From an uncultured Thermoleophilia bacterium (lineage in GTDB: Bacteria > Actinomycetota > Thermoleophilia > UBA2241), in contig CAIXSE010000144.1 in the NCBI GenBank assembly GCA_903921965.1, forward strand, positions 1 to 6,020: a stretch of DNA of 6,020 bases, written 5' to 3'. This document shows positions 1 to 6,020 of the stretch, one piece after another. A model generated the notes under the pieces. That model saw only the letters and a program-made list of their open reading frames with translations. It made no database searches and was not told the origin of the DNA. A program made the position numbers and the translations under genes. Within the stretch, counting starts at the first letter, position 1, and each line of letters starts with the position of its first letter.

Positions 1-187
1 ACTGGCCCGCAGACTCGGCACGTCGCAGGCGTACGTGACCCGACTGCTGAGCGGCAACGCGAACTTCACGCTCAGGACGATGGCGAAGCTCGCCTACGCG
101 TTGGGGATGGAACTGGACGTCGGCTTGCGGCCGCAACGAGCGACCGCGCTGCCCGCGGAGTCGGGCGGGACGGCCGCCGCTGAGTGA
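1..187 (+). CDS. XRE-family helix-turn-helix regulator, C-terminal part (5' end outside the window)
   Basis: The reading frame is open from base 2 to a TGA at 185-187 and gives 61 residues. The first ~45 (beginning LARRLGTSQAYVTRLLSG) match the second half of an XRE/Cro-C1 helix-turn-helix: the recognition helix LGTSQAYVTRLL, then NANFTLRTMAKLAYALGMELDVGL, the usual helix 4-5 region ending in a short beta segment. The last ~16 residues are a low-complexity Ala/Gly/Pro tail. Family members are DNA-binding repressors. Proteins ending in this LGMELDV pattern are often antitoxins of HigBA-like pairs, but any partner would lie to the left and cannot be seen. It converges on the mazF-like gene, with 38 bp between the two stop codons. 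Confidence 0.85.
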   Translation, partial: LARRLGTSQAYVTRLLSGNANFTLRTMAKLAYALGMELDVGLRPQRATALPAESGGTAAAE

Positions 188-198
188 GACCCAGGCAG

Positions 199-224
199 GC
201 GCCGAGGGCGAGCACCTCGGGCGC
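199..224. terminator. Hairpin between convergent genes, candidate bidirectional terminator
   Basis: The arms GCGCCGAGG (199-207) and CCTCGGGCGC (215-224) pair over 9 bp with one bulged G at 219 and a 7-nt loop. The hairpin fills the short gap between the stop codons of the regulator (187) and the toxin (226). There is no clear T-tract on either side, so it is not a classic intrinsic terminator. In GC-rich genomes such U-less hairpins between convergent genes often mark transcript ends, which is the basis for the call. Confidence 0.45.
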
Positions 225-225
225 G

Positions 226-564
226 TCATGCGTCCAGGATCTCGCCCAGACCCTCGACCACTCGAGCGACCTCTTCAGGAGACAGCGCGGCCAGCCGGCG
301 GCCGATGCGTTCGACCGACAACGTGCGGACCTGGCTGACCTTGACCCAGGATGACTTCGGGAGCTCCGCCGACGTGACCTCTAGGGTCAGCGGAAAGCCC
401 GCCCGCGGCGGCTGCGACGTGAGCGCGACCGCGATCACCGTTCCGGAGCGCTCATTGAAGACGTCGGCGCTCAAGATCAGCACGGGCCGCTGACCAGACT
501 GCTCGTGCCCGCGAGCCCGGCCGAGGTCGGCCCAGCGGACCTCGCCTCTCAGTAGTCCGGCCAC
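226..564 (-). CDS. mazF: MazF/PemK-family endoribonuclease toxin
   Basis: This 112-residue toxin of a type II toxin-antitoxin pair is predicted to cleave mRNA in the cytoplasm. The whole MazF fold is recognisable: the opening strand [10 protein letters not shown] (6-15), the loop [13 protein letters not shown] (20-32), the strand [10 protein letters not shown] (42-51), [13 protein letters not shown] and the terminal helix [17 protein letters not shown]. By analogy with studied MazF proteins, R26 in QRPV and T49 in ALTS are the expected catalytic pair. The frame is open farther upstream, but the family begins with RGEVWWVDLG, so the GTG at 562-564 is preferred. It overlaps the antitoxin stop by 16 nt, which is typical of translational coupling. 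No strong ribosome binding site precedes it. The length is normal and no damage is visible, so it is probably functional. Confidence 0.9.
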
Positions 565-791
565 GCGGCCAGCTCGGCGTCGATGCCCTCTTCTGCGAGC
601 GCCTGCTCCGCGACCGGGTCGAGCTTGGCGCACTCCTCGGCCAGCCGTGTACGCGCCAGCCGCGCGAGCTTCTCGTCCACGGCTTCCTGGATGGCCTGGC
701 TGCGATTCGGAAAGCGGCGCTCCGCCACCAGCCGGTCGATGGCACCGAGCGTTCCCTCATCGATGGTGATGGCGATCTTCGCGCGTCCCAC
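549..791 (-). CDS. mazE: MazE-like ribbon-helix-helix antitoxin
   Basis: This 80-residue protein lies directly upstream of, and overlaps, the MazF gene. Residues 4-45 form a ribbon-helix-helix DNA-binding domain: strand AKIAITID, helix [14 protein letters not shown], then the [14 protein letters not shown] helix typical of CopG/Arc-like antitoxins. The acidic C-terminal half ([20 protein letters not shown]... ending ELAAWPDY) resembles the flexible toxin-binding tail. The GTG at 789-791 is chosen because AGGGG (802-798) sits 6 nt before it and because it falls just after the operator-like palindrome. An ATG at 819-821 would add ten residues but lies inside that palindrome. The open frame runs back to 1031 without any antitoxin-like sequence. 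The protein should neutralise MazF and repress the operon. Confidence 0.85.
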
Positions 792-797
792 GTCGCA

Positions 798-802
798 CCC
801 CT
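798..802 (-). promoter_or_regulatory. Ribosome binding site of the mazE-like gene
   Basis: AGGGG on the minus strand lies 6 nt before the GTG at 791. It is the best Shine-Dalgarno match in this part of the window, and it decides the start in favour of the GTG over the upstream tandem ATG codons at 821 and 818. Confidence 0.6.
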
Positions 803-804
803 GA

Positions 805-823
805 GTATGATGCTTCATCATAC
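805..823 (-). promoter_or_regulatory. Palindromic operator over the -10 box of the toxin-antitoxin operon
   Basis: GTATGATGCTTCATCATAC is a perfect 8-bp inverted repeat with a 3-nt spacer. On the minus strand it contains TATGAT (822-817), a five-of-six match to the -10 consensus. At a 17-bp spacing the -35 position reads CTGTCT (845-840), which is poor. The element lies just upstream of the antitoxin ribosome binding site and start. Ribbon-helix-helix antitoxins typically bind short palindromes in their own promoter, so this is inferred to be the autoregulatory site. It is AT-rich against its surroundings. Confidence 0.65.
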
Positions 824-966
824 CACTGAGGACCATGCGAGACAGGGACGGTGCAAGGGATTCGTCGTCGTGCCCGGTCGTCCGCTCCATACCTTCCTCA
901 GCGTAGAGGACACCGCTGGGCCGCGCGAGGATGACGATCAGGCAGGCGGGATGACGTTCGGCGCAG

Positions 967-1185
967 CTACGACCGAGTGGTGAGCCGCCGCTTGACCTCG
1001 TCCCACGGAACGAGGCCGACGTTGCCGCCATCGAGCGCGTCCAGGCGACGGTCGAGCTCCGAGCGCTGCGTCGGCGTGAGCGGCACGGCTTCCGGCGTGG
1101 ACCGGAGGCTCTCCCACAGGTCGCTGATGAGCTGCAGACGCTCGCGGGGAGCCAGCTTCTCGATGTCGATGGCGGGGGCGTTCAT
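967..1185 (-). CDS. Addiction module antitoxin (TIGR02574/Unstab_antitox-like), apparently orphan
   Basis: This 72-residue protein shows the hallmarks of the 'putative addiction module component' family: an N-terminal helix [17 protein letters not shown], a middle helix [16 protein letters not shown], and the C-terminal [10 protein letters not shown] signature. Members neutralise RelE/ParE-type ribonuclease or gyrase toxins, normally encoded just downstream with a few bases of spacing or overlap. Here the 175 bp downstream, up to the mazE start at 791, contain no toxin-like frame. The partner is therefore lost, elsewhere, or unrecognised. The ATG at 1183-1185 is chosen because the family sequence begins here and a promoter ends 6 nt before it. 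The gene is divergent from the primase-helicase. Confidence 0.8.
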
Positions 1186-1191
1186 GACCCG

Positions 1192-1220
1192 ATGATAGGG
1201 ACTCGCCCCAGCGGCGGCAA
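1192..1220 (-). promoter_or_regulatory. Promoter of the orphan antitoxin, predicted leaderless
   Basis: On the minus strand TTGCCG (1220-1215) and TATCAT (1197-1192) are separated by exactly 17 bp. Only 6 nt lie between the -10 box and the ATG at 1185, so transcription should begin at or next to the start codon. There is no good Shine-Dalgarno sequence, which agrees with a leaderless mRNA. Confidence 0.55.
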
Positions 1221-1280
1221 CGACGTCGCGCCCGCCGGGAGATGAGGATGCAGGTACGCGCAGGGCGCACGTCAGGACGC

Positions 1281-1293
1281 CTTGGTTTCCAAG
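1281..1293. repeat. Short inverted repeat in the divergent promoter region
   Basis: CTTGGTTTCCAAG has 5-bp arms around TTT. It lies 28-40 nt before the GTG at 1322, where the -35 region of a primase-helicase promoter would fall; CAGTAT at 1310-1315 is a weak -10 candidate. It may be an operator, but it is short enough to arise by chance. Confidence 0.25.
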
Positions 1294-1321
1294 TGGACCG
1301 CTTTGCTGCCAGTATCCAGGG

Positions 1322-3787
1322 GTGGGTCCGACGGATGACGTCAACGCCGAGCTCGCGGCGCTTCGCGCCGAGCTGAGCCGGCTGCGCGCTGAGAACGACG
1401 CCCTGCGCGCAGCTCTGAGGCGTCACGCTGCCAGACTCCAGCCTGTCGCAAGCGCGACCGGACCGCCGCAGCCGGGCCAGGGCATGGACGCGACCCCCGA
1501 GCCCGCGAGCTCCGCCGTCACCCGTGACTCGCCGGAGGCCGCGAAGATCGCCCTGTTCCGCGCGCTCTTCCGCGGCCGCGAGGACGTCTTCGCGGTGCGC
1601 TGGCAGAGCAAGGCGGGACGGTCCGGCTACTCGCCTGCGTGTGCGCACGAGTGGGACCGCGCGCTGTGCGCGAAGCCCGCAGTGAAGTGCGCCGACTGCC
1701 CGCAGCGGGCGCTGCTGCGCGTGACGGACGACGTCGTGCGCGACCACCTCACCGGACGCCGCACCGTCGGCTGCTACCCCCTGCTCGCCGACGACACCTG
1801 CCTGTTCCTCGCCGTCGACTTCGACAAGGCCGAGTGGCGGCGCGACGTTTCGGCATTCACAGCCGTCTGCTCCGAACACGACGTCCCGGCCTCCGTCGAG
1901 ATCTCACGGTCCGGCGACGGAGCGCACGTCTGGCTGTTCTTCAGCGAGCCGGTCGAGGCTGTCGCCGCCCGCCGGCTCGGCACGGCGCTCCTCACCCGCA
2001 CCACAGCGCGCCGCCATGAGGTCGGCCTGGACTCCTACGACCGCCTCTTCCCCGGTCAGGACACGCTCCCAAACGGCGGCTTCGGCAACCTCATCGCGCT
2101 GCCACTCCAACGTGAGCCTCGCGACGCGGGAAGAAGTGTCTTCGTCGACGCCGAGCTGCAGCCGGCGCACGACCAGTGGGCGTTCCTCGCGAGCGTGAGG
2201 CGGATGACGCGTGCCGACGTGATGGACGCCATCTCCGGTGTGCTCGCGGGAGACGACCCGTTGGGCGCGCGCATCGCCGTCGACGACGACGTCGAGGAAC
2301 CGTGGCTGCTCCCGCCATCTGGCCGGCGCCCGGAGTCGCCGCCGGCCGGTCCGTTCCCTGCCGCGATCGAGCTCGTGTCGAGCAACCTGGTGTACGTGCC
2401 CGCCGAAGACCTGCCGCAGACCCTGCTGGACCGCCTCGTCCGTCTGGCTGCCTTCGACAACCCCGAGTTCTACCGAGCCCAGGCGATGCGGCTGCCGACG
2501 TTCGCGAAGCCGCGCATCATCAGCTGCGCCGAGGAGGTCTCCGGCTACATCGCCCTGCCGCGCGGCTGCCTCGAACCTGCGTTGGAGCTCCTCGAGTCGC
2601 TCGGCATCGCTGCGCGGGTGCGGGACGAGCGCGAGGCGGGCCGGCCGCTCACGGCCACCTTCGTCGGACATCTCACGCCGCAGCAGCTCGAGGCGGCCGA
2701 GGCGATCGCCGCTCACGACATCGGCGTGCTCAGCGCCGCCACTGCCTTCGGCAAGACGGTGGTGGCGGCGTGGCTCATCGCCGCTCGCGGGACGAACACG
2801 CTGGTGCTGGTCCACCGGCGGCAGCTCATGGACCAGTGGCGCGAGCGTCTGGCGGCGTTCCTCGAAAGGCCTATCGGGGCGATCGGCGCGGTCGGCGGCG
2901 GCCGGGCGAGGGCGACCGGCGACCTGGACGTCGCCGTCATCCAGTCGCTGAACCGACGCGGCAGCGTCGCCGACCTGGTGGCCGAGTACGGTCAGGTCAT
3001 CGTGGACGAGTGCCACCACGTCTCGGCGTTCAGCTTCGAGCAGCTCATGAGGCAGGTCCATGCCCGCTACGTGGTCGGCCTCACGGCGACGCCCACACGG
3101 AGGGACGGTCATCACCCGATCATCACCATGCAGTGCGGGCCCATCCGCTACCGCACCGACGCCAGGGCACTCGCGGAGTCGCGTCCCTTCACCCACACCG
3201 TCATCACGCGGGACACGGCGTTCTCCCTGCCGGCAGCGGAGGGCGAGCCGGGCATCCAGGCGGTGTATGCGGCCTTGGCGGCGGATGACGAGCGCAACGA
3301 GCTGATCCTCGCCGACATCCGCGCCGCGCTGGCGAGCGGGCGTTCGCCGCTCGTGCTGACGCAGCGCACCGATCACCGCGACCGCCTGGCCGAAGAGCTG
3401 CGGCGTTCGGTCGAGCACGTGTTCGTCATCTCCGGAGGAATGAGCACGAGACGCAGGCACGACGTGGCGACACAGCTTGCCGAGACGCCGGCGGACGCGC
3501 CCCGCGTCCTGGTCGCGACCGGACGCTGCGTCGGCGAGGGGTTCGACGACCCGCGCTTGGACACGCTGCACCTGGCCATGCCGGTCGCCTGGCGCGGCAC
3601 GCTGCAGCAGTACGCCGGCCGTCTGCACCGCCAGCACACGGGCAAGACCGACGTCGTCGTCTACGACTACGTGGACCGCCTTGTGCCGGTGCTGGCGCGC
3701 ATGCACCTGAAGCGGCTCGCGGGCTACCGGGCGATGGGGTACAGCGTCGACATCCCGCCGGGCGAGACTCAGACGGGGATGCTCTGA
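1322..3787 (+). CDS. TOTE-type archaeo-eukaryotic primase fused to a superfamily 2 helicase
   Basis: This 821-residue protein is predicted to prime and unwind nucleic acid in the cytoplasm. Residues 7-40 form a coiled coil (leucine-spaced LRAELSRLRAENDALRAAL). Residues 75-300 match the primase domain Pfam calls TOTE conflict system AEP: a Cys/His cluster (C107, H109, C116, C123, C126), then the catalytic D166-F-D168, the SGDGAHVW motif (197-204) with H202, and D237/D240 in LDSYD. After a ~140-residue linker region comes a complete helicase: TPQQLEAAEAI (452-462), Walker A TAFGKT (474-479), DECHH (562-566), LTATP (587-591), EGFDD (739-743) and QYAGRLHR (763-770). No nuclease domain follows. 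The GTG at 1322 keeps the coiled coil; the next in-frame ATG is residue 55. No Shine-Dalgarno sequence is evident and CAGTAT ends 6 nt upstream, so a leaderless start is possible. The family is a predicted phage or mobile-element conflict system; the role here is inferred. Confidence 0.9.
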   Translation: MGPTDDVNAELAALRAELSRLRAENDALRAALRRHAARLQPVASATGPPQPGQGMDATPEPASSAVTRDSPEAAKIALFRALFRGREDVFAVRWQSKAGRSGYSPACAHEWDRALCAKPAVKCADCPQRALLRVTDDVVRDHLTGRRTVGCYPLLADDTCLFLAVDFDKAEWRRDVSAFTAVCSEHDVPASVEISRSGDGAHVWLFFSEPVEAVAARRLGTALLTRTTARRHEVGLDSYDRLFPGQDTLPNGGFGNLIALPLQREPRDAGRSVFVDAELQPAHDQWAFLASVRRMTRADVMDAISGVLAGDDPLGARIAVDDDVEEPWLLPPSGRRPESPPAGPFPAAIELVSSNLVYVPAEDLPQTLLDRLVRLAAFDNPEFYRAQAMRLPTFAKPRIISCAEEVSGYIALPRGCLEPALELLESLGIAARVRDEREAGRPLTATFVGHLTPQQLEAAEAIAAHDIGVLSAATAFGKTVVAAWLIAARGTNTLVLVHRRQLMDQWRERLAAFLERPIGAIGAVGGGRARATGDLDVAVIQSLNRRGSVADLVAEYGQVIVDECHHVSAFSFEQLMRQVHARYVVGLTATPTRRDGHHPIITMQCGPIRYRTDARALAESRPFTHTVITRDTAFSLPAAEGEPGIQAVYAALAADDERNELILADIRAALASGRSPLVLTQRTDHRDRLAEELRRSVEHVFVISGGMSTRRRHDVATQLAETPADAPRVLVATGRCVGEGFDDPRLDTLHLAMPVAWRGTLQQYAGRLHRQHTGKTDVVVYDYVDRLVPVLARMHLKRLAGYRAMGYSVDIPPGETQTGML

Positions 3788-3809
3788 GCGACCCGACGCC
3801 GCTCGCTGA

Positions 3810-3838
3810 GCCCGCTCACGGCGGTGGATCGAGCGGGC
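3810..3838. terminator. Hairpin between convergent primase-helicase and nucleotidyltransferase genes
   Basis: GCCCGCTC (3810-3817) and GAGCGGGC (3831-3838) form a perfect 8-bp stem with a 13-nt loop. It starts 22 bp after the primase-helicase stop and lies 27 bp beyond the stop of the opposing gene. There is no T-tract. Its position in the only gap between two converging genes supports a transcript-ending role. Confidence 0.4.
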
Positions 3839-3865
3839 GAGGGCCAGCGGCGTGCGTCCGCGGAG

Positions 3866-4147
3866 TCAGGCTGCATAGAGCTCCCTGCCGTCGCGCAGCG
3901 CATCGCGGTACACGAGACCGGGGGCATCGCCGTGCGCCTCGAGATTGGAGACCGTCGCCACGAGGATGTCGAACGGCACGGTCACCCCGCGGATCCGACC
4001 GTAGAGGCGCTGCATGGTGTGGAGCCTGTGCGTGCCGTCCGGCATGACGACCAACAGGTCGATGTCGCTGTCTGCAGTCATGCCGCCCCAGGCGGCGGAA
4101 CCGAATTCCGCCACCGCGGCGCTGCACGCGGGCGCTGCCGAAGACAC
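3866..4147 (-). CDS. MNT-type nucleotidyltransferase domain protein, N-terminus probably truncated
   Basis: The 93-residue frame carries the polymerase-beta-like nucleotidyltransferase signature: FGSAAWGG (15-22), then SDIDLLVV (27-34), giving the G16-S17 motif and the metal-binding pair D28/D30. The C-terminal half (HRLHTMQRLYGRIRG, VPFDILVATVSNLEAHGD, GLVYRDALRDGRELY) is intact and typical. Family members of this size work as MNT antitoxins beside HEPN toxins, or transfer nucleotides to a partner. Only 14 residues precede the GS motif where relatives have about 25 or more, including a helix. The GTG start at 4147 directly follows an in-frame TGA and lacks a ribosome binding site. A second frame (4260 to 4078) upstream could hold the missing N-terminus, so a frameshift is suspected. 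No HEPN gene is visible nearby. Confidence 0.65.
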   Translation of the reverse strand: MSSAAPACSAAVAEFGSAAWGGMTADSDIDLLVVMPDGTHRLHTMQRLYGRIRGVTVPFDILVATVSNLEAHGDAPGLVYRDALRDGRELYAA

Positions 4148-4289
4148 TCAGGCACTCGGAGGAGATCGACGCTGCGCGCTTCTTCGATCCTCTGCAAGCA
4201 GTGGGCCGTCGTCTTCCTCCAGTCGGCCCGCTCCCCAGAGTCGTCACCCGCGTGAGTCACGCTCGTGAAGGTGACCGTCTCGCGAGCGC

Positions 4290-5681
4290 TCACCCGTCGA
4301 AGAGCTCGGCCAGCCCGACGAGGCTCACGTTCTCGAGCGCCGCGCGCTCGACGACCTGGCTCGAGAACCCGCTCCGCGCGAACAGCACGAGCTTCGCCTG
4401 CGCCGCCTTGGGCCCCAGGGCGGCGCGCGCCCTGTGAAGCTCGTCCAGCTCCGCGACCCCCACCCGGTTGCGCCACCACTTGCAGGAGCCGAGGAGCCCG
4501 TAGCCCTTCTTGTCGAGCGTCACCACGTCGACCTCGAGATCGCTGCGCCGCGACCACCAGGAGCCGACCTCGAGGGCGCCCTCGCCGAGCGCCGAGTAGC
4601 GACCCACCCAGTCGCGGCAGACATCCTCGAAGACCGGCCCGATGAAGCTCGCGAGGTCATCCCATATCTCGGCGGCGACCTCGGCGATGCGCCCCCGGGC
4701 CAGCCGGCTCCCGTTCACGAGGACGTAGCGGAACCAGAAGCGGAAGTACGGATCGATGATCTTCCAGTGACCGCGCGCTGCTCCCTTCCCTCCGGGCTCG
4801 AGCGGCTCGACCCTGGCAACGTACCCGAGTTGCTGCAGGCGGGAGAGATACTGGGTGGCGAGTTGCTGTTTGACGCCCAGGCGACCGGCGATCGTCGACG
4901 TGGCGGTGTAGCCCTCGGCGACGGCCTGCAGGACCCCGAAGTACGGTCCGGGCCCCCTGATGCCTTCCTCCAGGCGGATGAGGTTCTCGGGCTCGCTGTG
5001 CAGCGCCGCATCCGGCGGCAGGACGGTCTCGGAGATGATCCGCGCGAGCGACCTGGAGCCGGCCCAGCACTGGTACTGCGGCGTGCCGCCGAGCACTGCG
5101 AAACGCTCTATCAACGCGTCGGGGGACGCGCCTTCCGGTGCGAACGCCGTGCAGTCGCGGTAGGTGAGCGGCAGCAGGACCGGCCTGTAGACACTGCGCC
5201 CGAACGTGGGCTTCGATCCCGTCAGCAGTCCTTGCATGAAGCTGAGCGCGCTGCCGCTGAGGATGAGCAGCACCGGGGTGTGTTGCCCATCCCACTCGTC
5301 CCAGAAGCGCTGGATCGTCGAGACGAGGGCCGGGTCAGACGAGGCGAGGTACTGGAACTCGTCGAGAGCGATGACGACGGGCGCCACTCGCGCGGCCTGG
5401 TCAGCCACGAACTGCAGGGCGTCGGCCCACGTGCCGAAGGTCAGCGGCGGCGCGCCGGCGAGCAGCCGGCTGCACTCCCTCGCGAAGGCCTCGAGCTGCA
5501 GGGCGCGCGGCTGCTCCTCGGCCTGGAAGTGGACGACGCGCTCTCCCGTGAGCGCGACGCGCAGCAGGAACGTCTTGCCGATACGACGCCGGCCCCGCAG
5601 GATCACCAGGGCCGGCGGGTCGGCGGCGAGCTCCCGGAGCTCGCTGATCTCACGCTGGCGGTCGACGATTTCCCTGGGCAT
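4290..5681 (-). CDS. Archaeal-type ATPase with DUF234/PD-(D/E)XK-like C-terminal domain
   Basis: This 463-residue protein resembles the ATPase_2 (PF01637) family of STAND/AAA-like NTPases followed by DUF234. The ATPase core shows Walker A GRRRIGKT (30-37), Walker B VVIALDEFQYL (102-112, D107/E108) and a sensor LILSGSALSFM (139-149). A winged helix follows (about 255-292). The C-terminal nuclease-like fold has E352 in FEDVCRDWV, E383/D385 in DLEVDVV, and GSCKWW (398-403) with K401. The usual GECKW reads GSCKW, so the catalytic Glu expected at 399 is Ser. The frame stays open to 5885, but the ATG at 5681 is chosen because VDRQREISELREL matches the family's true N-terminus and the sequence upstream is a promoter repeat. 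The function of this family is poorly known; members are common in mobile and defence regions. The nucleotidyltransferase lies 142 bp downstream on the same strand. Confidence 0.88.
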   Translation of the reverse strand: MPREIVDRQREISELRELAADPPALVILRGRRRIGKTFLLRVALTGERVVHFQAEEQPRALQLEAFARECSRLLAGAPPLTFGTWADALQFVADQAARVAPVVIALDEFQYLASSDPALVSTIQRFWDEWDGQHTPVLLILSGSALSFMQGLLTGSKPTFGRSVYRPVLLPLTYRDCTAFAPEGASPDALIERFAVLGGTPQYQCWAGSRSLARIISETVLPPDAALHSEPENLIRLEEGIRGPGPYFGVLQAVAEGYTATSTIAGRLGVKQQLATQYLSRLQQLGYVARVEPLEPGGKGAARGHWKIIDPYFRFWFRYVLVNGSRLARGRIAEVAAEIWDDLASFIGPVFEDVCRDWVGRYSALGEGALEVGSWWSRRSDLEVDVVTLDKKGYGLLGSCKWWRNRVGVAELDELHRARAALGPKAAQAKLVLFARSGFSSQVVERAALENVSLVGLAELFDG

Positions 5682-5688
5682 GCACGAC

Positions 5689-5717
5689 ACGCTACTGGTA
5701 AAGCCACGACTTGTAAA
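5689..5717 (-). promoter_or_regulatory. Promoter of the ATPase gene inside the repeat array, predicted leaderless
   Basis: On the minus strand TTTACA (5717-5712) and TAGCGT (5694-5689) are 17 bp apart. Seven nt separate the -10 box from the ATG at 5681, and no Shine-Dalgarno sequence is present, so the mRNA is probably leaderless. The -35 box is part of one repeat copy and the -10 box lies at the end of the next, so a protein bound to the repeats would control access. Confidence 0.5.
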
Positions 5718-5750
5718 GTCATGACTTGTCAATCTACGACTTGTGAACCT
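5691..5750. repeat. Four tandem 15-bp direct repeats upstream of the ATPase gene
   Basis: Four head-to-tail units start at 5691, 5706, 5721 and 5736. The last three share ACGACTTGT or ATGACTTGT, followed by a variable AA-containing tail; the first (GCTACTGGTAAAGCC) is degenerate. Units 2 and 3 meet in a perfect 12-bp palindrome, AAGTCATGACTT (5716-5727). The block is clearly AT-richer than its surroundings and lies over the putative ATPase promoter. Such iterated sites usually bind a regulator or initiator; no specific protein is recognised. The 15-bp period also keeps the upstream reading frame open, which explains the long false N-terminal extension of the ATPase frame. Confidence 0.8.
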
Positions 5751-5786
5751 GGAGGGCGGGGCTGGGCCGACGGGGCCTTCGTCGGT

Positions 5787-5813
5787 GCCAGACCGATGTG
5801 TCGCCAGTCTGGC
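5787..5813. repeat. Inverted repeat in the divergent ATPase/J-domain intergenic region
   Basis: GCCAGAC (5787-5793) and GTCTGGC (5807-5813) form a 7-bp stem with a 13-nt loop. A competing stem TCGGT/ACCGA (5782-5786 and 5792-5796) overlaps the left arm. The sequence does not match the CIRCE or HAIR heat-shock operators. Its role is unknown. Confidence 0.35.
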
Positions 5814-5823
5814 TGCCCTGGAT

Positions 5824-5839
5824 GCGCGGGCGCCCGCGC
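5824..5839. repeat. Perfect 16-bp GC palindrome upstream of the J-domain gene
   Basis: GCGCGGGCGCCCGCGC is fully self-complementary. It lies 17 bp before TACACT (5856-5861), a weak -10 candidate for the J-domain gene, so it would occupy the -35 region. It is made only of G and C in a GC-rich genome, which reduces its significance. Confidence 0.3.
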
Positions 5840-5919
5840 GCGGCCGCCTCTGTCGTACACTTCCTCCGCTGCCGGTGATGTCCACCGGGTCGCGGACCGG
5901 GCGGGCGAAGCGGCATGAC

Positions 5920-5926
5920 GGGGGGA
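5920..5926 (+). promoter_or_regulatory. Ribosome binding site of the J-domain gene
   Basis: GGGGGGA lies 5 nt before the GTG at 5932 and supports that start. An ATG at 5915 just before it opens only a six-codon frame, ending in a TGA (5933-5935) that overlaps the GTG. Confidence 0.5.
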
Positions 5927-5931
5927 CGGCC

Positions 5932-6020
5932 GTGACGAGAGACGACGAGGACTACTACGCGCTCCTGGGCGTGCCACGCGACGCCTCGCCGGAGACGGTC
6001 CGGCACGTCTACCGCCAGCT
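5932..6020 (+). CDS. J-domain (DnaJ-like) protein, N-terminal part (3' end outside the window)
   Basis: The first 29 codons read through DDEDYYALLGVPRDASPETV and then RHVYRQ. This is helix I of a J domain (DYYALLGV), the PRDAS turn, and the start of helix II, with the next codon cut by the window end. J-domain proteins stimulate the ATPase of an Hsp70 (DnaK) partner through an HPD motif, which would lie beyond the right edge. The GTG at 5932 is preferred: the J domain starts within eight residues of it and GGGGGGA precedes it. Whether this is a canonical DnaJ, a CbpA type or another J protein cannot be told from 29 residues. It is divergent from the ATPase gene, with 250 bp between the start codons. 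Confidence 0.85.
   Translation, partial: MTRDDEDYYALLGVPRDASPETVRHVYRQ

What the first reader, a model, noticed from the sequence alone, without database searches (positions are those of the whole stretch)
1322..3787. Single-protein TOTE-type primase-helicase as a candidate conflict system
Seen: a coiled coil, a Cys/His cluster, AEP catalytic motifs (D166/D168, H202, D237/D240) and a full superfamily 2 helicase in one intact 821-residue chain. Known: Pfam names this primase type after predicted TOTE conflict systems, with no well-established biochemistry that I can cite. Inference: it may prime on and remodel invading or damaged DNA or RNA, with the Cys/His cluster and coiled coil giving template binding and oligomerisation. 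The absence of a fused nuclease suggests an effector elsewhere or a non-nucleolytic mechanism.
Basis: partly seen in the sequence, partly recalled or inferred. Interest (0 to 1): 0.7.

Follow-up and report, generated by a model that had tools for sequence, protein, structure and literature searches.

The report
Accessory primase-helicase beside toxin-antitoxin genes
This gene makes a single protein that joins a primer-making polymerase to a DNA-opening motor; it is an ordinary member of a large, already named bacterial family that often sits beside toxin-antitoxin genes and probably handles foreign or stalled DNA, which has not been shown for this type.

Summary
ORF 1322-3787 (+) is one intact 821-residue chain: coiled-coil helix (3-39), CAPP-type primase-polymerase (75-301), XPB/UvsW-like module (347-440) and a full superfamily 2 motor. 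Two corrections: the 'Cys/His cluster' is a four-cysteine set kept or lost as a unit (complete in 70 of 79 aligned sequences, absent in 9), and the invariant third acid is D240, not D237. 'TOTE' is only Pfam's name for the primase domain; TOTE systems are defined by TPR, OB and TBP parts plus an effector, and TBP was not found in 40 of 40 searched genomes that carry relatives. The nearest characterised primases (CAPP) have published biochemistry and structures. The primase domain is patchy (5-26% of four genome samples), the gene crosses phyla and occurs on plasmids, and no partner gene is conserved (largest neighbour cluster 7 of 78 loci). New here: 15 of 68 relatives, and 14 of 55 in a second, nearly independent set, carry a fused C-terminal nuclease (PLD, DUF559 or NOV_C) that the window lacks; and where AbiE genes occur they are adjacent (5 of 5 loci in the second set). 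Most likely an accessory DNA-remodelling primase-translocase used against foreign DNA; unproven.

The parts
1322..3787 (+). primase-helicase gene, 821 aa from GTG 1322 (ATG 1484 is the alternative start), between two genes on the opposite strand
1328..1438 (+). N-terminal coiled-coil helix, residues 3-39 (dimerisation inferred); residues 40-62 modelled with pLDDT under 50
   Evidence: L21, E24, N25, L28 at 90% or more
1544..2224 (+). AEP primase-polymerase domain, residues 75-301, CAPP type
1640..1699 (+). four-cysteine set C107, C116, C123, C126 (probable zinc site; metal inferred)
   Evidence: 70 of 79 rows CCCC, 9 of 79 lack all four
1817..1825 (+). AEP motif I, D166-F-D168
   Evidence: 79 of 79; aligned with MpCAPP D177/D179 (residue numbers, offset worked out by hand)
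1925..1927 (+). AEP motif II, H202
   Evidence: 79 of 79
2039..2041 (+). AEP motif III candidate, D240
   Evidence: 79 of 79; D237 only 57 of 79; the profile alignment itself sets D237 against CAPP E260, beside a gap
2360..2641 (+). XPB/UvsW-like module before the motor, residues 347-440
2642..3757 (+). SF2 motor (two RecA-like lobes), residues 441-812; Walker A K478, DECH 562-565, R767/R770
967..1185 (-). TIGR02574 addiction-module component, divergent from the primase-helicase
226..821 (-). RHH antitoxin-like protein (549-821) and PemK/MazF toxin (about 226-552)
3866..4147 (-). MNT-type nucleotidyltransferase, convergent neighbour
4290..5681 (-). ATPase_2-DUF234 protein, PADLOC candidate PDC-S27

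Best explanation
It is a stand-alone, horizontally carried DNA-processing enzyme: a CAPP-type primase-polymerase fused to an XPB/UvsW-type double-stranded DNA translocase and probably paired through its N-terminal coiled coil. Inferred working: the XPB-like module and motor engage branched, stalled or incoming DNA and open it; the exposed strand is handed to the primase-polymerase, which starts a short strand de novo and extends it with strand displacement; the cysteine site, where present, steadies the template or starting nucleotide. The most likely use is against plasmids and phages. Related copies add a nuclease at the C-terminus; the window's copy would act by remodelling and priming alone, or pass DNA to host nucleases. 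Shown: domains, conservation, predicted fold, patchy and mobile distribution, nuclease-fused relatives, toxin-antitoxin neighbours. Inferred: every catalytic step in this protein, the dimer, zinc, substrate and defence role.
For: AEP and motor folds with invariant residues. CAPP enzymes prime, polymerise and displace strands (PMC8211822, passages and discussion). Patchy presence: PF22548 over its cut-off in 14 of 299, 78 of 297, 14 of 299 and 54 of 297 genomes (the AEP domain in any architecture). On plasmids: 91 of 237 matching records cover 80% or more of the protein. Nuclease tails in 15 of 68 and 14 of 55 complete genes; on a tree of 68 rows the three kinds need 3 changes, one each. AbiE in 5 of 59 loci of the second set, nearest AbiE gene at -22 to 287 bases in all five, although only 172 of 701 ORFs lie within 1 kb. 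Fic 5 of 108 near, under 2 of 108 far. PADLOC PrimPol model E 3.3e-96.
Against: I found no experiment on defence by this architecture in the papers searched. Toxin-antitoxin neighbours also mark plasmids and islands in general, so they fit simple mobile cargo. Distant genes are not free of such families: ParE toxin 2 of 130 and several PADLOC models, among them Cas3 and capP in 2 and PD-T4-6 and DpdF in 1 (93 models matched at 1e-10 against 220 near). AAA_14/DUF4143 neighbours were 6/4 of 137 near in the first set but 3/2 of 108 near against DUF4143 2 of 108 far in the second. No AbiE or Fic match among the window ORFs scanned. Of the five AbiE loci one (L217) is a close relative of the first set's L003 (91% over 305 residues), so it is not fully independent. 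A Thermus Ppol first tied to DNA defence was later found with addAB mutations in every mutant (PMC9751324, abstract).
Confidence: 0.5

Rival explanations
1. It is a replication or maintenance factor of plasmids and integrated elements: the motor opens DNA and the primase starts strands for the element's own copying or transfer.
For: Found on plasmids, 99 of 237 matching records typed conjugative (no baseline was computed); a transposase or integrase lies within 6 kb in five of five annotated plasmid neighbourhoods read (a sixth, carries no annotation); other AEP families are linked to plasmids and other mobile elements, and some all3500-type AEPs have a domain remotely like superfamily 2 (PMC5862659, passages).
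Against: No neighbour cluster, so no replication-initiation gene, exceeds 7 of 78 loci; it also sits in bacterial chromosomes (L028, L057); no phage record among 50,697 covers 80% of it, and a profile scan of IMG/VR confirmed 14 contigs (limited to two short patterns).
Confidence: 0.22
2. It is a damage-tolerance enzyme of the host: the XPB/UvsW-like motor reverses or remodels stalled forks and the primase restarts synthesis past the lesion.
For: Best motor matches include XPB, UvsW and RadD; PrimPol re-priming is established in eukaryotes (PMC8136793 seen only in the listing; otherwise recalled).
Against: Patchy distribution (about 5% in two of four samples), crossing of phyla on the tree, the match split over several ORFs in 10 of 78 loci (some may be assembly errors), and fused restriction-type nucleases in relatives.
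Confidence: 0.2
3. It serves CRISPR adaptation like CAPP enzymes, making prespacers.
For: PADLOC and NCBIfam CRISPR-associated PrimPol models match (PDLC01465 3.3e-96; NF040561 9.7e-30 but 103.6 bits against a cut-off of 200); some CAPPs have helicase domains; Cas1 is present in 13 of 40 host genomes.
Against: No CRISPR array in the window or in 78 loci by a simple exact-repeat scan; Cas1 not found in 27 of 40 host genomes.
Confidence: 0.05

Closest known systems
CRISPR-associated Prim-Pol CAPP_A, helicase type, and its non-CRISPR homologues (Zabrady et al. 2021, PMC8211822)
   Different: No CRISPR array or cas gene seen nearby; N-terminal coiled coil where the MpCAPP type has TPR; a Cys4 set inside the primase region.
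TOTE conflict systems (TPR, OB, TBP, Effector; Aravind et al. 2022, as quoted in PMC12458937)
   Same: Pfam names the primase domain after them; some relatives bear that name in NCBI.
   Different: TBP not found in 40 of 40 host genomes of relatives, no TPR or OB match in the window ORFs scanned, no effector fused here.
XPB / UvsW / RadD superfamily 2 translocases
   Same: Whole C-terminal half including the module before the motor for XPB and UvsW; the motor alone for RadD.
   Different: Fused to a primase; no conserved partner such as Bax1 seen.
SauUSI ATP-dependent restriction endonuclease
   Different: SauUSI has no primase (recalled); the window gene has no nuclease.
Thermus Ppol-Hel of ICETh2 (PMC7693054 passages; PMC9751324 abstract)
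   Same: Primase-polymerase with a helicase on a mobile element.
   Different: Separate genes; the single-chain Meiothermus form has a DUF927 domain.

Membership tests
Archaeo-eukaryotic primase superfamily | motifs hhhDhD/E, sxH and hD/E in the AEP fold (as given in PMC5862659) | tested here: met
[quoted passage not shown]
   definition from PMC8211822
[quoted passage not shown]
   no array in window or 78 loci by a simple exact-repeat scan; no cas gene among eight window ORFs scanned. So it is not filed as a CAPP; it fits the non-CRISPR homologues of the same paper
TOTE conflict system | TBP (TATA-binding-like) component | tested here: not met
   0 of 40 host genomes of relatives match PF00352, four archaeal controls ring; the window's own genome is not held; a divergent TBP would be missed
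TOTE conflict system | TPR and OB-fold components | tested here: inconclusive
   none in eight window ORFs nor among the families shown for neighbours; those lists are cut at 25 of 121 and 25 of 72 families
TOTE conflict system | effector | tested here: inconclusive
   no fused nuclease in the window; relatives have PLD, DUF559 or NOV_C
XPB-type SF2 translocase | two RecA-like lobes preceded by a DRD-type module | tested here: met
XPB-type SF2 translocase | RED motif and thumb insertion (recalled) | not tested
   residue-level structural alignment was not available
Anti-phage defence system | protection against phage or plasmid | not testable with these tools
   needs experiment
Anti-phage defence system | neighbourhood enriched in conflict genes | tested here: met
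   AbiE and Fic near but not two or more far in two sets; modest, families were chosen after the first set, distant genes also match some defence models, and mobile islands would show the same

The most novel reading that the evidence does not exclude
The family is a modular anti-mobile-element platform: one primase-translocase core that finds and re-primes or jams foreign replication intermediates, with an exchangeable C-terminal nuclease (PLD, DUF559 or NOV_C) in about a fifth to a quarter of copies, while nuclease-free copies such as this one rely on neighbouring toxin systems (AbiE, Fic, MNT and the like) as the killing arm.
Probability: 0.15. Interest if true: 0.7.

Novelty: new member of a known kind. 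Interest (0 to 1): 0.35.

Why it matters
The protein is one of thousands of relatives and the family already carries a database name, but that name (TOTE) points readers to a system whose TBP part was not found in the hosts searched. The family-level facts found here (interchangeable C-terminal nucleases, an all-or-none cysteine site, AbiE and Fic as adjacent genes) make a testable case that primer synthesis itself can be part of a DNA-targeting conflict enzyme.

Tried and rejected
Whole-genome context of the window: no genome is held, so prevalence and neighbours come from relatives. CRISPR role: disfavoured. Phage origin: 1,100 phage records match, none over 80% of the protein, the 15 listed ones only from residue 348 on; a scan of IMG/VR with the window protein alone confirmed no relative and a profile scan confirmed 14 contigs, whose viral nature I did not check. 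Conserved operon partner: not found, largest neighbour cluster 7 of 78 loci among 902 ORFs; a 181-187 aa gene that overlaps the start is seen in four beta/gammaproteobacterial loci, with a weak hit in a fifth locus further away. The AbiE proximity in the first set (13 of 77 loci, nearest gene within 1.75 kb in all) is biased because the seeds were picked from near genes, and the binomial values treat related loci as independent; so I repeated it on a second set. RNA families: none over threshold in the window. The scan of 1100-3900 gave one sigma-70-like site, on the minus strand, and no terminator. TOTE literature: the phrase 'TOTE conflict' gave no paper; four papers that I tried by recalled identifier are not held, so the TOTE definition is taken from PMC12458937 (passages). 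I saw no report of PLD, DUF559 or NOV_C fusions to this primase in the listings, which cover open-licence papers only and did not name those domains as search terms.

Rows dropped: alignment A1 holds 79 rows, that is the window protein, 34 of the 120 listed database proteins and 44 of 78 loci; nuclease-fused, split and badly truncated loci were mostly left out. Neighbour sets leave out ORFs under 90 or over 700 aa. First set: 137 near; 130 of 256 far drawn at random. Second set: 60 loci fetched, L221 dropped (no qualifying ORF); of the 59, L207 and L218 turned out to be the first set's L009 and L050 again. Neither is among the loci with AbiE or with an assigned nuclease tail, but they put three of the 108 near proteins in both sets; 108 of 291 far were drawn. 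The first tree (75 rows) needed 5 changes for the nuclease label, two Bacteroidota rows cut short at contig ends counting as nuclease-free; the second (68 rows) leaves out L033, L050, L053, L058, L063, L070 and the database protein P0073, and needs 3. ORFs were called by a simple longest-first script, so some small ones are spurious and some starts too early.

Full report

Residues. In 79 aligned sequences D166, D168, H202 and D240 of the primase and K478, D562, E563 of the motor are invariant. D166 and D168 align with the CAPP aspartates whose double alanine mutant is inactive (mutant from PMC8211822, passages; offset worked out by hand). The HMM alignment sets D237 against CAPP E260 (residue named in PMC10345425, passages) beside a four-residue gap, so this point is open but conservation favours D240. 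The cluster C107, C116, C123, C126 is complete in 70 of 79 and wholly absent in 9 of 79, with 2 changes on the tree. H109 is asparagine in 47 of 79. This all-or-none pattern fits a four-cysteine metal site that is useful but dispensable.

Relatives. A protein search scored 7,999 candidates, all with E at or below 0.001; the 120 listed carry PF22548. Seventy-eight genome loci in many phyla encode relatives at 40-83% identity in the best segment, some of them fragments. In four samples of genomes the AEP domain is over its cut-off in 14 of 299, 78 of 297, 14 of 299 and 54 of 297; these include other architectures, seen as shorter frames. The tree mixes phyla, for example a Hakubella copy among Syntrophaceae. 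In plasmids 237 records match and 91 cover 80% or more. In phage records 1,100 match, none over 80%.

Nuclease-fused relatives. Fifteen of 68 loci with a complete C-terminus carry an extra 133-185 residues (a sixteenth, L044, is cut by its contig end). Pfam names the tails PLDc_2 (L004), DUF559 (L030, L032) and NOV_C (L027) in 4 of 5 scanned; L070 has lost the PLD signature. The other tails were assigned by similarity to these (PLD 5, DUF559 8 plus L044, NOV_C 2 in all). In the second set 14 of 55 complete genes have such tails, plus one at a contig end; PLD 10 and DUF559 5 were assigned. On a tree of 68 rows PLD, DUF559 and NOV_C (one row) each need one change; a first tree with truncated rows needed more. 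The window's chain ends at the motor; its nearest rows are nuclease-free, among them an actinobacterial copy.

Neighbours. The genes on either side of the window gene are on the opposite strand: TIGR02574 to the left (with RHH-MazF beyond it, and a partial HigA-like gene on the plus strand at 2-187), an MNT nucleotidyltransferase and an ATPase_2-DUF234 protein (PADLOC PDC-S27, E 8.7e-37) to the right. Across 78 loci no neighbour cluster exceeds 7 loci. Nearest neighbours in the first set (137 proteins) include AbiEii 7, AAA_14 6, DUF4143 4, AlbA_2 3, Fic 3 and MNT types 3; none of these is among the families with two or more members in 130 distant genes, which do include ParE toxin 2. PADLOC models matched at 1e-10 number 220 near and 93 far. 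Because these families were picked after the fact, I repeated the test on a second set of 59 loci, two of them repeats of the first. Fic is 5 of 108 near, AbiEi_4 3 and AbiEii 1; neither Fic nor AbiE reaches two in 108 distant genes. DUF4143 did not repeat (2 near, 2 far). AbiE genes occur in 5 of 59 loci, and in all five the nearest lies within 287 bases of the gene, while 172 of 701 ORFs lie within 1 kb. One of the five, L217, is a close relative of the first set's L003; the other four are 50-60% identical to their nearest first-set gene. Six plasmid neighbourhoods were read of 237 records: five annotated ones show HipA, Fic, VapBC, XRE or RelE genes and transposases or integrases within 6 kb; one has no annotation.

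What it is not. TOTE means TPR, OB, TBP, Effector (PMC12458937 passages). PF00352 was not found in 40 of 40 host genomes, while four archaeal controls ring. No CRISPR array was found by a simple scan; 13 of 40 host genomes have Cas1.

Mechanism. CAPP enzymes make primers, polymerise DNA and displace strands. XPB and UvsW are motors that act on double-stranded and branched DNA (established knowledge, recalled). The simplest reading is a paired enzyme that opens branched or incoming DNA and lays down new strands on it. That it does so against foreign DNA is inferred from mobility, neighbours and restriction-type nuclease tails. A caution comes from Thermus: a Ppol first tied to DNA defence (PMC7693054, passages) was later found with addAB mutations in every mutant (PMC9751324, abstract). 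I put defence at about one half, element maintenance at a fifth and host damage tolerance at a fifth.

Noticed in passing
window 226-821 (-) and 967-1185 (-): Two toxin-antitoxin type units left of the gene: RHH plus PemK/MazF, and a TIGR02574 antitoxin-like protein with no toxin recognised next to it; a partial HigA-like protein at 2-187 (+).
   Followed up: partly
window 3866-4147 (-): Small MNT nucleotidyltransferase with a GS...SDID motif; no HEPN partner among the ORFs scanned.
   Followed up: partly
window 5694-5747: Three direct copies of a 24-base unit spaced by 15 bases just upstream of the ATPase_2-DUF234 gene; might be an operator or a slipped repeat.
   Followed up: partly
window 5931-6018 (+): Start of a frame reading DYYALLGVPRDAS, which looks like a DnaJ J-domain (by eye, recalled; Pfam gave no match to 5743-6018).
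   Followed up: no
L088:5370-5915, L090:5292-5855, L091:5370-5921, L047:about 1606-2148: A 181-187 aa gene of unassigned family overlaps the start of the primase-helicase in beta/gammaproteobacterial copies, a possible clade-specific partner.
   Followed up: partly
L050, L060, L061, L064, L065, L067, L069, L073, L074, L075: The match is split over two or more ORFs in 10 of 78 loci, two of them in named strains (L065, L073); decay or assembly error.
   Followed up: no
L012, L014, L016, L019, L025, L033, L043, L066, L068: Copies, eight of nine from Acidobacteriota, that lack all four cysteines of the probable metal site.
   Followed up: partly
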